Shown: in pieces, positions 1 through 64,000 of the stretch | How positions within the stretch are numbered: position 1 is the first letter of the stretch | How the letters are laid out: every line of letters begins with the position of its first letter | Origin: Haladaptatus paucihalophilus DX253 | GTDB lineage: Archaea; Halobacteriota; Halobacteria; Halobacteriales; Haladaptataceae | Assembly (NCBI RefSeq): GCF_000376445.1 | Contig: NZ_AQXI01000001.1 | Location: 1,582,962 to 1,646,961, forward strand | Direction of reading: 5' to 3' | Length of the DNA stretch: 64,000 bases | Program-made: the position numbers and the translations under genes | The notes under the pieces: generated by a model | The model's database searches: none | The model's input: only the letters and a program-made list of their open reading frames with translations | Told to the model about the DNA's origin: nothing

Positions 1-42
1 AAGACGGTGCGAACGAACGTCCTCGGCAACGCGTCGGCCTGA
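1..42 (+). CDS. C-terminal end of an unidentified upstream gene (5' truncated)
   Basis: Frame 1 is open from the first base and ends with TGA at 40-42, giving a 13-residue tail (KTVRTNVLGNASA). The window edge removes the rest, so no function can be read. It could equally be chance, because a 39-nt open frame proves little. What favours a real gene end is that the next gene on this strand starts about 90 nt later behind its own AT-rich promoter. Confidence 0.3.
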   Translation, partial: KTVRTNVLGNASA

Positions 43-135
43 GGATACCCGATTTTATTTCGTGCGTTCGGTTGTGCCCGAACCCATGGTACAATCTGAC
101 ATAATTTATTAGTTGTCGACGGTCGAGGTATTCGT

Positions 136-636
136 ATGCTTTCGAGGCGAGACGTGTTAACAACCATCTCGGCGTGCGCCGCCGGTGGGGCTCTCGCTGG
201 CTGTTCCGCGCTCGCCGCCGTCGGCGGCTACGTCGAGAAGAAGCAAATAACGGGAACGCGGCGGCAGAACGGGGGATTACGCGACGAGACGGTCGTCAGC
301 GTGGAGTTGAGCGAGTTGGCCGACGACCCCGTCGTCAGCGTCGCCGAACGGTGGGTCCAGCGGTTCCCCGATCCGAAGCGATTGCGGATTTCGGAGACGT
401 TCGACGACCGCTTGCGCGACGAGTACGAGAGCCTCGGCTACGTCGTGGGCGTGTGTAGCCCGGACTGGTCGAGTGGTTCGGATTCGGTCGGGTGCTACAC
501 CGCGCCGACGGGACGCGACGATTTCAATCGGGCGCAAGTCGGTGACCGCGTGCGAGCCAGCTACTCGAACTCGAAGATACGAATCCGTAGCAACGAGGGA
601 ACGTGGGACGCAAGCAGCCGGAAAAAGCGGACGTAG
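136..636 (+). CDS. Tat-exported lipoprotein, function unknown
   Basis: The 166-residue product starts with a twin-arginine motif (SRRDVL, residues 3-8), a short hydrophobic stretch and an LAGC lipobox with Cys23. This is the usual haloarchaeal signal for Tat export and lipid anchoring. The mature part is polar, without repeats or a domain I recognise, and has a basic C-terminus (SSRKKRT). An AT-rich box (ataatttatt, 101-110) lies about 30 nt before the ATG and is a plausible TATA element. It is a single gene facing the large minus-strand surface protein downstream. I assign localisation only. Confidence 0.8.
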   Translation: MLSRRDVLTTISACAAGGALAGCSALAAVGGYVEKKQITGTRRQNGGLRDETVVSVELSELADDPVVSVAERWVQRFPDPKRLRISETFDDRLRDEYESLGYVVGVCSPDWSSGSDSVGCYTAPTGRDDFNRAQVGDRVRASYSNSKIRIRSNEGTWDASSRKKRT

Positions 637-658
637 TTTCGTTCAGTCGGGAGTCGAA

Positions 659-2554
659 TCAGTCGCGGCGCGCGAGCAGCGCCACACCGGCGAGGGCGAC
701 GACTGCAATTCCGACGCCGAAACCGGGCTGACCGGATTCGCTCGCGGACTTCGTTTCCTTTCCGTTCGCCTGCTGCACGCCGAGATACGTCGCGGCGTCT
801 TCGGTGTCCATCGAGGGGAACTCGCGGTCCCACTCGCCGGGCATGTGAATCTCGGTGTCGGCGTTGGCGACGGCGAGCGCGCGAACGTCTTCCTTCGTGG
901 CGTTCTCATCGACGAGACCCGTCACGCGGACGTAGGTCGTCGTCGTGTCGTTGTTCGTCCGACCGACGATGCTGGCGACCTCCGTGTCGCCGTAGGAGTC
1001 GCCGAGCACGTCCGCGAAGGCGGTCATGTTGTCGAACTTCGCGCCACCTTCGAGGGTGACGGTCCCGGACTCGACGTCCACGTCCATGCGAGCGGACTGG
1101 AAGTCGCTACTTCGGAACGCCTTCACCAGTTCCGTCCCGCCGGAGGTCGCTTTCGAGGACCCGAACGAGGAGAGCATCGAGTCGGTCACCTTCGAGAGCA
1201 TCTCCTTCTGTTTCATCTCGACGGAGCCGCGCGCGGTCACCTCGTCGCCGTTCGACTCGGCGTGGAGCGTCACCGACGAGCGTCCCAGTTCGATGTCACG
1301 GTCCTTCAGCTCCTGAACGTACTCCTTCCAGTTCTTGCTGTCGTAGTGGACCTCGGCCGTCACGGTGGTCGTTTCCGAGGAGGGGTGGGTCGCTTCGGCG
1401 GACCACTCGACCGTCTGTTCGAGGTTCGCCGCCTGCTGTGCTTCGAGCGTCTTTTTCATTCGGTCGATGTTCTGGCCGTTCATCGACGACGCGTTCGTGT
1501 TCCCCGCCACTTCGAGCGCGGCGAGGGCGGCGGAATCGTAGTTATCTACCTCGACGTCCCAGCTGAGCTTCATCGTACCGTCGTGCTGGTTCAGTCCGAA
1601 CGTCACGTGGTCGATCCGCATCTTCTTGATGTCCTCGGAGAGGGAGTCTATCTCCTCGTCGGAGAGCGAAACCTGCTGTGAGGACTTCAGGCTCTGTGCG
1701 ATTGACTGTGCGATGGCGTCCTTGAGGCCGGTGAACTCGACGTGGTACTGGATGTCGAGCGTCGGCTTGACGCCCGATTCGTCGTACTCGTAGCTGTCGA
1801 TGGTCACCGTCGCGGAGCCGCCGTTTTGCGTCGCAACGGAGGCGTACTGGGATTTCAAGTGTTCCTTCGCGTTCTCACGGCTGTCCCACGAACTGGACAT
1901 GTACGGCGAAATCGCACCGCTTTGGGTGCCCTTCAGGACGAAGCCGTTCTCCGTCTCGCGGAGGTCGTATTTCAGTTTTTTGTCGGCACCCGCCGCCATG
2001 GCCGAGGACACCGTTCCCGACCCCTTCGTGCTGAACGAGTCGGCGGTGACCGTCACGTGACCCTCGGTGTTCACGGAGTTGAGCATGGACAGCGAGGAAC
2101 CGCTGTCGAACGTCGCGTCGAGCGAGAGGTCGCCCGTCGACGTCTGCTCGTTTTGCTTGCTGTTGACGTCGAGCGTGAGGTCGGAAATCGAGTCGGGGCG
2201 GTTGGCGGTGAGCGACCCGTTTCCGCTGTAGCCGTCCGGCGTCATCACGAGCGACGCCGCGGCGTCCATGTCCGACTCGGTTTCGTCGGTGGCGAGGATG
2301 TGAACGAGACCGCTCGTCACGTTCGCTCCGAACTCCATGGTGCCGTTCCCCGAATTCGAATTGTTGTAGGCGAGAACCGCGTCGCCGTTCTCCATCACGT
2401 AGATGGAATCGGCGGGGTCGGCACTGTTGGAGAGCGTTCGTTGCTGGGGGGACTGCGGCCCGGTAGTCGGTCCGGTCGCCGCAACGGGGGCAATGAGTAA
2501 CACCAGTACCTGCACGAGGGCGAGGACGGTGTACTTCGATATGTTCCGTACCAT
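659..2554 (-). CDS. Secreted PGF-CTERM surface protein, function unknown
   Basis: The 631-residue protein begins with a Sec-type signal (MVRNISKYTV then a hydrophobic run to about residue 25). It ends with a PGF motif near 610-612, a hydrophobic helix and ARRD. That tail is the PGF-CTERM sorting signal, which archaeosortase A is known to replace with a lipid anchor. The body is rich in Ser, Thr, Asn and Asp with many N-x-S/T sequons, and its regular spacing of strands suggests an extended beta-rich surface protein. The frame stays open 54 codons upstream, but the ATG at 2554 is where the signal peptide begins, so I use it. No enzyme motif is visible. Confidence 0.85.
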   Translation of the reverse strand: MVRNISKYTVLALVQVLVLLIAPVAATGPTTGPQSPQQRTLSNSADPADSIYVMENGDAVLAYNNSNSGNGTMEFGANVTSGLVHILATDETESDMDAAASLVMTPDGYSGNGSLTANRPDSISDLTLDVNSKQNEQTSTGDLSLDATFDSGSSLSMLNSVNTEGHVTVTADSFSTKGSGTVSSAMAAGADKKLKYDLRETENGFVLKGTQSGAISPYMSSSWDSRENAKEHLKSQYASVATQNGGSATVTIDSYEYDESGVKPTLDIQYHVEFTGLKDAIAQSIAQSLKSSQQVSLSDEEIDSLSEDIKKMRIDHVTFGLNQHDGTMKLSWDVEVDNYDSAALAALEVAGNTNASSMNGQNIDRMKKTLEAQQAANLEQTVEWSAEATHPSSETTTVTAEVHYDSKNWKEYVQELKDRDIELGRSSVTLHAESNGDEVTARGSVEMKQKEMLSKVTDSMLSSFGSSKATSGGTELVKAFRSSDFQSARMDVDVESGTVTLEGGAKFDNMTAFADVLGDSYGDTEVASIVGRTNNDTTTTYVRVTGLVDENATKEDVRALAVANADTEIHMPGEWDREFPSMDTEDAATYLGVQQANGKETKSASESGQPGFGVGIAVVALAGVALLARRD

Positions 2555-2714
2555 GAAGATATCATTCTGTGGAAGTGTTAAAATACTTCTGCTATGCCGA
2601 ATCGTTGCGGTATGGCACCGCTTCTCGTGAATTAGGATATCCGATATGATTCGACGGAGAAGTATCACGGAGGGACCCACACCAGTTTTCCCGTTCGGGA
2701 CCTCACGTCGAATC

Positions 2715-2807
2715 ATGACGTGGCGAGAACTGTTCGAGCGGGTGGCAGGGGCCGAAACCGACGTCGAAACGATTCGGGAAACGCTCGCGGAGCGACGCGA
2801 TGAGTGA
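2715..2807 (+). CDS. 30-residue micro-protein overlapping the PIN-like gene
   Basis: An ATG at 2715 opens a 30-codon frame (starts MTWRELFERVAG, ends LAERRDE). Its stop overlaps the next start as ATGAGTGA, an arrangement typical of translational coupling. The peptide is amphipathic and charged, and would form one helix. I recall similar short frames before this PIN-like family in other haloarchaea but cannot confirm it here. It may be a real small subunit or partner, or a leader peptide that loads ribosomes onto the next gene. Confidence 0.5.
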   Translation: MTWRELFERVAGAETDVETIRETLAERRDE

Positions 2808-3270
2808 CCCGCATCCCGCCCGCCTCGCGGTCGATGCGGACGTGTTGGCGGCGGACGTGTTAGTCGGCGGCGACGCCCGCGACGCGATGGACATCGTGCG
2901 CGGCCACTCGTGGGTCGAACTCGTCGCCAGCGACGACCTCCTTTCCGACGCCGAAGCCGTCATCCGCGAACTGGCGAACGACGACCTCGCAAGCGACTGG
3001 CGCGAACGGATCGAGGACCTCCGAATCCGCGTCGAACAGACGCCCGGCGACCACCCCGCGCTCGCCAGCGCTCACGCCGGAAACGCGGCGCACATCCTCT
3101 CCTACGACGATTCGTTGCGGAGCGCGAAGACCGGGAGCGCGCTCCAAGGCCGGATTCCGGTCAGCGTGAAGCGCCCCGACGGGTTCGTGACCCTGTTCGA
3201 CCCCGAAAGCCTGTACGACGTGGTAGTGGGCGGAGAGTACCCCGGCCCGGACGAAGACGCTCGGGAATAA
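2800..3270 (+). CDS. PIN-like domain protein (DUF7384-type)
   Basis: The 156-residue protein opens with a strand carrying acidic residues (AVDADVL, Asp12 and Asp14). It continues with an alpha/beta pattern and a later acidic strand (ILSYDDSL), the general layout of PIN nuclease-like folds. It closely resembles the haloarchaeal family I know as DUF7384; the number is from memory. The start overlaps the stop of a 30-codon frame, so the two are probably translated together. Function is unknown; RNA cleavage is the family-level expectation only. The convergent neighbour is the RdgB gene. Confidence 0.7.
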   Translation: MSDPHPARLAVDADVLAADVLVGGDARDAMDIVRGHSWVELVASDDLLSDAEAVIRELANDDLASDWRERIEDLRIRVEQTPGDHPALASAHAGNAAHILSYDDSLRSAKTGSALQGRIPVSVKRPDGFVTLFDPESLYDVVVGGEYPGPDEDARE

Positions 3271-3299
3271 CTCACGTCGGCCGGAAGAGAACGGGTTCG

Positions 3300-3836
3300 T
3301 TACTGCTCTGCCAACCAGTCCGCGAACTTCGCCAGCGCGCGCCCGCGGTGTGAGATGGCGTTCTTCTCTTCCGTGCTCATCTCGGCGAGCGTCTTGCCCT
3401 CGTGTTCGAAGATGGGGTCGTAGCCGAACCCGCCGTCGCCGCGCGGCGCGACGAGCGTCCCCGGAACCGCGCCGGAGAAGGTCTCCGCGTTCTCGCCGTC
3501 GTAGTAGGCGACGACGCAGCGGAAGTGCGCGCGGCGGTTCTCCTCGCGCTCGGCGAGTTGCCAGACGCGCTCGACGCCGAGCGTGTCCTCGACGTAGGCC
3601 GAGTAGGGTCCCGGGAAACCGCCGACGGCATCGATGAACAGGCCCGCGTCGTCCACGACGATGGGTTCCTCGCCGCCCGTCTCCTCGAACGCCTCGCGCG
3701 CGCCGTGGAGCGCGATTTCGGCGAGGTCGTCGCTCTGCACCTCCGTGTAGTCGTAGTCGATTTGGCGAACGTCGTCGTTCAGATACTCGCGCGCCTCGCG
3801 GACCTTACCCTCGTTTCCGGTGACGAACCGAATCAT
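3300..3836 (-). CDS. rdgB: Non-canonical purine NTP pyrophosphatase (RdgB/HAM1)
   Basis: The 178-residue protein carries the full ITPase signature: TGNEGKVREA near the N-terminus (residues 6-15), VVDDAGLFIDA in the middle, GGFGYDPIF and SHRGRAL near the C-terminus. The family hydrolyses ITP, dITP and XTP to monophosphates and keeps damaged purines out of DNA and RNA. Length fits the family (about 180-200). It is the last gene of the minus-strand run that starts at aIF2-gamma; the Kae1-RdgB neighbourhood is common in haloarchaea. The start is the only ATG ahead of the signature. Confidence 0.95.
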   Translation of the reverse strand: MIRFVTGNEGKVREAREYLNDDVRQIDYDYTEVQSDDLAEIALHGAREAFEETGGEEPIVVDDAGLFIDAVGGFPGPYSAYVEDTLGVERVWQLAEREENRRAHFRCVVAYYDGENAETFSGAVPGTLVAPRGDGGFGYDPIFEHEGKTLAEMSTEEKNAISHRGRALAKFADWLAEQ

Positions 3837-3875
3837 ACGCGAGAGAGAGTCGCGCGGGGAAAAAGAAGCGTCGAA

Positions 3876-4148
3876 TCAGTCGTCGTCGACGATGACTTCG
3901 ACGGGCTCGTTTTCGGATTCCGTCTCGGAGGCCTTGTTGCTCTCCATCCAGAACATGAGTCCGGCGACGGCGAGGATGACCCACGAGCGCCAGTTGGCGA
4001 GGTTGAGCGTGTAACCGATGCCGAACGGCTTTTCGACCAACATTCCCTCGCCGGGCTTCCAGTAGGCCGAGAGCATTCGGCCCATGCTGGGTCGTTCGAA
4101 GTTGTACGGGACACCGAAGAGCGTGCCGGAGGTTTCCTTGTCGGACAT
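3876..4148 (-). CDS. Small membrane protein with DUF5808-like motif
   Basis: The 90-residue product has an N-terminal FGVPYNFERPS segment and an FGIGYTLNLAN segment, as in DUF5808 domains. One transmembrane helix follows (WVILAVAGLMFWM) and then an acidic cytosolic tail. I place the start at 4148; the open frame extends 41 codons further but that part is not hydrophobic or conserved-looking. It lies between Kae1-Bud32 and RdgB on the same strand. No function is known to me. Confidence 0.75.
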   Translation of the reverse strand: MSDKETSGTLFGVPYNFERPSMGRMLSAYWKPGEGMLVEKPFGIGYTLNLANWRSWVILAVAGLMFWMESNKASETESENEPVEVIVDDD

Positions 4149-4329
4149 GTGATAGCCATGGGCCGCACCTATTATAGCATTTGGGGCATTGGATTGGAAG
4201 GGTTGCGCGGACGCTACGGTGCGTTCGCCAACGGAGAGAATCGAGGCAGACAGCGATGAAGACGGACACAACGGGACGGTAATTGCGAAGGGAAATCAGA
4301 CGCGGGAAGTTTCGGCGCGAAAACCGGCG

Positions 4330-5946
4330 CTACTGATACCGACCGCGGCCTTCGATTTCGCGCAGTTGGTCGAGCACCGCATCGTCGCCCGCCTCCTCGT
4401 AGGACGATTCGAAGGCGCGCTGGAGTTCCGCGGCGTCGTCGGCGGTTCCGGCGAGGCTCTGGCTGAAGACGTGCAGGTCCATCGCGTAGTCCTCCACGTC
4501 GTCCGAGTAGTAGCCCAAGCCGAAGTCGATGACGTAGGTGCGGTCGGCGGAACAGCGGAGGTTCCGCGTCGTCGGGTCGCCGTGGACGATGCCGTTTCGG
4601 TGAAGGGTTCCGAGGTGCCGACCCACGTCGCGCACCCGGTCGGCGGTGACTTCGTCCCGGAGGTCGGCGTCGCCGACGTGCTCGAACTCGATGGCCGACT
4701 CCGCGAGGTCGACGTCGTAGACGACCGGCGTCGGGACGCCCGCACGCCGCGCGTCGCTGGTGAGACGCGCTTCGAGCGTCGTCCGCTCCTTTCGAAGCGT
4801 CGCGTCGAGCGTCGGGTGGCGGTAAGATTTCGGCGTCCGACATTTTTCCACGCGCTCCGGGCCGATGTCCACCGTCGCTTCCGCGCCGCGAACCTCGTCG
4901 GCCTCGTCGGAACGGAAGGCGTCGGCTTCCCTCCCGCGCCACGTGACGGACACCTGGTCGGGGCGGAAGTTCGAGTCCACGGCCGAGTCCGCGACCGGAA
5001 TCGTATCGCCCGCCGCCAGCATCTCCGCGCCGAGGACGGCTATCATCCCGGCGTTGTCGCTCAAAAAGCGCGGTTCCGGGGCGTAGAATTCCGCGCCGCG
5101 TTGCTCGCACATCTCGGCGAGCATCTCGCGGAGGCGCGCGTTGTTCCCCACGCCGCCGCCGAGGACGAGTTCGTCCCGATCGGTCAGCGAGAGGGCGCGT
5201 TCGGCCACCTCCGTCAGCATGGCGAAGATGTTCTCCTGCAGCGAGAAGCAGACGTCTTCGACGGCGTGGCCGTCGTCCACGGCCTGCTTCGCCGCGCTCA
5301 TGATGCCCGAAAACGAGAAGTCCATCCCCTTCACGACGTAGGGCAGGTCGATGTACTCGCCGTCCTTCGCGGCTTGCTCGACCTTCGGCCCGCCGGGATG
5401 GGACCACCCGACGTGGCGGGTGAACTTGTCGATGGCGTTGCCGACGCCCGTGTCCATCGTCTCGCCGAGGACGCGGTACCGACCGTTTCGGTAGCCCAAG
5501 ACGTGGGCGTTGGCACCGCTCGCGTTCAGACAGACCGGGGAGTCGAAGCCCGAGCGTTGCCGCCCGATTTCGAGGTGGGCGACCATGTGATTCACGCCGA
5601 CGAGCGGCACGTCCAACGATTGCGACAGGGCTCGCGCTGCCGTCCCGACGATGCGCAGACACGGGCCGAGTCCCGGTCCCCGCGAGAAGGCAACGGCGTC
5701 AACGGGCGACACCCGTTTGCTCGATGAGCTTCGGTCATCGGCGTCGATGTCCCCGGCCGCCTCGTTCAACGTCGTCTCGATGACGCGCGGAATCGCATCG
5801 CTCATGTGTTCCGCGGCTTCACGCGGATGAATGCCGCCGCTCTCGGGTTGATAGGCGTCAGTTTCGATAAAAACTGCATCCGTCTCAGAATCGAAGAGAG
5901 CCGCGCTGGCCGCCCACGCGGTCCCTTCGACGCCGAGAATTCGCAT
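4330..5946 (-). CDS. kae1-bud32: Kae1-Bud32 fusion: tRNA threonylcarbamoyladenosine synthase / KEOPS kinase
   Basis: The 538-residue protein joins two KEOPS subunits. The Kae1 half (about 1-325) is an ASKHA ATPase with the metal-binding His pair in VNHMVAHLE (His120, His124) and GGGVGNNARL. The Bud32 half (about 345-538) keeps a minimal kinase core: HGD at 455-457, Asn462 and DFG at 474-476. Together they make t6A at position 37 of ANN-decoding tRNAs, with Bud32 ATPase activity supporting Kae1. The fusion is known in several archaea. The start directly abuts the S27ae stop, so the genes are surely cotranscribed. Confidence 0.97.
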   Translation of the reverse strand: MRILGVEGTAWAASAALFDSETDAVFIETDAYQPESGGIHPREAAEHMSDAIPRVIETTLNEAAGDIDADDRSSSSKRVSPVDAVAFSRGPGLGPCLRIVGTAARALSQSLDVPLVGVNHMVAHLEIGRQRSGFDSPVCLNASGANAHVLGYRNGRYRVLGETMDTGVGNAIDKFTRHVGWSHPGGPKVEQAAKDGEYIDLPYVVKGMDFSFSGIMSAAKQAVDDGHAVEDVCFSLQENIFAMLTEVAERALSLTDRDELVLGGGVGNNARLREMLAEMCEQRGAEFYAPEPRFLSDNAGMIAVLGAEMLAAGDTIPVADSAVDSNFRPDQVSVTWRGREADAFRSDEADEVRGAEATVDIGPERVEKCRTPKSYRHPTLDATLRKERTTLEARLTSDARRAGVPTPVVYDVDLAESAIEFEHVGDADLRDEVTADRVRDVGRHLGTLHRNGIVHGDPTTRNLRCSADRTYVIDFGLGYYSDDVEDYAMDLHVFSQSLAGTADDAAELQRAFESSYEEAGDDAVLDQLREIEGRGRYQ

Positions 5947-6081
5947 TTACTTCCACTCGGTGTAGCTGCACTTGCCGCAGTGAAGCCGGTCGCCGTGGTC
6001 CGCGAGGAACGAGTCGCCACAGCGCGGGCACTGCTCGCGCTCGGTCGTACCGTCGTCGTTGTAGAGTTCGTGTCGCGGCAT
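5947..6081 (-). CDS. rps27ae: Small-subunit ribosomal protein S27ae
   Basis: A 44-residue zinc-ribbon protein reads [20 protein letters not shown], then a first knuckle CPRCG and a second CGKCS, ending TEWK. Length and the two CxxC pairs match archaeal eS31 (S27ae). The start overlaps the S24e stop by one base (TAATG), and the stop touches the Kae1 start, so the three genes form one translationally linked unit. Confidence 0.95.
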
Positions 6082-6404
6082 TATTCAGCCTCCTCGGCTT
6101 CCGGTTCCGCCTCGCCTTCGGAGTCGGCCGTGATCTTGTTGCGTTCGAGCATGTAGTCCTGCTCGATGTCTCGGGCGTGTTCGGAGCTGTCGTAGACCTT
6201 TGCGTAGCCGACGGTCTTGCGCATGCCGAACTTGGTGTTCATCTCGTGAACGACTACTTCGTCGGCGTTCTTGTCGAGTTTCGCCGCGAGGCTGTCGCGG
6301 ACGGAGAGACGCGACGGCGTTGCCTCGTCGTGAACGATCTGGAACCGCACTTCAGTCCGGTGGAGCATTGGGTTTTGCTCCTGTGAGAGGATTTCGACTT
6401 CCAT
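6081..6404 (-). CDS. rps24e: Small-subunit ribosomal protein S24e
   Basis: The 107-residue protein contains the eS24 core: [43 protein letters not shown]. It ends with a very acidic tail ([13 protein letters not shown]) that fits the halophilic surface. I start at the Met before [10 protein letters not shown], three codons inside the longest frame, because the family begins just there. It is first of the tight S24e-S27ae-Kae1 group. Confidence 0.95.
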
Positions 6405-6481
6405 GTGTAACACTCAGTTATAGTGTTCTTCTCCCCGAAGCGTGTAAAAGGATTTCGAAGTGGGCGATTCCACCGACGGAA

Positions 6482-7138
6482 TCACAGCGGGAGCCACGGC
6501 GAGCGAAGGTCCCGATTGGGGAAGTGCCACCGCTCCTCTCGCCCCGCATCGACCCGGTATTCGACGATTCCGTCGAACAGCGGCGCGAGGGTACCCACGA
6601 GTTCGTGGTCGTACGGCCGCGGAAGGACGTAGTGTCCCATCCCGTTCGCGCCGCGGACTTGCCCGCCGACGATGCCGAGGAACTGCCGAACGAGCGTCGG
6701 GTCGTAGCGCGTCAACATCGACGCCAGCGAGTCGAGGCCGAAACGAAGTTCCCCCGGTCGGAAACCGCCCGGAACGTCGAACGACGTTATCGCCTCCGAG
6801 ATAGAGCAGGTGAGTTCGCGGACACCCGACTCGACGTGAACGACCGGGGATCGAACGTGCGGCGGCATCGCGTCCGTGTCGTGTTCAATAACGGTCGCAG
6901 TTTCGCCGAGCGTCGTCTCCGGGAGCCGTTCGTACACCGTCGTTCTGGGCGTCCCGGACAGGACCGCGACCCGGAACCGCCGCTCGTCCGGGTCGCCGAA
7001 CAGTTTCCGGCTCGCCGCCGACAGCACGGCGTCCGGGACGGAACCGACCAGGAGGAGGTTACACCCCTGCAGCTTTAACTGCTGGAGCGTCCGAGCGAAC
7101 TCGGTCGCAACCACCTCGTCAGTTTCACGCCCATCCAT
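6482..7138 (-). CDS. Haloarchaeal DUF7504-like protein (degenerate RecA/KaiC-like)
   Basis: The 218-residue protein starts with a GCNLLLVGSVPDAVLSAASR segment after a short helix, resembling the start of RecA-superfamily domains but without a Walker A lysine. The rest alternates strands and helices, e.g. FRVAVLSGTP and MLTRYDPTLVRQFLG. I recall the family as DUF7504, often near signalling genes in haloarchaea; the number is from memory. Here it interrupts a translation/transcription block, with about 80 nt on its 3' side before S24e and about 50 nt on its 5' side. Role unknown. Confidence 0.65.
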   Translation of the reverse strand: MDGRETDEVVATEFARTLQQLKLQGCNLLLVGSVPDAVLSAASRKLFGDPDERRFRVAVLSGTPRTTVYERLPETTLGETATVIEHDTDAMPPHVRSPVVHVESGVRELTCSISEAITSFDVPGGFRPGELRFGLDSLASMLTRYDPTLVRQFLGIVGGQVRGANGMGHYVLPRPYDHELVGTLAPLFDGIVEYRVDAGREERWHFPNRDLRSPWLPL

Positions 7139-7186
7139 CGTGATACAATAGTGAGAGTCATCCCATAAACCGTTTCGGCTTGCTAG

Positions 7187-7738
7187 CTAGCGACAGTCCG
7201 TGTAGCCGACGAGCGAGAACAGTCGGTCCGTCTCGCCGTCCATTCGAGCCAACAAGTCGGCGACCTCGGCCTGCAACTCGGGTGAAACCCGCGCCAGCAC
7301 CATTCCTTCATCGGGTTGCCCGTAGACGACGCTCGCACCCGTCGGGACCGCGAGAACAGCGGGAAGCGCCGCGAGGTCCTCCTCGCCCTCCACGACGAGG
7401 ACCATCGGGTCGGCCGCCTCGATGGCCGCGACAAGGGCCGTGAGGAGGTCGTCCGTGAGGACGCCCGCCGGGTTCTCGACCGTCACGCGTCGGGCGTCGT
7501 CGCTGACCGCCTCGCGCACTTCGGGGGCGACGCGCTCGCGTTTCGTGATGCCATCGACGAGCGCGACGTCCGGCGTGACGCCCGCCGATTCGAGGTGATA
7601 GGTAACGACGTCGCCGACCGCGACGATGGGCGTCTCGGCTGTTTCGAGCAGTCGCTCCGCGTCGGTGAAAATCGGTCCGAGTGGCTCCTTTAACTCGCCG
7701 CGCAACGCGCGCGGGAGCGAGACGACGGTTTCGGTCAC
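7187..7738 (-). CDS. GTP-dependent dephospho-CoA kinase (DUF359)
   Basis: The 183-residue protein has the features of the archaeal DUF359 family: VAVGDVVTYHL, VALVDGITKRE, VENPAGVLTDDLL and VVEGEEDLAALPAVL. This family was shown to phosphorylate dephospho-CoA with GTP, the last step of CoA synthesis, replacing bacterial CoaE. Linkage to Spt4 and Rpo7 is a recurrent archaeal arrangement. Only four bases separate it from the Spt4 stop, so it is cotranscribed with the polymerase genes. Confidence 0.92.
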   Translation of the reverse strand: MTETVVSLPRALRGELKEPLGPIFTDAERLLETAETPIVAVGDVVTYHLESAGVTPDVALVDGITKRERVAPEVREAVSDDARRVTVENPAGVLTDDLLTALVAAIEAADPMVLVVEGEEDLAALPAVLAVPTGASVVYGQPDEGMVLARVSPELQAEVADLLARMDGETDRLFSLVGYTDCR

Positions 7739-7742
7739 GAGT

Positions 7743-7940
7743 CTATCTGACTTTCAGTGCGTAGCTCCCCGGCTTCGTGACTTCCATCTCCTGCCCGATT
7801 TCGCTCTTCTCGGGGTGGGCGATGGAGACGTAGCCGCTCCAGTCCTCGGTGAGGCTGGTGGAGTTGCAGATGGGACAAATTTCCTCGTCCGCTTCGACGA
7901 CGGCGTGACAATCGCGGCAGGCGAGTCGGTTGCTTGCCAT
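7743..7940 (-). CDS. spt4: Transcription elongation factor Spt4 (RpoE'')
   Basis: A 65-residue zinc protein with CRDC (Cys8, Cys11) and CPIC (Cys22, Cys25), followed by DWSGYVSIAHPEKSEIGQEM and a short C-terminal strand. This is the archaeal Spt4 pattern. Spt4 pairs with Spt5 on the RNA polymerase clamp and raises processivity. It starts two bases after the Rpo7 stop. Confidence 0.95.
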   Translation of the reverse strand: MASNRLACRDCHAVVEADEEICPICNSTSLTEDWSGYVSIAHPEKSEIGQEMEVTKPGSYALKVR

Positions 7941-7942
7941 GG

Positions 7943-8515
7943 TTATTCACTCTCCGTCGTCGCGTGGCGTTTCTGTCGGTCTTCTTTCAGCCAGCCGTGC
8001 TTTCCGAGGCCGACCTGCTTTGCCGTGAGACCGATTTTGCTCTCGCGCGGGTTGCGCTCGTCGATGCTCTTCGTGACGATACGCGTTCGAACCGAGTCGC
8101 CGACGCCGAGGGCGCGGTTGGACTCGCGGGAGGCGAGCGCTTGGCCCTCCTCGTCGAACGCGAGGTACTCGTCCGAAATCTGTGAGACGTGGAGCAGGCC
8201 GTCCACCGGTCCGATACCGACGAACGCCCCGAAGTTGACGACTTCGACGACTTCGCCGTCGACGACTTCCTGCATCTGCGGGTCGAACGTCAACGCGTCG
8301 AACTCCGCTTCGTAGTAGACGCCGGGGCGGTTGGGCAACACTGCGCCCTCGCCGATGTCGTGCACTTCGGTGACGCTGACGACGCTGCCAACGTCCTCGT
8401 CCATCCGTCCTTCGAGTTTGTCCTGTAGTAGCCGCTTCACCAGTTCCGGCGTAACGTCCGCGAGGAACTGGGGAGGTACTTCGACCGTGTCCTTCAATCT
8501 GGCCCGTTTGTACAT
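7943..8515 (-). CDS. rpo7: DNA-directed RNA polymerase subunit Rpo7 (RpoE')
   Basis: The 190-residue protein has an N-terminal tip domain (MYKRARLKDTVEVPPQFLAD) and a C-terminal S1 domain (VVEVVNFGAFVGIGPVDGLL, about 90-165). This is the stalk subunit that binds Rpo4 and nascent RNA and helps open promoters. The C-terminal region is basic and ends in a halophile-type polar tail. It lies one base beyond the PIN gene stop. Confidence 0.96.
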   Translation of the reverse strand: MYKRARLKDTVEVPPQFLADVTPELVKRLLQDKLEGRMDEDVGSVVSVTEVHDIGEGAVLPNRPGVYYEAEFDALTFDPQMQEVVDGEVVEVVNFGAFVGIGPVDGLLHVSQISDEYLAFDEEGQALASRESNRALGVGDSVRTRIVTKSIDERNPRESKIGLTAKQVGLGKHGWLKEDRQKRHATTESE

Positions 8516-8516
8516 G

Positions 8517-8894
8517 CTATGGTTGAGTGATTGCGAGTTTGTTCTTCCCCCTTATATGAATTACCGGTACGCCAGCGTCGAGCAGGCGCGTCCGAAGGGG
8601 TGCGTCGTTCGTGACAACGAAGTCGAACTCGGGACCGAGTTCGACCAACGCGTCGTCCGCGTACGATTCCTCGTGGTCGATGGTTCGACAGCGCGTCGCC
8701 AAGTCGGCACCCACACTCGCCGCGGTTGCCTCCTTTCCGTTGCCCTGTGATAGGCCGTCGAGTTCGTCGAGAACGGCGCGGGGCGCGACGCACTCGAACC
8801 GACCCAATAGCCGGTCGAGTTCGTCGAACACCCTGACGCCGGATTCGACGGGCATCATGAGGGCACTGGTATCCATGACGACGGTGGGAACCAT
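8517..8894 (-). CDS. PIN domain protein, Fcf1/VapC-like, linked to aIF2-gamma
   Basis: The 125-residue protein starts PTVVMDTSALMMPVE (Asp8) and carries downstream acidic residues in DDALVELGPEF and VVTNDAPLR, the three to four carboxylates of a PIN nuclease centre. The gene sits between aIF2-gamma and rpo7 in most archaea, so this is the conserved orthologue and not a mobile toxin. Fcf1/Utp24 relatives act on rRNA precursors, but the archaeal role is inferred. Its start overlaps the aIF2-gamma stop by one base. Confidence 0.9.
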   Translation of the reverse strand: MVPTVVMDTSALMMPVESGVRVFDELDRLLGRFECVAPRAVLDELDGLSQGNGKEATAASVGADLATRCRTIDHEESYADDALVELGPEFDFVVTNDAPLRTRLLDAGVPVIHIRGKNKLAITQP

Positions 8895-10132
8895 CAGTTC
8901 TCGGTCGTAAGCGTCCCGATGCCGATGAGTCGCCAGCGAGCGCCGATACGGCGGTTGATGGCGATTTTAGCACCTTCGGGTGCGCAAACGGGACGCTTGA
9001 GCGAGACTTCACACTCGTCGTCGCGCGCGCTGGTGACGGCACCGACCGTCGTCGCCGTCCCGACCGTCAGCATGAGCGGTTCGCCCGTGCTGATTTCGTC
9101 CACGTTCTGCTCGTCCATGCCGACGAGACGGTCGAGCAGGTCGATTTTCATCGTGAACTGCTCCCACGTCGGCGGGAGGCTGCCGGGCGTCCCCGCGACC
9201 TGTCCGGCGAGCGCGTCGCCCTTGGTGAGGCTCGGGTCGAGACCGGTTCCGACGCCGAGAAGTCCGCCGGGCGTCACCTCGTCCACCATCTCGCCACCCG
9301 CTTGGAGGGAGCGGACGTCGGTCTGGATGGGTTCCCACTGCGTCTGGCCGCCCTCGTCGATTTCGCGGCCGGGTCGAAGTTCGAGTTCGTCGCCCTCGGT
9401 GAGTTTCCCCTGGACGAGACTGCCGCCGAGAACGCCGCCGGTGAGGTCGTCCCACGTCGTTCCGGGACGGTTGATGTCGAAACTGCGAGCGACGTACATC
9501 TGCGGCTCGTCGTTCGGGTCGCGGTCCGGCGTCGGAATCTCCTCCTCGATGGCCTGAATCAGCAGGTCGATGTTGACCTCCTGTTGGGCGCTGATCGGGA
9601 CGACCGGCGCGTCTTCGGCGACTGTTCCCTCCACGAACTCCTGAATCTGTTCGTAGTTACGTCGCGCGCGGTCGGGACTAACCAGGTCGATCTTGTTCTG
9701 TGCGATGACGATGTTCTCGATGCCGATGATGTCGAGCGCCATCAGGTGTTCTTCCGTCTGGGCCTGCGGGACGTTCTCCGTGGCCGAGACGACGAGCACC
9801 GCGCCGTCCATCAGCGACGCTCCCGAGAGCATGGTCGCCATGAGCGTTTCGTGGCCGGGCGCGTCCACGAACGATACTGTTCGAATTGGGTCGCTTTCCG
9901 AACCGTCGGCGCACGTCTCGTCTACCGTGTAGCACTCCGGCGCATCGACGTCCGGGCACTGCCGGAACGTCGCGTCCGCATATCCGAGTCGAATGGAAAT
10001 CCCCCGTTTCATCTCCTCGGAGTGCTGGTCGGTCCATTCTCCGGAAAGAGCCTGCACGAGCGTCGTCTTTCCGTGGTCTACGTGGCCGACGAGTCCGATA
10101 TTCACCTCCGGTTGGTTGTGTGTTCCTGTCAA
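8894..10132 (-). CDS. eif2g: Translation initiation factor aIF2 subunit gamma
   Basis: From the TTG start the protein has 412 residues, the normal family length. It shows the G1 loop GHVDHGKTT (16-24), the DAPGHE switch region, NKID, and a zinc knuckle (Cys-rich insert CPDVDAPEC ... ETC) typical of aIF2-gamma. It forms the core of the heterotrimer that brings Met-tRNAi to the small subunit. The frame stays open 68 codons upstream to an ATG at 10336, but that extension overlaps the divergent regulator. A GGAGG lies six bases before the TTG, so TTG is the real start. Confidence 0.95.
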
Positions 10133-10138
10133 CGTTGA

Positions 10139-10143
10139 CCTCC
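10139..10143 (-). promoter_or_regulatory. Shine-Dalgarno site that fixes the aIF2-gamma TTG start
   Basis: The minus strand reads AGGAGGTCAACG before TTG: a full GGAGG with six bases to the start codon. Strong SD sites are uncommon in this largely leaderless genome. This one decides between the TTG at 10132 and the distant ATG. Confidence 0.75.
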
Positions 10144-10278
10144 TGAAGTAATTTGTCGTAGATTCGGCCCGAACGACTGATAAACCTACTGTTCTCGTAT
10201 GGCCCGCGTTCTTGACAAGGACGTTACAAAATTGTAATTCAGGTAACGTTTTATTCGCCTCCGGACGATAGTACAAGC

Positions 10279-11202
10279 ATGAGCAGCGATACCGGCAGCG
10301 ACACCGGATTACAGGAGTGTGAGGACTGTCTCGCACCGGCGGAGGCGTTCTCGGTCATCGCCAACGAGACGCGCCTCTCGATTCTGGAGGCGCTCTGGCA
10401 GGCCCCGGAGCGGCCGGTCGGCTTCTCGGAACTCCGCAAGGAGGTTGGAATGCGCGACAGCGCCCAGTTCAACTATCACCTGAAGCAGTTGACCGACCAC
10501 TTCGTCGTTCGAACCGACGCGGGCTACGACTTCCGACAGGCCGGAAAGAAGGTCGTGAGCGCGGTGCTGGCCGGGTCGTTCAACGAACACCCCCACCTCG
10601 ACCCCATCGAACTCGACGAGACGTGCGTGGACTGCGACGCCCATCTCCGGGCGGCCTACGAGGAGGAGACCCTGACCGTCGCCTGCCCCGACTGCGGCAA
10701 AGCCCACGGCAACTACCCGTTCCCGCCCGGCGGCCTGAACGACCGGACGGACGACGAAATAATGGACGCGTTCAACCAGCGCGTGCGCCACCTCCACTGC
10801 CTCGCCGCCGACGGCGTCTGCCCGGAGTGCAACGGACGGATGGAGACGACGGTGACCCGCGACACCGAGAACCTCCTCGGCACGAAGGTCCGGGTGGACC
10901 ACGAGTGTGCGCAGTGTCACCACCAACTCCACTCGACGGCCGGACTGTCGCTCCTCGACCAATCGCGGGTCGTCACGTTCTACAGCGACCACGGCATCGA
11001 CCTCTGCACGAAGCCGTTCTGGGCGCTCCCGTGGTGCGTGGAGGACGAGAACACCACGATTCGCTCGGAGGACCCGTGGCGAGTCCACGTCACGATTCCG
11101 CTTGACGACGAGACGCTCGACGTGACCCTCGACGGCGACATGGCCGTCGTCGAAATCGAGCGCACCCGCTCGTCCTCAACCGACGCGAAAAGCGCCGTCT
11201 GA
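10279..11202 (+). CDS. ArsR-type winged-helix regulator with zinc-ribbon C-terminal domain
   Basis: Residues about 20-95 form an ArsR-like winged helix ([41 protein letters not shown]). The C-terminal two thirds contain four Cys-x-x-Cys pairs: CVDC, CPDC, CPEC and CAQC. They suggest two zinc ribbons, as in the haloarchaeal DUF7351-type regulators (name from memory). The gene is divergent from aIF2-gamma across about 145 bp. A cytosolic DNA-binding regulator is likely; its signal and targets cannot be read. Confidence 0.85.
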
Positions 11203-11306
11203 CAGTTCGCACACAGGAACGCGTTTCAGTAGCGCATTCTACAGAAGTGTTTTTCAGCTAACAGTTTTGTCGGTGGCTCCCCTCCGTTCAAACGAGGAGA
11301 GCACCC

Positions 11307-11573
11307 ATGAAGTACGAGACCACCCCCGGACTCGCCGAACCGACTCCCGGCTACGACATCGTTCGCCGAGCACTCGCCACCCTGTCGATTCTCGCGCTCG
11401 GCGTCGCAAGCGCCCTCGCGGTCGGCACCGTGTTCGTCTACGGCGCGGCGTTGCTCGGGGCAGGCGTCCCGATACTGCTTCTCGGCTGGGCGGCCAGCAT
11501 CGGCGTCGTATTCGCGCTTCCGTTCCTCGTCGTCCGCCTCGTGACCGCGGCCCTCTCCGCGTTTCGACTCTAG
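11307..11573 (+). CDS. Small two-helix membrane protein, unknown
   Basis: The 88-residue frame has a hydrophilic start (MKYETTPGLAEPTPGYDIVR) and two long hydrophobic stretches, about residues 27-50 and 54-76, joined by a short turn. Codon bias matches neighbouring genes and the hydropathy pattern is too regular for a random frame. No family recognised. Confidence 0.6.
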   Translation: MKYETTPGLAEPTPGYDIVRRALATLSILALGVASALAVGTVFVYGAALLGAGVPILLLGWAASIGVVFALPFLVVRLVTAALSAFRL

Positions 11574-11841
11574 ATAGCTCGCCGCCATCTTCCCGCTGAC
11601 GTTCCGCTTTCCCGTTCGGTTCGATGGATGGGATTTTCGAACACTCCCTAATACGTTCACCCCATGTCGTAGTTGAGAGTCCCAGTAGTTGCGATTCGGC
11701 CGCACAGACTTCGAACGTCCCGCCACGCTCGCTACGAACAAACGATGATTTTGGTGTGATGGCAATCGCTACGAGACAGCCCTCGAAAGCCCGCCCGCAA
11801 CCGCACAGCACCGCGTGCTCGCGGTTCCACCGCTCCACCCG

Positions 11842-11860
11842 GAGGTTTCGGAGAAACCTC
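11842..11860. repeat. Inverted repeat, 8-bp arms, 3-nt centre (GGA)
   Basis: GAGGTTTC and GAAACCTC flank GGA. The same arms, with a different centre and the same following GCT, occur at 57430-57448. Confidence 0.85.
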
Positions 11861-11959
11861 GCTGGCCGCGTCGTCCCGCCAGCACGCGCCGCGGTGGTAG
11901 GTTCGGCAATCGAGAAGTCGAACGAAGAAGAACACGTCTCGACATCCCTGTTCCCGCGA

Positions 11960-11967
11960 CTTTTTTG
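11960..11967 (+). promoter_or_regulatory. Likely TATA box for the DUF5787 gene
   Basis: A T-rich box (cttttttg) is centred about 28 bases before the GTG at 11992. This is the spacing expected for a leaderless haloarchaeal transcript and supports GTG as the start. Confidence 0.5.
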
Positions 11968-11991
11968 CCGACTGAATCCCTCTGGAGGGTC

Positions 11992-13095
11992 GTGCGAGAG
12001 TTTCCGTTCGAGTTGGCGTTGTGCGCCCATCTGGAAGCGACGACCGACGACGTTATCGCCCGGCAGGTCGGCGCTGGCGTCCACGCACCCTCGAACCGCA
12101 TCATCGACGTGCTGTGCGTCGAACCCGGCCCGGATTTCGGCTCCCGGACGGATATTTCGGCGGAACGGATTCCCGACGCGGCAATCGAGAGCGACGTGGG
12201 CGTCGGGGAAGCGCGCTACTGGCGCGACGCCTTCGACACGTCGCCGGAGTACGCCCGGGGAGTGGTGGACCGAGCGGTCGAAATCGGCTTCTTCGAGCGC
12301 GAGCGGCGGGGCGGCCGGGAGTACGTCCGGCAGGTCGCCCGCTATCCCGACTGGTTCGGGCGACTGGTGGGAATCGAGAACAAACCCGACCTCGCGGACC
12401 CCGGCGACCTCGAAACGCAACTCCGCAAGGACGTGAGCCTCGGCCTCGTGGACGAGGTGATTCTGGCGACCGAGAGCTACGTCACCGGCGCGCACCTGAA
12501 CCGCATCCCCGAGGAGGTCGGCGTCTGGCGGTTCCACGGCGGAGAGGAGGGAAGTGGAAATGGAGACGAAGTGGGAGAAAGAGGAGACGAAGTGGGAGAA
12601 AGAGGAGATGAAGTGGGAGAAAGAGGAGATGAAGTGGAAGAAAGAGGAAATGAAGGGAAAAAAGGCGAAGCGGGAAAGGGGAGCGGCAGAATCGAAGTGA
12701 TTCGAGAGCCGACGCCACTCGACACGGACGAAGCGGGGACGGAACTCATCGAGGAGCGCGTCGGGCGAACGGACGTTCGCGTGGCGAGTGCGGAGGGGAA
12801 AGCGAAACGGCGACGGCGGATGGCCGAGCGCGCCTACGGAAAGGGCTGGCGGACGTACGACTTTCCGGCCTGCGGCGAAATCGAACCGCGGGGCGGCGCG
12901 GTGCCGTACTGTCGCTGGAAGGGCCGCGTCGTCGATCCCGCGCGCTGTGGAGAAGACTGTCCGGGACACGACCCCGCCGACCCGCCGGCGGTCGATACCG
13001 ATGCCGAGCGAGACGTTCGGACGCCGTGGGTCGCTGACCCGACAGGGCGGCAACGTCGGCAGGCGGGACTCGACAGATTCGGCCGAGACGTGTAA
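11992..13095 (+). CDS. DUF5787-like protein, probable PD-(D/E)xK nuclease fold
   Basis: From the GTG the protein has 367 residues and begins REFPFELALCAHLE, the start I remember for DUF5787. A strand with Asp39 (NRIIDVLCVEP) and a later strand with Glu129-x-Lys131 (LVGIENKPDL), followed by a helix with Gln143, match the D...ExK...Q arrangement of restriction-endonuclease-like folds. Before the C-terminal part is a low-complexity insert, GDEVGER repeated (from residue 191). The C-terminus has CGEIEP, YCRWKG and ARCGEDCPG, a possible zinc site. The frame upstream of GTG is Arg/Pro-rich and unlikely to be translated. Nuclease activity is inferred. Confidence 0.75.
   Translation: MREFPFELALCAHLEATTDDVIARQVGAGVHAPSNRIIDVLCVEPGPDFGSRTDISAERIPDAAIESDVGVGEARYWRDAFDTSPEYARGVVDRAVEIGFFERERRGGREYVRQVARYPDWFGRLVGIENKPDLADPGDLETQLRKDVSLGLVDEVILATESYVTGAHLNRIPEEVGVWRFHGGEEGSGNGDEVGERGDEVGERGDEVGERGDEVEERGNEGKKGEAGKGSGRIEVIREPTPLDTDEAGTELIEERVGRTDVRVASAEGKAKRRRRMAERAYGKGWRTYDFPACGEIEPRGGAVPYCRWKGRVVDPARCGEDCPGHDPADPPAVDTDAERDVRTPWVADPTGRQRRQAGLDRFGRDV
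12562..12645 (+). repeat. In-frame 21-bp tandem repeat (four copies) coding GDEVGER
   Basis: Four copies of a 21-base unit (ggagacgaagtgggagaaag plus a) run 12562-12582, 12583-12603, 12604-12624 and 12625-12645, with a decayed copy after. Copies differ by one or two bases (GAC/GAT codons; the fourth has GEE in place of GEV-type spacing). The purine-rich strand contrasts with the GC-rich flanks. Confidence 0.9.
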
Positions 13096-13163
13096 AATAC
13101 AATCCGTTTTGCCGGGCGTGTGAAGTGTAAACATACAAGAACCGCGGTCAAGAAGGGGGGTGT

Positions 13164-14534
13164 ATGCATACGCCCTCCCGACGGCAGTCGTTGGCCGTCG
13201 GCGCGATACTCCTGTGCTGTCTCTCCTTGTTCGCACCGACGCTCGCCGCGCAGTCGAACCGCACTGCCCAGTCGAACGACCAAGGAAGCATCGCCTCGAA
13301 TCCCTGCGTCGGAACCATCGAGCGCCCCGCGAACGGAACGACCGTCGTCGCGGTGCAGGGCTACTCATGGCTGGACAAGGGACAAAAGCGAGAGGCGAAA
13401 CTCGTCGGCATCGGACCGGACGGCACCGTGAAGTGGGTCCACCACACCGGCGACCACGGCATGGTCTGGGGCTACGACGTGGACCCGATGCCGAACGGCA
13501 ACCTGTTCGTGACGGGAACGACGCAGGGGAAGACGGTCGTCTACGAGTTCAACCCCCGAACGCAAGAGCACGTCTGGAGGGAGACGTTGCCCATCGAGGA
13601 CACCCACGACATCGACCTCATCAACAACGGGACGCAACTACTCGTCGCCAACCTGCGCAACTACAACGAGGAAGAGAACAGGAACGACGACAGCATCTTC
13701 GTCTACGACCTCCAGAAGGACGAGGTGGTCTGGCGCTGGTACTTCCGGGACCACTACGACTCTGACGTGGGCGGGAACTACACGAAAGACTGGACGCACG
13801 TCAACGACGTGGACAAAATCGGCCCCGGCGAGTATCTCGCCTCGCCGCGCAATCTGGACCAAGCCATCGTCATCAACCGCTCGACGGGGAACATCGACAT
13901 GCAACTCGGTTCCTACGGGGAGAAGGACACCCTCGACAAGCAACACAACCCGGACTACTTGGAGAGCGAGGACGGCACCCCGACGCTCCTCGTCGCCGAC
14001 TCCGAGAACAACCGCATCGTCGAGTACGAAAAGGAGGGCGACGGATGGAACCGAACGTGGTCGCTCGGGAAGGGCGACGACCTCTCGTGGCCACGCGACG
14101 CGGACCGCCTGTCGAACGGCAACACCCTCGTCGGCGACTCGAAACACGAACGGGTGATGGAAGTCACCCCGAAGGGGAAGGTCGTCTGGGAGTTCTACAC
14201 GCCGTGGTTGGTCTACGACGTGGCGCGCCTCCCCGACGAGCGGGCCGAAAGCCCGACCATCGCCGACCAGAACGCCACGGGAAGCTACGCGTTCAAGGGA
14301 GCCACCCAGAAGTACGACGCGGAGTCGATGAAGCAGTGTAACGCCTACCTCAACTCCATCGACGGGTGGGCCGACGGGCAGAAACCGGCGAACACGACCA
14401 CCGCGGACGGAGCGGGCGTGCAGGACGACGACTCCGGCAACTCCGCCACGTCGCTCCCCGGCTTCAACGTCGTCGTCGCGCTCGTCAGCCTGCTCGCCGC
14501 GGCGGCGCTATTGGTCCGAGAGAATCGAGACTAA
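13164..14534 (+). CDS. Exported arylsulfotransferase-like beta-propeller with PGF-CTERM anchor
   Basis: The 456-residue protein has a signal peptide (hydrophobic to about residue 29, cleavage after TLAAQ) and a propeller of repeated strands (GPDGTVKWVHHTGDHGMVWG, NTLVGDSKHERVMEVTPKGK). It ends in LPGFNVVVALVSLLAAAAL plus NRD, a PGF-CTERM signal. Repeats resemble the arylsulfotransferase (ASST) family. Family members transfer sulfuryl groups between phenols, but many archaeal relatives are uncharacterised and could be structural. The stop overlaps the convergent MBL gene's stop by four bases. Confidence 0.85.
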   Translation: MHTPSRRQSLAVGAILLCCLSLFAPTLAAQSNRTAQSNDQGSIASNPCVGTIERPANGTTVVAVQGYSWLDKGQKREAKLVGIGPDGTVKWVHHTGDHGMVWGYDVDPMPNGNLFVTGTTQGKTVVYEFNPRTQEHVWRETLPIEDTHDIDLINNGTQLLVANLRNYNEEENRNDDSIFVYDLQKDEVVWRWYFRDHYDSDVGGNYTKDWTHVNDVDKIGPGEYLASPRNLDQAIVINRSTGNIDMQLGSYGEKDTLDKQHNPDYLESEDGTPTLLVADSENNRIVEYEKEGDGWNRTWSLGKGDDLSWPRDADRLSNGNTLVGDSKHERVMEVTPKGKVVWEFYTPWLVYDVARLPDERAESPTIADQNATGSYAFKGATQKYDAESMKQCNAYLNSIDGWADGQKPANTTTADGAGVQDDDSGNSATSLPGFNVVVALVSLLAAAALLVRENRD

Positions 14535-15349
14535 ATCAGATACCGTTCGCCGTCCACCGCCAACGGCTCTTCGAACGCCTCTTCTTCGGGATAGAAGTGC
14601 GACACGTGCACCAATCGCGTCTCCGACGCGTCCAGTTCGTCGGCCAGCGAGAGCGCACCCTCGCGCGTCATGTGCTTGTGCCCGAAGGTGCGCGGAACGC
14701 CGTCCTCGGTGTGGTGGCGGCCGCCCGCCGGGTGGTACTCGCAGAGCGACGCGGGGACGATGGCGTCGGCCAGAAAGAGGTCGGCGTCCGACAGGGCCTC
14801 CCGAGACGCGTCCGGAATCGAATAGCCCGTGTCACCCGTCAGCGCGAGTTTCGAACCGTCTTTCTCCACGACGACGCCGTAACAGACGAGCGGGGGGTGT
14901 TCGACCGGAACGAAGGTCACGTCGAACCCGCACGCCGAAAACGACGCGAGCGGCGCGTGGCCGTGAACCGTGATGCGGTCGAGGTAGTCGAACTTGTTTC
15001 GAATCGCGTCGGCGACGCTCTCGCCCGTCTTCGGGTCGGTTTCGTCCGTCGCGTGGACGGGGAGGGAATCGAACAGTCGATAGGCGTTCCCCAACCCGTC
15101 GAGGTGGTCGAAATGGATGTGCGTGATGAGCACCTCGTCGGGGAGCGAAACGTCGTTGTCGAGAAACTGGGAGCGAAAATCCGGGCTGGCGTCGATGAGG
15201 AGCGATTCGTCCGTCTCCTCGTTGCGGACGTGGACCGAGAACCGCGAGCGCTCCACACCGCTGTCCCGAGCCTCGCGGCAGGTGTCACAGTCGCATCCGA
15301 CCGTCGGGGTGCCCGTCGTATCGCCGGTTCCGAGGAGGGTGACTTCCAT
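14531..15349 (-). CDS. MBL-fold metal hydrolase (PhnP / RNase Z-like)
   Basis: The 272-residue protein starts MEVTLLGTGDTTGTPTVGCD, followed by CDTC, the zinc-binding insert typical of PhnP-type phosphodiesterases. The metal motif is ITHIHFDHLDG (HxHxDH), with further ligands in LTGDTGYS and HVSHF. PhnP acts on cyclic phosphodiesters; other members hydrolyse nucleotides. The substrate here cannot be read. I start at 15349 because the longer frame upstream has no similarity. Confidence 0.88.
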   Translation of the reverse strand: MEVTLLGTGDTTGTPTVGCDCDTCREARDSGVERSRFSVHVRNEETDESLLIDASPDFRSQFLDNDVSLPDEVLITHIHFDHLDGLGNAYRLFDSLPVHATDETDPKTGESVADAIRNKFDYLDRITVHGHAPLASFSACGFDVTFVPVEHPPLVCYGVVVEKDGSKLALTGDTGYSIPDASREALSDADLFLADAIVPASLCEYHPAGGRHHTEDGVPRTFGHKHMTREGALSLADELDASETRLVHVSHFYPEEEAFEEPLAVDGERYLI

Positions 15350-15423
15350 CGGTACAAGATGCACGGCGACGGATGCTAAATGTCGCGGTCCGCGATGGTG
15401 TTGCAGGAAAAATCGTCGCGCCG

Positions 15424-16752
15424 TCAGTGGTCGTGGGAGTGACCGCTGATGTCCCCACCGGCGACCAGCGCGTCGTGGTCGCCGTCTATCATGTCCATAT
15501 CCTTCAGGTGGTCGCGCTCCTCGAAGTCCTGAATCGCGTAGTGGAGGTCCTCTTGCGTGAGTTCCGTCCGTTCCTCGGTCAGGGCTTCGAGCACGGCCTC
15601 GCGGAGGACCAGTCGAAGGTCGCTCCCGGTGAGTCCCTCGGTCATCTCCGCGATTTCGTCGGGGTCGAAGTTGGCGATGCGCATCCGCCGGGTGATGACC
15701 CGAAGGATGTCCGAGCGCATCTGCTCGTCCGGTTTCGGGAAGTTCAGGATGTCGTCGAAGCGCCGCCACGCCGCCGCGTCGAGTTGGTCGGGGTGGTTGG
15801 TCGCGCCGATGAGCAACACGTCGTCCTCGATGAGCGAGATGTTGTCGATGCTCTTGAGGAGGGTGTTGACGGCGCGTTTGATGGCCGCGTGCTCGTCGCT
15901 CCGACGGGTTTTCGCCACGAAGTCGAACTCGTCCATGAAGAGGATACACGGCGAGAGTCGCTTCGCCACCTCGAACACCTTCTCGACGTTTTTGGCCGTC
16001 TCGCCGAGGTACTGGCTGGTTATCATCGACAGTTTGACTTCGACGAACGGGAGGTCCAAGTCGTACCCCAGCGCGCGCGCCGTCGAGGTTTTCGCGGTTC
16101 CCGGCGGGCCGACGAAGAGGAGTTTCCCGATTTCGCGCAGCCCGATTTCGGCCAGATACTCGCGGTGCTCGATGGCCTTGACGATTTTGTGGATTTCGGC
16201 CTCTTGGTCCTCCGTGAGCACGAGGTCGTCCAGCGTCAGTTCGACCTCCTCGGGCGCGTGGATGTCCACGAGGTCGAGCATGCTCTCCCCGTCCTCGTCT
16301 TCGTCCTCGTCGAAGTGCTCTTCGAGCAGGCTGTCTATCCACGCCCGGTCGGACTGGACCGGCCGGTTTGCTTCTCGCACCGCCTCGTAGGACGCGTCCA
16401 CGCCGTCGCGGTCGGAGAGCGCGTACGCGAGCGTCGGGTTCGCGGCGATTCGCTCCTCGTCGCGGTCCACGAACCACTCTTCCGCCATCTCCTGTTGGGT
16501 GAGTTCGATGCTTCCCGAGAACGTATCCCGGTCGGTGAACATCAGTTCGGAGATCGCGTCCCACGGTTGGTCGAGGCCGGTCGCCTCGCGCGCCGTCTCG
16601 ACGGTCGTCCGAAGCGGTCGCTCTATCGTTCCGTCGTGCCAGAACACCTGCCGAATCTTCGGCGGCAGGTCGTTTTCGTCCAGATTTCGGTTCTCACTGT
16701 AGACCCGTGCAGTGAGCAAGAACTCGATTACGTCCAGCGCCCCGCTGTTCAT
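15424..16752 (-). CDS. AAA+ ATPase (FtsH/SpoVK-like central domain)
   Basis: The 442-residue protein has a helical N-terminal region, an acidic linker (EEHFDEDEDEDGES), then an AAA module. Walker A is GPPGTAKTS (about 215-223), Walker B CILFMDEFD, sensor 1 LLIGATNHP, and an arginine pair in AAAWRRFDD. The C-terminus is His/Asp-rich (ISGHSHDH) and may bind metal. There is no protease domain or membrane segment, so a chaperone or remodelling role is likely. The start Met lies inside an 11-bp inverted repeat. A GTG six codons upstream is an alternative start. Confidence 0.88.
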   Translation of the reverse strand: MNSGALDVIEFLLTARVYSENRNLDENDLPPKIRQVFWHDGTIERPLRTTVETAREATGLDQPWDAISELMFTDRDTFSGSIELTQQEMAEEWFVDRDEERIAANPTLAYALSDRDGVDASYEAVREANRPVQSDRAWIDSLLEEHFDEDEDEDGESMLDLVDIHAPEEVELTLDDLVLTEDQEAEIHKIVKAIEHREYLAEIGLREIGKLLFVGPPGTAKTSTARALGYDLDLPFVEVKLSMITSQYLGETAKNVEKVFEVAKRLSPCILFMDEFDFVAKTRRSDEHAAIKRAVNTLLKSIDNISLIEDDVLLIGATNHPDQLDAAAWRRFDDILNFPKPDEQMRSDILRVITRRMRIANFDPDEIAEMTEGLTGSDLRLVLREAVLEALTEERTELTQEDLHYAIQDFEERDHLKDMDMIDGDHDALVAGGDISGHSHDH

Positions 16753-16778
16753 TCTCCCGTGGGTAATCACGGGAGAAT
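16751..16778. repeat. 11-bp perfect inverted repeat over the AAA ATPase start
   Basis: ATTCTCCCGTG (16751-16761) and CACGGGAGAAT (16768-16778) flank GGTAAT. In RNA the hairpin would enclose the SD-like GGGAG and the first bases of the ATG at 16752. It could also be an operator. Confidence 0.85.
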
Positions 16779-16840
16779 CTTAAGGCCGTCGGAGACGTTC
16801 CGCTCGCTACGCGTTTCGAGAGCCGAAAAGAAGGGCCGAC

Positions 16841-18667
16841 CTACGCGGTCGGGGTGGTATTCGAGTGCAGAGAGCTGTTCTGGACGTAGATGACGGTCGT
16901 GCTGATGTGACACCCGCTGTTGAAGCCGAAGCGCTGGAACTCGTAGCGCGTGTAGCCGGACATGTAACCCTCGATGTCCTGCGCGGTGCTGTCCTGGCTG
17001 GTGCAGGTAGAGACGTCCGCGGGAGCGACGACTATCGGCGGTTTGTCGCCGCTGAGGTCCGAGGCGTTCGTCGTGCTCGCAATGTTCGCGTCGGCGGTGT
17101 CGAAGTACCACGCGAGCGGGAGACGGGCGAACCATCCACCGCCGCCTTCACCCGCTTCTACCGGATACACGTCGTCGGCGGCCTCGTTCGACGAGTAGAA
17201 CTTACTCCCGTAGAACAGCACGTCGGTTCCCTCGTTCTCGCGTGAGATGCGCTGAAGGTCGTGGAGGAGCGGTTTCGCATCGGTCGAGGACGATTGGGCG
17301 TACTGGACGAACTGGTTGTCCGGGTCCTGCGGATGTTGATAGGACGTGCTGTAGGCGGTCGCCCCGACGGAACCGACGACGAGCAGGAGGAGCACCGCGG
17401 CGGCGACGAGGCTCACGTCGTCGTGGTCCTCGTACGCTTCCCAGCCCCAGCGGAATATCAGCGCGAGGCCCACTGCCGCGGGGAACGCAAGCGGGACGAT
17501 GGCGTGGACGGTCGCCCAGCCCGCCTTGATGTCCATCACGAGCGGGTAACCGAGGATGCTGACGACGCCCCAGTAGAAGCCGAGCGAAACGAGGTCGCGC
17601 GGGCGGTCGCCGGAGTAGCGGTCGACGATGAAGCCCACGACGGCGAGGATGCAGAGCGCGAGTGCGCCGACTTTCAGCGACGTGAGGAAGTGGTCGAGGT
17701 AGGGAAGGTAGGCGTGGTCCGTGTGTCCCTGCCATCCGATGAACTCGTTCGCCACGTCCGTCGTCGCGGCGGTGAACACCTTCGGAATCATCGACGGATT
17801 CGAGAAGGATTTCCAGAGTCCCGGTCCGGGTTGGCCCTGGGAGCGCGGCGCGTAGAAGAACACGATGATGGCGAGGGCTTCCAGCGCGGCGACGAGTGCG
17901 ATACCGACCCCTTTGAGAAGCGAGTTGACGACCGACCTATCCCGCTCGTACAGTCGGAGCGCACCGTTTCGGATTCGCGGCGGAATCGCCGCGCCGATGC
18001 CTTCGTTGCCGACGCGTCGAAGAAAGAGACGGTGGTCGTAAAGCAGTACGGCCCCGCCCGCCCAACACGCCGCATACAGGAGGGCGTTTTCCTTCATCGT
18101 GAATCCCAGCGTGAAACACGCGACGGCCGCGAAGACGTACCGAAGGCGACGGGTGTCGAAGTAGCGGACGACGAACCCGAGCGCGAACACCATTACGGCG
18201 GCGAGCATCACGTCGTTGCGCATGAACCGCGAGTAGTAGAGGAGAACGGGATTCGCGGCGAAGAAGAAGGCCAGAGCGACCGTCTCGGACGCTCTGAGTC
18301 GCTTCCGGAACAGGAGCGCCGCGAGCGGGAAGAGGCCACCGATGAGGGCGACGATGAGGCGCATGGTGAAGTCGTTCGCGCCGAACAGCGAGAACACGAC
18401 GGAATCCATCTGTAACAAAAACGGACCGTGGATGATGCGCCGATAGTACCAGACACCGTTCTTGGCGAATCTGGACGCCCAGTAGGCGACGCGGGCTTCG
18501 TCCTGATGAGCGACGCGCGCGCCGAGGTTTACGAGGCGGAGGGCGAGCCCGAACGCGGTGATGAGGACGACGAGGGGGACCGGTTCGGTGAGTCGCTGGA
18601 GGAGGCTTGATTCGTCGCTCGATGTGAGCGGGCGAGCACGCTTCTGGGCGGTGTCGGAACCTTGCAT
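16841..18667 (-). CDS. GT-C glycosyltransferase-like membrane protein, Agl23 / TIGR03663 type
   Basis: The 608-residue protein has about ten or more transmembrane helices and the dolichyl-phosphate-mannose-transferase-like pattern with an acidic pair after the first helix (HQDEARVAYW, Asp56-Glu57). The C-terminal soluble domain is extracellular (YSTSYQHPQDPDNQFV onwards). It resembles the family annotated as flippase-associated Agl23 in haloarchaeal N-glycosylation; the link is by family, not proven here. It is a single gene facing the AAA ATPase 3' side and divergent from thiolase. Confidence 0.85.
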   Translation of the reverse strand: MQGSDTAQKRARPLTSSDESSLLQRLTEPVPLVVLITAFGLALRLVNLGARVAHQDEARVAYWASRFAKNGVWYYRRIIHGPFLLQMDSVVFSLFGANDFTMRLIVALIGGLFPLAALLFRKRLRASETVALAFFFAANPVLLYYSRFMRNDVMLAAVMVFALGFVVRYFDTRRLRYVFAAVACFTLGFTMKENALLYAACWAGGAVLLYDHRLFLRRVGNEGIGAAIPPRIRNGALRLYERDRSVVNSLLKGVGIALVAALEALAIIVFFYAPRSQGQPGPGLWKSFSNPSMIPKVFTAATTDVANEFIGWQGHTDHAYLPYLDHFLTSLKVGALALCILAVVGFIVDRYSGDRPRDLVSLGFYWGVVSILGYPLVMDIKAGWATVHAIVPLAFPAAVGLALIFRWGWEAYEDHDDVSLVAAAVLLLLVVGSVGATAYSTSYQHPQDPDNQFVQYAQSSSTDAKPLLHDLQRISRENEGTDVLFYGSKFYSSNEAADDVYPVEAGEGGGGWFARLPLAWYFDTADANIASTTNASDLSGDKPPIVVAPADVSTCTSQDSTAQDIEGYMSGYTRYEFQRFGFNSGCHISTTVIYVQNSSLHSNTTPTA

Positions 18668-18809
18668 CGTCGGGAGTTACCGACGATATGGTGTGGGTCC
18701 GACCAAATAGTTTCTGAAGCCGCATAGATAGTCAATAAACTTACAAACTGTTTTCCATTTACTCCGAGTTCTACGGCCACTTAAGGGCCATGAGCGAGAA
18801 TCGTGAACC

Positions 18810-19952
18810 ATGGACAGCGATACCACACCAGTCATCGCAAAGGCGGTTCGGACCCCGCAGGGGAAAGAAGGCGGCGTGTACGCCGACGTGCGGAGCGAGG
18901 ACCTCTCGATTCCGCTCGTGGACACCATCCTCGACGAGACGGGACTGACGAGCGACCATGTGGACGACCTCATGTGGGGCGTCGCCCAACAGCGCGGCGA
19001 GCAGGACAACAACGTCGCGCGCGTCATCGCACTCCTCTCGGACCTCGGTGAGGAGGTCCCCGCGACGAGCATCAACCGCTGGTGTGCCTCCTCGATGCAG
19101 GCGCTCATCAGCGCGAGCGACGCGATTCGGGCGGGCCAGCGCACGGCCATCATCGCGGGCGGCGTCGAGAACATGTCGCGCGTGCCGATGTCCGGCGGGT
19201 ACGAATCCGTCCATCCGGGACTGGCGGAACAATACAACATCCCGGAACTCCAGATGGGAATGACCGCCGAAAAGGTGGCCGAGAAGTACGACGTCTCCCG
19301 CGAAGAGCAAGACGAGTACGCGCTCCGGAGTCAACAGCGCGCCGCCGAGGCGACCGAAGCCGGGCGTTTCGACGACGAAATCGTCCCCGTCGAAACCGAG
19401 GACGGACTGGTCGAAGAAGACGAGGGCATCCGCCCGGACACCAGCATGGAAGCCCTGCAGGGCCTCCCGAGCGTGTTCAAAGCCGAAGGCACCGTGACGC
19501 CGGGCAACGCCTCCCAGATTTCCGACGGCGCGGCGGCGCTCCTCGTCACCAGCAAGGCGTTCGCGGAGGACCACGGCCTCGACGTGCTGGCGACCGTCGG
19601 CGACAACAACGTCGCTGGCGTGGACCCGACCGTGATGGGAATCGGACCGGTTCCGGCCACGAAGGGCCTGCTGGAGCGCACGGGCGAGAGCATCGACGAG
19701 TTCGACCTCGTGGAACTGAACGAGGCCTTCGCCAGCCAGACGCTCTACAGCCAGCGCCAACTCGGCGTCCCGGACGAGAAGTTCAACGTCAACGGCGGTG
19801 CCATCGCCATCGGTCACCCGCTGGGTGCCTCCGGTGCACGCCTACCCGTGACGCTCACTCACGAGATGCAAAAGCGCGACGCGAAGAAGGGCCTCGCAAC
19901 CCTCTGTGTCGGCTTCGGCCAAGGTGCGGCGATTACGTTGAAGCGCGAGTAA
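18810..19952 (+). CDS. Thiolase (acetyl-CoA C-acyltransferase)
   Basis: The 380-residue enzyme has the acyl-Cys in NRWCASSMQAL (Cys92), the GHPLGASG motif (His336) and the second Cys in TLCVGFGQGA (Cys366). This full catalytic set breaks down 3-ketoacyl-CoA or condenses acetyl-CoA. It is cytosolic. A TTAAG box about 29 bases before the ATG fits a leaderless promoter. Acyl-CoA synthetase lies 7 kb away, so it may serve fatty-acid turnover. A decayed copy of its last codons lies 145 bp downstream. Confidence 0.95.
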   Translation: MDSDTTPVIAKAVRTPQGKEGGVYADVRSEDLSIPLVDTILDETGLTSDHVDDLMWGVAQQRGEQDNNVARVIALLSDLGEEVPATSINRWCASSMQALISASDAIRAGQRTAIIAGGVENMSRVPMSGGYESVHPGLAEQYNIPELQMGMTAEKVAEKYDVSREEQDEYALRSQQRAAEATEAGRFDDEIVPVETEDGLVEEDEGIRPDTSMEALQGLPSVFKAEGTVTPGNASQISDGAAALLVTSKAFAEDHGLDVLATVGDNNVAGVDPTVMGIGPVPATKGLLERTGESIDEFDLVELNEAFASQTLYSQRQLGVPDEKFNVNGGAIAIGHPLGASGARLPVTLTHEMQKRDAKKGLATLCVGFGQGAAITLKRE

Positions 19953-19956
19953 TCGA

Positions 19957-19975
19957 CGCGAATCCCCGATTCGCG
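19957..19975. repeat. Inverted repeat, 8-bp arms, 3-nt centre (CCC)
   Basis: CGCGAATC and GATTCGCG flank CCC, four bases after the thiolase stop. No T-tract follows, so it is not an obvious terminator. Confidence 0.8.
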
Positions 19976-19990
19976 GGCGACGAGTGACTG

Positions 19991-20009
19991 TCGAGGTGGG
20001 ACACCTCGA
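19991..20009. repeat. Inverted repeat, 8-bp arms, 3-nt centre (GGA)
   Basis: TCGAGGTG and CACCTCGA flank GGA, in the gap between thiolase and the next glycosyltransferase. Confidence 0.8.
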
Positions 20010-20096
20010 AAGGAACGAGGAAGTCCTTTTGGTCGAGCTTTCACAGGGAACGAGGGAGCGGAGCGACCTCGTGACCGTCGTAAAAGGTCGTCGTGG

Positions 20097-20129
20097 CAGG
20101 GTGCGACAATCACGCTGAAGCGCGAGTGA
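20097..20129 (+). pseudogene. Remnant of a thiolase C-terminus (last 10 codons plus stop)
   Basis: Read in frame, this stretch gives QGATITLKRE and a stop. The intact thiolase ends QGAAITLKRE and a stop. Over 33 bases, 27 match and all six differences are transitions, mostly at third positions. It is either the end of a deleted second thiolase or an old copy of the gene end. Confidence 0.7.
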
Positions 20130-20209
20130 ACTCACCGTCCGCTGAATTTTTCACTCTTCTTTCACGGTTCCGGGACAGAATAATTACGGAGCAGGTCGAG
20201 TTGCGGAAC

Positions 20210-21907
20210 GTGCCCCGAAGTCGTCCCTCTACGATCACGCTCGCGTGGATGGTTCCCGCCGTCCTCGCCAGTCTCGTCGTTTTCGCGGCCTACCTGCTCA
20301 CGCACCCGTATCCCGCGACGGGCGGCGGCCTGTATCTGGCGATGGCCGACGCGATACGCGACAACGGCTATCGCCTTCCGGCGCGGGTTCCGCGGTACAC
20401 GCCGAACGGGATTCCGTTCGGCTATCCGCCGCTCGCGTTCTACGTCGCCGCGCTCGCCCGCGACGTCCTCGGCGTCGGCCCACTGGCCCTGACGCGCTTC
20501 CTGCCCGGCATCGTCACCGTCCTGACCGTGGTTCCGGCCTATCTCCTCGGACGCGAGGTGTTCGCCGACGCACCCGACAGAAACCGACGAGCGGGCCTCG
20601 CGGCGCTCGTCGTCGCGGTCAGTCCCGCCGTGTTCAAATGGCACCTCTCGGCGGGCGGTATCGTCCGCGCTCCGGCCTTCCTGTTCACGGTGACGGGGTT
20701 GTACGTCGGATTGCGGCTGTTTCGGACCCCGGAGAACCCCGTTCGCTGGGCGGTGGCGGGGGCGGTCCTGTTCGGCCTGTCGATACTCACCCATCCGTCG
20801 TACCCCGTCTTTTTCGGGACGAGCTATCTGGTCTTCTTCGTCGTCTTCGACCGCTCTGTCGCCGGACTGAAGCGCGGCGCGTTCGTCGCCGCGGGCGGCC
20901 TGCTCCTCGCGGTTCCGTGGTGGGGCCACATCGCGTCCGTCCACGGCATCGGCCTCCTCACCCGGACCGCCGGGTCGCGCCTCGGAATCGGTCGGGGAAT
21001 CTTCTGGTTCCCCTCGAAGTTCCTCTACGCCCGCCGCACGCGGTTCCTCCCCGTCTGGCACGTCCTCACGCTCGTCGGCGTGGTCGCGCTCGCGGTGCGG
21101 AAGCGCTACTTCCTGCCGCTCTGGTTCGCCGCGACGGTCGTGATGTTCCCAAAGCCGCGATTCCTCATGCTCGTCGGCGCGTTCGTCGTCGCCGCCGCAG
21201 TGTTCGACTGGTTGCCGACCATCGCGGAGGCGGCGTCGAAGCGGGACGGCATCTCGACCGACGGCGGACGATTGCCGCGCGTTTCGCTCGTTTTGCTCCT
21301 GTTGCTTTCGACCTACGGCGTGGCGACCGGCGGCCTCTACGCCGCGAACTACGGGCCGGTCCCGGAGCGGCCGCTCCACCGGCTTCAAAAGGAACCGCTC
21401 CCGTCGTACATCGACGGCGACGATATGACGGCGATGCGGTGGGTTCGAGAGCGGACGGCGGCGGACGCGACGGTCCTCGTCGCCGGTGACGCCGCGGAGT
21501 GGTTCCCGGTGTTCACCCATCGAACGGTCGTCGCCTCCCCGTGGGGTGCCGAGTGGCTGCCGCCCGAGGAGCGCGAACGGCAAATCTCGATATACCGGAA
21601 CGCGTCGGCCTGCGCGTCGGCGACCTGCATCCGGCAAACTCTCGACCGGGACGACGTATCGCCCGAGTACGTCTATCTCACCCGCGAAGGCTCCCGGAGC
21701 TGGACCGCCCGCGAGACACTGAATCGGGCACAGTGGAATGAGATGCTGGAACGCCTCGGAACGTCGAACGGGACGAGGGTCGTCTTCCGAAATCGGGACG
21801 TGGCGGTCGTACAGGTCAACGACCGAGAAAAGACGAATCGTCAGTCGTCCGCGCTGGCGGAAGCGGACTTCACCGTGCCGTCGTCGTTCCACCCGCGTTC
21901 GGCGTAG
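20210..21907 (+). CDS. GT-C (PMT/ArnT-like) membrane glycosyltransferase-like protein
   Basis: The protein (565 residues from the GTG) has a first helix (WMVPAVLASLVVFAAYLLT), a long first outer loop with PNGIPFGYPPLAFYVAALA, about nine more helices and a soluble C-terminal domain. This layout matches the PMT/GT39 clan using lipid-linked sugars. I prefer the GTG at 20210; the longer frame would read through the thiolase remnant. It could belong to surface glycosylation, but no neighbouring sugar genes confirm this. Its last 67 bases overlap the 3' end of the convergent AOR gene. Confidence 0.75.
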   Translation: MPRSRPSTITLAWMVPAVLASLVVFAAYLLTHPYPATGGGLYLAMADAIRDNGYRLPARVPRYTPNGIPFGYPPLAFYVAALARDVLGVGPLALTRFLPGIVTVLTVVPAYLLGREVFADAPDRNRRAGLAALVVAVSPAVFKWHLSAGGIVRAPAFLFTVTGLYVGLRLFRTPENPVRWAVAGAVLFGLSILTHPSYPVFFGTSYLVFFVVFDRSVAGLKRGAFVAAGGLLLAVPWWGHIASVHGIGLLTRTAGSRLGIGRGIFWFPSKFLYARRTRFLPVWHVLTLVGVVALAVRKRYFLPLWFAATVVMFPKPRFLMLVGAFVVAAAVFDWLPTIAEAASKRDGISTDGGRLPRVSLVLLLLLSTYGVATGGLYAANYGPVPERPLHRLQKEPLPSYIDGDDMTAMRWVRERTAADATVLVAGDAAEWFPVFTHRTVVASPWGAEWLPPEERERQISIYRNASACASATCIRQTLDRDDVSPEYVYLTREGSRSWTARETLNRAQWNEMLERLGTSNGTRVVFRNRDVAVVQVNDREKTNRQSSALAEADFTVPSSFHPRSA

Positions 21908-23511
21908 TACTCCGAGAGGGCGGCCTCGAAGTCGGGCAGGTCGTAGGGGAGCGTGTCGTCCTCGCGGTCGAACCCGCGTTCGTTGTTGAAGTGCCGTTCG
22001 AGTTCGACGATTTCCGCGCCGATATCCTGTAGCCGCTCGTACTCCGTATCGAGCAGGGTTTCGAGGCGCTCCTCGGTCATGAAGTCGCGCGAGAATTTGC
22101 AGACGACGCCGCTGTCGAGAACGGCGTTGTGGTTTTCTTTCGCCACGATGAGCGGCGGTTTGCCGTCGAGTCCGGTCGGGTCCACCGCCTCGTCCTTGCC
22201 GACGAGGGGGTACTCCTTCGAGTAGAACTCGGCGTACATGTGGTCGGCGCCGCGATTCGAGACGGCGAAGGCGAGGCCCTGCCCGTTCAGGGTGCGCCCG
22301 TCGTGGGCGGAGAATTCGAGTCCCTTGACCGTCCAGTCCTCGACACCGAGGTCGTCCGCGGCGCGGTGGACGCCCTCCGCGAGGAGGTCGCCCTCGTCCT
22401 CGCGGTAGGCGATCTTCTCCACGAGGTCGTGGACGAGTTCGTCGTTGCCGAACTCGTCGTTGGCGGCGAGGTAGGCCGAAATCACGTCGCCGCAGGAGAT
22501 GGTGTCCATGCCGAGTTCGTCACAGAGGTCGTTCGACTTCATCACCGAGACGATATCGTCCACGCCAGCGTTGCTCCCGAACGCCATCACCGTCTCGTAC
22601 TCCGGGCCTTCGGTTTCGAGTCCCGTCTCCTCGTCCTTCGTCGGGAGTTTGCAGGCGAAGGCACACTGCGAGCAGGTGCCTTTCTTGTACTTCTTCTCGG
22701 CGACGGCCTCGCCGCCGATGTCGCTCGCACCCTCGAACTCCAGTTCGGAGAAGTAGCGCGTCGGCAGTGCGCTCACGTGATTCGCGTACTCGGTGACGCT
22801 GGTCGTCCCGGCCGATTTCATCGGGTGGTCGTTCGCGGTGGCGGCCTCCCGGTGGACGTCCATCTGTATCGGGTCGATGTCGATATCCGGCGCCGAATCG
22901 CCCGCGAAACTGATGCACTTCACGCCCTTCGCGCCCAGCACCGCACCGAGGCCGCCGCGACCGAACGCCCGGTGTTCGGTCGTCATGATGGACGCGAAGC
23001 GGACGCGATTCTCGCCCGCGGGTCCGGCGACGACCAACTGCTCGTCGCCCAAATCGTGTTCGTCGGCCATGTACTCGCCGACCTCGGTAACGGTCGCTCC
23101 GGCGAGTTGGGGGACTTCTTCGAACTCGATTCCTTCGTCCGTGACGTGAACCGCCACCAGGTCGTCGCTTCGGCCGGTGACTTGCACCGCGCCGTACCCT
23201 GTGGCCGCGAAGTGACGCGAGAGGAATCCGCCCGCGTTCGAGGAGAGCAGGCCGTCCGTCAGCGGCGAGACGCCGGTGCAGTTCATCCGTCCCGTGAAAC
23301 TCATCGTCGAACACTGGAGCGGACCGGTGGTGAAAAAGAGGCTGTTCTCGGGACCGAACGGGTCCGCGTCGAACGGAATCCGGTCGTGTGCGAGTTTCAC
23401 GCCGACGCCGCGTCCGCCGATGAACGACGACAGCACGTCGTCAACGTCCTCGGCGACGGTCGTCCGGTCGCCCACGTCGATAGTCAGGAGCGAACCTGTC
23501 GAGTGCAACAT
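21841..23511 (-). CDS. aor: Aldehyde:ferredoxin oxidoreductase family, tungsten enzyme
   Basis: The 556-residue enzyme has the AOR N-terminal domain (IGGRGVGVKL, GGRGxG type) and the 4Fe-4S ligands Cys280, Cys283, Cys287 (CSQCAFAC) and Cys471 (GVVCKFSRD). All cluster ligands are present. Family members oxidise aldehydes to acids with ferredoxin using a tungstopterin cofactor. The C-terminal tail is short, polar and alanine/serine-rich. It is a stand-alone gene; no ferredoxin or cofactor genes lie next to it. Substrate unknown. Confidence 0.93.
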   Translation of the reverse strand: MLHSTGSLLTIDVGDRTTVAEDVDDVLSSFIGGRGVGVKLAHDRIPFDADPFGPENSLFFTTGPLQCSTMSFTGRMNCTGVSPLTDGLLSSNAGGFLSRHFAATGYGAVQVTGRSDDLVAVHVTDEGIEFEEVPQLAGATVTEVGEYMADEHDLGDEQLVVAGPAGENRVRFASIMTTEHRAFGRGGLGAVLGAKGVKCISFAGDSAPDIDIDPIQMDVHREAATANDHPMKSAGTTSVTEYANHVSALPTRYFSELEFEGASDIGGEAVAEKKYKKGTCSQCAFACKLPTKDEETGLETEGPEYETVMAFGSNAGVDDIVSVMKSNDLCDELGMDTISCGDVISAYLAANDEFGNDELVHDLVEKIAYREDEGDLLAEGVHRAADDLGVEDWTVKGLEFSAHDGRTLNGQGLAFAVSNRGADHMYAEFYSKEYPLVGKDEAVDPTGLDGKPPLIVAKENHNAVLDSGVVCKFSRDFMTEERLETLLDTEYERLQDIGAEIVELERHFNNERGFDREDDTLPYDLPDFEAALSEYYAERGWNDDGTVKSASASADD

Positions 23512-23606
23512 GAACGACGATGAGAGATTGAGGGTGATAAAGACACAGGTCGCGTTCCGGGAACCCGAAACGGCCTTGTTTCTCTACTTCAAAGGTGTAA
23601 ACAGAC

Positions 23607-23615
23607 GAATATCTT
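23607..23615 (+). promoter_or_regulatory. TATA-like box of the DUF7344 membrane regulator
   Basis: gaatatctt is centred about 25 bases before the ATG at 23635, the spacing of a leaderless start. Confidence 0.45.
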
Positions 23616-23634
23616 TTTGCGGTCAGCTATCCAA

Positions 23635-24246
23635 ATGGCGGGTAGTGTATCGTACGGCCGGGACATCACACAGTCTTCGACAATGACCACCGAGCCACCG
23701 ACTGGGGAAGGGCGGATTTCGCCGGATACCGCGTTCGAAATTCTCACCAACCCGCGGCGTCGGTACGCCCTCTCTTACCTCGGGTCGAAGTCGGGGCGGG
23801 TTTCCATCGGCGAACTCGCCGAGGCCGTCGCCGCGTGGGAGCAGGACACCAGCGTCGAACTCGTCTCCTCGAAGGAGCGAAAGTCGGTGTACACCTCGCT
23901 GTACCAGACCCATCTCCCGAAGATGGCCGACGCGGGCATCATCGTCTACGACAGACAGCGCGGACAGGTACGACTCAGCGATACGGCGACCGAACTCGAC
24001 AAATTCGTCAATCCGTCGTCGAAGACGCAAAACTGGAGTCGATACTACCTCGCGCTGGCGCTCGTCGGCGGGATCGCCATCGTCTGTAACCTCCTCGGGA
24101 TGTATCCGTTTTCGCTCGTACACATCCTCGTGTACGTCGCGCTGCTTCTCGCAGGGTTCACCCTTCTCTCGGCGGCGAATTTGGAATTCGTGCGACGAAA
24201 ACGAGACTCGTCTATCGCGGATGACACAGCGAGATGGCGCTTCTGA
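23635..24246 (+). CDS. Winged-helix (DUF7344-type) protein with two membrane helices
   Basis: The start of the domain (TAFEILTNPRRRYALSYLGS) and the segment SVYTSLYQTHLPKMADAGII are those of the haloarchaeal DUF7344 winged-helix family. Two hydrophobic helices follow (about 144-185), then a basic end, suggesting a membrane-bound DNA-binding regulator. I take the ATG at 23635 because a TATA-like box (gaatatctt) is centred about 25 bases before it. The ATG at 23683 is the alternative and would begin MTTEPPTGEG. The 3' end overlaps the antiporter gene by 35 bases. Confidence 0.8.
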   Translation: MAGSVSYGRDITQSSTMTTEPPTGEGRISPDTAFEILTNPRRRYALSYLGSKSGRVSIGELAEAVAAWEQDTSVELVSSKERKSVYTSLYQTHLPKMADAGIIVYDRQRGQVRLSDTATELDKFVNPSSKTQNWSRYYLALALVGGIAIVCNLLGMYPFSLVHILVYVALLLAGFTLLSAANLEFVRRKRDSSIADDTARWRF

Positions 24247-26104
24247 CGGCCGACTTGCGACCGAGGAAGGTCACGTGGTCGCCGTTCTGAAGCGTGAAGT
24301 CCTCGCTCGGAACTTGCGTCTCGCCGTCGCGGCCGACGAGCGCGATGAGGACGCCGTTCGGGAGTTCGGAGTCGAGTTCCTCGATGGTCTTGCCGACCAT
24401 GCTCGGTTCGGTTACTTCTATCTCCTGTACGTCGCCGCTCCGACCGAGTTCCGTCATCCAGTTCGAGAGCGCGGGGCGTTCGATAACGTTGTCGATGGCC
24501 CACGCGGTGGCGAGCGACGACGAAATCGTCCGAACCCCGAGGTCCTCGAAGGCGTCCACGTTGTCCGGGTTGTTCGCCCGAGCGATGATGGTCTCCACGT
24601 CGAACTTCGATTCGGCGAGTTGTGCGACGAGGAGATTCACGTCGTCGTCACCGGTCGCGGCGACGACGATTTTCGCGTTGTCGGCTCCCGCCGCCCGAAG
24701 GACTTCCGTATCGGTCCCGTCACCTTCGTGGACGGTGTAGCCCTCCTCACGTGCGGTCTGCAGTATCGTTTCGTCGTTCTCGATGATCACGACGTTCTCT
24801 CCGCGGTCTTCGAGGCGTGCGGCGAGCGACCGACCCACCTTTCCGCCTCCGATGATGAGTACGCGCATTGGAATCACGTTCAGATATTCTGCGATGTGTC
24901 GAGCGAATCCGCCCTCGAACACGACGGTCACGACGATGACGAGGAAGACGGTACCGATGAGCACCGCCGCCGCCGTCTCGGCGTTCGGAATCACGTCGGC
25001 TTCGTTCCGGATGCGAATCGCGAACAGCGTGGCGACCGACGCCGGAATGATGCCGCGCGGTCCGACGAGACTCATGAACGTCTTTTCGCCCCGCGTGAAT
25101 CGACCGCCGGAGGCCGAAACGAAGATGACCAGCGGTCGGATGACGAACATCACGGCGAGGACGACGACGATACCGCCGATACCGAGGTCGAACAGGTACG
25201 TCGGTTTCAGCTGCGCCGCGAGCGTGATGAACACGAACGAGAGGACGACGAGCGTGATGTCGCCCTTGAACTCCTCTATCTTCTCCTCGTACGGAAGGTT
25301 CGCGTTCCCGAGCAGGATGCCCGCCGTCGCGACGGCCGCGATGCCCGCTTCCTTGGCAACGAAGTCGGCCGCGGCGTACGCGGTCAGCGCCCCGACGAGA
25401 ATCAGCAGGCGGGAGTTCTGTGGCGCGTTCCCTCGCGAGAGGTTGAGCCGGTGGAGTACGTACCAGAGAATACCGGCGACGACGAGACCGACGAGGACGC
25501 CGGTCCCGAGTCGGCGAACGAAGGACGCCAGAAACTCGCCGAAGTCGAACCCGTTCGACCCGGTGAGGACGAGAACTTCGAACATCACCACGGCGAGGAT
25601 GGCGGCGGACACGTCGTTCGCGATACCTTCCGTTTCGAGCGCGGCACCGACTCGGTCCCGCACCGCCACGACCGAGAGTATCGGGCTGATGACCGTCGGA
25701 CCGGTCGCCACGAGCAGCGACCCGATGAGAAGGGAGAGGTCCCACGGTTGCCTGAGCGCGTAGCGCACGACGGTGGCCGTCCCGAGCAACGAGATGAGGG
25801 CACCGACGGTGATGAGGCGTATCTGTGCCGACGGTGCCTCCCGGAGTTTGCTCACTTTGAGGTGGAACGCCCCCTCGAAGACGATGATGGCGACGCTCAA
25901 GCCGACGATGGACGAGAGCGCGTCACCGAACGCCGACGGGTCGAGCAGCCCGAGTCCGACCGGGCCGAAGAGAACACCGGCCGAGATGAGAAACAGGACG
26001 CTCGGCACTTGGAACCGATCCGCGAGCACCTGTGAGACGACGCCCAGTCCGATGATGGCGGTGACTATGTACAGCAACTGCGCACTCGCTGCCTCGGCAC
26101 TCAC
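24212..26104 (-). CDS. CPA-type cation:proton antiporter with TrkA-N and TrkA-C domains
   Basis: The 630-residue protein has about twelve membrane helices of the NhaP/KefB type (LADRFQVPSVLFLISAGVL, LVATGPTVISPILSVV). It continues with a Rossmann TrkA-N domain (MRVLIIGGGKVGRSLAARL) and a TrkA-C domain (TEPSMVGKTIEELDSELP). NAD(H) binding is expected to gate Na+ or K+ exchange against protons. I use the GTG at 26104 because a GGAGG lies seven bases before it; the longer frame lacks a signal. It suits a salt-in halophile's K+/Na+/pH control. Confidence 0.93.
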   Translation of the reverse strand: MSAEAASAQLLYIVTAIIGLGVVSQVLADRFQVPSVLFLISAGVLFGPVGLGLLDPSAFGDALSSIVGLSVAIIVFEGAFHLKVSKLREAPSAQIRLITVGALISLLGTATVVRYALRQPWDLSLLIGSLLVATGPTVISPILSVVAVRDRVGAALETEGIANDVSAAILAVVMFEVLVLTGSNGFDFGEFLASFVRRLGTGVLVGLVVAGILWYVLHRLNLSRGNAPQNSRLLILVGALTAYAAADFVAKEAGIAAVATAGILLGNANLPYEEKIEEFKGDITLVVLSFVFITLAAQLKPTYLFDLGIGGIVVVLAVMFVIRPLVIFVSASGGRFTRGEKTFMSLVGPRGIIPASVATLFAIRIRNEADVIPNAETAAAVLIGTVFLVIVVTVVFEGGFARHIAEYLNVIPMRVLIIGGGKVGRSLAARLEDRGENVVIIENDETILQTAREEGYTVHEGDGTDTEVLRAAGADNAKIVVAATGDDDVNLLVAQLAESKFDVETIIARANNPDNVDAFEDLGVRTISSSLATAWAIDNVIERPALSNWMTELGRSGDVQEIEVTEPSMVGKTIEELDSELPNGVLIALVGRDGETQVPSEDFTLQNGDHVTFLGRKSAVRSAISLCHPR

Positions 26105-26111
26105 TGCTGGC

Positions 26112-26116
26112 CCTCC
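26112..26116 (-). promoter_or_regulatory. Shine-Dalgarno site for the antiporter GTG start
   Basis: The minus strand reads GGAGGGCCAGCA then GTG. This gives a clear SD at a normal distance and supports the internal GTG. Confidence 0.7.
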
Positions 26117-26278
26117 ATGTATCGGGAAGGAAAAGCTGGACGGGTATAAAATAGCATGGTCTGAATGGGACACTGCAGCGGGAAAGGAGCCGAACTGGAT
26201 TGCCAATCGTTTCGATTCTCGGCCGAAAAGTGGTCGTTTGTCAAGATTCTCTTCGAAAAGACCGGTTCGAGGTGAGAT

Positions 26279-28240
26279 TCAGTCGACGTAGATGGCGTCG
26301 ATGTCGTCGGCGAAGCGGTCGAGGATGTTGCGGCGTTTCTTCTTCATCGTCGGCGTGAGCAAGTCGTTGTCCTCGGTGAACTCGATGGGGACGAGCCTGA
26401 ACTGCTTTATCCGCTCGTAGGACTCGAAGCGCTGATTGATGCGCTCGACTTCGGCTTCGACCCACTCGTACACTGTGTCGTCCCGGCACAGTTCGCGGTC
26501 GTCGTCGGGGAGTGAGAGCCCCTCGCGGGCGGCGCGCTCGCGGACCTCCTCGACGTTTGGGACGATGAGCGCGCTGACGAACTTCCGACCGTCGCCCATG
26601 ACCAGACACTGCTCCACGATGTCGCTGGCGGCGAAGGCGTCCTCGATGGGGCCGGGCGCGACGTTCTTGCCGGTCGAGAGGACGAGCAGTTCCTTGGCGC
26701 GCTCGCGGAACGCGATGTACCCGTCGGGTCGGATTTCGACGATATCGCCGGTTCGGAACCAGCCGTCCTCGGTGAAGGCCTGTTCGGTCTCCTCCGGTTT
26801 GTTCCAGTAGCCGTCGGTGACGTTCGGACCCTTGACGAGGAGTTCGCCGACCTCGCCCGCCGCGTCCGAGAACTGCTCGCCGACGACGGAATCGTCGACC
26901 TTCACTTTTTCGTCCACGACAGGGTAGCCGATGGTCCCGATCTCCGGCGCTTCGGGCGGGTTGACCGAGATGACGGGCGACGTTTCGGTGAGTCCGTAGC
27001 CTTCGAGGATGGGCAGTCCCATCCCGTGATAGAGCGCGCACAAATCCGCCGAGAGACTGCCGCCGCCGCTGATGAAGAACTCGATGTTGCCGCCGAGTCC
27101 GTCCTTCACCTGGTCGAAGACGAGTTTGTCGGCGAGCAGTTTCTGCGCACGGAGGCCGACGCCCGGCGAGTCCACCTCGTGATACGCCTTGCCGACGTCC
27201 GTCGCCCACTCGAAGATGCGGCGTTTCAGGTCGCTCTCGTCGGCCTGTGACCGAATCGCGTCGTAAATTCGCTCGTAGACGCGCGGGACGCTGGTGCCGG
27301 TCGTCGGCCTGACTGCACGGAAATCGTCCTGTAACGTGTCGGGACTTTCAGCGTAGGCGACCGTCGCACCGGCCGCAAACATCATGAAGTGACCGGCGGT
27401 TCGCTCGAAGACGTGCGCGAGCGGGAGGAACGAGACGGTCTTCGAGTGCTGGTCGACGACCGGCACCTCCTTGTCGGGTCGGGGGCCGAACCGCCGATAA
27501 CACTGGTTGACGTTCGACCGGAAGTTCCAGTGGGTAAGTCTCACGCCCTTCGGTTTGCCGGTCGTTCCGCTGGTGTAGATGAGCGTGGCGAGGTCGTCCA
27601 ACTCGCGGGCGTCGATCCACGACTCGTACTCGTCGGCGTCGAAGACTGTCTCGCCGCGGTCGTGTACTTCGCCGAGCGTGTAGAGGTCGTCGCGGTCGTA
27701 CTCCCGCGAGAGGGAGTCCATCACGACGATGAATTCGAGGTCGAGTGCGTCTTCCGCCTCGAACACGCGTTCCAGCAAGTTCTCGTTCTCGACGACGACG
27801 CCCGTCGCCTCGGGGTCGCCGAGGAGGTACTCGACTTGGGAGACGGACGAACTCCGATAGACGGTCGTCACGACCGCGCCCGCCGCGAGCAACGCGAAGT
27901 CGGTCTGTGCCCACTCCATCCGCGTGTCGGCGAAGATGCCGATTCTGTCGTCCGCTTCGACGCCGAGGTCGCGGAACCCGGCGGCGAGGTTGCGAACGAT
28001 GTCGCGCATCGTCGCGTACGAGATGGACCGAAACTCGCCGTCCGGTGCCGCCGGAAGCGCGGTTTCGGTCAGCGAGCGACCGTAGACGCCGCCCTTGTAC
28101 TGCTGTGCGGGACGATTTTGGTGTCGTTCGGCGCTGTCCTCGAACATACGGGCCAGCGTCGTCCGCTCGATGGCTGGGTCGGTAAACTCCTTCTCGGCGT
28201 CACGCCACTCCATACCAGTCACTTGCAAGTTCTCACCCAT
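26279..28240 (-). CDS. AMP-forming acyl-CoA synthetase, long-chain type
   Basis: The 653-residue protein carries the adenylation motifs: LIYTSGTTGKPKGVRLTH (ATP loop), YGLTETSPVIS, GWFRTGDIVEIRPDGYIAFRE and a C-terminal lysine segment TPTMKKKRRNILDRF. Length and the long-chain type P-loop place it with FadD/FAA15-like ligases that activate fatty acids. It is cytosolic or membrane-associated. Met10 is an alternative start. It lies in a lone minus-strand position next to an MBL hydrolase. Confidence 0.93.
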   Translation of the reverse strand: MGENLQVTGMEWRDAEKEFTDPAIERTTLARMFEDSAERHQNRPAQQYKGGVYGRSLTETALPAAPDGEFRSISYATMRDIVRNLAAGFRDLGVEADDRIGIFADTRMEWAQTDFALLAAGAVVTTVYRSSSVSQVEYLLGDPEATGVVVENENLLERVFEAEDALDLEFIVVMDSLSREYDRDDLYTLGEVHDRGETVFDADEYESWIDARELDDLATLIYTSGTTGKPKGVRLTHWNFRSNVNQCYRRFGPRPDKEVPVVDQHSKTVSFLPLAHVFERTAGHFMMFAAGATVAYAESPDTLQDDFRAVRPTTGTSVPRVYERIYDAIRSQADESDLKRRIFEWATDVGKAYHEVDSPGVGLRAQKLLADKLVFDQVKDGLGGNIEFFISGGGSLSADLCALYHGMGLPILEGYGLTETSPVISVNPPEAPEIGTIGYPVVDEKVKVDDSVVGEQFSDAAGEVGELLVKGPNVTDGYWNKPEETEQAFTEDGWFRTGDIVEIRPDGYIAFRERAKELLVLSTGKNVAPGPIEDAFAASDIVEQCLVMGDGRKFVSALIVPNVEEVRERAAREGLSLPDDDRELCRDDTVYEWVEAEVERINQRFESYERIKQFRLVPIEFTEDNDLLTPTMKKKRRNILDRFADDIDAIYVD

Positions 28241-28296
28241 TAAGGTAGTGTAGAACGATGCGAAAGTTTACTCCAGTTGTTCGGGTTTCGAGCGCT

Positions 28297-29214
28297 TCAC
28301 ATGCCTTCGTGGGTGTCGAGATAGTGAAGAACGCCGCGGGTGTTCATCGCCGTTTCGGCGTGCGCCTTCGTCTCGCCCCAGATTTCGTCCATTTCACCCT
28401 CCTCGACGAAGTGCTCGATTATCTCCTCGTCGTCGTCCGCGGCCGCGCGCTGGGCGTCGACGGCCGCGACCCACTTCGAGAGGACTTCGCCGTACTCGTC
28501 CATCGCGTCCTCGGAGTACTCGCGCGGCCCGAAATGGGTGTAGAGGAGCGTCCCCGGCGCGAGGTCGCGGATTGTCTCCACGTCGTCCAGACACTGGTCC
28601 AAATCGAAGTCCGACGGCGGCGACGTCTCGCGGATTTCGCCGATGCTCGGCACCCAAATCCCCGCGGCGTCGGCGGTGAACACCGCGTCGTTCGCCGGGT
28701 CGTAGAACATCGTCTGGTGCGGCGCGTGCCCCGGCGCGTGGATGACGTCCAGTTCGTGACTGCCGCAGTCGATGGTGTCACCGTCCGTCACTTCCACGAC
28801 GCGCTCCTCGGGGACGGGTTTCGGTTCGACGTAGAACTGCCACTGGTCGCCCACGGCCGCCTTCGTCCCCTTCACCAGATACTCGGGGTTCACGAGGTGG
28901 CGCGCGCCGATTTCGTGGACGTACACGTCCGCGTTCGGGCACTCCGCGGCCAGAAAGCCCGCGCCGCCCGCGTGGTCGAGGTGGACGTGCGTCGGCGCGA
29001 TAACCGCCACGTCCTCCCGCGCGATATCCAACTCGGAGAGCGCGTCGAGGATTCGCTCGTAGTGGGTCCCGATGCCGGTTTCCACGATGGCCGGTCGGTC
29101 GGTGTCGAGGATGTACACCGCGCCGTAGGCCTCCGTGTCGTACATTCCGGTGTCGAGGTAGTACAGGTCCGAACAGTCCCCCATCGTGACTTCCCGTAGG
29201 TCGCCGATTGCCAT
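28297..29214 (-). CDS. MBL-fold metallo-hydrolase (glyoxalase II-like)
   Basis: The 305-residue protein carries APTHVHLDHAGG (HxHxDH), the later ligands VIHAPGHAPHQTMF and FTADAAGIW, and a C-terminal helical region (GEVLSKWVAAVDAQRAAADD). The order fits the glyoxalase II/lactonase part of the MBL superfamily, with a C-terminal extension about 100 residues longer than minimal members. It is 57 bases from the acyl-CoA synthetase stop on the same strand, so a thioesterase-like role is possible but not shown. Confidence 0.87.
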   Translation of the reverse strand: MAIGDLREVTMGDCSDLYYLDTGMYDTEAYGAVYILDTDRPAIVETGIGTHYERILDALSELDIAREDVAVIAPTHVHLDHAGGAGFLAAECPNADVYVHEIGARHLVNPEYLVKGTKAAVGDQWQFYVEPKPVPEERVVEVTDGDTIDCGSHELDVIHAPGHAPHQTMFYDPANDAVFTADAAGIWVPSIGEIRETSPPSDFDLDQCLDDVETIRDLAPGTLLYTHFGPREYSEDAMDEYGEVLSKWVAAVDAQRAAADDDEEIIEHFVEEGEMDEIWGETKAHAETAMNTRGVLHYLDTHEGM

Positions 29215-29538
29215 ACCGTACCTCGCGTGGGGAGACGGGAAAAACGATTCGCGTCACACGTGTTTCGTGATTCACCCGCGAGGAGTTCCCCGTTTCATCT
29301 CGGCTCGGTTCCGCTCGCGTTGGTTCCGCCTTCCGAGGGATTGCTGGCGGCACCCATACCCGCACCCGCACCGCCGGTGTCCCCACACCTCCCCGCCAGC
29401 GCGGCAGTGCGCTCGCCGTTCGCGGCGCTCACGTCTCGCGGATACGCGCTGGCGCACCCTGCCGGAATCGTAATCGGGCGAAACAACGAGGACATCCGAC
29501 GTGCGCGATACCAACCGAACGACATCGGCGCGTGCGCC

Positions 29539-29573
29539 ACCAACCCCGAGGACGCTTCGTCCGAGGGGTTGGT
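29539..29573. repeat. Inverted repeat with tandem G-A mismatches and 3-nt centre
   Basis: ACCAACCCC, GA, GGACG, centre CTT, CGTCC, GA, GGGGTTGGT: nine and five pairs separated by GA opposite GA. In RNA a tandem GA/GA is a stable sheared motif. Confidence 0.8.
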
Positions 29574-29599
29574 TGACTATCACGCGAGGGATGAGACTT

Positions 29600-29620
29600 G
29601 CGAGACGCGACGCGTCTCGC
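29600..29620. repeat. Inverted repeat, 9-bp arms, 3-nt centre (GAC)
   Basis: GCGAGACGC and GCGTCTCGC flank GAC with no mismatch. Confidence 0.85.
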
Positions 29621-29622
29621 TG

Positions 29623-29645
29623 ACCTGCGGCCGTGGCCCGCAGGT
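29623..29645. repeat. Inverted repeat, 8-bp arms, centre symmetric on GTG
   Basis: ACCTGCGG and CCGCAGGT surround CCGTGGC; within this one C-C mismatch and one C-G pair leave GTG as the loop. It lies three bases after the previous hairpin. Confidence 0.75.
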
Positions 29646-29684
29646 ACCGCAACGGAGTTCTCGTGAGCGGAGCGAGCGAGAGCA

Positions 29685-29704
29685 CGAAAGAGCGTGCTCT
29701 TTCG
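29685..29704. repeat. Inverted repeat, 9-bp arms, 2-nt centre
   Basis: CGAAAGAGC and GCTCTTTCG flank GT; the one member of this cluster with an even centre. Confidence 0.8.
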
Positions 29705-29882
29705 GAGTGAGGAACGGAATCGGTTGGGGAGGGTGTGGTTGATGCGGTGCTGTGGGGTCGCAGTGTCCGGGTGGACTGAAAGGGGCCACCCGCTCGCGTG
29801 CTTGCATGGTCGACTCGCCGACCCCTCTCGACGAGGCACGCGGTTTGTGCCGAGTCGATATGTTGGCGAGCGACCGCGATCG

Positions 29883-30015
29883 GGTGGGGGCTTTCGGGGA
29901 CTTCTTATCGATGTCGTTGGGAGCGTTGGCCACGGGTTTTCCTCGTAGCGAGCGTGGCGGGGGCTTTCCGAGACTTCGTATCAGTGTTGAGAGCGTTAGC
30001 CACGGATTCTCCTCG
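29883..30015. repeat. Diverged direct repeat, about 60 bp, 73-bp offset
   Basis: Copy one (29883-29945) runs from ggtgggggctttc to cacgggttttcctcg. Copy two (29956-30015) runs from ggcgggggctttcc to cacggattctcctcg. By eye they share roughly four fifths of positions with a small gap. Confidence 0.65.
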
Positions 30016-30147
30016 ACATCCCCTACCCGGTCGGTACGATTCAGAGACGCCCACCGACACCGTCCTCAGGTCCGATTACGAACAGTGTCACATCGTCTCG
30101 ATATAGCGACACGGTTTTTTGCAGGCGTGCTGAAACCCGAGTCAGGA

Positions 30148-31503
30148 ATGCTCGACAGGAAGTTTATCCGGGACCACCCGGACGAAGTTCGAGAGGGGCT
30201 CGAAAACCGAGGCGACGACGTAGATTTGGACGGCTTTCTCGATTTGGACGCCGAATGGCGCGAACTGAAGGCGCGCGGCGACGACCTTCGGCACGAACGA
30301 AACGAGGTCAGCCGGAGCATCGGCGAGCTGAAACAGGAAGGAAAAGAGGAGGAAGCACAGGCGGCCATCGAACGGTCGAGCGCGCTCAAAGAAGAGCTCG
30401 AAGAAGTCGAGACGAAGGCGAGCGAACTGGAGGAAGAGCTCGAAGAGCGGATGCTCGAAATCCCGAACGTGCCACACGAGAGCGTCCCGGTCGGCGCGGA
30501 CGAGGGCGACAACGTGGAACAGCGGCGCGAGGGCTTCGACGACCTCCGAGACCTCCCGGCGGACGTGATTCCGCACTACGAACTCGGCGAGGAACTGGAC
30601 ATCATCGACGAGGAGCGGGCGGCGAAAACCACCGGCAGCGGCTTTTACTTCCTGAAGGGCGACGGCGCGCGACTGGAGCACGCCATCATGCAGTTCATGC
30701 TGGACGTCCACCGCGAGCAGGACTACGTGGACATCTTCCCTCCGATACCCATCAACAGCGACTCGATGACGGGAACGGGCCAACTGCCGAAGTTCGCGGA
30801 GGACGCCTACAAAATCGAGGGCGAAGACCTCTGGCTCTGCCCGACCGCGGAGGTGCCGGTGACGAACATGTACGCGGACGACATCCTCCTGCGCGACGAC
30901 CTGCCGCTGAAACATCAGGCGTACACGCCGAACTTCCGGCGCGAGGCCGGTGAACACGGCACCGAAACCCGCGGTATCGTGCGCGTCCACCAGTTCAACA
31001 AGGTCGAGATGGTCAACTTCGTGGAACCCGAGGAGAGCTACGACCGCCTCGACATCCTGTTGGACGAGGCCGAGGAAGTCCTGCGCCGCCTCGAACTTCC
31101 GTACCGAGTCCTCGAACTCTGCACGGGCGACCTCGGGTTCAAGGCGACCAAGCAGATAGACCTCGAAGTGTGGGCACCCGGCGACGACTTGGACGACGGC
31201 CCGGAGGAAGGAGGCCGCTGGCTCGAAGTCTCGACCGCTTCGAACTTCGAGGACTTTCAGGCCCGTCGAGCGGGACTTCGCTACCGCCCCGAACGCCACG
31301 AATCGACGGAGTACCTGCACACGCTGAACGCCTCGGGGCTGGCGCTCCCCCGCGTCATGGTCGCCATTCTGGAGTACTACCAGAACGACGACGGCACGGT
31401 GACGATTCCCGAAGCCCTCCGGCCGTACATGGGCGGACAGGAAGTCATCGACGGTCACGAACCCGTCGGCGAGAGCGCGCTCGGGTCGGGCGAACGGGAC
31501 TGA
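30148..31503 (+). CDS. serS: Seryl-tRNA synthetase, bacterial type
   Basis: From the ATG at 30148 the protein has 451 residues. It has an N-terminal coiled-coil arm (about 30-110, Glu/Lys-rich, ELEEVETKASELEEELEER), then class II motifs: motif 2 (FRREAGEHGTETRGIVRVHQ) and motif 3 (GLALPRVMVAILEYY), plus TAEVPVTN for serine-AMP. The enzyme charges tRNA-Ser. The open frame continues 130 codons upstream, but that part is the repeat-rich gap and has no domain. Confidence 0.96.
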   Translation: MLDRKFIRDHPDEVREGLENRGDDVDLDGFLDLDAEWRELKARGDDLRHERNEVSRSIGELKQEGKEEEAQAAIERSSALKEELEEVETKASELEEELEERMLEIPNVPHESVPVGADEGDNVEQRREGFDDLRDLPADVIPHYELGEELDIIDEERAAKTTGSGFYFLKGDGARLEHAIMQFMLDVHREQDYVDIFPPIPINSDSMTGTGQLPKFAEDAYKIEGEDLWLCPTAEVPVTNMYADDILLRDDLPLKHQAYTPNFRREAGEHGTETRGIVRVHQFNKVEMVNFVEPEESYDRLDILLDEAEEVLRRLELPYRVLELCTGDLGFKATKQIDLEVWAPGDDLDDGPEEGGRWLEVSTASNFEDFQARRAGLRYRPERHESTEYLHTLNASGLALPRVMVAILEYYQNDDGTVTIPEALRPYMGGQEVIDGHEPVGESALGSGERD

Positions 31504-31578
31504 GGGAGTTTCGCTCCGCGAACCGTCTTGTTCAATTTGTGCAATACTGTTTTAATCGGTGACGACCAAGTGTAACGT

Positions 31579-32997
31579 ATGGGACGAACGTTCGTCGTCG
31601 TCGGCGGTGATGCCGCGGGAATGAGTGCAGCGAGCAAGGCGAAACGGGACGACCCCGACCTCGAAGTCGTCGTCTTCGAGAAGGGCGAGTGGGTGTCCTA
31701 CGGAGCCTGTGGGCTTCCGTACTACGTGAAGGGAGAAATCGAGTCGCTGGACGACCTCGTGACGCTCACGCCGGAGGAGTTCGCCGAACGTGGCATCGAC
31801 CTCCGACAGCACCACGAAGTCGTCTCCATCGACCGGGAGGAACAGACGGTCACGGCCGTCCACGACGGAGAACGAGTCGAACAGTCCTACGACGACCTGC
31901 TCGTCGCCACCGGCGCGCGCGCCGTCGTCCCGCCCATCGAGGGCGCGGACCTCGACGGAGTGTTCACGCTCCACAGCATGAACTCGGCGGCGACCGTCAA
32001 GCGCGCGCTCTCCCCACCGGCGGCGGTGCCGGACGACGAGTTCCAAGAGGGGTACGGCGCACAGGTTCACGAATACCTCGCCGCGGCGAATCCGGATTCC
32101 GTGGGCATCATCGGCGGCGGCTACATCGGCCTGGAGATGGCGGAGGCGTTCGAGGCCCGCGATATGGACGTCCACGTCTTCGAGATGCTGCCGCACGTGC
32201 TCGCCCCGTTCGGGGAAGACGTCGCCGAGAAGGTCGAGGGCCACCTCGAATCGAACGGCGTCGGGGTCTCGCTGGACACGATGGTCGAGCGCATCGTCGG
32301 CGAGGACGGCCGCGTGACCGGCATCGAGGCCGACGGCGAGACGGTCCCAGTCGACGTGGTGCTGGTCGCAACCGGCGTCGCGCCGAACGCCGAACTCGCG
32401 GGGGAGAACGGCGTCGAACTGGGCGAGACGGGGGCCATCGCCACCGACGAGTACGGGCGGACGAACGACGAACACGTGTTCGCCGGGGGCGACTGCGCCG
32501 AAGCGCGCAACGCCGTGACGGGCGAACCGGACTACGTGCCGCTGGCGCTGACCGCGAACCGGGCGGGACGCGCCATCGGACAAACGGTCACGGGCACCCC
32601 GACGCCCGTCGGCGATATCGTCGGCACGGCGGTGGTGAAGGTGTTCGACCTCGAAGCCGCACGGACGGGAGTCATCGACCACGAGATAGCCGAAGCCGCC
32701 GGATACGACCCCGTATCGCAAGTCATCGAGCAGGGGTCGCGGGCGCACTACTACCCCGGCGGGTCGCCCATCACTGTCCGGTTGACCGCCGACCGGGAGT
32801 CCGGCCGCCTGCTCGGCGCGAGCATGGTCGGACGCGAGGGAGTCGCACAGCGCATCAACACGGTGGCGACCGCCCTCCACGCCGAGATGACCGTCGGTGA
32901 GGTCGAGTACCTCGACTTGGCGTACGCGCCGCCGTTCGGTCCCGTCTGGGACCCGGTGCTCACGGCCGCGAAGGTCCTCCACGGAAAACTCGACTGA
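31579..32997 (+). CDS. FAD/NAD(P)-dependent oxidoreductase, CoA-disulfide reductase / NADH oxidase type
   Basis: The 472-residue flavoprotein has an N-terminal FAD loop (VVVGGDAAGMSAAS, 6-19), a single redox Cys (SYGACGLPYYV, Cys44), a second Rossmann loop (VGIIGGGYIGLEMAEAF) and the FAD motif HVFAGGDCAE. This single-Cys layout is that of CoA-disulfide reductases and Nox enzymes, which keep CoA-SH reduced or reduce oxygen. A dimerisation domain follows. It lies 75 bp after serS on the same strand. Substrate choice between the two activities cannot be made from sequence. Confidence 0.9.
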   Translation: MGRTFVVVGGDAAGMSAASKAKRDDPDLEVVVFEKGEWVSYGACGLPYYVKGEIESLDDLVTLTPEEFAERGIDLRQHHEVVSIDREEQTVTAVHDGERVEQSYDDLLVATGARAVVPPIEGADLDGVFTLHSMNSAATVKRALSPPAAVPDDEFQEGYGAQVHEYLAAANPDSVGIIGGGYIGLEMAEAFEARDMDVHVFEMLPHVLAPFGEDVAEKVEGHLESNGVGVSLDTMVERIVGEDGRVTGIEADGETVPVDVVLVATGVAPNAELAGENGVELGETGAIATDEYGRTNDEHVFAGGDCAEARNAVTGEPDYVPLALTANRAGRAIGQTVTGTPTPVGDIVGTAVVKVFDLEAARTGVIDHEIAEAAGYDPVSQVIEQGSRAHYYPGGSPITVRLTADRESGRLLGASMVGREGVAQRINTVATALHAEMTVGEVEYLDLAYAPPFGPVWDPVLTAAKVLHGKLD

Positions 32998-33010
32998 AGT
33001 CCGGTTGGAA

Positions 33011-33038
33011 TTCGACCGAGGGTCGTCCCTCGGTCGAA
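33011..33038. repeat. 12-bp perfect inverted repeat after the flavoprotein gene
   Basis: TTCGACCGAGGG and CCCTCGGTCGAA flank TCGT, 13 bases after the stop. No T-run follows, so an intrinsic terminator is unlikely, but an mRNA 3'-end hairpin is possible. Confidence 0.8.
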
Positions 33039-33149
33039 CGAGGATCAATCGTTCTCACCCCCGTTTCCGGGCGGTACCTGACGGAACGGATTTACAATAG
33101 AGGGTTCAGTTTCCGATATTTATTTCCATAATGAACGATGAAATGGGAT

Positions 33150-33875
33150 ATGATTTCGGTAACAATGGACATGGTGCAGTATGACTGTCCATACATCGAC
33201 GTGACGGACGAAACGGACGTCTCGTTTCACACCATGCATTGGGACTTCAACACCGCCCAGCGGAAGTTGGAGACGCGGATTCTCGTTCGCGGGGACGACC
33301 GGGGCGCGCTGACCAACGGTCTCGGCGCGTTGCAGGACCACGACCGGATGTTGGAGTTCGAACTCCTCTCGCGCCGCGGCGACACCGCGGTCATCAAGTC
33401 GTTCATCGGGCAGACGGACGCGATGCGGACGATTCGAAAGCACGACGGCTACATCACGGGGCCGTTTCAGATCAGCGACGGGAGCGAACGCTGGAACGTC
33501 GGATTCGACTCCGCCGACAACACCGACAACGCCCTCTCGGATTTGGAGAGGAACAACGACTTCCGCGTCGAGAGCCGAAACGCCACGTCGTTCGAGGAGT
33601 ACCTCGACGTCATCCAGCACCTCGGCGCGGCGAAAAACGTCCTCGACGGCTGTCGGGAACTGTCGGAGACGGAGCGCGAAACGCTCCGCAAAGCCGTCGA
33701 TGGAGGGTACTTCCGAACGCCGCGGGACGCGGACCTCGGAACGTTGGCCGAGGAGTTCGACGTTTCGAAGACGGCGGCGTCGAACAACCTCCGACGGGCG
33801 GAGGCAAAGGTGCTCGAACGCGTCGTCTCGTCGTTCCCCGAAATCGAATCAGAAGAGCTGTTGACACACGAATAG
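33150..33875 (+). CDS. Bat/HTH-10 family transcriptional regulator
   Basis: The protein (241 residues from this start) has an N-terminal sensor-like region (VQYDCPYIDVTDETDVSFHT) and a C-terminal HTH-10 domain (LSETERETLRKAVDGGYFRT, LAEEFDVSKTAASNNLRRAE) as in Bat, DmsR and relatives. Met1 could be at 33138, 33150 or 33165; the TATA-like box (atatttat, 33116-33123) best fits 33150. Regulatory targets are not visible. It is followed convergently by an unknown minus-strand gene. Confidence 0.85.
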   Translation: MISVTMDMVQYDCPYIDVTDETDVSFHTMHWDFNTAQRKLETRILVRGDDRGALTNGLGALQDHDRMLEFELLSRRGDTAVIKSFIGQTDAMRTIRKHDGYITGPFQISDGSERWNVGFDSADNTDNALSDLERNNDFRVESRNATSFEEYLDVIQHLGAAKNVLDGCRELSETERETLRKAVDGGYFRTPRDADLGTLAEEFDVSKTAASNNLRRAEAKVLERVVSSFPEIESEELLTHE

Positions 33876-33917
33876 GCGGGCGGAGAGTCGAATCGGGAGC
33901 GAAAACAGAAACCGAAA

Positions 33918-34385
33918 TCAGAACAACCCGGCGGATTCGACGTCGATATCGACGTGCGAGAGTCGGGAGTCGTTTTCGAGCGCCTCCACATCTGCGACCT
34001 GCGGGTCCCGCGATTTTGTCGCCGAAAGCTCGAATTCGTCGGCGTCGCCGTCGGTCCACGAAACCGTCAGTTTCGCCCGCCGGAACAGGGTTCCCTCCCG
34101 AAGGCGAATCGACCGAACCGAATCGAGCGGAACCGCGAAGTTGCGGTCGCTGAACGACAGGGCACGGTCGGCCGTGGCGTCCGAAACCTCCTTCCGGCCG
34201 CGTTCGCCCGTGTCCGCGCGCAGCAGCATGGATTTGAACGACTCGCCGACGAAACACCAGACGAGTCGCTCGTCCGTGACGAGCAGTTCCCAGTACTCCA
34301 TCGACGTGGGGCGCTGGCGGAACCACCCGGAGAGGTGGGCGATTCGCGTTTCGTCCTCGCCGTCTCGTGTCTCGGTCATGCTCAT
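33918..34385 (-). CDS. Unknown protein, possibly PH-like, after the symporter
   Basis: The 155-residue protein alternates strands with a final helix (e.g. YWELLVTDERLVWCFVGESF, RNFAVPLDSVRSIRLREG, RAKLTVSWTDGDADEFELSA). This is the strand order seen in PH-like/GRAM domains of bacterial and archaeal unknowns; the assignment is only a resemblance. It starts one base after the symporter stop, so it is in the same operon. Confidence 0.65.
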   Translation of the reverse strand: MSMTETRDGEDETRIAHLSGWFRQRPTSMEYWELLVTDERLVWCFVGESFKSMLLRADTGERGRKEVSDATADRALSFSDRNFAVPLDSVRSIRLREGTLFRRAKLTVSWTDGDADEFELSATKSRDPQVADVEALENDSRLSHVDIDVESAGLF

Positions 34386-34386
34386 T

Positions 34387-35958
34387 CTATCCCTCCAAGA
34401 GGATGGCGATGTCCTCCGGAACCGTCTGTCGCTCCTGCGTCACCAGCGAGACGCCGATGAAGAGCGCGATTGCGACGAGGAGCGCCACCGTCCCGACCGG
34501 GAACGAACCGGGGAACGGGTACAGGCCCGAGACGGCCTCGCTGAGTCCGGCGAATCCCGCGGTCTCCGCGATTCGCGGCACCGCGCTGTAGAACAGGTTG
34601 ACGCCCAACCCGCCGAGGAGCGCGGCGATAGCGCCCTCCTTCGTCGCCCCCTTCCAGTTCAGGCCGAGGGCCGCGATGGCGAAGAACGCCGCTGCGAAAA
34701 AGCCCCAACCGATGGTTCCGAGGATGCCGACCAAAGTCTGCGAGTAGAAGACGATGAGCGTCGAGGCGATGGTTAAGCCCGCCAGCGCGGCCTGTGTCAC
34801 GCGAAGTTCGGTCTTGTCGTCTTCGATGGGGCGGCCGAGCGCGCGAGGGATGTCACGGGACACCGCCGCCGCGCCGATGTTGAGGAACGAGTCGCTGGTG
34901 CTCATGATGGCCGCGAGCAGGGCCGCGAGGATGAGTCCGGCCACGACGCCGGGTGTGTGTTCGAGGACGAAAACCGGCCCGACGACCGACGCGCTCTTCG
35001 GGGCCGCCGTCTGGCCCGCCTCGACCATGGCGCGCATCGACAGACCCGTCGAGAAGGCGAGGAGGCTCGAAATCGCGTACGTCGCCGCCGCGATTGGCGC
35101 GCCCCAGCGCAGGATTTTGAGGTTGCGGCTCATGTAGAACTTGGTGATGAGGTGTGGCTGTCCCGCCGCGCCGACGGAGAACAGAATCCACCAGCCGAGC
35201 GCCGTGAAGATGGTCGCCGCGGGCGCACCCATCGCGCCGAACGGCGAGACGAACGCCGGGTCGGCGGTGGCGAGGTTGCGCGAAATCGACCCCATGCCGC
35301 CGCCGAACGACAGCGCGAAGGCGAAGACGAAGAGGGAACCGACGATCATCGTGATGGCCTGCACGAAGTCCGTCCAAACGCCCGCTATCATGCCGCCGAG
35401 CATGCTGTAGAGCAGGAGGATGAACGCGCCGATGAGCAGGCCCCACATAACCGGCAGGCCGAATATCGCCCGCATGACGTACTGGAGCGCGGCGAGGTTC
35501 GTCGCCAGATAGGCCATGACGCCGACGATGACGGCGACGGCGGTGAGGCCGCGAACCCACGCGCTCTCGTATCTGACGTACATTCCGTCGGCGAGCGTCA
35601 TCACGTCGCGGATGTCGGCGAGCAGGCGCATCCGCTTCGCCAGCAGCACCCACGTGATGACGAATCCGAGCGGCGCGGTGAAGAAAATCCACAGCGCCGT
35701 CGTTCCGAACGAGTAGACGAGTTCGGGACCGCCGACGAAGCCGAACCCGGACTGGATGACCGAGAACGCCGTCAGCGCGAGCACCCACGTGCCGATGCTC
35801 TTGCCGGTGATGAGGAAGTCCGCGGTGCTCTCGGTCTGCATGTAGCCCCAGACGCCGATTGCCAACACGATCAGCAGATAGGCACCACCGAACAGCAGGA
35901 CGTACGGGCTATCCGTCACCGGAATTTCCTGTAGGGGGGCGAACGGAACGGGACTCAT
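34387..35958 (-). CDS. Sodium:solute symporter (SSS family)
   Basis: The 523-residue protein has about thirteen transmembrane helices with the SSS signature pattern (GKSIGTWVLALTAFSVIQSG; AGVWTDFVQAITMIVGSL; AAIMSTSDSFLNIGAAAVSRD). Family members import acetate, pantothenate, proline or sugars with Na+. The start overlaps the stop of a small membrane protein as ATGA. Substrate unknown. Confidence 0.9.
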   Translation of the reverse strand: MSPVPFAPLQEIPVTDSPYVLLFGGAYLLIVLAIGVWGYMQTESTADFLITGKSIGTWVLALTAFSVIQSGFGFVGGPELVYSFGTTALWIFFTAPLGFVITWVLLAKRMRLLADIRDVMTLADGMYVRYESAWVRGLTAVAVIVGVMAYLATNLAALQYVMRAIFGLPVMWGLLIGAFILLLYSMLGGMIAGVWTDFVQAITMIVGSLFVFAFALSFGGGMGSISRNLATADPAFVSPFGAMGAPAATIFTALGWWILFSVGAAGQPHLITKFYMSRNLKILRWGAPIAAATYAISSLLAFSTGLSMRAMVEAGQTAAPKSASVVGPVFVLEHTPGVVAGLILAALLAAIMSTSDSFLNIGAAAVSRDIPRALGRPIEDDKTELRVTQAALAGLTIASTLIVFYSQTLVGILGTIGWGFFAAAFFAIAALGLNWKGATKEGAIAALLGGLGVNLFYSAVPRIAETAGFAGLSEAVSGLYPFPGSFPVGTVALLVAIALFIGVSLVTQERQTVPEDIAILLEG

Positions 35959-36515
35959 CGTCGGTCACCTCCGTCCGTTTGCGGCGACTTGCCGCCGGGG
36001 TCAGCACCACCGGATTCGCCGCCGTCGGGTTCCGTTCTGGCGACGGACAGCGGAAGCTGTTTGCGTCCCTGTACCCGCCGCACGTCGTCCATGAGGTCGT
36101 CAACAACGTCGTCGCTGCCGATGTCCGGGAAGACGAGGGCGTAGTAGACCGCGCCGAGTATCGGGAGCAACCAGAGGAAGACGAAGTACGCCAACGTGGA
36201 AACCGGCAGGCCGAGGACGTACGTGTAGTCGGTCACGCCGGGATGCCACTGCAGCCAGATTATGCTGAACCCGGCCACGAAAACCGCGGCCAGTCCGACC
36301 AGCAACCACGTGTAGGGGGCGAGATTCAGTTCGCCGTCGTTCCGTTCGACGGCCGCGGCCGCGAAGTTCGCCACGATGAACAGCGCGGCGCAGTACGAAA
36401 ACAGCCGATACGCCCCGGTCGCCGCGGCGAGCAACAGTGCGACGGCCAGTACGGCTATCGTGCCCATGACTTTGTTCCGCGTGCCTCGATTCGCCGACGT
36501 TCGTGAAGATGCCAT
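35955..36515 (-). CDS. Small integral membrane partner of the symporter
   Basis: About 186 residues with four or five hydrophobic segments (VMGTIAVLAVALLLAAATGA; WLLVGLAAVFVAGFSIIWL; LAYFVFLWLLPILGAVYYALV) and a hydrophilic, Gly/Asp-rich tail. Its stop overlaps the symporter start by four bases. Many SSS transporters have a small membrane subunit (DUF4212, DUF3311) encoded just before them; this one is longer and not clearly either family. Partner function is inferred from the overlap. Confidence 0.75.
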   Translation of the reverse strand: MASSRTSANRGTRNKVMGTIAVLAVALLLAAATGAYRLFSYCAALFIVANFAAAAVERNDGELNLAPYTWLLVGLAAVFVAGFSIIWLQWHPGVTDYTYVLGLPVSTLAYFVFLWLLPILGAVYYALVFPDIGSDDVVDDLMDDVRRVQGRKQLPLSVARTEPDGGESGGADPGGKSPQTDGGDRR

Positions 36516-36637
36516 CAACTGTGCACCAAGGTACCAAATGTCGAAAAACGGCGGGTTGATATGTAAAGAATGTTCGAGCGCTGATTTTTCGTCGGTCGGG
36601 GGAGATTATTTCTGCGGATCTCGAAACGGGGGGACGG

Positions 36638-36964
36638 CTACCGCGTCCGCGTCCGAATCCGTGCGATTCGGCCGTCCACGACGGTGAAGTCGTCCTCGAA
36701 GGCGAACATCTCCTCGCCGTCGGCGTCGAGCAGGTGACCTTCGGCGACGGTCGCTTCCTCGTTCTCCTCGACCCGCGAGAGTTCGTGACTCGTCTCCTTG
36801 TTCGGGCGGTCGTCGCGCATGAACGAGACGAGGGTGTCGCGTCCCTCGATGGTCCGGTCGGGTCGCTCGTGTACCACGTCCGGGGTGAACAACCCGGCGA
36901 ACGTCTCGTAGTCGTGTGCGTCGATGGAATCGTAGTACGCCCGAACGACCGCTTCGGAGTCCAT
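36638..36964 (-). CDS. SnoaL/NTF2-like fold protein
   Basis: The 108-residue protein starts MDSEAVVRAYYDSIDAHDYE and continues FAGLFTPDVVHERPDRTIEG, the typical opening of SnoaL-like (NTF2-fold) proteins, and ends in strands (FEDDFTVVDGRIARIRTRTR). Members are small-molecule isomerases, hydrolases or binding proteins; substrate unknown. The frame continues upstream 78 codons but without conserved features, so I use 36964. Confidence 0.82.
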   Translation of the reverse strand: MDSEAVVRAYYDSIDAHDYETFAGLFTPDVVHERPDRTIEGRDTLVSFMRDDRPNKETSHELSRVEENEEATVAEGHLLDADGEEMFAFEDDFTVVDGRIARIRTRTR

Positions 36965-37198
36965 ACGCGGGACAACGCGGACGACCCTCTTTATCCCCTC
37001 GGCAGGAGCTATTGAGTTCTCGATAGTCCGCGGGATGAATTTGAGGCCACAATAGCGGTCATATAAACGGCTATGTTGTCCCAGCGAACTCGTACATTCG
37101 CCGGTGGAATCCGGTACGCCAGTACGACAGAGGAACTGTTTCCATACGGCTCCGCTCCGCACAGCACCGCACCCCCGGCGGGGCCTTCTTCGCGCCAC

Positions 37199-37206
37199 TT
37201 TTTACC
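37199..37206 (+). promoter_or_regulatory. TATA-like box of tsr3
   Basis: tttttacc is centred 27 bases before the GTG at 37229, as for a leaderless transcript. It fixes the GTG as the start. Confidence 0.5.
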
Positions 37207-37228
37207 GAGCCACGCCAAGCGTTCGGCA

Positions 37229-37732
37229 GTGAACCTCCACGTCCGGTACGAGGGTGACGACGACCCGAAGAAGTGTACGGCGCGGAAGCTCGCGCGGTTC
37301 GACCTCGCCGAACTCCACCGCACGACCCGAGCGACGCCGTACGGCATCGTCCTCAATCCGCACGCGGAGCAGGCGCTGTCGCCCGCCGACCGCGCCGAAA
37401 CCGACACCCTCGTCGCCCTCGATTGTTCGTGGGAGAGCGCGGAACGGGCGTTGTTCGAGATGCCCGGCGTCCACCGAGCGTTGCCGTTCCTCGTCGCCGC
37501 GAACCCCGTCAACTACGGCAAGCCGTTTCGGTTGAACACCGTGGAGGCGTTCGCGGCGGGACTCTGTATCCTCGGGGAGCGCGACCAAGCGGAAGAGATA
37601 CTCTCGAAGTTCCGCTGGGGGGAGACGTTCCTCGAACTGAACGCGGAACCGCTCCGCCGCTACGCCGACTGTGCCGATTCGACCGACGTCGTGGCGGTAC
37701 AACAGGAGTATCTGGACGCTGGCGAGGAGTAA
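37229..37732 (+). CDS. tsr3: rRNA aminocarboxypropyltransferase Tsr3 (DUF367)
   Basis: The 167-residue protein has the DUF367 motifs: [46 protein letters not shown] and [13 protein letters not shown]. Tsr3 transfers the acp group from SAM to a modified pseudouridine in SSU rRNA. The GTG start has a TATA box at the right distance. L40e follows 51 bases later, a pairing seen in many archaea. Confidence 0.93.
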
Positions 37733-37752
37733 CGGCGGGGCGACTCAAAAAC

Positions 37753-37760
37753 GTTTAAAC
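37753..37760 (+). promoter_or_regulatory. TATA box of rpl40e
   Basis: gtttaaac is centred 27 bases before the L40e ATG (37784), a clean leaderless promoter. Confidence 0.6.
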
Positions 37761-37783
37761 GCGCGCGGAAGAAAACGCACGGT

Positions 37784-37933
37784 ATGGCCAGTTTCGACGC
37801 AGCAGAGAAACGAACGCTCGAAAAGATGATTTGCATGCGCTGTAACGCGCGCAACCCGCAGCGAGCGGAGAAGTGCCGCAAGTGCGGCTACAGCAAGCTT
37901 CGTCCGAAGAGCAAGGAACCGCGCAGCGCATAA
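37784..37933 (+). CDS. rpl40e: Large-subunit ribosomal protein L40e
   Basis: A 49-residue basic zinc protein: [16 protein letters not shown], then CMRCNARN and [15 protein letters not shown]. The two Cys pairs and the KLRPK segment match archaeal eL40. Confidence 0.96.
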
Positions 37934-37993
37934 TCGGGTCGCCGATTTTTCGTTCGAATCGCAACCGAGAGCCGCGCGTTTCTCCGCGTCCCG

Positions 37994-38539
37994 CTATTCG
38001 TCTTCCCCGAACCATTCGTCTTCGAGGACGGCGTAGCGCTCGACGTTTACGTATTCGCCGTCGAGGAACTCGGCTTCGACGTGTGTCGCCTCGTGGCGGA
38101 AACCGAGTTTTTCCCAGATGCGAGCGGACCCGACGTTGCCTTCGAAGACGCGGGCGAAGATTCGGTGGTGGCGGCGCTCGCGGAACCCGAAGTCGGTGAT
38201 GAGCCGACTGGCCTCCGTACCGTAGCCCTCGCCCCAGAACTCCTCGGCGAGCGAGATACCGATTTCGGCGTTCACGCCCGTCGAGTCGTGCGGGTGGAGG
38301 CTGATGGTCCCCATCGCTTCGCCGTCGCGGCAGATGAGCAGGTGCGTGTGGTCGCTGTCGGCGTCCGAGGCGCGCTCCTCGTACCACTCTCGTTCCTGTT
38401 CGCCGTTGATGGGCGAGCGACTGCCGAGGAATCGGCGGACGTCTGGATCGTTTATCGTTTCCTGCAGGAAGTCCAAGTCGTCCGCTTCGACCGTCCTGAG
38501 TTCGATTCGGTCGCCGCGTAGAAAAACGGGTCCGGGCAT
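37994..38539 (-). CDS. GNAT N-acetyltransferase, RimJ/RimL-like
   Basis: The 181-residue protein has FLRGDRIELRTVEADDLDFL at the start, the acetyl-CoA loop region EEFWGEGYGTEASRLI and the C-terminal NVGSARIWEKLGFRHE. These are the RimJ/RimL-type GNAT features, so it may acetylate protein N-termini, antibiotics or small amines; the substrate is not readable. Confidence 0.88.
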   Translation of the reverse strand: MPGPVFLRGDRIELRTVEADDLDFLQETINDPDVRRFLGSRSPINGEQEREWYEERASDADSDHTHLLICRDGEAMGTISLHPHDSTGVNAEIGISLAEEFWGEGYGTEASRLITDFGFRERRHHRIFARVFEGNVGSARIWEKLGFRHEATHVEAEFLDGEYVNVERYAVLEDEWFGEDE

Positions 38540-38635
38540 GAAAGAGAGAGGTTCGACCGAGGAGAAAAGCGTGTTCGATGCGTGCTACCACACGGCGCAG
38601 AGCGTCTCGCTATCCGGCGACACGGAGTGTCTCGC

Positions 38636-39301
38636 TCACTCGGGATACTTCGGTTCGCGTTTCTCCGCCCGCTCCAGTGCGGTTTCGATGACGTCGCGCA
38701 CGTCGCCGGAACTGTCCTGCCGTTCCGACTGACTCCCGGGAGAATGGCCCCCTGGACCGTCGCCGTGGAATTCGTCGCCGTGTCCGGCGTACATGTGTTC
38801 GACCGAATCCGGCATGCGGTCGAGGAGGTCGCGGATGCTCTCGATGAGCTCCTCGCGGGACTGCCCCGGCATGTCGGTTCGTCCGAAACTGCCGTCGTCG
38901 AACGCGCCGTCGTCGTGGACCACGACGTCGCCGCTGAAGATGGTCGAATCGCTGACGAACGCGAGGTGGTCGTCCGCGTGGCCGGGCGTGTGCACGGCCT
39001 CGAACTCCTCGTCGCCGATACGAACCGTATCGCCGTCGGAGAGGGGCGTATCGCGACGAGGGTGCGGGGCGTAGGCGGCGAGTTCCGCGTCGAATTCGTC
39101 CAACACGGCGTCGAGTTGTTCGACGTGGTCGCCGTGCTGGTGAGTGAGGACGACCGCATCGAGCGTGTCGGTGTGTTCGCGGATGACGTCCACGACGCCA
39201 TCCATCGCCCCGGCGTCGACGAGGACGGTGCGCTCGCCGAGCACGAGATACGCGTTGCAGGTGAACGTCTCGGCGTCGGCGGTGACGGTGACGACTTGCA
39301 T
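38636..39301 (-). CDS. MBL-fold hydrolase, hydroxyacylglutathione-hydrolase-like
   Basis: The 221-residue protein contains VVLTHQHGDHVEQL (HxHxDH), HTPGHADDHLAF and FSGDVVVHDDGAF, with a last His in MYAGHGDEFHGD. This full set binds two metals as in glyoxalase II-like enzymes. A polar tail (PGSQSERQDSSGDV) follows. I start at 39301, nine codons inside the longest frame. Thioester or cyclic ester substrates are possible. Confidence 0.86.
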   Translation of the reverse strand: MQVVTVTADAETFTCNAYLVLGERTVLVDAGAMDGVVDVIREHTDTLDAVVLTHQHGDHVEQLDAVLDEFDAELAAYAPHPRRDTPLSDGDTVRIGDEEFEAVHTPGHADDHLAFVSDSTIFSGDVVVHDDGAFDDGSFGRTDMPGQSREELIESIRDLLDRMPDSVEHMYAGHGDEFHGDGPGGHSPGSQSERQDSSGDVRDVIETALERAEKREPKYPE

Positions 39302-39382
39302 ATCGGGTCGTTTTGCCCCATCTACCAAAATTCTGATGGGCGGCGAGCGTTTTTAGTGCTCGAAGTGCATACTAACTATCGT

Positions 39383-39562
39383 ATGGGCTTCGGGAGCTAC
39401 GACGAATCAGAACAAGAAAATCGGGAGTATAGCGCGGACTTGGACGACGACAGCGGTGTCGAAACGTCGGAGCACGACCACGAAGGCAGCGTAGATTTCG
39501 AGATTGGGGCATCGAACGACGAGCTGTTGGACCGACTCAGCGAAATCAAAGACGAAGAGTAG
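39383..39562 (+). CDS. DUF5786 small acidic protein
   Basis: A 59-residue, very acidic protein starting MGFGSYDESEQENREYSADL and ending LLDRLSEIKDEE. The MGFGSYDESEQE start is the hallmark I recall for haloarchaeal DUF5786. A TATA-like box (tttttagt) lies about 30 bases upstream. It is followed one base later by the GTG of the DUF99 gene, so the two are cotranscribed. Function unknown. Confidence 0.85.
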   Translation: MGFGSYDESEQENREYSADLDDDSGVETSEHDHEGSVDFEIGASNDELLDRLSEIKDEE

Positions 39563-39563
39563 C

Positions 39564-40127
39564 GTGAAGTCGGGTGTTCGAGCGCTCGGTGTCGCGGAAT
39601 CTTACCGCCGCGACACCAGCACGCTCGCTGGCGTGGTCACCCGCGCGAGCAGGGTGACGGACGGTTTTGTTTTTGGAGACTGTACGGTCGGCGGAACGGA
39701 CGTGACCGACGGGATTATCGACCTCGTGGAGCGACTGGACCGCGAAGACGTACGCTACGTCCTCGTCGGCGGCATCGCCCTCGCGTGGTACAACGTGGTG
39801 GACATGCACCGCCTTCACGAAGCGACCGACCGACCGGTCATCGCCGTCACCTTCGAGGAGAGCGACGGCCTGCTCGAATCGCTCGAAGCCGAGTTCTCCG
39901 GCGATGCGCTCGACCGGCGGCGCGAACGCTATCGGGGGCAACCGCCGCGGCGCGAACTCTCGGTCAACGACCAGACGGTCTTCGTCCGACAGGTCGGCCT
40001 TCCAGAGGGAGAGGCCCGCGATGTCGTCCGGGCGTTTACGCCCGAGGGCGGCCGACCCGAACCGCTCCGCGTCGCGCGGTTGGCCGCCCGCGCCGCGGAC
40101 GAGTGGCGCGGCGGAACGGACCGCTGA
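39564..40127 (+). CDS. DUF99 protein (endonuclease V-related)
   Basis: The 187-residue protein has the DUF99 features: ALGVAESYR, VTRASRVTDGFVFGDCTVGG, YVLVGGIALAWYNVVDMHRL and RPVIAVTFEES. The fold is related to endonuclease V, and activity is unproven. The GTG start is one base past the previous stop. Tandem copies of its last codons and stop continue beyond the gene. Confidence 0.88.
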   Translation: MKSGVRALGVAESYRRDTSTLAGVVTRASRVTDGFVFGDCTVGGTDVTDGIIDLVERLDREDVRYVLVGGIALAWYNVVDMHRLHEATDRPVIAVTFEESDGLLESLEAEFSGDALDRRRERYRGQPPRRELSVNDQTVFVRQVGLPEGEARDVVRAFTPEGGRPEPLRVARLAARAADEWRGGTDR

Positions 40128-40180
40128 AGAGTGTGCAATGGAACGGATCGCTGAGGAGCAGTGCGATGGAACGGATCGCT
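40113..40180. repeat. 27/28-bp tandem repeat starting in the DUF99 3' end
   Basis: Copies begin ggaacgga(c/t)cgct: 40113-40139, 40140-40167 and a partial at 40168-40180. Copy one holds the last codons and TGA of DUF99; copy two repeats ACG GAT CGC TGA, i.e. TDR and stop again. Confidence 0.8.
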
Positions 40181-40284
40181 CGCCCGAGCGGTCACACGAG
40201 GTCGGAGCCGTCGTCGATTCTCTCCGTTCGATTGTCGCGGCGTAGGCCGAGGATACTTAATACGTCCCGCCCGTTCGGGCGACC

Positions 40285-40872
40285 ATGGGTACGATGGAGG
40301 GACTGGACGTCACCGACTGTACGCGCTGTCCGGCACTAGTCGAGTGCCGAAGTCAAATCGTCAACGGCGTCGGTCCGGAGGACGCGGACGTGTTGTTCAT
40401 CGGGGAAGCACCGGGCGCGCGGGAAGACGAACGGGGCGAACCGTTCGTCGGTCGGAGCGGGTCGGTGCTGGACGAAAAACTCCGCGACAGGGGACTGTCG
40501 CGGGCGGACGTTCGAATCACCAACTGCGTTCGCTGTCGCCCGCCGGAGAACCGCGACCCGACGACGGAGGAACTCGGCAACTGCCGGGAGTATCTGGAAC
40601 GGGAAATCGAACTCGTGGACCCCGACGTCATCGTCACGCTCGGAAAGGTTCCGAGCCAGCATGTCCTCGACCGGGACGTGGCAGTGACGAACGAAGCCGG
40701 GTCGATAGAAGCCGTCGAACTCGGCGGGACGAAACGCGACGTGCTCGTCTGCCTGCACCCCGCCGCCACGCTCTACGACCGGAGTCAGGAGTCCACGTTC
40801 GAGAGCGCGCTCGACAAGGCGGCGACGATGGCGGGCGCGAACGGCGGCCAGTCGAACCTCGGCGATTTCTGA
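40285..40872 (+). CDS. udg4: Uracil-DNA glycosylase, family 4
   Basis: The 195-residue enzyme has the 4Fe-4S ligands Cys12, Cys15, Cys84 and Cys100 (CTRC ... RCRPPENR ... GNCREYL), motif A VLFIGEAPGAREDERGEPFV and the catalytic-loop HPAATLYD. It removes uracil formed by cytosine deamination, useful in a GC-rich genome. The start is the first ATG (Met4 is another). Confidence 0.94.
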   Translation: MGTMEGLDVTDCTRCPALVECRSQIVNGVGPEDADVLFIGEAPGAREDERGEPFVGRSGSVLDEKLRDRGLSRADVRITNCVRCRPPENRDPTTEELGNCREYLEREIELVDPDVIVTLGKVPSQHVLDRDVAVTNEAGSIEAVELGGTKRDVLVCLHPAATLYDRSQESTFESALDKAATMAGANGGQSNLGDF

Positions 40873-41004
40873 GCGGGCGAGACGGACGGGATTCGGCGAC
40901 GCCATGGCTACGGAGTCGGACACGAACCGCGAAAATAACGACAGAATCAACGGGGCTTTCTCTTCGTCACCGACGAGACGTTTCGAAGCCGAGTCTCGAA
41001 TCGT

Positions 41005-42459
41005 TTAGCTCTGGCAGTTGCCCGCGTTCGATTCTGCGTACTGGACGTTCTCGTTCCGCTGGTAGTTGAGCTGTTCCGCCGTCGCGTTACCGTCGTCCAT
41101 GGAGAATGCGATGGCGCTGTTCTGCTCGTTCACGTTCAGTTGTTCGATGTACTGTTCCTGTACGATTTCGCTGATGGCTTTCTGCGTGTTGACTTGGTTG
41201 TGGCCTTTGTCGTACGCGACCGCCCACGACCCGTCGCCTTTCGCATCGGTACCCTTCACCACGCCCTCGATTTGGAGGGCTCCCTCGTCCACGTTGACTG
41301 AAGTCGCCGAGGCGATTTGGGCGTTGAAGTTGCCCTGATAGCTGGCCTGCGTTGCCGTCGACTCGCTACCGTTCAGCGCGACCGCCAAGGCCGCGTTCTG
41401 CACGCTGGAGTTACGCTGGCTGACGTCCTGGAACTGGTCGATTTCGGATTCGGCACCCTGCTTGTTCGCCTGCATCGACCCGTCCGACGTGCGTTTCACG
41501 TCGGAGTCCGAGTAGTCGCCCGTCATCTTGGCGGTGGACATGTACTCGCTGACGGGGGTCAGGTCGAAGTTGAGCGCCGTGGCCTTCGCTATCTGCTTGT
41601 TCCGGTTGAACTGACAGCTGATCTGCCACGCCTTGGCGGTACTGCCCTCGCCGACGGCGAGGGCGACCGCGACGCCCTGTTTGTTGTAGTTCAGCTGGTT
41701 GACTTCCTGTGACTGGTCGACGGACGAGTCGGCGCTCTGGTTATCGCCGTCGCCGACGTTCTTCGCGAGCGCCTCCGCGTCCTGCACGTTTTCGTTGAGC
41801 TGGTAGCTTCGCTGGTAGGAACGGGCGTAGCTTCCGCCCTCCGCGACCGCGACGGCGCGGCTCTGACTGCTGTAGTTGACCTGATCGACCTCTTGTTCTT
41901 GGTCGATTTCGGCGTCGGCGGACTGTTCGCTCTGGTATTCGTCGTCGCTGACGACCCACCCAGAGAACTCGCTCGATTCCGTCTCGTGTGCGAAGATGAT
42001 GTAGGCGTTCTTGACGTCCTTGAACGTCTGTTTCTTGTGGTCGGCCTTCGCGTTCTTCGACCACGCCTTCCCCGCCTGCACGTTCTGGTTGTTCTGGTAG
42101 GTGCGCTGGATGGCGTCTGCCTCCCCACCGTCGATGGAGATGGCGACGGCGTACTTCTGCTGGTTGACGTTCAGTTGGGAGACCTCCTGATACTGGATGA
42201 CCTGGGACGACGACTCCTGTGAACTGGTCTGGAGGTCGTTTTTGTGGTCTGCCAGCCACGATTCGAGGTCGGTGGAGTCGGTGTCAACCCCGAAGATGAG
42301 GTAGACGTTATCTCCGTCCGCCTGTACGACATCGTCCGTGGCCGCGTTCGTTGCGCCCGAGAACTTGCTCACTGCTCCGGCGCCGATGCCAGTTGCCGCG
42401 ATTCCCTTCAAATAGCCTCTGCGTTTAAGCTTGCCGCGATTTCGGTTGGTTCCTCGCAT
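41005..42459 (-). CDS. Tat-exported Gln/Asn-rich repeat protein, possible amyloid-like fibre protein
   Basis: The 484-residue protein starts with a twin-arginine signal (KRRGYLKGI, Arg13-Arg14) and hydrophobic core to about residue 30. It then has five copies of a 45-50 residue unit near 86-132, 184-230, 246-295, 339-386 and 431-478. Each has a QxQxVxQxN start, a hydrophobic VAVA/IAF strand, a G-rich turn and an AxQxxYQxNxNxQ strand. The first two units are also preceded by NxYxIF...W segments (51-68, 151-168). Regular Gln/Asn ladders suggest stacked beta-strands, like curli or a solenoid. No enzyme motif, no membrane anchor. Amyloid is a hypothesis; an adhesin or S-layer-associated protein is the alternative. 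Confidence 0.8.
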   Translation of the reverse strand: MRGTNRNRGKLKRRGYLKGIAATGIGAGAVSKFSGATNAATDDVVQADGDNVYLIFGVDTDSTDLESWLADHKNDLQTSSQESSSQVIQYQEVSQLNVNQQKYAVAISIDGGEADAIQRTYQNNQNVQAGKAWSKNAKADHKKQTFKDVKNAYIIFAHETESSEFSGWVVSDDEYQSEQSADAEIDQEQEVDQVNYSSQSRAVAVAEGGSYARSYQRSYQLNENVQDAEALAKNVGDGDNQSADSSVDQSQEVNQLNYNKQGVAVALAVGEGSTAKAWQISCQFNRNKQIAKATALNFDLTPVSEYMSTAKMTGDYSDSDVKRTSDGSMQANKQGAESEIDQFQDVSQRNSSVQNAALAVALNGSESTATQASYQGNFNAQIASATSVNVDEGALQIEGVVKGTDAKGDGSWAVAYDKGHNQVNTQKAISEIVQEQYIEQLNVNEQNSAIAFSMDDGNATAEQLNYQRNENVQYAESNAGNCQS

Positions 42460-42845
42460 AGTGCAACCTGGTAAAACATCGGTTCACATTTCGTTATGAG
42501 CCGCCTGTCGGCAATACTTAGCGAGTAGGACCTAGTTATAACGGTAAAACGAACAAAAATTGTAGGGATTCGAATACGTATCCCGATGTTGTATTATCAC
42601 TCATCGACGAGAACAAAATCGCGGGACGGTCCCGGTTTCAACGAGTACCATCCGGCAAGAAACGTCCGAGACGGACGAGAAACCTACCACCACCGCGACC
42701 GAAACCGGTGAATCCGCGCGACAATCGTCACACTCGACGACCCACCGCTATCGGAATCAACAACCCACCGCTATCGGAATCGGCGACCCGTCTTTGCCGC
42801 ACGAATCAGCAAACGGCCGGGAGAAACGGTGAACGGCCGAACGAA
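42460..42845. other. 386-bp AT-richer gap upstream of the repeat protein
   Basis: No gene seen. On the minus strand it must hold the promoter of the repeat protein; a palindromic GTTATAAC (42535-42542) is a TATA candidate but would leave a leader of about 50 nt. A 19-bp direct repeat (acccaccgctatcggaatc) sits at 42740-42758 and 42763-42781. Confidence 0.55.
42740..42781. repeat. 19-bp exact direct repeat, 23-bp period
   Basis: acccaccgctatcggaatc occurs at 42740-42758 and 42763-42781, with a partial third (gaccc) after. It lies about 65 bp beyond the universal stress protein's stop. Confidence 0.85.
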
Positions 42846-43286
42846 TCAGCGGACGACCGTGACCATCATCGGCGCGCGGCGCATCACCTTGTCGGCGACC
42901 GAGCCGAGGATGATTTTCGAGATGTCGTCCTTTCCGTGAGTTCCGATGACGATGTGGTCTACGTCGTTTTCGCGGGCGTAGACGAGGATTTGGCGGGCGG
43001 GCTGGCCCATCTTGACGACGCTCTCGACCGGAACGTTCGCCTGCTCACCGAGTTCCTCGTGCAGTTCGTGAGCGTTGTCCCACTCCTCTTGATACCACTC
43101 CTGGGAATAGGCGGGCATCCCCGACTTCCCTATCGGCGACTGATACCCCGGCGAGAGCGGGTCGATATCGAACGGGTTGACGATGGTGATGAGCGTGAGT
43201 TCGACGTCCGGCATCGACGCCGCGTATTCGAACGCCTCCACCGATTTCGGCGAACCATCCAACGGAACGAGAACGTGTTCCCCCAT
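42846..43286 (-). CDS. Universal stress protein (UspA)
   Basis: The 146-residue protein starts MGEHVLVPLDGSPKSVEAFE and ends with the nucleotide-binding GTHGKDDISKIILGSVADKV and VMVTV-type strand (PMMVTVVR). A fold of this type binds ATP or AMP and responds to stress. It lies 71 bp downstream of the PiT transporter on the same strand, an arrangement frequent in haloarchaea. Confidence 0.92.
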   Translation of the reverse strand: MGEHVLVPLDGSPKSVEAFEYAASMPDVELTLITIVNPFDIDPLSPGYQSPIGKSGMPAYSQEWYQEEWDNAHELHEELGEQANVPVESVVKMGQPARQILVYARENDVDHIVIGTHGKDDISKIILGSVADKVMRRAPMMVTVVR

Positions 43287-43357
43287 GGCACGTTGGACGG
43301 GCGAACGCCAGTAAAACAGTTTTCTCTGTCGTTGACAGCTGTTCCCGGGGAACGAAC

Positions 43358-44632
43358 TCACCCGACGTTCAGGATGAACTCGAAGATGAGAAACGACCCG
43401 ACCGCCGAAAGGGTCGGCGAGAGGACCCAGAGGAGGACGATTCGGCTCGTCGCCGCCGGGTCGAACAGGTTTTCCGCGGTCAGTTCCTCGATGCTCTCCT
43501 CGCCGATGGGCGGCACTTCGCCGGTTTCACCGCCGTCGCCGACCGTGCCCGAGTCGGGAACGTCGCCGTCCGCCACGTCGCCGATGGTCGGGCCGGGCGG
43601 CACCTCTGATTCGCTGGTCTCCGCTATCAACGCACCCGAGGAGAGTTCCGCGGTGGGCGTCTGTTCGCCCTGCAGTGCGGTGTCCGCCACCTCCGCGACC
43701 GTCACCGCGCGACTGGCGCGACCCCATCCGAGTCCGATGATACACGACGTGGTGCTGACCGCGAGACTCGCCGGAATCCCGAGCCGCGAGAGAATCGTGA
43801 TGATGGTCGCGCCGATGAGCGAGACGATGAGCGCGGCCAGAATCGGCAGGTCGGTGATGCCGTCGCTGATGGTGTCGAGGGTCCGACGAGCGATGGTAAA
43901 GCCGCCGAGCCCGATGGCACCGATGGCCAGGAGGATTCCTTGGCTGGCGGTTATCGACCCGTTTCCGATGAGCGGGGCGACCGCATTGGCCGCGTTCGAC
44001 GCACCCGCGCTGAACCCCATGTAACAGGCGATGATGAGCACCGACGCCGCGCCGCCCGCTTCTCGTTTGCCGACGTTACCGCCGAGTTTCGGTCGGGGAA
44101 TCGACCCCGAACGGTCCACCGTCAGCAATCCGTCCTCGATTCGTGAGAACGAGAATCGGGCGTCCAGATGCGGGTAGAGGTACCGACCGACGACCAACCC
44201 GACGAAGAAGGCCGAAAGCGGCGCGACGATCCACGCCGAGACGATGGTGAACATCAACGATTCGTTGAGCGTGTTCGACGCCAACCCCAAGCCGACGATT
44301 GCGCCGACGGCCGTCATCGAGGTGGACGCTGGCACGCCGAACAGGTTCGAGATGAGCAGCGCGAACCCGGCGAAAAAGAGGACGACGATGCTCGTCACCA
44401 GCGTGAACTGGCTCGCCGGGACGATACCGTTGCTCATGGTCTCGATGACGTTTCGACCGACCGTCCACCCGCCCAAGAGGGCAAAACCGGTGAATAGCGC
44501 CGCCGCTCCGACTTTCCCGATGATTCGGCTGCCGACCGCGGGACCGAAGGCGACCCCCGTCGAGGACCCCCCGATGTTGTAGCCGACGAACACGGCGACG
44601 AACAATCCGACTATCAGTAATGCGGTGACCAC
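43358..44632 (-). CDS. pit: PiT-family inorganic phosphate transporter
   Basis: The 424-residue protein has two homologous halves. The first has FVGYNIGGSSTGVAFGPAVG, the second YMGFSAGASNAANAVAPLIG; these are the paired PiT signatures. About ten helices, and a hydrophilic loop (res 320-390) rich in Glu/Gly between the last helices. Family members import phosphate with Na+ or H+. The GTG at 44632 has a G-rich SD-like tract; the longer TTG frame would overlap the upstream gene's stop. Confidence 0.9.
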   Translation of the reverse strand: MVTALLIVGLFVAVFVGYNIGGSSTGVAFGPAVGSRIIGKVGAAALFTGFALLGGWTVGRNVIETMSNGIVPASQFTLVTSIVVLFFAGFALLISNLFGVPASTSMTAVGAIVGLGLASNTLNESLMFTIVSAWIVAPLSAFFVGLVVGRYLYPHLDARFSFSRIEDGLLTVDRSGSIPRPKLGGNVGKREAGGAASVLIIACYMGFSAGASNAANAVAPLIGNGSITASQGILLAIGAIGLGGFTIARRTLDTISDGITDLPILAALIVSLIGATIITILSRLGIPASLAVSTTSCIIGLGWGRASRAVTVAEVADTALQGEQTPTAELSSGALIAETSESEVPPGPTIGDVADGDVPDSGTVGDGGETGEVPPIGEESIEELTAENLFDPAATSRIVLLWVLSPTLSAVGSFLIFEFILNVG

Positions 44633-44685
44633 TCTCTTCCCCCACTCGTACAACGGTGGCAAACTATTTCGTTCTTGCTCGCACC

Positions 44686-46848
44686 TCAAGCGCGAAACGC
44701 CGCCCAGCGAAGCATGTCGTCGAACGCGACGACCGACTCGAACCGGTCGTCCGGGTCGTCCGCCATCGCTTTCGATATCACCTCGTACAGTTCCGGTGAG
44801 ACGGAATCCGAGCGAAGCGATTCGTACTCGTTCGGGTCCGCCCGGGCGAGGAGAAGTTTCCGATACTCCGGGTCGAGCATGCGCAGCGACCCCCCGTCGG
44901 GGTCCTCGCCGGTCAGAACGAAGGCCGCAATCGCGCCGAGGCGGTACACGTCGGTTCGCTCGTCACCCGCCTCGCCCGCGATCTGCTCCGGCGCGTCGTA
45001 GGGCGACCGGTCGCAGAACTCGGCCAGCGCGGCGGCCAGTTCCCAATCGGCCACGGCAACGTCGTCGCCGTCGAGGAGAATCGACTTCGGAGTCAGACCG
45101 CCGTGAATCACGCCGTCAGAGTGTGCGTCGTGGACCACCGTGTTCGCGTCCGAGAGAGCGTCGAGTCGCTCCTCGACTGGCCGGTGGGAATCGGCGAGCG
45201 ACCCGTCCGCGTAGTAGGGCAATTCGATGCTGTCGCCGTCGGTTTCGAGGACGGGAACGACGCCGGTTCGGTCGCTCATCTCGGCCCAGCGTTCGGTCGC
45301 CGAGCGGAACGTCCCCGCGACTTGCGGGTCCGTCAGGTGTCGCTCCAGGACGACTTCCGGGCCGTCGTCGGTGCGTTTCCTGACGCGATACGTCTCGGTG
45401 AGCGCGTCCGAAGCGAGGCGGTCGAGCCGACCGTAGTCGAGCGTCGGTTCGGTGACGTCCGCCGTGACCGCCCCGTCGTCATCGTTCCACCGTCGGTACG
45501 CCGCGAACGCCGTGGTCCCGACGAGGATGCCCGAGAGCGCCATCCCCGGACCGGACGTGAGGAATTCACCCGTTCCGTCGATGGCCGTGGAGAGAAGCGA
45601 ATGATGGCGGTCGAACGCGAACAGCGTACCGCGGGTCCCGAAAAGGAGTACATCGTCCGCGAGTATGGTGTTGATGGCACGGTTCGCACCCGTGAACGAC
45701 CACTGTAACGAACCGTCGTCGGTCGAGAGGACGTACAGCGTTCGTTCGAAAGAGACGTACACGGACCCGTCGCTGACGTTGAGGGTGGTGAAACTGTACT
45801 CCTCCGTGGACTCCATGTCGAACGTCCACCGCTCCGTCCCGTCGGTCGTTATCGCGGAGACGGTCCCCTCCCTGTCCACGCCGAACACCGCTCCGTCGGC
45901 GACGACCGGTTCGGCGCGAGTGCGTCCGACGTCGTCGTACTGCCACTGGACCGCCCCGTCTTCCACGTCGATGGCCTTGAGGTCCGGTCCCCACGAGTAG
46001 AGCACGCCGTCTTTCTCGACGGGTTGTCCCAGACTCTCGACGGACCAGTCCCGGGACCCGTCGTCGACGTCGAACGCGTAGATGGAACCGTCTTCGATGG
46101 CGTACAGGTGGGTATCGGTGACCGACCGCACGTAGAGGGTCGTGAGGTCGGTTTCGACGTTCTGCCAGCGTTTCGTCCCGTCCGGCGCGAACGCGTAGAT
46201 GGCGTCGTTGAAACTGGCGTAGAGGGTGTCGTTGGCGAACTGGAAACTGACGGCGCGCATATCGTTCTGTGTGGCTTGGTAACTCCACACTTGCTTTCCG
46301 GATTCGGCGTCCAACGCGAGGATAAACCGGTCGTCGGAGGAGAGGCGATACACGTTCCCGCCGCCCACTGCCGTCTGCGTCGAGGACGTGTCGGTCGATT
46401 TGCGCCACCGTTCGTCGCCGGTTTTCAAATCGAGCGCGACGAACGCCCCTTCCGAGTCGGTGTCGTTCCGCACGTTCCGAACGTAGAAGTACATCGAACC
46501 GTCGTCGATGACCGGGAAGGAGATACCGGGGAACTCCTTCGTCCACCGCTCGGTCCCGTCGGATTCGTCCAACCCGCGAAACTGGTACGTGGTCGATTCG
46601 GTCGAATCGGAGATGACGATGACCACGGCGATTCCGTCGGCGACGGTAATGGGATACGCGGCTTCGTACCGGGAGTCGGAGTCCTCCGGCGATTCGGGGA
46701 CCGTCCACGCCGGTTTCGGCGCGTCGTCCGAGAACGCCGTCGTTCCGGTCGTCGTGGTCGTCGCACCGCCGACGCCGACCGCCGCGCCGAGCGTTCCCGT
46801 CGTCGTCAAGAATCCACGTCTGGAGAGCGAGGAGGGCGAGGGATTCAT
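44686..46848 (-). CDS. PQQ-propeller / transmembrane / pseudokinase receptor-like protein
   Basis: The 720-residue protein has a Tat signal (SRRGFL, 9-14), then a propeller of about eight blades with the DG(S/A)xxW motif (e.g. GTERWTKEF, GDERWRKS, GSLQWSFTG), to about residue 425. One membrane helix follows (about 436-451) and then a cytosolic kinase-like domain (about 475-720). It keeps APE (619-621) and DVYRLG but has HGG (582-584) instead of HRD, and lacks the VAIK lysine (VVLERH). It is therefore a pseudokinase. It is directly upstream of the PiT gene. A sensor role is inferred from layout. Confidence 0.87.
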   Translation of the reverse strand: MNPSPSSLSRRGFLTTTGTLGAAVGVGGATTTTTGTTAFSDDAPKPAWTVPESPEDSDSRYEAAYPITVADGIAVVIVISDSTESTTYQFRGLDESDGTERWTKEFPGISFPVIDDGSMYFYVRNVRNDTDSEGAFVALDLKTGDERWRKSTDTSSTQTAVGGGNVYRLSSDDRFILALDAESGKQVWSYQATQNDMRAVSFQFANDTLYASFNDAIYAFAPDGTKRWQNVETDLTTLYVRSVTDTHLYAIEDGSIYAFDVDDGSRDWSVESLGQPVEKDGVLYSWGPDLKAIDVEDGAVQWQYDDVGRTRAEPVVADGAVFGVDREGTVSAITTDGTERWTFDMESTEEYSFTTLNVSDGSVYVSFERTLYVLSTDDGSLQWSFTGANRAINTILADDVLLFGTRGTLFAFDRHHSLLSTAIDGTGEFLTSGPGMALSGILVGTTAFAAYRRWNDDDGAVTADVTEPTLDYGRLDRLASDALTETYRVRKRTDDGPEVVLERHLTDPQVAGTFRSATERWAEMSDRTGVVPVLETDGDSIELPYYADGSLADSHRPVEERLDALSDANTVVHDAHSDGVIHGGLTPKSILLDGDDVAVADWELAAALAEFCDRSPYDAPEQIAGEAGDERTDVYRLGAIAAFVLTGEDPDGGSLRMLDPEYRKLLLARADPNEYESLRSDSVSPELYEVISKAMADDPDDRFESVVAFDDMLRWAAFRA

Positions 46849-46902
46849 ACTCGAAGTCACTGCGTGGAGTTATTTATAGTTGGAGATACGGAACGAGTGA
46901 GA

Positions 46903-47913
46903 TTAATCTTTGTTGCCGGAACCGAGCCAGCGACCCGTGTCTCCGAGACCTCGTATCGTCTCGAAGAATCCCGAGCGTTCGTGTTCGCCCGGCCGGAGGC
47001 GGGCACGAATGCGCGAGGAGAGGAGTTCGACGGTCACGACGATGACGACGACCATAACGAGTCCCGCCGCCGCACGGGCGTACGAGGCGGAACTCACGGT
47101 CTGCAGGCGGAGGTTGATGTACATCCCCAACCCGCCGGCACCGACGACACCGAGGCTGACGGCGATTCGGGTGTTGATTTCGAGGACGTAGAGCGTCCAC
47201 GCGATGAACGAGTTCGACACTTGACTGAGCATGCCGAAGATGACAACCTGTGGGCGCTTCGCGCCGGTCGATCGAATCGCTTCTATCGGCCCGTTATCGA
47301 TCTCTTCGAGTTCGTCGGTGAACAGTCGTCCGAGGTTGCCAATGGTATCGGTTGCGATGGCGAGCACTGCGCCATACGGATTAATGCCTGTCAGCGGGAT
47401 GTAGATGAGCACCCAAACCAACGCCGGAACCGCGCGGATGGTACTCATCGCCCCGCGGAAGATGAAGTTGAACGGGAACGGGGTCACGCGTTCGGAGCCG
47501 AGGATACCGAAGACGAGCGCGAGCGGAAACCCGATCACGGTACCACAGAAGCCGACGAGGACCGTCACGAACGCCGCCGAAACTAGTACGGAGCCGCTCG
47601 AAACGGACGCGTTGGCGATGGTACTAACGAAATACTGTGGATGCGTGAAACTGATCCAGATCGCACGAAGGCCGCCGATATCGTGCTGGTGAGTGTAGCT
47701 CGTGAAATCGACGAAATTGGGTTTGAGGAACGCCCCGATGAAGTTGATCCACGTTCCGAACTGGCGAACGAGGTCCGCCAGCAGGAAGCCGAGATAGGTC
47801 ATCCCCAAGCCGGTTATCAGAAGGACCGCAAGAATTCCCAATCCGCCGGATATTCGCCGGATGCGCTGTTCGTGCTCGATTCGCTGTTTGATTTCGGTGA
47901 TGTCCGTAGCCAT
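46903..47913 (-). CDS. phnE: Phosphonate/phosphite ABC transporter permease (PhnE-like)
   Basis: The 336-residue protein has six hydrophobic segments and the permease signature region EAIRSTGAKRPQVVIFGMLS (EAA loop, about 215-235). Together with the two next genes it makes a complete PhnCDE importer. The start is one base after the phnC stop. Confidence 0.93.
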   Translation of the reverse strand: MATDITEIKQRIEHEQRIRRISGGLGILAVLLITGLGMTYLGFLLADLVRQFGTWINFIGAFLKPNFVDFTSYTHQHDIGGLRAIWISFTHPQYFVSTIANASVSSGSVLVSAAFVTVLVGFCGTVIGFPLALVFGILGSERVTPFPFNFIFRGAMSTIRAVPALVWVLIYIPLTGINPYGAVLAIATDTIGNLGRLFTDELEEIDNGPIEAIRSTGAKRPQVVIFGMLSQVSNSFIAWTLYVLEINTRIAVSLGVVGAGGLGMYINLRLQTVSSASYARAAAGLVMVVVIVVTVELLSSRIRARLRPGEHERSGFFETIRGLGDTGRWLGSGNKD

Positions 47914-47914
47914 G

Positions 47915-48667
47915 TTATGCGATGTTGTTGATGGCCGAATTCTCCGGTGATTCGCCGTAATAGATCCGGTCGACGTCTTCCATCGTCAGGTCGTCTTTTC
48001 CACCGTCGAACACCACGTTTCCGTCCCTGAGCCCGATGAACCGCTCGCCGAACTCGCGGGCGATGTTGACCTGGTGGAGGCTCACGATGGACGTGAGATT
48101 TCGTTCCGCCGCCGCACGCTTCATGTAGTGCATTACGTCTTGGGCGGCTTTCGGGTCGAGACTCGCGACCGGTTCGTCGGCGAGGAGGAGTTGCGGGTCC
48201 TGGGTGAGTGCGCGAGCGATGCCGACGCGCTGTTGCTGGCCACCGCTCATGCTGTCCGCTCGTTGGTTCGCTTCTTCGAGCAACCCGACGGTTTCGAGCG
48301 ACCGCAACGCCATTTCCTTGTCGTCCTCGTCGTACCGTGTGAAGACGCTATCGACCGTGTCGGTCCGGTTGAGCGCCCCGGTGAGCGCATTTCGATACGC
48401 GCTCATGCTTTCGACGAGGTAGTGCATCTGGAACACCATCGCCACGTCGCTACGGGTACCCGAAACCCGGTCGTCGCCGATCCGAATCTCTCCCTCCGTC
48501 GGCCGTTCGAGACCGTTCAGGAGACGAAGCAACGTTGATTTCCCCGCCCCGGACGGACCGAGAAGGACGACGAACTCCCCGTCGGGAATCTCGAACGAAA
48601 CGTCGTCGAGCGCCACCGTCTCGCCACCGTAAACCTTGGTGATGTCCGATACCGTCAATGATGCCAT
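47915..48667 (-). CDS. phnC: Phosphonate ABC transporter ATPase (PhnC-like)
   Basis: The 250-residue protein has Walker A (GPSGAGKST), the Q-loop, signature [15 protein letters not shown], Walker B LLLADEP and the His loop. Its closest type is PhnC. It shares the operon with phnE. Confidence 0.94.
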
Positions 48668-48739
48668 GTGATTATTTGAACGAAGTCCTAAAATCTAATA
48701 GTTTATTATTTACTGTCGTTGATCCATCTTTTGAGGAGG

Positions 48740-49678
48740 TTAGTTCTTGAAGATATCTTCGCCGTATCCGAGTTTGTTGGCCACTTCGACAACGGGTTGG
48801 TACGTCGAGGCGTCGGCTTTCTTCACGCCATCAAACCAGATGTCGTCGTCGGTGTCCTGTTTGCCGTCCGCTCCGTAGTACATCTCGTCCGGCGCTTTGG
48901 TGAAGGCCTTCGTGATTTTTTCCTTCTCGTCGTCCGAGAGTTTTGGGGAAACCATAATCGGCGCACGCGGGATTTCGGAGCGAATATCGAGTTCCTTGAC
49001 GCCCTTGACGTAATCGTCCGCGTCGTAGTCCCAGACGATGAATCGACCGACACCGGCGGCGTCGGCTTGACCGCTTTTCAGCGCGTTGTACGCTTTGTCG
49101 TGGGTGGACCATTTTGGGGTGAAGTCGGCACCCTTCGGGTCGCCCGGTGACTCCGGAATCGAGAGCCCCGCCTGTTTCAGCATGTACAGTGGGTAGAGCG
49201 ACCCGCTGGCACTCAGGGGGTCGGCGAACGCGACGGTTTTTCCCTTGAGTTCCTTCAGCGACGAGATGTCCGAATCCTCGCGCGTGATAATCACACTGTA
49301 GTACGTCCACGTTCCGTAGGCATGGCGCTGAAGAATGATGTCCGCACGGTCATTTTTGACGCCCAGTGCGGCGGCGAACGGACCGCTTTCCGCAACGTCC
49401 GCCGTCCCGCTATCGAGCGCGGTAAGCGTCGCGCTGTAGTCGCTCGCGTACTTCATGTTCACGGTGTCAACAGCGTCGATGTAGTTGTTCAGACGCTTTT
49501 TGATTGGCGTGTACTGTGCCATCATCTGTTCCTGTGGCTCGGTCGGAGACATCAGGAACTTGACTTTTCCGTCCTTGTAGGCTTGTTTTCCGAAGGTTCC
49601 GATACATCCGGCCATGCCCGAAAGTCCGACGAGTCCCGCCGTGCTCGCGGATTTAATGAACGTGCGTCGATTGACCAT
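48740..49678 (-). CDS. phnD: Phosphonate/phosphite-binding lipoprotein (PhnD-like)
   Basis: The 312-residue protein starts with a Tat signal (NRRTFIKSAST) and a lipobox MAGC (Cys25), then a two-lobe binding fold of the phosphate/phosphite/phosphonate family (SSLKELKGKTVAFADPLSAS). It captures the substrate outside the cell for PhnE/PhnC. Whether it takes phosphonate, phosphite or phosphate esters cannot be told. Confidence 0.93.
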   Translation of the reverse strand: MVNRRTFIKSASTAGLVGLSGMAGCIGTFGKQAYKDGKVKFLMSPTEPQEQMMAQYTPIKKRLNNYIDAVDTVNMKYASDYSATLTALDSGTADVAESGPFAAALGVKNDRADIILQRHAYGTWTYYSVIITREDSDISSLKELKGKTVAFADPLSASGSLYPLYMLKQAGLSIPESPGDPKGADFTPKWSTHDKAYNALKSGQADAAGVGRFIVWDYDADDYVKGVKELDIRSEIPRAPIMVSPKLSDDEKEKITKAFTKAPDEMYYGADGKQDTDDDIWFDGVKKADASTYQPVVEVANKLGYGEDIFKN

Positions 49679-49776
49679 CTGGATTCATGTTATTCGTTCT
49701 GTACTTGTAGTTTAAATCTTCCTATTCAAACCTTTTGGCCCAATCGTGAGATACATAGCCACGATTAGAAGTCAAA

Positions 49777-49794
49777 TTTCGCGCAAACGCGAAA
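49777..49794 (+). promoter_or_regulatory. Palindrome in the hisH promoter, candidate operator
   Basis: TTTCGCG and CGCGAAA flank CAAA just before the TATA-like box (cagtttgtag). It ends about 32 bases before the ATG, where a bound protein would block TFB/TBP. A second repeat, AATCGTG/CACGATT, is at 49742-49766. Confidence 0.4.
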
Positions 49795-49825
49795 CAGTTT
49801 GTAGATCGAGTTGGTAGATGACGGT

Positions 49826-50485
49826 ATGGAAGCCAGTACGCACGCGAAGCAACGGGCCGCGTCGGTCGTCGTGGTCGATTACGGCCTCGGCAACCTCCGG
49901 AGCGCGGTCAAGGGTCTCGAACGCGCGGGAGCGGACGTCGAGGTGTCCGACGACCCGGCGACGTTCGACGCGGCCGACGGCATCGTTCTGCCGGGTGTCG
50001 GCGCGTTCCGTGAGGGTGTGGAAAACGCCGGACCGTACCGCGAAGCGCTCGTCGATGCCGCCGAAAGCGGGACGCCGGTGTTCGGCATCTGTCTCGGGAT
50101 GCAGATGCTGTTGACGACGAGCGAGGAGGCCGAGCACGCCGGGGAGGGCGACGTTACCGGACTCGACCTCATTCCGGGGACGAACGTCAGGTTCGACGGG
50201 GACCAGAAGGTGCCACAGATGGGCTGGAACGAACTCTCCGTCCAGCGCGACCACCCGTTGGTCGATGGCGTGGACGGGGAGTACGCCTACTTCGTCCACT
50301 CCTACTACGCCGTCCCCGAGGACGACGACGCCGTGGTGGCGACGACGGACTACGGCACGGACTTTCCGAGCGTCATCGCCGACGAGTCGGGGACCGTCTT
50401 CGGCACGCAGTTCCACCCCGAGAAGAGCGGCGACACGGGGCTTCGAATCCTCGAGAACTTCGTGAACATCTGTCTCGATAGCTAA
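49826..50485 (+). CDS. hisH: Imidazole glycerol phosphate synthase glutaminase HisH
   Basis: The 219-residue enzyme has the class I glutaminase features: Cys89 in FGICLGMQM, His197 and Glu199 in HPEKSG, plus VVDYGLGNLRS near the start. It gives ammonia to HisF for imidazole ring formation in histidine synthesis. ATG at 49826 follows a TATA-like box. HisF is not in this window, as usual for scattered haloarchaeal his genes. Confidence 0.95.
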   Translation: MEASTHAKQRAASVVVVDYGLGNLRSAVKGLERAGADVEVSDDPATFDAADGIVLPGVGAFREGVENAGPYREALVDAAESGTPVFGICLGMQMLLTTSEEAEHAGEGDVTGLDLIPGTNVRFDGDQKVPQMGWNELSVQRDHPLVDGVDGEYAYFVHSYYAVPEDDDAVVATTDYGTDFPSVIADESGTVFGTQFHPEKSGDTGLRILENFVNICLDS

Positions 50486-50491
50486 AGCGGA

Positions 50492-50899
50492 TTACAGGAA
50501 CTCGCGTACGTCGGAGTACCACATGTCGTGGTGGTCCATCGCGTCGATGTGTCGGGCGATTTTGGCGGCGAGGACGTGCCAGCACAGGTCGGTCGGGTCG
50601 GCGGGGTCGAGATTGTACTCGCTATCACGGCAGGTGCACCCCTCCTCCACGATGTACTCGTCCTCGAACCCGACGACGACCACGAAATCCCGGTACTCCT
50701 TGACGCGCCGTTCGGAAACGGCTTCGATGGCCTGTTTTCCCCTGTCGTCGTGCGTCGAGAGAATTCTTCCCACGATGTCGGGCGTGAGCGACCCCGCGTC
50801 GGCCAGTTCGGTTTCCCACTCCTCGACGCGGTTCACGGTATCCACTCCCCGGGAGAATGCGACCGACAGACGGAGTTCGAAACCGAGGGCACGGGCCAT
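50492..50899 (-). CDS. Small SWIM-type zinc finger protein
   Basis: The 135-residue protein has a predicted helical N-half and a C-terminal CxCx15CxH arrangement: Cys88, Cys90, Cys106, His108. This is the SWIM pattern, usually a DNA- or protein-binding zinc site. No catalytic domain is seen. Start at 50899 (MARALGFELR); the upstream frame is Arg-rich and non-coding-looking. It is convergent with hisH and divergent from trm1. Confidence 0.78.
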   Translation of the reverse strand: MARALGFELRLSVAFSRGVDTVNRVEEWETELADAGSLTPDIVGRILSTHDDRGKQAIEAVSERRVKEYRDFVVVVGFEDEYIVEEGCTCRDSEYNLDPADPTDLCWHVLAAKIARHIDAMDHHDMWYSDVREFL

Positions 50900-51004
50900 C
50901 GGTTCGGACGGACGAAATAAACCCGTTCCGATAGCGAGGAGGCGGTCGGGCCGCCGCGACGGCAACCCGTATCCCTTTTCGGGACGGAACGCCGACGAGC
51001 ACGC

Positions 51005-52111
51005 ATGAACGTCCGCGAAGGAGGAATCGAGGTGGAAGTTCCCGAGCAGGAGGGGGACGCCATCATCGACGACGTGTTTTTCAATCCGGTGCAGGAGTTG
51101 AACCGCGACCTGACGGTGGCCGTCCTACGAACGTACCGCGACCGCGAACCGCGGGCGGAGTACTACCTCGACGCCATGGCGGCCTCGGGGATTCGCGGCG
51201 TCCGCGCCGCCGCGAACGACTGGAACGTGACCTGTGCCGACATCGACCCGGACGCCATCGAACTCTGCCGGGAGAACTTCGAGCGCAACGACCTGCCGGG
51301 GGAGGTCGTCCACCGGAACGCCAACGCGCTCATGCACGAGGAGGTGTTCGACGTGGTGGACATCGACCCGTTCGGGACGCCGATTCCCTTCGCCGACGCC
51401 GCCTTCGCCAACACGCGCGATTTGGTTTGCGTGACGGCGACCGACACCGCGCCGCTCTGTGGCGCGCACTTCCACAGCGGCGTCCGGAAGTACAGTGCGG
51501 TGCCGCGCAACACGGACTACCACGCCGAGATGGGGGTTCGAATCCTCCTCTCCGCGCTCGCCCGCACTGCCGCCCGCTACGACAAGGGCGTCACGCCGCT
51601 CCTGACGCACGCGACGAGCCACTACGTCCGAACGTACCTCGAACTCGACGAAGGGGCGACGACGGCCAACGGTGCCATCGACGAACTCGGCCACCTCTAT
51701 CACTGCGAGGACTGTCTGCACCGGGATCACGAGTACGGACTCATCGCCGACCCGCCCGAAACCTGCCCGGCGTGCGAGGGAAACCGCGTTCTCACCGCCG
51801 GTCCGGTGTGGCTCGGCCCGACCCACGACGCCGACTTCGTGGACGCGGTGCGCGAGAACGTGACCGAGGAGATGGGAACCGCGAAGAAGGCGAACAAACT
51901 TCTAACGCAACTCTCGGGCGAACTCCACCGACCGACCCACTACGACCAACACCGGCTTTGCAAGGAGTGGACGCGTTCGGCCTCGGGGATGGACGAGTTC
52001 CTGGAGCGCCTCCGGGATGCGGGCTACGACGCCTCGCGCACCCACTACGGCGGGACGACGTTCAAGACGCCCGCCAGCGTCGCCGAGATTCGGGCGGCGA
52101 CGCGACCGTAG
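51005..52111 (+). CDS. trm1: tRNA (guanine-26 N2)-dimethyltransferase Trm1
   Basis: The 368-residue enzyme has the SAM fold ([15 protein letters not shown]), the catalytic [17 protein letters not shown] and a zinc site (CEDC and CPAC). It makes m2,2G at position 26 of tRNAs. It is at the normal length for archaeal Trm1. Confidence 0.96.
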
Positions 52112-52164
52112 CACGGGGTCGATAGTAGCCAACGCTTTTGGTCGATTTCGTGGAAGTACCCGTC

Positions 52165-53391
52165 GTGACTATCGGAACGACGGCACGCGAAACCATCGAC
52201 TACGCGCGCGAACAGGAGATAACGTTTCTCGCGGCGGGAATCGCGTACTACGCGTTCGTCTCCATCCTCCCGGCGCTGCTGTTGGCGCTCGCCATCGCGT
52301 CGTTCGTCGGCGGCGACGCGTTCGCCAACACCGTCGTCGGGACGGTTCAGAGTCTGCTCTCGCCGAAGGCGAAGAGCATCGTGCAGGATTCGCTCTCTAG
52401 CGCGTCCGGACGCCGGAGCGCGACCGTCGTCGGGTCGCTCGTCCTCGTCTGGAGCACGTTGCGGGTGTTCCGCGGATTGGACGAGGCGTTCTCCCGGGTC
52501 TACGACGTGAACGTCACCGAACCGTTCATCGACACGATGACCGACGCCGCCGTCGTACTGGCGGTCATCGCGCTCGGCGTCGCCGGGGTCGCGGTGGTCA
52601 ACATCCTCCTGCCGTCGCTCTCGTGGGTTCCCTTCAGGCGGACCATCGTCTCCGTCGCGCTCCTGTTCGGGCTGATTCCGGTCTTCTTACCCCTGTACTA
52701 CTTCTTTCCCGACACGGACGTGACCGTTCGGGAGGTCCTTCCGGGGACGCTGTTCGCCACGCTCGGGTGGACCGCCCTCCAAGCGATATTCGGCGTCTAC
52801 GTCGATTCGGCGGCCCAGTTTTCCGCCTACGGCGTCCTCGGCGGGGCGCTGTTGGTGGTCACGTGGCTCTACCTCGGCGGCATCGTCCTGCTGTTCGGGG
52901 CGGTCATCAACGCCGTTCTCGCGGGACGGCACTTCAGGAAAACTAAAGGCGTGGCGGGCACCACAGAAAGACAGCAGGGAGTCAAAGGAGAGGACATGAC
53001 CGACGATACAGAGCAGTCCGCACCGGACATCCTCGAACTCCACGGCAACGTAGAACGGCTACAGTCCGAGTTCGAGGAGTTCGAGCACGACGTCGATGAG
53101 CGCACGGTTCAGAAATCCGAGCTGGAGTCGGAGCTGAAGGGGTACGTCCGCAGACGGATGCGTCGCGGACACGCACGCGGGTGGGGTCCGTATCTCGTCC
53201 TCCTCTACGGGACGGTGATGACGCTCGGCGCGTTCCGATGGCTCGACGGTGGATGGGCCATCGGCGCGATGATAATCGTCTGGCTTTCCACGCTGGGGCT
53301 GTACACCCTCATGGTGCTCGTCGGGTTCGGCGTGAGCGCCGCCGGGGTACCGGGACGCGTCGGCGGTCGGATCAAGGACTGGCGCTCGTAG
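52165..53391 (+). CDS. YihY/BrkB membrane protein with C-terminal extension
   Basis: The 408-residue protein has six helices of the YihY/BrkB type (FLAAGIAYYAFVSILPALL at the start, then WSTLRVFRGLDEAFSRVYDV). After about residue 275 it has an acidic linker and a coiled-coil-like stretch (DILELHGNVERLQSEFEEFE), then two more helices. That extension is unusual for the family. The GTG at 52165 gives a start that matches the family. It is cotranscribed with PAP2, two bases away. Confidence 0.85.
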   Translation: MTIGTTARETIDYAREQEITFLAAGIAYYAFVSILPALLLALAIASFVGGDAFANTVVGTVQSLLSPKAKSIVQDSLSSASGRRSATVVGSLVLVWSTLRVFRGLDEAFSRVYDVNVTEPFIDTMTDAAVVLAVIALGVAGVAVVNILLPSLSWVPFRRTIVSVALLFGLIPVFLPLYYFFPDTDVTVREVLPGTLFATLGWTALQAIFGVYVDSAAQFSAYGVLGGALLVVTWLYLGGIVLLFGAVINAVLAGRHFRKTKGVAGTTERQQGVKGEDMTDDTEQSAPDILELHGNVERLQSEFEEFEHDVDERTVQKSELESELKGYVRRRMRRGHARGWGPYLVLLYGTVMTLGAFRWLDGGWAIGAMIIVWLSTLGLYTLMVLVGFGVSAAGVPGRVGGRIKDWRS

Positions 53392-53393
53392 CC

Positions 53394-54239
53394 ATGAGTC
53401 GGGGTTGGGGCGTCGTTCAATTCCTCCACAGGGCATTGCCGCACTGGGTACAGGAGGCGTTCTCCGTCGTCACGCAACTCGGAGACGCGTGGCTGTTCTT
53501 CCTCCTCGGCGCGCTCCTCTACTGGTACAGCGACGACCGTGACGCGTTCGGGTTCCTCCTCGGCGCGACGCTTGGGGCACTCTCGCTGACGCTCGCGCTG
53601 AAGGGATTCTTCGCGCTGGCACGACCCCCGGATGCGGTCCGTTTCGTCGAGGCGACGGGGTACGGCTTCCCGAGCGGTCACGCTATCGGTTCGACGGTGT
53701 TCTGGTTCCTCCTCGCGCTGTCGCTCGACCGCTGGAGCCGAGGGAAGCGGTTCGCGGCCGCGGGTGCCATGGTCGCCGTCGTCTGCCTCTCGCGGCTCGT
53801 CCTCGGCGTCCACTTCGCGGTCGATGTCGTCGCCGGGGTCGCAGTCGGAGTGGCCTACCTCGCCGTCGTGGTCTGGGGGCTGAATCGGCGACCGCGGGCG
53901 GCGTTCGCCCTCGCGGTCCTCTGTGCGTTCGCGGCGTTCGCCGTCGCGGTGGTGTTGTCGCCCGTCGAAACGGCCCTCGCGGAGACCGGCCTCGTCGATG
54001 CCGTCACCGCGCTCGGCGGAACCGTCGGCGCGTTCGTGACGTGGGAGCTGGTCGGTCCGCCGGACGGGACGGTCGGCGGCTGGTCGAGCGTGGTCGGACT
54101 GCTCGTCTTCGGTGGGTTGTCGGTAATCGGACTGAAGGCGTCGCTACCGCTCGTCGTCGTCTTCGCCATCAATGCGGTCGTTCAGGGTGGAATCCTCGCG
54201 TATCCGAAAATAATAGGTCGAAAGAGAATTGACGCTTAG
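53394..54239 (+). CDS. PAP2-family membrane phosphatase
   Basis: The 281-residue protein has the three acid-phosphatase motifs: [15 protein letters not shown] and [13 protein letters not shown], spread over about six helices. Members dephosphorylate isoprenoid or lipid phosphates, e.g. undecaprenyl/dolichyl diphosphate. It begins two bases past the YihY stop. Its stop overlaps the glnA stop by four bases. Confidence 0.9.
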
Positions 54240-55606
54240 AACTTCTCCAAGTACTTCTCCTTCTCCCAGTTGGAGACGAAGACGCGGTAGTCGGCGTAGT
54301 CCGCGCGCTTGGCTTCGATGAACTTCTCGACAACGTGCTCGCCGAGGCCTTCCCTGATAACGTCGTCCTCTTCGAGCGCGTCGACCGCTTCGTCGAGGGA
54401 CCCTGGGAGCGTCGTGATGCCGTATTCCTCGCGCTTCTCGTCGGTGAACTCGTAGATGTCCTCGCGGACGGGTTTGCCGGGGTCGGCGTCGTTCTCGATG
54501 CCGTCGAGACCGGCCGAGATGACAGCCGCGAGCGAGAGGTAAGGGTTGCACGACGGGTCGGGGCTACGGATTTCGAAGCGCGAACTCGCACCTGCGGCGT
54601 CGGGAACGCGGATGAGCGCCGAGCGGTTGGTGTCGCTCCACGCGACGTAGACGGGCGCTTCGTAGCCGGGAACGAGGCGCTTGTAGGAGTTGACGGTCGG
54701 GTTCGTGACCGCAGTGAACGCCTCGGCGTGGTTCAGGATGCCGCCCATGAACTGATAGGCCGTCTCGGAGAGGTTGAACTCGTCGTCGGGGTCGTCGAAC
54801 GCGTTACCGTCCTCGTCGAAGAGGCTGATGTGGCTGTGCATGCCCGAGCCGTTGATCTCGCTGATAGGTTTGGGCATGAACGTCGCGTGGATGTCGTTCT
54901 GCTCGGCGACCGCACGGACGACGGCGCGGAAGGTAGCGATGTTGTCCGCCGCCGCGAGCGCGTCCTCGTACTTGAAGTTAATCTCGTGCTGACCGTCCGC
55001 GACTTCGTGGTGGCTGGCCTCGATTTCGAAGCCCATCTCCTCCAGCGTGAAGATGATTTCGCGGCGAACGTCGCTCGCCATGTCCTTTGGCGCGAGGTCG
55101 AAGTATCCGCCGGAGTCGTGCGGAATGGTCGTCGCGTTGCCCTCCTCGTCCTTCTCGAAGAGGAAGAACTCGGGTTCGGGTCCGATGCTGACCGTGTAGC
55201 CCATCTCCTCGGCCCGGGCGAGGACGCGTTTCAGCACTTGGCGCGGACCGCCGTCGAACGGCGTTCCGTCGGTGTTCACGACGTCACAGATGAGACGTGC
55301 GCTCGCGGAGTTGCCGTTCGAGCGCCACGGGAGGACGGCGAACGTCGACGGGTCGGGTTCGAGACGCATGTCGCTTTCCTGAATGCGAACGAACCCTTCG
55401 ATGGACGAGCCGTCGAACCAGATTCCCTCTTCGAAGGCCTTTTCGACTTGATGGGCAGGAATACTAACGTTCTTCACCGTCCCCGTGATGTCGGTGAACT
55501 GGAGACGGACGAAATCGACGTTTTCCGTCTCAATCGCGTCCAAAACTTCCTGTTCCTCAGCGGATAGCCCTGTATCCTCATCAGTGGCAATATTTCCGTC
55601 TGTCAT
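54236..55606 (-). CDS. glnA: Glutamine synthetase, type I
   Basis: The 456-residue enzyme has [53 protein letters not shown] and [19 protein letters not shown]. It makes glutamine from glutamate, ammonia and ATP. It lacks the Tyr site (NLYDLP) adenylylated in enteric bacteria, so control is probably transcriptional or by metabolites. ATG at 55606 is the family start. It is divergent from an Lrp regulator. Confidence 0.96.
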
Positions 55607-55669
55607 CTTTATAGACACCCTACGCAAATACATCCACCATTAAAACAGTATCGGTTGGTCAACTGTGCG

Positions 55670-55684
55670 ATTCTGGTCCAGAAT
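55670..55684. promoter_or_regulatory. 15-bp dyad between glnA and lrp, candidate operator
   Basis: ATTCTGG-T-CCAGAAT is a perfect dyad about midway between the divergent starts (63 and 46 bases away). Lrp-type regulators often autoregulate from such sites. Confidence 0.45.
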
Positions 55685-55730
55685 TGGATATTCGTTAAAT
55701 TCTAATGGGTGGGGTGAGTTGGTTGGTGTA

Positions 55731-56189
55731 ATGACGTACGAAAATCTGGATGCGAAGCTCGTAAACGAACTACTTGGCGACGGTCGAGCGAGCCTTCGGA
55801 GCCTGGCGGAGAAGCTGGACGTCTCGGTGACGACCATCTCGAATCATCTGACCCATCTCGAAGAACAGGGTGTCATTCAAGGCTACTCCCCGCGCGTCGA
55901 TTACGACGCACTGGGATACGACGTGACAGCGGTCGTCCAGCTGAAAGTCGAGGGGAACGCGCTCCCGGAAGTGACCGAACGACTGCAGGACCACGACCAG
56001 ATGATAAGCGTGTACGAGGTGACGGGAGATTACGACATCATCGCCATCGGAAAGTTCACCGACACGGACGGGATGAACAAACAGATCAAGAAACTGCTCA
56101 TCGACCCGGACATCAAGGAGAGCAACACGAGCGTCGTGCTCAACGCCGCGAGCGAGCACGAACAGTTCAAACTCGACGAGGACGAGTAA
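55731..56189 (+). CDS. lrp: Lrp/AsnC-family regulator
   Basis: The 152-residue protein has an N-terminal winged helix ([40 protein letters not shown]) and a C-terminal RAM domain ([20 protein letters not shown]). It is divergent from glnA, an arrangement conserved in haloarchaea where Lrp controls glnA. It probably senses amino acids or nitrogen state. Confidence 0.92.
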
Positions 56190-56230
56190 ACGACCAATAC
56201 TACTTAACCCCGGGGTGAGTCGCCTCGGTC

Positions 56231-56887
56231 ATGAGCGTCATCGCGGAGTTCACCATCAGTGCACCGGACCTCGTACTGACAGCGACGCTCGAAGCGGTCC
56301 CGGAGATGACCGTCGAACTCGAACAGCAGATGGCGAGTTCGTCGGAAACCGCGCTCCTCATCGTCTGGGCGACGGGCGGAGACTTCGACGCGTTCAACGA
56401 CGCGCTTCACCACGACTCGACGATAGAGTCGCACTCTATCGTCGAGGAGTTAGACGTTCGAAAACTGTATCGACTTCGGATGAATCGGGAGGCGCTGTTC
56501 CCGGTGTACCCCGCCTACCAGGAGCTCGGTGCCGTTCCAATGGCGGGCCACGGCGCGGACGGGACGTGGACGCGGCGAGTCCGCTTCCCCGAGCGGACCG
56601 GGCTGGTCGAGTTTCAGCAGTTCTGCAACCGAAACGACATCGCATTTTCCCTCGAACGGTTGTACACGCCGGGCGACAGCGAAACGGCGTTTCAGCTCAC
56701 GGAGCCACAGCGCGAAGCGCTCGTGTCGGCCCACGAGTCGGGCTACTTCGAAGTGCCACGCGACGCCACGCTCTCGGAGTTGAGTTCGACGCTGAACATC
56801 AGCAAACAGTCGGTTTCCGAGCGATTGCGGCGGGCACAATCCCGCCTCGTCGAGAACACCATTCTCGGGAAACGAAAGCAGTCATGA
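56231..56887 (+). CDS. Bat/HTH-10 regulator
   Basis: The 218-residue protein has an N-terminal region (SVIAEFTISAPDLVLTATLE) and a C-terminal HTH-10 domain (LTEPQREALVSAHESGYFEV, SSTLNISKQSVSERLRRAQS) as in the Bat family. It lies 41 bp after lrp on the same strand. Target unknown. Confidence 0.86.
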   Translation: MSVIAEFTISAPDLVLTATLEAVPEMTVELEQQMASSSETALLIVWATGGDFDAFNDALHHDSTIESHSIVEELDVRKLYRLRMNREALFPVYPAYQELGAVPMAGHGADGTWTRRVRFPERTGLVEFQQFCNRNDIAFSLERLYTPGDSETAFQLTEPQREALVSAHESGYFEVPRDATLSELSSTLNISKQSVSERLRRAQSRLVENTILGKRKQS

Positions 56888-57011
56888 AATAAACTGCCTG
56901 AAATATAAGGCCAACATTCAGTTTGGTTCGCGCACATATTTCCGAGTACAAGTTTCGTGACTCGAAACACAACCGTAACGACGGATTTCCACCAATCATA
57001 GGACCTCACGG

Positions 57012-57341
57012 ATGCCCACCTTAGACAACATCGACACGCCCGCACCGTCCGTCATCTTCTCCACACTGGCGAGTTCGCGCCGACGACTCGTGCTTCGGCA
57101 ACTCATCGAACACGGACCATCGCTCACCGTACCGACCCTCGCCGAGCGGATTGCCGACCAACAGTCGGATACCGACCAGCGGCGCGTGTTCGCCCAACTT
57201 CACCACAGCCACCTCCCGAAACTCGAAGATTCGGGGATAGTACGTATCGAGGGCGACTGCGTTACGCTCGAAGAACATGCGGATGCCATCGAACCATACC
57301 TGCTGCTGGCAGAGCGGTACGACTCGATGCACGAAAAATAA
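57012..57341 (+). CDS. DUF7344-type winged-helix protein
   Basis: The 109-residue protein matches the DUF7344 domain start (IFSTLASSRRRLVLRQLIEH) and ends with a second helix (LHHSHLPKLEDSGIVRIEGD). It has no membrane helices, unlike the other member at 23635. A DNA-binding role is inferred. Confidence 0.8.
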   Translation: MPTLDNIDTPAPSVIFSTLASSRRRLVLRQLIEHGPSLTVPTLAERIADQQSDTDQRRVFAQLHHSHLPKLEDSGIVRIEGDCVTLEEHADAIEPYLLLAERYDSMHEK

Positions 57342-57405
57342 CGGTTAAAACGGGCGTTTCTCTCGAAGACGGTTCGTCGGTCGGAGTGGGTACGGGGGCC
57401 GTCTC

Positions 57406-57541
57406 ACGGGCACAGCCCGTTCGACATTCGAGGTTTCTTCGAAACCTCGCTTACATAGTCTCTGTCAGGCAGAGCCTGACGGGCTATGTAAAATCAGTCG
57501 TTGACCGATTTTACATAGCCTTGGCCGAGGCAACCTCGGCC
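57406..57541. repeat. Cluster of five back-to-back triloop inverted repeats
   Basis: 57406-57420 ACGGGC-aca-GCCCGT; 57429-57449 CGAGGTTTC-ttc-GAAACCTCG; 57464-57480 GTCAGGC-aga-GCCTGAC; 57482-57520 with arms of 14 plus 3 bp and one A-C mismatch around GTT; 57523-57541 GGCCGAGG-caa-CCTCGGCC. Gaps between them are 8, 14, 1 and 2 bases. Confidence 0.9.
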
Positions 57542-57571
57542 GTGCAATGAAATATTTCCTTTCGTCGAAAT

Positions 57572-59260
<1,689 letters not shown>

Positions 59261-59287
59261 AGTCATCACGTTCGTTGATTGCGATTC

Positions 59288-59296
59288 TATATAAAT
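59288..59296 (-). promoter_or_regulatory. TATA box of the thermosome gene
   Basis: The minus strand reads ATTTATATA. Its centre is about 26-32 bases before the candidate ATGs (59266, 59260), the usual leaderless layout. Confidence 0.7.
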
Positions 59297-59390
59297 CTTT
59301 TCTTGGCGCAGTGAGAACGTGCCACACAGGACTCTCGCGGACGAGTGGCACAAAGTAACACAGAGCGTTTATATGTGAAAAAGGAGGTCG

Positions 59391-59939
59391 TTATCCGCTG
59401 AACTGGTGGTATTCCATTCCTTGTCGCTTCATCTCGTTGCGTTTGCGTTCGAGGAAGGAGTACACCGACCCGTGTGGCGCACCGTCGAGGAGCATCTCGG
59501 CGGCGCTTCGGACGGCCTCGACCTGTTGTGGCTGGCCGATGATACCGAGCGTCGTGCCGTAGATAACCACGTTCGCGCCCGTCAGTTCCTCCATCAACTG
59601 CCGCGTTCTGCCGTTCTCGCCGATGAGACGGCCCTTCTGGCGCTGGAGGTCGTTCTTGTTCCGTGCGGCGGCTTCGATATCCAGGAGGTCGAACAGCATC
59701 AGGTCGTCGTCGAGGAGGACGAGGGCCTCTTCGGGTGAGAACCCGCGGCCGATCGCCTTGACGATTTCCGGCGCTTTCAACCCACGAACGGGGTCGCCAG
59801 TCTGCTCGACGCGAACGGACCCGTCGTCCGAGTCGATATCGAGACGCACCTCTGCACGGCTTTCGATTTCGCGCATCGTCTCACCACCCTGCCCGATGAG
59901 AACACCAATCCTGTCCTGCGGAATCGTCACGTGCTTCAT
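59391..59939 (-). CDS. KH-domain protein, Pno1/Dim2-like SSU assembly factor
   Basis: The 182-residue protein has two KH domains: VTIPQDRIGVLIGQGGETMR at the start and KGRLIGENGRTRQLMEEL in the second half. This is the archaeal Pno1/Dim2 relative. It likely binds the 3' end of 16S rRNA during maturation. Start at Met 59939. Rio1 and aIF1A lie on the same strand upstream, a conserved association. Confidence 0.92.
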   Translation of the reverse strand: MKHVTIPQDRIGVLIGQGGETMREIESRAEVRLDIDSDDGSVRVEQTGDPVRGLKAPEIVKAIGRGFSPEEALVLLDDDLMLFDLLDIEAAARNKNDLQRQKGRLIGENGRTRQLMEELTGANVVIYGTTLGIIGQPQQVEAVRSAAEMLLDGAPHGSVYSFLERKRNEMKRQGMEYHQFSG

Positions 59940-59979
59940 ACGAAATCCTATCACATGAGGCCGTTTAAGCCCTTCCCTA

Positions 59980-60058
59980 CCACCTTTTGTCGCGGTCGGG
60001 AACAGAGAGCGGGCGCGATTCGCGCCCGCTCTCTGTCTACCTCCCTGACAAAAGGTGG
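59980..60058. repeat. Nested inverted repeat, 79 bp, 3-nt centre
   Basis: An inner 16-bp perfect palindrome (ACAGAGAGCGGGCGCG ... arms 60002-60017/60021-60036, centre ATT) is nested inside a 12-bp pair CCACCTTTTGTC/GACAAAAGGTGG (59980-59991, 60047-60058). Both share the midpoint 60019. Confidence 0.9.
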
Positions 60059-60074
60059 ACCAAAAGCCTGCGTC

Positions 60075-60111
60075 ATCCCCGCCGGCGCGTCAAAGACGCG
60101 CCGTTAGGGAT
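60075..60111. repeat. Nested inverted repeat, 3-nt centre (AAA)
   Basis: Inner arms CGGCGCGTC/GACGCGCCG (60083-60091, 60095-60103) around AAA; outer ATCCC/GGGAT (60075-60079, 60107-60111). Both share midpoint 60093. Confidence 0.85.
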
Positions 60112-60119
60112 TCCTTGGC

Positions 60120-60142
60120 CCGGAAAATCGAAGATTTTCCGG
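60120..60142. repeat. Inverted repeat, 10-bp arms, 3-nt centre (GAA)
   Basis: CCGGAAAATC and GATTTTCCGG flank GAA; C-GAA-G is a known very stable DNA triloop. Confidence 0.88.
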
Positions 60143-60160
60143 TGGGGAAAGGGGGGCAAC

Positions 60161-60235
60161 GGTGGTTGTCTCACCGGCCGTTTCGGGTGGTTGTCTCACC
60201 GGCCGTTTCGGGTGGTTGTCTCACCGGTCGTTACG
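60161..60235. repeat. 25-bp tandem repeat (three copies) starting at the GNAT stop codon
   Basis: Units of 25 bases (ggtggttgtctcaccgg followed by c/t cgtt t/a cg) occupy 60161-60185, 60186-60210 and 60211-60235. The last unit contains the TAA of the minus-strand GNAT gene (60231-60233). Confidence 0.9.
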
Positions 60236-60731
60236 GGTCGAGTTCCGTCCGATAGACGTACTCCGGGGCGCTTCCCGCTTCGAGTTCCGAGATTTGCTCG
60301 CCGACGCGTTCGAATCCGCGCGCTTCGTAAAACCCGATTGCGCCGTCGTTTTCGGCGAAGACGGTCAGTTCGAGCGTCGTTGCACCACGGGATTCGAGTT
60401 CATCGGAGACTATTTCGAGGAGTCGGGTTCCGACGCCGCCGTGCTGACAGTCCGGCGAGACGTACAGGGTCGAGAGGTCGGCGACCGGCGTGTCGGCAAC
60501 CCCTTTCGAATAGCCTACAACGATGTCTCCGTCCACCGCGACGAAATACGGACGAGTAGGGTCCGTGACCGCGGTCTCGACGGCATCTGGCGTGTACCAC
60601 GTCGAGAGTTCGGCTTCGATGACCGTCGTCGAAAGGAAATCAGCGTACGAATCGAACCAACTCCGCCTCGCCACGCGGCGAATGTCCGGCACGTCCGACA
60701 CACATGCGGGACGAATCTCTATATCACCCAT
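60231..60731 (-). CDS. GNAT N-acetyltransferase, RimI-like
   Basis: The 166-residue protein has DIEIRPACVSDVPDIRRVAR at the start, LSTLYVSPDCQHGGVGTRLL (acetyl-CoA loop) and a C-terminal IGFYEARGFERVGE. These are typical GNAT features. It lies between KH and Rio1 genes; N-terminal protein acetylation or small-molecule acetylation are both possible. The stop codon is inside a 25-bp tandem repeat. Confidence 0.88.
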   Translation of the reverse strand: MGDIEIRPACVSDVPDIRRVARRSWFDSYADFLSTTVIEAELSTWYTPDAVETAVTDPTRPYFVAVDGDIVVGYSKGVADTPVADLSTLYVSPDCQHGGVGTRLLEIVSDELESRGATTLELTVFAENDGAIGFYEARGFERVGEQISELEAGSAPEYVYRTELDP

Positions 60732-60756
60732 GCAAACAGTCCAGAGAGGTGGAAAA

Positions 60757-61623
60757 TCAGCGTTCCGACTCGGCGTTCTCCCGAATCCACGCTTCGAGTT
60801 CGTCGCCGTGGATGTCGATTCCTTCCCGGCGGAAGAACGAGGCGACGTTCACACAGTCCCGGGTAAGGAACTCGCCGCTGTTCGGGTGGTGGAACGTGAC
60901 GGCTTGCCCCACGTCGATGATGCAGAGTTCGCCGTTGCTGACGAGGATGTTGTACTCCGAGAGGTCGCCGTGAACGAGGCCCGCATCGAACAGTCGCCGC
61001 ATGTACTCCCGAACGACTTCGAAGGCGGTCCGTGGGTTTTCGAGTCGCGCGTCCGCGAGCGTCGGCGCGCGACGGCCGTCGTTGCCCATAAACTCCATCA
61101 CGAGCACGTTCCGCTGGACCGCGATGGGTTCCGGGACGCGAACGCCCGCCTTCCGGGCGCGTTCGAGGTTGGCGAACTCCTTTCTAACCCACGCGAGGAC
61201 GATTCGCTTTTTGTCCCCACCGAGTTCTTCGAACCGCGGGTCGCCGACGAGGTACTCCCGCATGTCGCGGAAGTTGCTGGCGCTGATACGATAGATTTTG
61301 ACCGCGACCTCCTCGTGTTCGTCGTCGTCGCCCAGTGCGCTGTAGACGGTGGCTTCCTTGCCCGAGGAAATCGGCCCGCCGAACGCTTGGACGTAGCCGT
61401 CCTGAACGAGTTTGTACAGCGCGGCTAGCGTGGCGTCATCGAAGACGGACTGCTCGACTTTGAACTGCTCGGAGTCCTTGATACGTTCTCTGAACTGGTT
61501 GAACTCGCGGTCACGCCGCCGTGCGATGCGGTCCGCTTCGGTGTCGGAGACGTCTATCTCCTCCCACTCGTCGCCGGGGGCGTCCGCGTTGTCCGGGTCG
61601 AGCAATCCGTACTCCTCGTTCAT
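60757..61623 (-). CDS. rio1: Rio1-type serine kinase/ATPase
   Basis: The 288-residue protein has the Rio loop GGPISSGKEATVYSA, the catalytic VHGDLSEYNIL and metal-binding IIDVGQAV. It is of Rio1 type and acts in SSU maturation. Upstream on the strand is aIF1A; downstream KH protein. All motifs are intact. Confidence 0.95.
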   Translation of the reverse strand: MNEEYGLLDPDNADAPGDEWEEIDVSDTEADRIARRRDREFNQFRERIKDSEQFKVEQSVFDDATLAALYKLVQDGYVQAFGGPISSGKEATVYSALGDDDEHEEVAVKIYRISASNFRDMREYLVGDPRFEELGGDKKRIVLAWVRKEFANLERARKAGVRVPEPIAVQRNVLVMEFMGNDGRRAPTLADARLENPRTAFEVVREYMRRLFDAGLVHGDLSEYNILVSNGELCIIDVGQAVTFHHPNSGEFLTRDCVNVASFFRREGIDIHGDELEAWIRENAESER

Positions 61624-61669
61624 CTACTTCCGACTATGTGGAGGAACCGTAAAAGGGTGGCCCGTTCGG

Positions 61670-62329
61670 TTAGTAGGATTCGCGGTGCAGAATTTCGTCC
61701 ACGGACCGACGTGGGAGTCGGTCCGGTTCCTCGCCGCCGCTCGGGCCGACCGCGAGCAACATCACGGGAATCTCGTCGTCGGGAAGGCCAAGGAACTCCG
61801 CGATTCCTTCCTGGTCGAATCCTATCATCGGCGTCGCGGTCAGGCCGCGTGCGTGCGCGGAGAGCATGAGGTTCTCCGCGGCGAGGCTGGCGTTCCGAAT
61901 CGCGTAATCCCGACCCATTCCGTCGTCGTCGTACATCTCGGCCGTCTGTGCCTTCGTCTGCTGGGCGGTTTCCTCGTCCATGCGGCCCGCGTCGACCCAA
62001 TCCTCGAACACGGCGTCCGCCGTCTTGGCGTTCGTGTGGCCGACGACGAGGATGGCCGTCCCCGCATCACGGATGTGTTCCTGGCCGTAGGCGAGTTCGA
62101 CGACTTCGTCCAGTCGTTCGTCGTCCTGCACGGCGACGAACTCCCACGGTTGGAGGTTGTACGAGGAGGGCGCGATCGCCGCGTCCTCGATGAGCGCTTC
62201 GAGTGTCTCGTCGGAGATGTCCTCCTCCGGGTCGAAATTGTGACCCGAGCGGCGGGTTTGCAGTCCTTCGATGAGTTCGGGAAACTCCGCGTCGTGTGCG
62301 ACGTCTTCGGCAGCGAGTTGTTCGGACAT
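61670..62329 (-). CDS. Nitroreductase-family FMN protein
   Basis: The 219-residue protein has QTRRSGHNFDPEEDISDETL near the start, IAPSSYNLQPWEFVAVQD (FMN binding) and NASLAAENLMLSAHARGLTA. These fit NfsB/nitroreductase enzymes reducing nitro groups, quinones or flavin. Start Met 62329. It interrupts the aIF1A-Rio1 neighbourhood. Confidence 0.9.
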   Translation of the reverse strand: MSEQLAAEDVAHDAEFPELIEGLQTRRSGHNFDPEEDISDETLEALIEDAAIAPSSYNLQPWEFVAVQDDERLDEVVELAYGQEHIRDAGTAILVVGHTNAKTADAVFEDWVDAGRMDEETAQQTKAQTAEMYDDDGMGRDYAIRNASLAAENLMLSAHARGLTATPMIGFDQEGIAEFLGLPDDEIPVMLLAVGPSGGEEPDRLPRRSVDEILHRESY

Positions 62330-62470
62330 ACGCGACCGAAGGGACTGGGTAGTTAACCGCACCACGGAAACGGCCGTGATTTCCGATTGGAGTGTGGTAG
62401 CAGACGACGCTGAAAACCGCTACAGCAATCGCTCTCGGTGCACTGTCCGACTAAAACGCTCGCCGCCGAA

Positions 62471-62755
62471 TCAGTTGATGTGACCTTCGCGTCGAAGTTG
62501 GTCCGCCTGTTGCTTGTCGTAGCGCCACGTGATGTCGGCCTTCTCGTCCTGCCAGTCCCACGGTTCGACGAGTACGATGTCGTCCTCCCGAATCCAGACG
62601 CGCTTTTGCATCTTTCCGGGGATTCGAGCGGTTCGTTCCTTGCCATCGGCACAGCGCACTTTCACCCGGTTGGCACCGAGCATGTTTGTGACTGTGGCGA
62701 ATACCTCGTCGTCGTCCGGCATTCGGAGGTTGTTCCGTCCACTGCTGTCACTCAT
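62471..62755 (-). CDS. eif1a: Translation initiation factor aIF1A
   Basis: The 94-residue protein has the OB-fold: [40 protein letters not shown] and a C-terminal [11 protein letters not shown]. It promotes scanning-independent start selection with aIF1 and aIF2. It is the first gene of this cluster on the minus strand. Confidence 0.96.
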
Positions 62756-62923
62756 GTCTCGTCCCCACGTTCGTGTGGTATACCTTTAAATCCGCCGTCC
62801 GTGGCTTCGGTCGCACGTGCCGAACACGAACCCCGAGCGGTGGGGGTACGTCGTGGAGACGGAACTCGAGCGCTCGTCTCGCCAACTGTCGGTTTTAAGG
62901 CAGTGGCAGACGCAATCCGGCCT

Positions 62924-63124
62924 ATGTTCGACAAACTCGGTGCGAAAGGTATCGCGGGGTTATTGGTCCTCCTCGCCGGAATCAGCGTCATCGCTATCAA
63001 GAGCGTCATTATCGCCGCCGGAATAGGCCTCGTTGTCATCGGCTTCGTTCTAGCCGCCTGGGGACTCGTTTCGGGGATGCTCTCCAGTTTCGGCATGGGC
63101 GGAATGATGGGCGGATTCGAATAA
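62924..63124 (+). CDS. Small two-helix membrane protein, DUF7470-like
   Basis: A 66-residue protein starting MFDKLGAKGIAGLLVLLAGI has two hydrophobic segments and a glycine/methionine-rich end (SSFGMGGMMGGFE). It matches a short haloarchaeal family I recall as DUF7470. A TATA-like box (gttttaag) is 29 bases before the ATG. It is divergent from aIF1A. Confidence 0.7.
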   Translation: MFDKLGAKGIAGLLVLLAGISVIAIKSVIIAAGIGLVVIGFVLAAWGLVSGMLSSFGMGGMMGGFE

Positions 63125-63405
63125 TCAGACGCCATCGATTCTCGCTGGGTCAGTGAATCGTCCACGGATTTCGTCGAGAGAGCTGGTTTCGTGGGGTGTC
63201 TCTCTTCTCGAACAGTGAGGTCACGTCGGAGAAGCCAGAGAGTGGTCCGAAACGTACCCTCGATAAACTGATTTTGACGATATCAAATCACCATCGTGAC
63301 AATAATCGGGACGGGAGTCACAGGTCGGAGGACCGTGTGGAGGGGAGTCGATAACGTCGAGCGTTTCACTCGGTCGAATCCCGAGAGAAGTAATCGAGGG
63401 CTCGG
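63125..63405. other. Gap without a recognised feature
   Basis: About 280 bp between two convergent genes; no gene, hairpin or clear promoter seen. Confidence 0.5.
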
Positions 63406-64000
63406 TTATCCGACGATACTCGACAACAGGTCGTGGCCACCTTCGAGCGGGGGACCGTGCCCCGGACACGCGTATCGAAACCCCTCGGTTCGGTCGCAGA
63501 GCGACTCGATGCTGTCCGTGACTCGCCCGGTGTCGTAACTGGAAATCCGACCCGACGGGCGGAGGCGGTCCCCTAACCCGTACACGAGGTCGCCGAGAAA
63601 CGCGGCGGAGAGGTCCTCGTGAAGGTAGACCACGTGACCGGGCGTGTGTCCCGGCGTATGATAGACTCGCAAGTCACCGACCGTATCCCCGTCTTCGACG
63701 GAACGGATGGGGAGGTCCGGAAGCGTAAGCCGCCGGTAGTACAATCGGTGGAGTGCCTCGATTCCGTGGCGGGCGGTCCACGGGGGAAGTCGATTCCCGG
63801 CGACGTACGGTGCTTCCAGCCGATGGACGTACACCGGCGCATCCAACTCGGGAGTCAGTCTGGAGAGCGTCCCGACGTGGTCGGCGTCGTAGTGAGTCAA
63901 CAGCACCCGGTCGATATCCCCCGGACCGATATCGGCGTCGCGGAGGCTGTCCCGTACCGTCGCTTCGTCGCCGGGCCAACCGGCATCCACGAGCGTAATC
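63406..64000 (-). CDS. MBL-fold hydrolase, 5' part beyond the window edge
   Basis: The frame is open to the last base of the window; visible residues start ITLVDAGWPGDEATVRDSLR. It shows LTHYDADHVGTLSRL (HxDxDH variant of the metal motif), YHTPGHTPGHVVYLH, AAFLGDLVYG and a last YACPGHGPPLEGG. These are the glyoxalase II/flavin-like MBL features. The N-terminal part and start lie outside the window. Confidence 0.88.
   Translation of the reverse strand, partial: ITLVDAGWPGDEATVRDSLRDADIGPGDIDRVLLTHYDADHVGTLSRLTPELDAPVYVHRLEAPYVAGNRLPPWTARHGIEALHRLYYRRLTLPDLPIRSVEDGDTVGDLRVYHTPGHTPGHVVYLHEDLSAAFLGDLVYGLGDRLRPSGRISSYDTGRVTDSIESLCDRTEGFRYACPGHGPPLEGGHDLLSSIVG

Follow-up and report, generated by a model that had tools for sequence, protein, structure and literature searches.

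The 3' end of a thermosome gene of Haladaptatus paucihalophilus DX253 carries an array of short hairpins made up largely of a recurrent two-hairpin unit. As judged from sequence comparison, the structure is real, its form is conserved and it is linked to the 3' ends of thermosome genes. Aligned units show that pairing is kept by compensatory change, including at bases of the stop codon and of the alanine wobble position, while the position of the array, its single orientation and its link to codons point to RNA as the level at which it would act. The array (57406-57541 of the window, i.e., the whole stretch of 64,000 nucleotides analysed) may be a structured element at the 3' end of the thermosome mRNA, which is transcribed from the minus strand, and would most likely serve as a 3'-end barrier, a reading of moderate confidence.

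Layout of the array and its surroundings

The thermosome (Cpn60/TCP-1) gene lies on the minus strand at 57572..59269 (Pfam PF00118, E 1.8e-183; the upstream end is that of the ORF caller) and finishes with the codons GCA ATG TAA (57580-57572). A DUF7344 gene on the plus strand (57012..57341; Pfam PF24035, E 3.2e-15) converges on it. The minus strand also includes a T-tract (57334-57338, in the context TTATTTTTCG), a probable terminator 68 nt past the last hairpin that is likewise found in two congeners. On this strand the array has the thermosome stop codon on one side and the T-tract on the other. Haloferax transcripts terminate at comparable T-stretches (PMC7237163), which makes it likely that the array belongs to the 3' UTR of the thermosome gene. 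That the T-tract sits beyond the array agrees with the first-pass annotation, in which a T-tract terminator was said not to explain the hairpins.

The same annotation described five hairpins with 3-nt loops, and their positions, loops and arm lengths are all confirmed by the sequence. These are hairpin E (57406-57420; 6-bp arms; plus strand ACGGGC aca GCCCGT, minus strand ACGGGC tgt GCCCGT), hairpin A (57429-57449; 9-bp arms; plus CGAGGTTTC ttc GAAACCTCG, minus CGAGGTTTC gaa GAAACCTCG), hairpin B (57464-57480; 7-bp arms; plus GTCAGGC aga GCCTGAC, minus GTCAGGC tct GCCTGAC), hairpin C (57482-57520; 18-bp arms with one mismatch; plus-strand loop gtt, minus GGCTATGTAAAATCGGTC aac GACTGATTTTACATAGCC) and the hairpin of unit D (57523-57541; 8-bp arms; plus GGCCGAGG caa CCTCGGCC, minus GGCCGAGG ttg CCTCGGCC), with spacings of 8, 14, 1 and 2 nt. 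The mismatch of hairpin C, A-C on the plus strand, becomes a G.U pair in RNA of the minus strand, from which the thermosome is transcribed. The extent first given to the array is right for these five hairpins and overlooks a sixth, imperfect stem of the minus-strand fold, in which the last two thermosome codons, GCA ATG (57575-57580), are predicted to pair with the 3' UTR (57544-57549).

On the minus strand the hairpins are arranged in two-hairpin units, each of which begins at an Ala-Met-stop copy (GCN ATG TRA), and two extra hairpins (A and E). Unit D (57520..57580) includes the stop-codon stem, an AT-rich inner stem and the hairpin at 57523-57541, and matches the covariance model R1 (below) at 57579-57520 with 36.7 bits. 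Unit CB (57450..57519) is formed by hairpins C and B, the latter as its second hairpin, and matches R1 with 75.4 bits (E 5.8e-18). Three minus-strand copies of ATGTAA mark the boundaries: the genuine Met-stop (57572..57577), the start of unit CB (57511..57516) and the end of unit CB ahead of hairpin A (57451..57456), the last two forming the direct repeat D7. The initial remark that this is not one repeat copied is correct for the hairpin arms, which differ, and incorrect for the two-hairpin units, which have one common architecture. The hairpin A module is also noted immediately 3' of thermosome stop codons in other genera.

The array folds strongly as RNA (z-scores of -9.9 for the plus strand and -11.3 for the minus strand) and as single-stranded DNA (z -9.5). 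A chance origin is ruled out by the type of random-sequence control proposed at the outset: when the intergenic region is shuffled 20,000 times with dinucleotides preserved, no shuffle has four or more non-overlapping perfect triloop hairpins (arm of at least 6), and the best has 3.

Triloop hairpins are also found elsewhere in the window, including two (9 and 10 bp arms; 60083-60142) that are 3' of a minus-strand gene (60231-60731) that appears acetyltransferase-like by eye, and a perfect 14-bp palindrome with loop cgc (56416-56446) within the coding sequence of an HTH_10 regulator. Across 464 kb of the same genome, which include the window and two stretches chosen for holding hits, perfect repeats with a 3-nt loop and arms of at least 8 number 38 versus 13 in a Markov model; 21 are intergenic, of which 20 lie 3' of one or more genes and 1 lies between divergent genes. 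Thermosome 3' flanks (130, not selected via the array) have 46 triloop hairpins per 100 versus 0-6 for any other loop size, and a second sample, which is a subset of the 130, has 35 triloops versus 0-8 for other loops. The flanks of control genes have 5-7 triloop hairpins per 100. Two general accounts of these counts are rejected. Triloops are enriched in this genome and slightly in the genus, with no excess in random stretches of other genera, which excludes a general haloarchaeal rule for 3' ends. A plain effect of high expression is likewise dismissed, since EF-2 3' ends have some triloops (5/30) and those of EF-1A and proteasome alpha have none.

Covariation and distribution of the two-hairpin unit

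The unit is recognised by side-by-side reading of thermosome 3' flanks. It spans about 60 nt, has two hairpins with loops usually of 3 nt, and follows the consensus GCN ATG TRA AATCGGTC nnn GACCGATT TCCATNGRC CGTCAGGC nnn GCCTGACG CAGYC, after which another GATGTRA is found. The 5' arm of the first hairpin consists of the two final codons plus the stop codon, whose pairing partners lie at the beginning of the 3' UTR; the second hairpin is GC-rich. When compared with the tags of REP/REPIN elements, hairpin B often starts with CGTC, bases that are paired.

Model R1 was built from 16 units, some of which were picked because they fold; thus, 19 further units found by the model were scored separately. 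In the training set, 91.8% of cells are paired, compared to 75.9% in shuffles and 28-36% when the units are slid, and 65 double-change cells are observed versus 21.6 in shuffles, with double changes at 17 pairs. The 19 units outside the training set have 88.5% of cells paired and 83 double-change cells versus 28.9, in an alignment (A3) that is fitted to the model and leans towards structure. Among all 35 units, the second base of the stop codon is paired with its 3'-UTR partner in 32 (A-U 16, G-C 14, G-U 2, unpaired 3) and the alanine wobble base in 28 (U-A 14, G-C 8, A-U 4, G-U 2, unpaired 7). Units that did not train the model also show a conserved structure upheld by compensatory changes, subject to the same fitting of the alignment. 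No T5 run of the kind expected of archaeal T-stretch terminators is present inside the 28 units checked, and no Rfam family scores above its gathering score, the only matches being sub-threshold microRNA hairpins (E 0.14 to 4).

Signs of the strand that folds are slight. Over all pairs, G.U and A.C are about equally frequent on the sense strand (31 vs 29), and removal of the three helix-end pairs, an exclusion chosen after the counts were known, leaves 29 vs 17, a weak sign of the RNA strand. Sense-oriented loops are GAA in 10 cases and TTC in 8; thus, no loop preference of the RNA strand is apparent.

A covariance scan of haloarchaeal genomes, as had been suggested, finds R1 matches in 39 of the 195 genomes of the order, distributed over 21 genera. 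The best-match loci that were fetched are thermosome 3' ends in 28 of 29 cases, with the stop codon usually at model positions 7-9. Fifteen further matches include six thermosome ends, while the others comprise, among them, two-palindrome inserts in coding genes and one dnaK 3' end. In the H. paucihalophilus genome, the full unit is found at the two thermosome loci only and does not form the dispersed copies typical of REP/REPIN elements; single-hairpin look-alikes (GTCAGAGC) at 8 other places belong to another repeat. The proposal of a structured RNA 3' end is upheld as to structure by this conserved position and by the covariation. A description of this element was not found in the open-licence literature.

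Gain and loss of units, and related palindromes

A second thermosome gene of the same genome has a 3' array that is 94-97% identical to that of the window, though the proteins are only 58% identical. The paralogue array is without hairpins B and C (60 bp between the direct repeats TTACATAGTCT/TTACATAGCCT) and has an additional, different hairpin that carries the core of hairpin C. Its hairpin E differs from the window copy in all three loop bases (the paralogue loop is gaa) and is identical in the arm bases. The same modules make up arrays, with different copy numbers, in two of eight congeners (G007 and G008), in G007 in the order unit D, hairpins A and E, a second unit D, unit CB and hairpin A; the remaining six have no array at this place. 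As R1 matches are limited to 39 of the 195 genomes and the array is missing from these six congeners, the array is dispensable. The thermosome tail of G007 (L016:3180-3280) appears frameshifted in a Gly-Met repeat upstream of the expanded array.

An empty and a filled site are noted in Haloarchaeobius. In Haloarchaeobius iranensis the site reads GGCGGCGCGATGTAAGCCCGGCCGACG, while in Haloarchaeobius sp. FL176 the same flanks enclose a 120-nt insert (units D and CB) that precedes GATGTAAGCCCGGCC, with 83% identity beyond. The insert, which was positioned by direct string comparison as the MAFFT gap placement was wrong, has an ATGTRA repeat at either end, part of which may belong to the element. 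These sites imply that units come and go as blocks with ATGTRA boundaries. The aligned sequences show that units have been gained or lost at an empty site and exchanged from one paralogue to another. The arms are not unique sequences, as their modules are found again, differently ordered and in different numbers, in the paralogue and in other genera. The alternative first idea of an expanding repeat is supported by recurring units with ATGTRA boundaries whose copy number and order vary between genomes.

Related palindromes are observed beyond the thermosome unit. Two tandem hairpins with loops usually of 3 nt occur inside long open frames at 19 sites (L459-L477) in 15 genomes and 11 genera, for example TCAGAACTC nnn GAGTTCTGA, TCGCC, CGTCGAGC nnn GCTCGACG. 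These elements have one orientation and frame throughout and encode peptides like VEQSSTGDQNSSSSDD or DERSSSGNQNSESSDD; a reversed control pattern gave 0 hits. The hosts include PurU, the Pol D large subunit, a helicase, an MFS protein, an M20 peptidase and a histidine kinase, and PurU and PurD show inserts relative to solved homologues. By sequence they look like Rickettsia palindromic elements (RPE), and no archaeal description of such elements was found in the open-licence literature. In the H. paucihalophilus genome, GTCAGAGC nnn GCTCTGAC occurs in 8 copies (L449-L457) with differing loops, one with a G.T pair; most are within a longer dispersed intergenic repeat with common flanks. Thermosome 3' ends of another family (f8; L295-L314, L279, L277 and L270) have a different fold, with an outer stem TTTTGC/GCAAAA enclosing a triloop hairpin, and four genomes contain this fold as a dispersed repeat, with at least 15-28 copies. 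The dnaK 3' end (L435:645-870; Pfam HSP70) has a long stem whose loop contains the stop codon, then CGTCAGAC gta GTCTGACG and then a degenerate second copy.

Function and origin of the array

REP hairpins in bacterial 3' UTRs are generally taken to protect or define mRNA 3' ends, and the thermosome array may act in a comparable way. Units would have accumulated head to tail, with a copy of ATGTRA at each boundary and the single hairpins A and E added after them. Within the mRNA, the hairpins could form a barrier that shields the chaperone message from 3'-5' exonucleases and may help to define the mRNA end upstream of the T-tract. The bacterial REP, BIME and REPIN elements and GTAG-/CGTC-tagged palindromes resemble the unit in that they are short, often paired palindromes with small loops that cluster at gene 3' ends and are in some cases intragenic (PMC3733652). 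By contrast, REPs are scattered in tens to thousands and, when tagged, are reported from bacterial phyla only (PMC3733652), whereas the unit is restricted to the 3' ends of thermosome genes, shares bases with the stop codon and preserves its pairing as the arm sequences change.

The main rival is a mobile or once-mobile palindrome of the REP/REPIN, PATE or RPE type, for which the thermosome Met-stop would be the insertion site and which would have no host function, its arms being kept paired for recognition by a transposase; this is possible, if doubtful. A mobile origin of the unit is plausible in light of the Haloquadratum PATEs, which are apparently mobile, haloarchaeal and without a transposase and which, in the terminal-only form of about 52 bp, consist of a fused pair of near-terminal palindromes (PMC3119063). 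The filled and empty Haloarchaeobius sites with ATGTRA at both insert ends, the near-identical array at a distant paralogue, the related two-palindrome units in frame within unrelated protein genes and the loop orientation with no RNA bias are consistent with such an element. PATEs, however, are dispersed, derive from IS605-type elements and make no target duplication (PMC3119063), whereas ATGTRA flanks every thermosome unit and a covariance-model search with whole units found no IS605-type parent with these ends, nor another parent transposon. The scatter expected of a REP or PATE family is also at odds with the 28 of 29 best loci at thermosome 3' ends and the two own-genome loci, and the first hairpin is fused with coding and stop-codon bases. 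RPEs are translated inserts, and like the thermosome unit are palindromic units that persist in or beside genes; nearly all of the thermosome unit, however, is 3' UTR, and the elements inside open frames are the closer look-alikes.

A cluster of terminators or insulators, in which RNA polymerase travelling in either direction is slowed or halted by successive RNA hairpins, would suit the site between convergent genes and the 1-14 nt hairpin spacing, yet is improbable. Hairpin clusters free of U-tracts are proposed as bacterial terminators (PMC8355165), and hairpins are described upstream of 503 Haloferax termination sites, with 59% termination in vivo for one hairpin that was tested (PMC7237163). 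Like the array, these are consecutive hairpins 3' of a stop codon; unlike it, they are not gene-specific and have no codon covariation, and the accessible parts of both reports include no stop-codon-embedded two-hairpin unit (PMC8355165, PMC7237163). A first stem that begins within coding sequence is odd for a terminator; moreover, the T-tract is beyond the array, T5 is missing from the 28 units and other haloarchaeal genes end without such arrays. Mutation could by itself produce apparent covariation if template switching at fold-back hairpins perfected imperfect palindromes with 3-nt loops, as the matched arms and variable loops of the 8 recurrent GTCAGAGC nnn GCTCTGAC copies and the 14-bp triloop palindrome at 56416-56446 might suggest. 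This is very improbable, as it leaves unexplained the confinement of the unit to thermosome 3' ends, its recurring fixed stop-codon register and why divergent intergenic regions are nearly free of triloop repeats. Least credible is a role at the DNA level, be it a cruciform, a protein-binding site or a chromosome boundary. The fold is strong as single-stranded DNA too, but the unit keeps to a single gene family, orientation and reading position with arm sequences free to vary between genera, and the cruciform boundary of the first-pass annotation gains no specific support.

The preferred reading is that of a structured element at the thermosome mRNA 3' end. A broader and rather unlikely extension is that of one haloarchaeal family of two palindromes with 3-nt loops, which would invade protein genes in frame (in one orientation and frame) and would have been domesticated as tandem, stop-codon-anchored RNA structures at the 3' ends of chaperone genes (thermosome, and dnaK in one genome), with the last codons joining the fold. 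To our knowledge, few structured archaeal 3'-UTR elements have been described. An RNA fold that uses the Ala-Met-stop codons of a chaperonin in about 20 genera and grows by accretion of units would provide a concrete way to study the ending, protection or regulation of mRNAs in haloarchaea, organisms with good genetics. The element may represent a selfish palindrome turned gene-specific RNA element, an idea made testable by its filled and empty sites and its compensatory changes.
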